From the NCBI GenBank assembly GCA_001799195.1, contig MGSU01000189.1, positions 1,174 to 9,300 of the forward strand: a DNA stretch of 8,127 nt, read 5' to 3'. The notes beneath the pieces were generated by a model. That model made no database searches. It had not been told where the DNA came from and was given only the letters and a program-made list of their open reading frames with translations. Both the position numbers and the translations under genes were made by a program. This stretch comes from Deltaproteobacteria bacterium RIFOXYA12_FULL_61_11. Lineage in GTDB: Bacteria > Bdellovibrionota_F > JAHFAK01 > YA12-FULL-61-11. Shown here piece after piece: positions 1-8,127 of this stretch; within the stretch, counting starts at the first letter, position 1, and every line of letters begins with the position of its first letter.

Positions 1-14
1 ACCGGAGGACGCCG

Positions 15-422
15 ATGACCTCGCATCACCCTGCCATGCCCCACACGACCTATCCGACCTGTAGCGGCGTCGCTGACGCCGGGACGCACCGGGAGAGCGG
101 GAGCGACGACCCCGCGAGAAGGCCCAGCGTCCAGGTCAACGGGCGCCAGCTCATCGCGATCATCGAGGACGCGTGGCGGGCGGTCCACGCCGCAAACGAC
201 CCACCCTTCCTCTTCTCCCGTGACGGAAGGCTCGTCCGCCAGACCTGCCTGAGCGGGCGGGCCCACGTCGTGCCGATCAACGCCGCCGAGCTGTACGGCA
301 TCCTCGTTCGCGTCGCCGACTGGGTGAGGGCAACGTCGAGCGGCCCCGTTCCCGCAAGGCCGCCCCGCGCGGTGGCCGCCGACATGCGCCGGTTCCCGGA
401 CGCCAGCATCCCCAAGCTGTAG
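15..422 (+). CDS. Short protein resembling the N-terminal module of phage primase/helicase-type proteins (possibly truncated)
   Basis: The 135-residue product has a polar, disordered-looking leader (about residues 1-38) and then a compact segment with VNGRQL (about 41-46), an acidic helix, NDPPFLFSRDGRLVRQ, and a C-terminal helix ending in ADWVR. From memory, this pattern (NGRQL, then NDPP-LF-R-G-LVR, then ADW-R and a proline-rich link) matches the start of large phage proteins related to primase/helicase replication enzymes. Those continue for several hundred residues. Here the frame stops at IPKL, with no Walker or primase motifs, so this is either a stand-alone domain or a decayed gene. 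The start is supported by GGAGG at 4-8, six bases before the ATG. The protein lies just upstream of the repeat-rich non-coding region, which would fit a replication-linked role. The family link is inference. Confidence 0.6.
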   Translation: MTSHHPAMPHTTYPTCSGVADAGTHRESGSDDPARRPSVQVNGRQLIAIIEDAWRAVHAANDPPFLFSRDGRLVRQTCLSGRAHVVPINAAELYGILVRVADWVRATSSGPVPARPPRAVAADMRRFPDASIPKL

Positions 423-445
423 CTACAACTCGATCGCGCAGGCCT

Positions 446-461
446 CCGCCACCACCGGCGG
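446..461 (+). terminator. Small GC hairpin after the first gene, weak terminator candidate
   Basis: CCGCC (446-450) and GGCGG (457-461) form a 5-bp stem with a six-base loop, starting 24 bases after the stop of the first gene. No T-run follows, so it lacks the second half of an intrinsic terminator. It could be only a chance hairpin in GC-rich DNA. Confidence 0.2.
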
Positions 462-567
462 GCGCTGTCTCGGCGCATCGTCCCCCACGCCTCGTGGAAA
501 GCGTGACGGCACTCGTGCGGCCTGCCTCCATGCGGCGCGACGACCCCGAGGCCGTCCTCCGCTCGCC

Positions 568-633
568 GGAGGTGTATCTGAGGTGCATCTTGATGGGCGA
601 AAGGTGCATCTCGTCTACGCCAGATACACCTCC
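568..633. repeat. Perfect 13-bp inverted repeat enclosing two further motif copies
   Basis: GGAGGTGTATCTG at 568-580 is exactly matched by its reverse complement CAGATACACCTCC at 621-633. The 40 bp between them carry two single-orientation copies of the same core motif. As RNA this could form a stem with a large loop. As DNA it presents four protein sites in a symmetric-ended array. Confidence 0.7.
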
Positions 634-863
634 CCAAGTGCCTGCTTTTCCTTCACGTTCTCTTCGAAGGTGGATCTGGTGGATCTGGTTTGGAACCCTG
701 AGCAGATAAATGGGCTGCACGATGTCGTGTCACGTGATCATGAAAATATAGAGGAGCTGGCGGCAGATACACCGAGATACACCTCACGTGGTGCGGGGGA
801 GCATATTCCCCTGCAGTAACAATGACTTCTGCCGCAACTCCCGTCCGGAAGCAGATCCACCTC
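568..863. repeat. Cluster of nine iteron-like or operator-like 9-bp motifs
   Basis: The motif GGTG(T/C/G)ATCT occurs on the plus strand with its first G at 571, 582, 603, 669 and 678, and on the minus strand (as AGAT-N-CACC) at 622-630, 765-773, 775-783 and 853-861. Several spacings are close to whole helical turns (11, 21, 9 and 10 bp), so the copies would face the same side of the DNA. The outermost copies of the left group form a perfect 13-bp inverted repeat (568-580 and 621-633) enclosing two further copies. I saw no such cluster elsewhere in the window. Multiple phased copies next to an AT-richer patch are typical of replication iterons or of cooperative repressor sites. Which of these it is cannot be told from sequence alone. 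Confidence 0.75.
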
Positions 864-993
864 TCCCGGCCTTGCCACGAACGACGTGATGCCGCCGTAG
901 CGTCGACCGCTTCCGACACATCCTCAACGCCGCCGGTAGGTATCCGGTGAACGCCGCCGCTCGAGCGGCAGGCACTACCACCGGAGGTCGCCC

Positions 994-1203
994 ATGGCAT
1001 GGCCAAAGCTCATCAAGCGCACCGTCACCTGCCCGAAGTGCAGCTCCACCGCCCCGGTCGAGATGATCCATCAGCCGCACCAGCGCGTCGATGGCAACCG
1101 TGACCGCATCTACAAGTCGCTGACCTGGGCGGACTGCCCGAAGTGCGGCCACGAGTGGGAGCTGCGCGACGGCCCGAGCCAGGAGCGAGTCGACGCCGAA
1201 TGA
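994..1203 (+). CDS. Small zinc-ribbon protein
   Basis: The 69-residue product has two CPKC knuckles, at residues 13-16 and 48-51 (the second as CPKCGHEW), separated by a 31-residue basic and polar linker. Four cysteines in two CxxC pairs are the standard metal site of a zinc ribbon, a fold often used to bind nucleic acid or protein partners. The start is supported by GGAGGT at 983-988, five bases before the ATG. Its TGA overlaps the ATG of the next gene (ATGA), so the two are probably translationally coupled. That neighbour looks like a sigma factor, so a role in transcription control is possible, but the specific function is unknown. Confidence 0.75.
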   Translation: MAWPKLIKRTVTCPKCSSTAPVEMIHQPHQRVDGNRDRIYKSLTWADCPKCGHEWELRDGPSQERVDAE

Positions 1204-2066
1204 GCACCACTTTCCGCCGGCTCTTCAAGGATCTCCGCGCCGAGGTCCGGGCGTCGAAGCACACCGCGTGCTTCCAGGACGCGAGATGCCGGCATGCGGC
1301 TCTGGCCCGCCACCACACCATCGCCTCGGTGCTGGGCATCCTCGCCGACGAGGGCAAGAAACCCTACGCCGAGAAGGAGGCGCTCACCCGCGCGCTCATC
1401 GCCGAGCAGCAGGCCAGCCCGAACTCGTTCTGGGCGTCGGTGCTGCTCGTTGCCTTCTACCCGATGCTCAGCCGCCTGCGGCATCGGATCTGGGGCGACA
1501 CCATCCCGACCGAGGACCTCGACCAGCTCGTCGTCACCTGCTTCCTTGCGGTGGTCGACGAGTATCCCGTCGATGGCCGCCTCGACCGCACGGCGCTGCG
1601 GTTGCGGCAACGCACCGAGCGTCGGGTCTTCGGCGTCGTCCGCCGCGAGCAGGAGGAGCGACAGCAGGTGACCTCCGTCGATCCCGATACCTTCGAGGAC
1701 CTCGAGGTTGAGCGGTGGCCGGAGGTGCGGGACGAGAGCCCTCGCGGCCCGCGCAACGCAGCCGAGGCCGCGGACGTCGTCTCGCTCCTGGTCGAGCGCG
1801 CCGGGGACAAGCTCGACGGCGAGACCTTCGACCTGGTGACCGCGACTATCGTCTGCGGCCGGCGAATCCCGGTCTTCCTCGATCGATTGCTGCCCGACCT
1901 GCCGTCGGACGAGAAGGACCGGGTCTACCAGCGCGTGAAGCGGCGCCACAGCCGGGCGCTGAAACGCATCCGCCCCGTGCTCGAGCACCTCCGCTGTCCC
2001 TGCAAGGACCACGAGGGGCTTTGCTCCGGCAGAGACCCCGAGTTGCAGGAGGACATCGAGCGATGA
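1200..2066 (+). CDS. Sigma-70-like helix-turn-helix protein, candidate phage transcription regulator
   Basis: The 288-residue product has two parts that resemble sigma-70 family regions. Residues about 80-150 form a helical segment (FYPMLSRLRHRIWGD, then EDLDQLVVTCFLAVVDEY, then an arginine-rich helix RLRQRTERRVFGVVRRE) like region 2. Residues about 205-260 (LDGETFDLVTATIVCGRRI followed by a basic helix VYQRVKRRHSRALKRIR) resemble region 4, the -35-binding helix-turn-helix. A cysteine cluster at 266, 268 and 275 near the C terminus is unusual and may bind metal. I chose the ATG at 1200 because it overlaps the upstream stop as ATGA; AGGAG at 1181-1185 is a somewhat distant ribosome site. An upstream in-frame start at 1143 lies inside the zinc-ribbon gene and is less likely. 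Phages often use sigma-like proteins to switch on late genes, which is the likely role here by inference. Confidence 0.7.
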   Translation: MSTTFRRLFKDLRAEVRASKHTACFQDARCRHAALARHHTIASVLGILADEGKKPYAEKEALTRALIAEQQASPNSFWASVLLVAFYPMLSRLRHRIWGDTIPTEDLDQLVVTCFLAVVDEYPVDGRLDRTALRLRQRTERRVFGVVRREQEERQQVTSVDPDTFEDLEVERWPEVRDESPRGPRNAAEAADVVSLLVERAGDKLDGETFDLVTATIVCGRRIPVFLDRLLPDLPSDEKDRVYQRVKRRHSRALKRIRPVLEHLRCPCKDHEGLCSGRDPELQEDIER

Positions 2067-2305
2067 CCACCCAGGAACCAAGAGCCGTGATGGCCAAAGC
2101 CTTCCGCGAGACCACGCTCAGCCTGATCGGGCTGTTCCAGATCTATGAGGTGGACCCCGAGCTGGCGGACGCGACCGCCGATGCGCTCGGGCGCCTGTTC
2201 CGCCGGCACCTGTGCCAGACCGCGGCCAGCTCGGACGGGGACCGCCGCTCGCCGCTCCATGCGCTCGTGGACGAGATGGATCGAGTTTTGGGCAGGACCC
2301 TGTGA
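2063..2305 (+). CDS. Small helical protein of unknown function
   Basis: I do not recognise this 80-residue protein. It is predicted to be mostly helical, with an amphipathic segment around residues 10-50 ([32 protein letters not shown]) and a second helix at about 64-77. It has no signal peptide and no clear membrane span. It starts with an ATGA overlap with the sigma-like gene and has a strong AGGAGG at 2047-2052, so it is very likely translated as part of the same operon. It precedes the putative small terminase gene with little or no gap. Confidence 0.7.
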
Positions 2306-2316
2306 GGCAGCGGACT

Positions 2317-3186
2317 ATGGACGACTCGGGCAACTCGGGACGCAAGACGGGCCGGCCCAAGAAGGGCGATGGGCCGCGCGTACCCTACGACGAGCTCGAC
2401 CGGGTGCTCGTGTTCGGCGAGGTCGTGCAGACCGACGAAGGCGGCACGAGCATCGTCTACCCCTCGTACCGGGATCTCGCCCAGCGCTACAACGTGGCGC
2501 ACAGCCTGGTCGCTCAGTACGCCCGCAAGCACGACTGCCTCCGGCGGCGCAAGGAGGCGAAGGCCCGCGTCGCGGTCAAGGCCGAGCAGAAGATCGTGGA
2601 GATGCGCGCGACCGCCATCGCCCTGTCGAAGGACGACGCGCTGCGGATGATCGACACCTACCTCGTGGGCTTCGAGAAGTCGCTCTCCGAGGGCCGCGTG
2701 CGCTTCGACAACCCGACCGACTTCAACACCATGCTCCGGCTCAAGGAGTTCATCCTGGGCGGGGCCGACTCGCGACAGGAGATCCACGCGGCGCTATCGC
2801 TCGAGGACATCCAGTCCCGCCACCAGCGGATGCTGCGGGCAGCGCAGCAGGCCTCGGCCGAGGAGCGCGGCGAGGTGCTCGACGTGTTGCCCTCGGAGGA
2901 CTCCGAAACAATTGACCGCTATTTGCCCGGAAACTCCCCGGCGACCCCGAGCGAGGCTGCCGCCGGAGAAGTGCCCGGTCACTTCCGAGAGGCGGCGCCG
3001 GTGGTCTCGGCGCGCCAGGGTGCCGCGTGTCGCGCCGAGGATCGGAGAGCGGACGACGAGGCCAGGGACCGCGGACGCGCGCCACACGCGGCGAACGTGG
3101 CGCCCACGGGGCCAAGCTCCGGGCCGGACGAGCCCGCGACCCCCGTCAGAGACGAGGAAGGCACGAAGAAGAGGGGAACACGATGA
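2317..3186 (+). CDS. Helix-turn-helix protein, probable terminase small subunit
   Basis: The 289-residue product has a basic N terminus with GRPKKG (residues 12-17), then a helix-turn-helix-like segment at about 48-80 ([20 protein letters not shown], then [13 protein letters not shown]), a long charged helix at about 80-125, and [18 protein letters not shown] at about 132-149. The DNA-binding head followed by a helical oligomerisation part ending in a 'RLKEF-LGG' stretch is like small terminase subunits, which recognise the packaging site and pass DNA to the large subunit. The C-terminal third (about 205-289) is rich in Ala, Arg, Pro and Glu and has weaker third-position GC than the rest, so it may be disordered or derived from joined DNA. 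The start could instead be GTG at 2302, which overlaps the previous stop as GTGA. The ribosome site is weak either way. A plain DNA-binding regulator is the alternative. Confidence 0.6.
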
Positions 3187-3698
3187 GCGCGCACGAACCC
3201 TCGCGACACCACGAGTCTCCGCGCCCACAGTCTCGAGCACAGCCCCAGCGCAGGCAGGCTCGCGGAAGAACACGACGGCCACCTCGATCCACCCGCTCCG
3301 GCGGGCGCCGAACCAGGCCTGGCCAACCGCCGACAACAGACAAAAGCGGCCATTGGCTCGCCTGGCGCTCACGGAATTACGCGGGGTTGCGCCGTGCCAG
3401 AGGCCAGCCCCGCGCCGAGTCGAACCGCCGGTTTCCTCGGCTTCGCCCGGGCGGGGGCGAGGCAGGGCTCAGGCAAGCCGCAGGTCGAGCCCGACCAGGG
3501 GGGGGCGGGTCCGACTTTCGGCGCCGAACACCTACACCGCCAGGGTGCCTGGGGCCGATTACGACTGCGCCAGTTTTCGGAAAGTGGGCGGGGGTCACGA
3601 TGAGAAGTGAACAGCAGCCGGATCGGGCTCGCACAGGGCGAGTGTGCAATTTCGATCTGCAAGTAGGTCCGCGCACGATCGGATCGCCCGGGCGACGC
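3187..3698. other. Stretch without a convincing gene, between the helix-turn-helix gene and the recombinase
   Basis: A frame opens with ATG at 3183 (ATGA overlap, GAGGGG upstream) and stays open to 4409. It encodes arginine/proline-rich, low-complexity sequence and then runs fully antisense to the recombinase, so I do not call it. The region has long G-runs (about 3449-3460 and 3499-3511), a 12-bp palindrome next to the recombinase stop, and the inverted repeat GCACA/TGTGC at 3631-3647. I checked for a tRNA at the GTTCGA motif seen on the minus strand near 3420: the bases around it do not make a T-stem. The location next to a recombinase makes this the first place to look for an attachment site. 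Confidence 0.5.
3684..3695. repeat. 12-bp perfect palindrome just past the recombinase stop
   Basis: TCGCCCGGGCGA reads the same on both strands and lies three bases beyond the stop codon of the minus-strand recombinase. It has no loop and no T-run, so it is a poor terminator as it stands. It could be part of a recombination or protein-binding site, or a chance palindrome in GC-rich DNA. Confidence 0.4.
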
Positions 3699-4310
3699 TC
3701 AACACGGCAGGTCGCGCACGGCTCGCAGGATGTCCTCGTCCGAGGGACCGGCGTAGCGGATCGTGCTGGTGATGCTCTTGTGCCGAGCGACGCGCTGCGT
3801 GAGGCGGATGTCCCGGGTGCTGCGGTAGACATTGGTCAGGGACGAGTGCCGCATGGAGTGGAACGACAGCACGCGCTCGAACCCGGCGCGCTCCTGCCAG
3901 ACGTGGAAGAGGTTGCGGAGCTGGCGGCTGGAGAGCCGCAGCCCGCGGCGGCTGACGAACAGCGGCGCATCAGGCTCCAGCCCCTCTCCCCGCTGCTTCT
4001 TCCAGCGCCAGAGCTTCTCCAGCTTGGCCCGCAGCGGGTCGGGCAGCACGACCTCCTGCATGGACTCGTCGTCGTTGCTTCGCTTGAACACGCGGAGCTG
4101 GACGCGGCGGCGAGCCTTGCCCTCGACGCCGAACACGTCGCCGACGTTCAGGGCGAGAAGCTCGGCCTCGCGCAGTGCGGTGCCCAGGGCGAAGCTCAGC
4201 AGCACGTGGTCCCTGAAGCCGCGGGCATGCTCGCCCGTGACCTTGAGGAGCCGCGCCTGCTCGGCGTCGGTCAGGGTCCTCGGGGTGCGGGTGGACTCGG
4301 CGTAGCTCAT
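3699..4310 (-). CDS. Minimal tyrosine recombinase/integrase (catalytic domain only)
   Basis: The 203-residue product is a complete catalytic domain of the tyrosine recombinase family, which cuts and rejoins DNA through a covalent 3'-phosphotyrosine. The active-site residues are present in order: Arg47 in LREAEL, Lys76 in the beta-hairpin region, His151 and Arg154 in HSMR, His177 in ARHKS, and Tyr186 in [10 protein letters not shown]. The usual N-terminal core-binding domain of about 100 residues is absent: the protein begins only some 15 residues before the catalytic fold. FimB/FimE-type invertases of about 200 residues have the same layout. The start is fixed by an excellent ribosome site. 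The gene faces away from the large terminase and lies between it and the putative small terminase. It may integrate the phage, resolve dimers or invert a segment; the sequence does not say which. Confidence 0.95.
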
Positions 4311-4313
4311 GAC

Positions 4314-4323
4314 ATCACCTCCT
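4314..4323 (-). promoter_or_regulatory. Near-ideal ribosome binding site of the recombinase gene
   Basis: On the minus strand, AGGAGGTGAT matches the full 10-base complement of the usual bacterial 16S rRNA 3' end and lies three bases before the ATG (seven counted from GGAGG). This fixes the start of the recombinase and suggests efficient translation whenever the message is made. Confidence 0.8.
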
Positions 4324-4391
4324 GTTGGTCGCTCGTCACGCTCACATGCAGGCGTTCAACCGCCGGAAAGGCAAGGCGAAAGGCGGTTCGA

Positions 4392-4398
4392 GAAGGGG
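4392..4398 (+). promoter_or_regulatory. Ribosome binding site that favours the GTG start of the large terminase
   Basis: GAAGGGG lies seven bases before GTG at 4406. The upstream in-frame ATG at 4346 is preceded by a pyrimidine-rich stretch without any Shine-Dalgarno-like bases. This is the main reason for choosing the later start. Confidence 0.45.
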
Positions 4399-4405
4399 CG
4401 GCGCC

Positions 4406-5842
4406 GTGACGCTCGGCATCGTCAAACGGACCGAGGAGGAGTTCGCCGAGTGGCTGGCCCAGGAGTGGGGCTTCCTTTGCGGCCTCGGCTCCTTCGATGA
4501 CGAGCCCCTGGTGCTCGAGCCCTACCAGATCGCGTTCCTGGAGAACCGCTCCCGCTTCCGCTGGATCACCAAGAGCCGCCAGGTGGGCTTCTCGTTCCTG
4601 TTCGCGCTCGAGGCTCTGGCCAGGTGCCACCTGCGGGAGAAGCACACCGCGGTCTTTGTCAGCTACAACCTCGACGACGCCAAGGAGAAGATCCTGGCCG
4701 CGCGCCAGGTCCACGAGGAGCTACCGCTCGCGTACCAGAAGCGACTCGTCGTGGACTCGAAAACCGAGCTCGCCTTCGAGTCGAACGGCCCGGGCAAGCG
4801 GGTCTCGCGCATCCTGTCGAACCCGTCCAAGGCGCCGCGCGGCAAGAAGGGCGACTGCTACCTCGACGAGCTGGCGCACTACGTCAACGATCGCGAGGTC
4901 TACCGCGGCTCGACCGCGCTCATCCTGCGCTCGTTCGGCCAACTCTCGGGCTGCTCCACGCCGCTCGGTCGGCGCGGCATCTTCTGGGAGATCGCCACCG
5001 AGGAGCTGCGCAAGTACCCCCACCACACCCGACAGGATGTCCCGTGGTGGCTGTGCCGGTTCTTCTGCAACGACGTCGCACGGGCATCGGTCGAGGCGGC
5101 GCACTTGCCCACCGATGAGCGGGTCGCCACGTTCGGCCGGCAGACCCTCATCGAGCAGCTCGACTCCCTGCCGCTCGACGACTTCCAGCAGGAGTTCGAG
5201 TGCCGCTTCGTGGACGAGAGCTACAGCTTCTATCCCTACGACCTGATCCTGCCCTGCACGAGTGACGAGCTGGTGCTCTGTGACGACGCCACCGATCTGC
5301 CGCTGCCGGACGGGCGGATCGTGGCGGGCTTCGACGTGGGCCGGACTCGGGATCGCTCCGAGCTGGCGGTGTTCGAGGAGAAGGACGGACGCTTCGTCTG
5401 CCGGTTGCTCAGGCGCTACGAGCAGGTGCCGTTCTCCGAACAGGAGGCCGATCTGCGGCGGCTGCTCGACACCGTGCCCGTGTCACGGCTGTCCGTGGAC
5501 AAGAGCGGCATCGGCATGAACCTCGCCGAGAACCTGGCCCGCGACTACCCGCAGGTCGTGGCCGAGGCCTTCAGCAACGAGTCCAAGGAGCGCTGGGCCA
5601 CGGACTTCAAGATCCTTCTCCAGCGCAAGGACATCGTGCTGCCGCGCGACCGCGAGCTGGTCGGGCAGGTCCACTCGATCAAGCGCCGGGTGCTGCCGTC
5701 CGGCAAGGTGAGCTTCGATGCCGAGCGCAGCGCCCGCGGCGGACACGCCGACCGCTTCTGGGCGATCGCGCTCGCCTGCCAGAAGGAGCGCGGCCCGGCC
5801 CCCTCGCGCACCACCGAGATCGGGGTGCGGGTGATCGGGTAG
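4406..5842 (+). CDS. terL: Phage terminase large subunit (packaging ATPase and nuclease)
   Basis: This motor cuts concatemeric phage DNA and pumps it through the portal into the empty head. With the GTG start the product has 478 residues. The ATPase part carries KSRQVGFS at 56-63, a deviant Walker A in which the lysine sits at the start of the loop rather than before the last Ser/Thr (as in lambda-type terminases), and CYLDEL at 151-156 as Walker B with the catalytic Glu. The RNase H-like nuclease follows, with acidic residues in [10 protein letters not shown] (Asp310), SVDKSGIG (Asp365) and GGHADRF (Asp449). I prefer GTG at 4406, which has GAAGGGG at 4392-4398 and leaves 95 bp for divergent promoters. 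ATG at 4346 or TTG at 4325 would add a short basic tail but lack a ribosome site. Its usual partner lies upstream, beyond the recombinase. Confidence 0.93.
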
Positions 5843-5845
5843 CCC

Positions 5846-5877
5846 CTGTCCCCGCTGAGGGCGTCTCGGGCTTTGCC
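5846..5877 (+). repeat. 32-bp intercistronic element, copy 1
   Basis: The element starts with CTGTCCCCGCTG and ends with GGCTTTGCC, separated by 11 variable bases. It lies three bases after the stop of the large terminase. A second copy with the same ends and exactly the same spacing lies directly after the stop of the next gene (6078-6109). Conserved ends with a free middle suggest a binding or processing site, or a duplication of a leader together with a small gene. Confidence 0.6.
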
Positions 5878-5900
5878 TCCCTGGAACCAACTCCGGGAGG
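5876..5900 (+). promoter_or_regulatory. Hairpin that hides the ribosome binding site of the holin-like gene
   Basis: CCTCCC at 5876-5881 pairs perfectly with GGGAGG at 5895-5900 across a 13-base loop. GGGAGG is the ribosome binding site of the ATG at 5907. Six consecutive strong pairs would reduce initiation, so this is a candidate translational brake on a gene whose product would be harmful if made early. Confidence 0.45.
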
Positions 5901-5906
5901 TGCGTC

Positions 5907-6077
5907 ATGAAGTCCTGGTACGAGAGCAAGACCATCTGGCTGGGCGTCGCGACGATCGCGACGGCGCTCGTCTCCGCGCTGGTCGGCGGGGCTGGCTGGC
6001 AGGAGGCGGTGATCGCCGCCATCGGCGCGGCCAACGTCTACCTGCGGACCCAGACGGAGAAGCCGCTCACCAAGTAG
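5907..6077 (+). CDS. Small holin-like membrane protein
   Basis: The 56-residue product begins MKSWYESKTIWLGV, continues as a hydrophobic stretch at about residues 10-29 (IWLGVATIATALVSALVGG), then a second mildly hydrophobic helix (about 33-46, EAVIAAIGAANVYL) and a basic tail LRTQTEKPLTK. The layout 'SKT-W', one membrane helix, then 'A-N-(V/I)-LR--T--P' is like many small phage proteins annotated as putative holins or unknown membrane proteins. Holins open the inner membrane to time lysis. Placement between the terminase and portal genes, without an endolysin in view, makes the lysis role uncertain. The gene has GGGAGG at 5895-5900 and a clear ATG. The family resemblance is from memory. Confidence 0.7.
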   Translation: MKSWYESKTIWLGVATIATALVSALVGGAGWQEAVIAAIGAANVYLRTQTEKPLTK

Positions 6078-6109
6078 CTGTCCCCGCTGGAGACCCCTAT
6101 GGCTTTGCC
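6078..6109 (+). repeat. 32-bp intercistronic element, copy 2
   Basis: It has the same CTGTCCCCGCTG and GGCTTTGCC ends as the copy at 5846-5877, again separated by 11 unrelated bases, and starts immediately after the TAG of the holin-like gene. A ribosome-site-like sequence follows shortly after it (GGAGG at 6115-6119), as it does after copy 1 (GGGAGG at 5895-5900). Confidence 0.6.
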
Positions 6110-6125
6110 CTTTCGGAGGCGAGGC

Positions 6126-6152
6126 GTGTGGTTCAGCCGATCGGTGCCGTAA
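6126..6152 (+). CDS. Possible eight-codon leader peptide
   Basis: GTG at 6126 is six bases after GGAGG (6115-6119) and opens a frame of eight codons (VWFSRSVP) ending at TAA 6150-6152. Shortly after the stop lies a sequence complementary to the ribosome site of the next gene. That arrangement recalls leader-peptide control, but a frame this short can arise by chance. An overlapping GTG at 6128 would instead open a 68-codon frame into the next gene, which looks less likely. Confidence 0.2.
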   Translation: MWFSRSVP

Positions 6153-6160
6153 AGGTCAAT

Positions 6161-6220
6161 GCCTCCTCCGGTCAGGACCACACGCCGAGCCTCCAACCTC
6201 TCTGCAGCCCAGGAGGAGGC
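6161..6220 (+). promoter_or_regulatory. Anti-Shine-Dalgarno pairing in the leader of the 69-residue gene
   Basis: GCCTCCTCC at 6161-6169 is the exact 9-base complement of GGAGGAGGC at 6212-6220, the ribosome site of the ATG at 6222. A nearer GCCTCC at 6189-6194 can pair with GGAGGC at 6215-6220, and the upstream GGAGGC at 6115-6120 can compete for 6161-6166. Mutually exclusive pairings of this kind are a hallmark of translational switches, but GC-rich DNA makes such matches common. Confidence 0.35.
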
Positions 6221-6221
6221 C

Positions 6222-6427
6222 ATGCAGCGCACCGTGAAGGTCTTCGTCATCCCGCCAGGCCGGTCCCCCGGCGGCCCGCCCGAGCCCGCGCGGCAAATGG
6301 TCGTCGAGGCGAAGAGCGTCGACGCCCTGCGTGACGCAGCGCGGGCCAAGCTCGAGGGCGAGGGCTACCGCGTGCGGTCGCTCTCCTGCGGGCCCAAGGG
6401 GCTGGTCGTCTACGTGGAGGCGGCGCA

Positions 6428-6431
<4 letters not shown>
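6222..6431 (+). CDS. Small protein of unknown function between holin-like and portal genes
   Basis: I do not recognise this 69-residue protein. It opens with a beta-strand-like stretch (RTVKVFVIPPG), then a Pro/Gly-rich linker, then strand-helix-strand (QMVVEAKSVDALRDAARAKL, then YRVRSLSCGP, then LVVYVEA), suggesting a small alpha/beta fold. It has no membrane segment. The ribosome site AGGAGGAGG at 6211-6219 is strong. The stop overlaps the portal start as GTGA, so portal translation is probably coupled to it. Confidence 0.75.

Positions 6432-8127
<1,696 letters not shown>

Follow-up and report, generated by a model that had tools for sequence, protein, structure and literature searches.

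The window analysed here is a stretch of 8,127 nucleotides, positions 1174-9300 of a contig of 11,322 bases (C189), from a fragmented genome assembly of 4.64 Mb in 342 contigs (G000). Directly upstream, at contig positions 1-1132 (locus L009), lies the AAA helicase part of a primase-helicase with its C-terminal domain, a candidate initiator protein. In profile searches this part (L009 1-1131) matched phrog_29234 (E 5e-58) and phrog_19930, 'DNA polymerase/primase' (E 2e-23); the latter match covers only the helicase part, and the N-terminal part of the primase-helicase is off the contig. A 41-N gap and an ORF at 3-422 (+ strand) separate this gene from the repeat array described below. The ORF, called a primase-like fragment in the earlier note, indeed belongs to a primase-helicase: it matches the region ahead of the helicase in the primase of viral contig L127 (34% identity, E 7e-11) and is apparently a truncated or duplicated fragment. 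Such a stretch normally precedes the helicase, but here the fragment comes after it, beyond the gap that follows the helicase portion of a protein of this type (L009 1-1173). This order would reflect either a partial duplication or an assembly artefact.

On the other side of the array, the first gene (994-1203, + strand) encodes a zinc-ribbon protein with profile matches below cut-offs. The next protein (1200-2066, + strand) had been labelled sigma-like, a name that found no profile support: its profile match is phrog_36246, of unknown function, and it has no sigma match in Pfam or NCBIfam. It is conserved across myxobacterial prophages, and tblastn of the protein against phage isolates gave no match. 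Profile matches further identified a helix-turn-helix (HTH) protein in a small-terminase-like position (phrog_32085; 2317-3186, + strand), a short tyrosine recombinase or integrase (3699-4310, - strand), a terminase large subunit (4346-5842, + strand) and a portal protein that continues past the window end (6428-8125, + strand). Thus, terminase, portal and integrase genes of the element are visible, and its tail genes are off the contig.

Between these gene groups, at 571-861, lies a putative replication origin array of nine 9-bp initiator-site repeats with a P4-type plan, assigned from motif count, spacing and plan comparison. All nine exact copies of GGTGBATCT in the window, five on the + strand and four on the - strand, fall in this interval. 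Only 0.11 copies are expected in the window, and none of 200 dinucleotide shuffles reached nine or more, which bears out the earlier report of nine copies in both orientations and nowhere else in the window. In the left half, repeat 1 (GGTGTATCT, 571-579) and repeats 2 and 3 (both GGTGCATCT, 582-590 and 603-611) are on the + strand, repeat 4 (GGTGTATCT, 622-630, - strand) is the sole inverted site, and repeats 5 and 6 (both GGTGGATCT, 669-677 and 678-686) are again on the + strand. The right half consists of repeats 7 and 8 (both GGTGTATCT, 765-773 and 775-783) and repeat 9 (GGTGGATCT, 853-861), all on the - strand, and is reduced, with three sites versus five or six in the fullest relatives.

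The AT-richer centre between the halves (687-764) is a candidate strand-opening region. Here the AT-richer patch noted previously was recovered, the G+C content dropping from about 70% to 47% mid-array (contig C189:1824-1923, i.e., window 651-750). Start-to-start steps between copies include 9, 10, 11 and 21 bp, so that several copies lie on one helix face, in agreement with the helical-turn spacing noted before. The perfect 13-bp inverted repeat (568-580 and 621-633) is real but merely represents copies 1 and 4 with matching flanks. ORFs of 71-78 aa that span the array region look spurious. Compared with phage records at the nucleotide level, the array had no match.

The entire 4.64-Mb genome contains 126 copies of GGTGNATCT, roughly one per 40 kb outside the 571-861 cluster, and no second cluster was present among the places listed; the motif is thus not equally frequent elsewhere. 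The array is the single one of its kind in the 11.3-kb contig, which covers only part of the phage. The same bin contains a second related prophage (L100, G000:C2, 1-6029) with sigma-like, nuclease, exonuclease and DnaG-like primase genes and a lower third-position G+C, which is possibly derived from another organism; no array was found in the 15 kb scanned there. Another array of the bin (L102, G000:C157, 2597-2821) consists of GTTGGAGG repeats in the order - - + + - -, on a contig that also carries a weak primase match.

Array geometry in P4, phages and prophages

The earlier note stated that the array matches no known control region. This is incorrect: the array agrees in site orientation and site spacing with the 'ori type 1 repeats' (GGTGAACA) annotated at 9310-9413 in the record of phage P4, and its organisation is also that described for the origins of PICIs (PMC6092414). 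On the + strand, the P4 repeats follow the order + + + - + + at offsets 0, 10, 21, 43, 86 and 96, and sites 1-6 of the window have the same order at offsets 0, 11, 32, 51, 98 and 107. In a Monte Carlo comparison with random 9-site arrays, all six sites agreed within 12 bp (P = 0.005) and five of the six within 6 bp (P = 0.034). In a comparison with the distant phage contig L128, which has GGAAACGT repeats, all nine sites of the window correspond within 6 bp, which none of 500 random arrays achieved.

The likeness to P4 ori and crr comprises repeats of 8-9 bp (GGTGAACA(G) in P4), the + + + - + + plan with nearly equal spacings, and a single inverted site followed by a spacer and a pair. In P4 ori this spacer, which precedes the last repeat pair, is AT-rich; its counterpart in the left half of the window, from the inverted site to the last pair (631-668), is less so. 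In P4, furthermore, the alpha gene is directly followed at its 3' end by crr, and its product, the initiator alpha, is a primase-helicase whose C-terminal domain (1ka8) binds the origin. On the other hand, ori and crr are 4.5 kb apart in P4, whereas in the window the two halves adjoin and give one mirror-symmetric array about 290 bp long. The repeat also differs (GGTGBATCTG), the window's putative initiator is too far removed in sequence to match Pfam, and the relatives of the window element are full-size phages.

In PICI origins, an AT-rich region with an iteron set on either side directly follows the 3' end of the initiator gene, and the origin of one E. coli PICI was tested by plasmid replication (PMC6092414). 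Two repeat sets around an AT-rich region are also present in the window, and more clearly in the relatives. P4/PICI-type origins have been described as confined to satellites (PMC6092414), whereas the myxobacterial relatives include prophages of 62.9 kb (G065) and 57.0 kb (G075) that possess portal, capsid and tape-measure genes and hence are not satellites without full virion genes; the window itself shows only terminase, portal and integrase. Plasmid iteron (Rep-type) origins likewise place short initiator repeats beside an AT-rich region, but classical iterons are direct repeats, whereas the window array combines both orientations in a mirror plan that is fixed, and the candidate initiator of the window system is of the helicase-primase kind.

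Relatives of the upstream primase-helicase were collected as three and then 21 viral contigs, two of the three recurring among the 21. In the majority of about 20 such contigs, an array is located inside the primase-helicase gene or just beyond its 3' end, with differing repeats; most related phages keep a cluster, usually with altered sequence. L111 and L112 have the same motif as the window, GGTG(T/C)ATCTG, with GGTGTATCTG common to both. Other repeats are GGTGACTCTG (L108), TAGGGACTG (L107), GGGAGACTC (L109), GCGACTCTG (L110, L118, L120), GATGTATTTG (L121), ACCCCGCA (L122, L123), CAGGAGGT/CGGGAGGT (L125, L126), TGCCGGGC (L127) and, as mentioned above, that of L128. The long plan occurs in L109 and L125-L128, and a compact plan, [+ + +] ~75 AT-rich [- - -], in L108, L110-L112, L118 and L120. 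A position directly 3' of the initiator gene is clear in L107, L108, L110-L112, L118 and L120-L128 except L124. In several of L107, L108, L110 and L111, a hairpin-like stretch (e.g., CCCCCTCGCGCGAGATGGGGG) is located between the two iteron sets that follow the primase gene on its 3' side; this stretch could act as terminator of the primase gene or belong to the origin.

The coupling of array and primase is not universal. At the thresholds used, no array was detected with relatives L124, L129 and L130, nor with the P4-like primases of eight isolated phages (L131-L138; hosts or types Microbacterium, Streptomyces, Arthrobacter, Listeria, Klebsiella, Vibrio, Streptococcus and Sashavirus). Contig stretches L054-L057 served as background only. 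In a background set of 134 kb, a single place, L102, had five or more exact 8-mers clustered in both orientations, and this locus had itself been retrieved via its primase match.

Relatives of the sigma-like protein were found in prophages of Myxococcus, Citreicoccus, Corallococcus and Archangium. An unbiased k-mer cluster scan revealed one array of GTGGACAG or GTGGCAG repeats in about a dozen myxobacterial prophages, some 3.4 kb upstream of the sigma-like gene, with the mirror plan [+ + + -] ~42 [+ +] ~100 [- -] ~42 [+ - -]. One base separates the myxobacterial GGTGGACAG from GGTGAACAG of P4. The array adjoins a left-going operon encoding a 326-aa protein, a 137-aa protein, SSB, a helicase and a 1063-aa primase-helicase; the right-going operon beyond it encodes a 202-aa protein, a PD-(D/E)XK exonuclease, a DnaQ exonuclease, a nuclease and the sigma-like protein. 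Loci of the Archangium type have irregular GGACAG arrays.

A Citreicoccus locus (L017, G029:C76) contains four origin-like arrays of the same plan within 4.5 kb (7220-7507, 8057-8336, 8853-9142 and 11440-11724), which use three repeats: GTGGACAG twice, GGTGGCAG and TGCCGGACTT. The first three are in tandem with similar flanks, and the four may be either relics or stacked origins of different specificity. At about 17707-19998 of this locus, adjoining the integrase, there are genes that by sequence appearance only resemble a ubiquitin-like (E2/JAB/E1) defence set.

Candidate reader of the array

To see which protein varies together with the repeat, we compared ten myxobacterial prophages, seven with GTGGCAG and three with GTGGACAG repeats, and counted variable alignment columns that are fixed by repeat class. 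In the 1063-aa primase, such columns increase along the chain: 0/103 in residues 1-300, 2/64 in 301-588, 9/49 in 589-780, 12/54 in 781-920 and 31/61 in 921-1063, the last segment being strongly enriched (hypergeometric P = 6e-13). Ten other nearby proteins (the two flanking the array, the 137-aa protein, SSB, helicase, exonuclease, DnaQ, sigma-like, integrase and small-terminase-like proteins) have 0-2 class-fixed columns each, some with fewer sequences. Counts were 0/183 for the 326-aa neighbour, which has a weak HTH, 0/79 for the 202-aa neighbour and 0/24 for the small-terminase-like protein; the integrase had 2/42, from four versus two sequences only. Simple linkage does not account for this, since no other part of the left operon is as far from the array as the primase C-terminus. 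For the window this evidence applies by analogy, because its primase (phrog_29234 type) and the myxobacterial primases belong to different families.

The sigma-like protein, a shared neighbour of the arrays, was considered as array binder but was not borne out by this comparison (0/71). Array type thus segregates neither with this protein nor with the terminase-small-subunit-like protein, and neither the many-site operator of the earlier note nor binding by the zinc-ribbon, sigma-like or HTH proteins, for which it suggested an assay, found support.

In the primase family of the window, a change of repeat is accompanied by changes in the predicted recognition helix, G(N/S)xLRxxRRR. RHF, RQF or RKF accompany GGTGTAT (window, L111, L112, L114), RLF goes with GATGTATTTG (L121), RRF with GGTGAGTCTG (L117), KTF with GGTGACTCTG (L108), RAA, RTA or RAS with GCGACTCTG (L110, L118, L120) and RHY with CTAGGGACTG (L107). 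This pattern was found post hoc, with a Mantel p of 0.09 and a partial Mantel p of 0.035 when helicase similarity was controlled.

The C-terminus of the window-contig primase aligns with those of L107, L108 and L111 over the helicase and the winged helix. We modeled the L111 helicase and C-terminus with AlphaFold using 19 sequences (pLDDT 86, pTM 0.71). The closest fold was SaPI PriRep1 with dsDNA (7pds, Z 14.2, 283 residues, rmsd 8.6), followed by the SaPI5 primase-helicase (7ola, Z 13.9, 206 residues, rmsd 3.2); thus, the nearest solved folds belong to PICI/SaPI pri-rep-ori systems. Further matches were ASFV PrimPol, poxvirus D5/E5 and NrS-1. The last 85 residues of the model form a helix-helix-helix-strand-strand arrangement, consistent with a winged helix. 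The candidate initiator accordingly combines a D5/SF3-type helicase with a predicted C-terminal DNA-binding domain. The origin-binding domain of P4 alpha, 1ka8, was not among the fold matches listed for the query, which was the whole L111 helicase and C-terminus model, and a profile search of the C-terminal domain against PDB chains gave no match. Taken together, the repeat type that segregates with the C-terminus of the primase, the modeled winged helix and the PriRep1-like fold suggest that the array is very probably read by the primase-helicase, which would start replication there.

Probable origin function and alternative readings

Of the two functions offered in the earlier note, a replication origin is well supported and a many-site operator is not. 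Direct observations are the array, its P4 plan, its position near a primase gene and, in relatives, a repeat type that segregates with the C-terminus of the primase. They make it very likely that a temperate phage or prophage has its replication origin here, of the P4/PICI type, bound and activated by the upstream primase-helicase. Binding, strand opening, directionality and origin activity are inferred from P4 and PICI biology. By that analogy, the phage's own primase-helicase, encoded directly upstream, would bind the nine 9-bp sites via its C-terminal winged helix, and its ring would be loaded on the AT-richer centre, opening the strands. The attached primase would then start DNA synthesis. 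The facing halves would suit two helicases loaded head to head and replication in both directions.

An operator, in which a repressor or activator on the repeats controls a divergent or downstream operon (zinc ribbon, sigma-like, terminase), could be imagined from the position of the array upstream of the 994-3186 operon and, in myxobacteria, between two divergently transcribed operons. It is improbable given that repeat type follows the primase C-terminus and not the sigma-like, 326-aa, 202-aa or small-terminase-like proteins, and that in L107-L128 the array follows the primase gene regardless of the genes downstream. Even less probable are arm-type integrase sites of an attP as in lambda or P4. 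The tyrosine recombinase gene at 3699-4310 and the short repeats in both orientations in the P4 attP arms would fit such sites, but the integrase is 2.8 kb from the array, the P4 record annotates the attP arm repeats apart from the ori repeats, the array plan matches the latter, and few integrase columns segregate with repeat type in the small sample available.

Both centromere-like partition sites and packaging sites can be repeat clusters, and in L107 and L108 the array is followed by genes that by sequence appearance only are ParB-like. Near the window, however, no pair of ParA and ParB genes was seen, and with a coupling to the primase C-terminus and a plan equal to that of P4 ori we give such a site very little weight. 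The same holds for a structured RNA with the inverted copies as transcript stems, a most unlikely reading: the copies, including the perfect 13-bp inverted repeat, could pair, but the array region has no Rfam match up to E = 1, one sequence is used throughout whereas RNA stems need only pairwise complementarity, and the conserved property is spacing rather than pairing.

Taking the array as a P4/PICI-type origin, we lean toward a broader view in which widespread full-size tailed phages initiate replication at a mirror-symmetric double P4 origin, with facing + + + - + + halves and an AT-richer centre. The geometry would be fixed across distant phages, and the repeat would act as a 'password' that drifts or is swapped along with the primase-helicase's C-terminal winged helix, so that every phage would have an origin of its own. 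Satellites are the known carriers of this origin type; here it occurs in full-size phages and in a mirror-symmetric form of about 290 bp, and we found no description of a mirror-fused P4 plan in the available literature.

The same plan in full-size myxobacterial prophages and phage relatives offers shared ancestry of satellite and phage replication modules as a reading. Many arrays with one geometry and different repeats, each beside a primase-helicase, form a natural data set for DNA choice by winged helices, and origin specificity is directly testable by domain swaps. With the plan as a simple rule, origins can also be located in phages that lack annotation.
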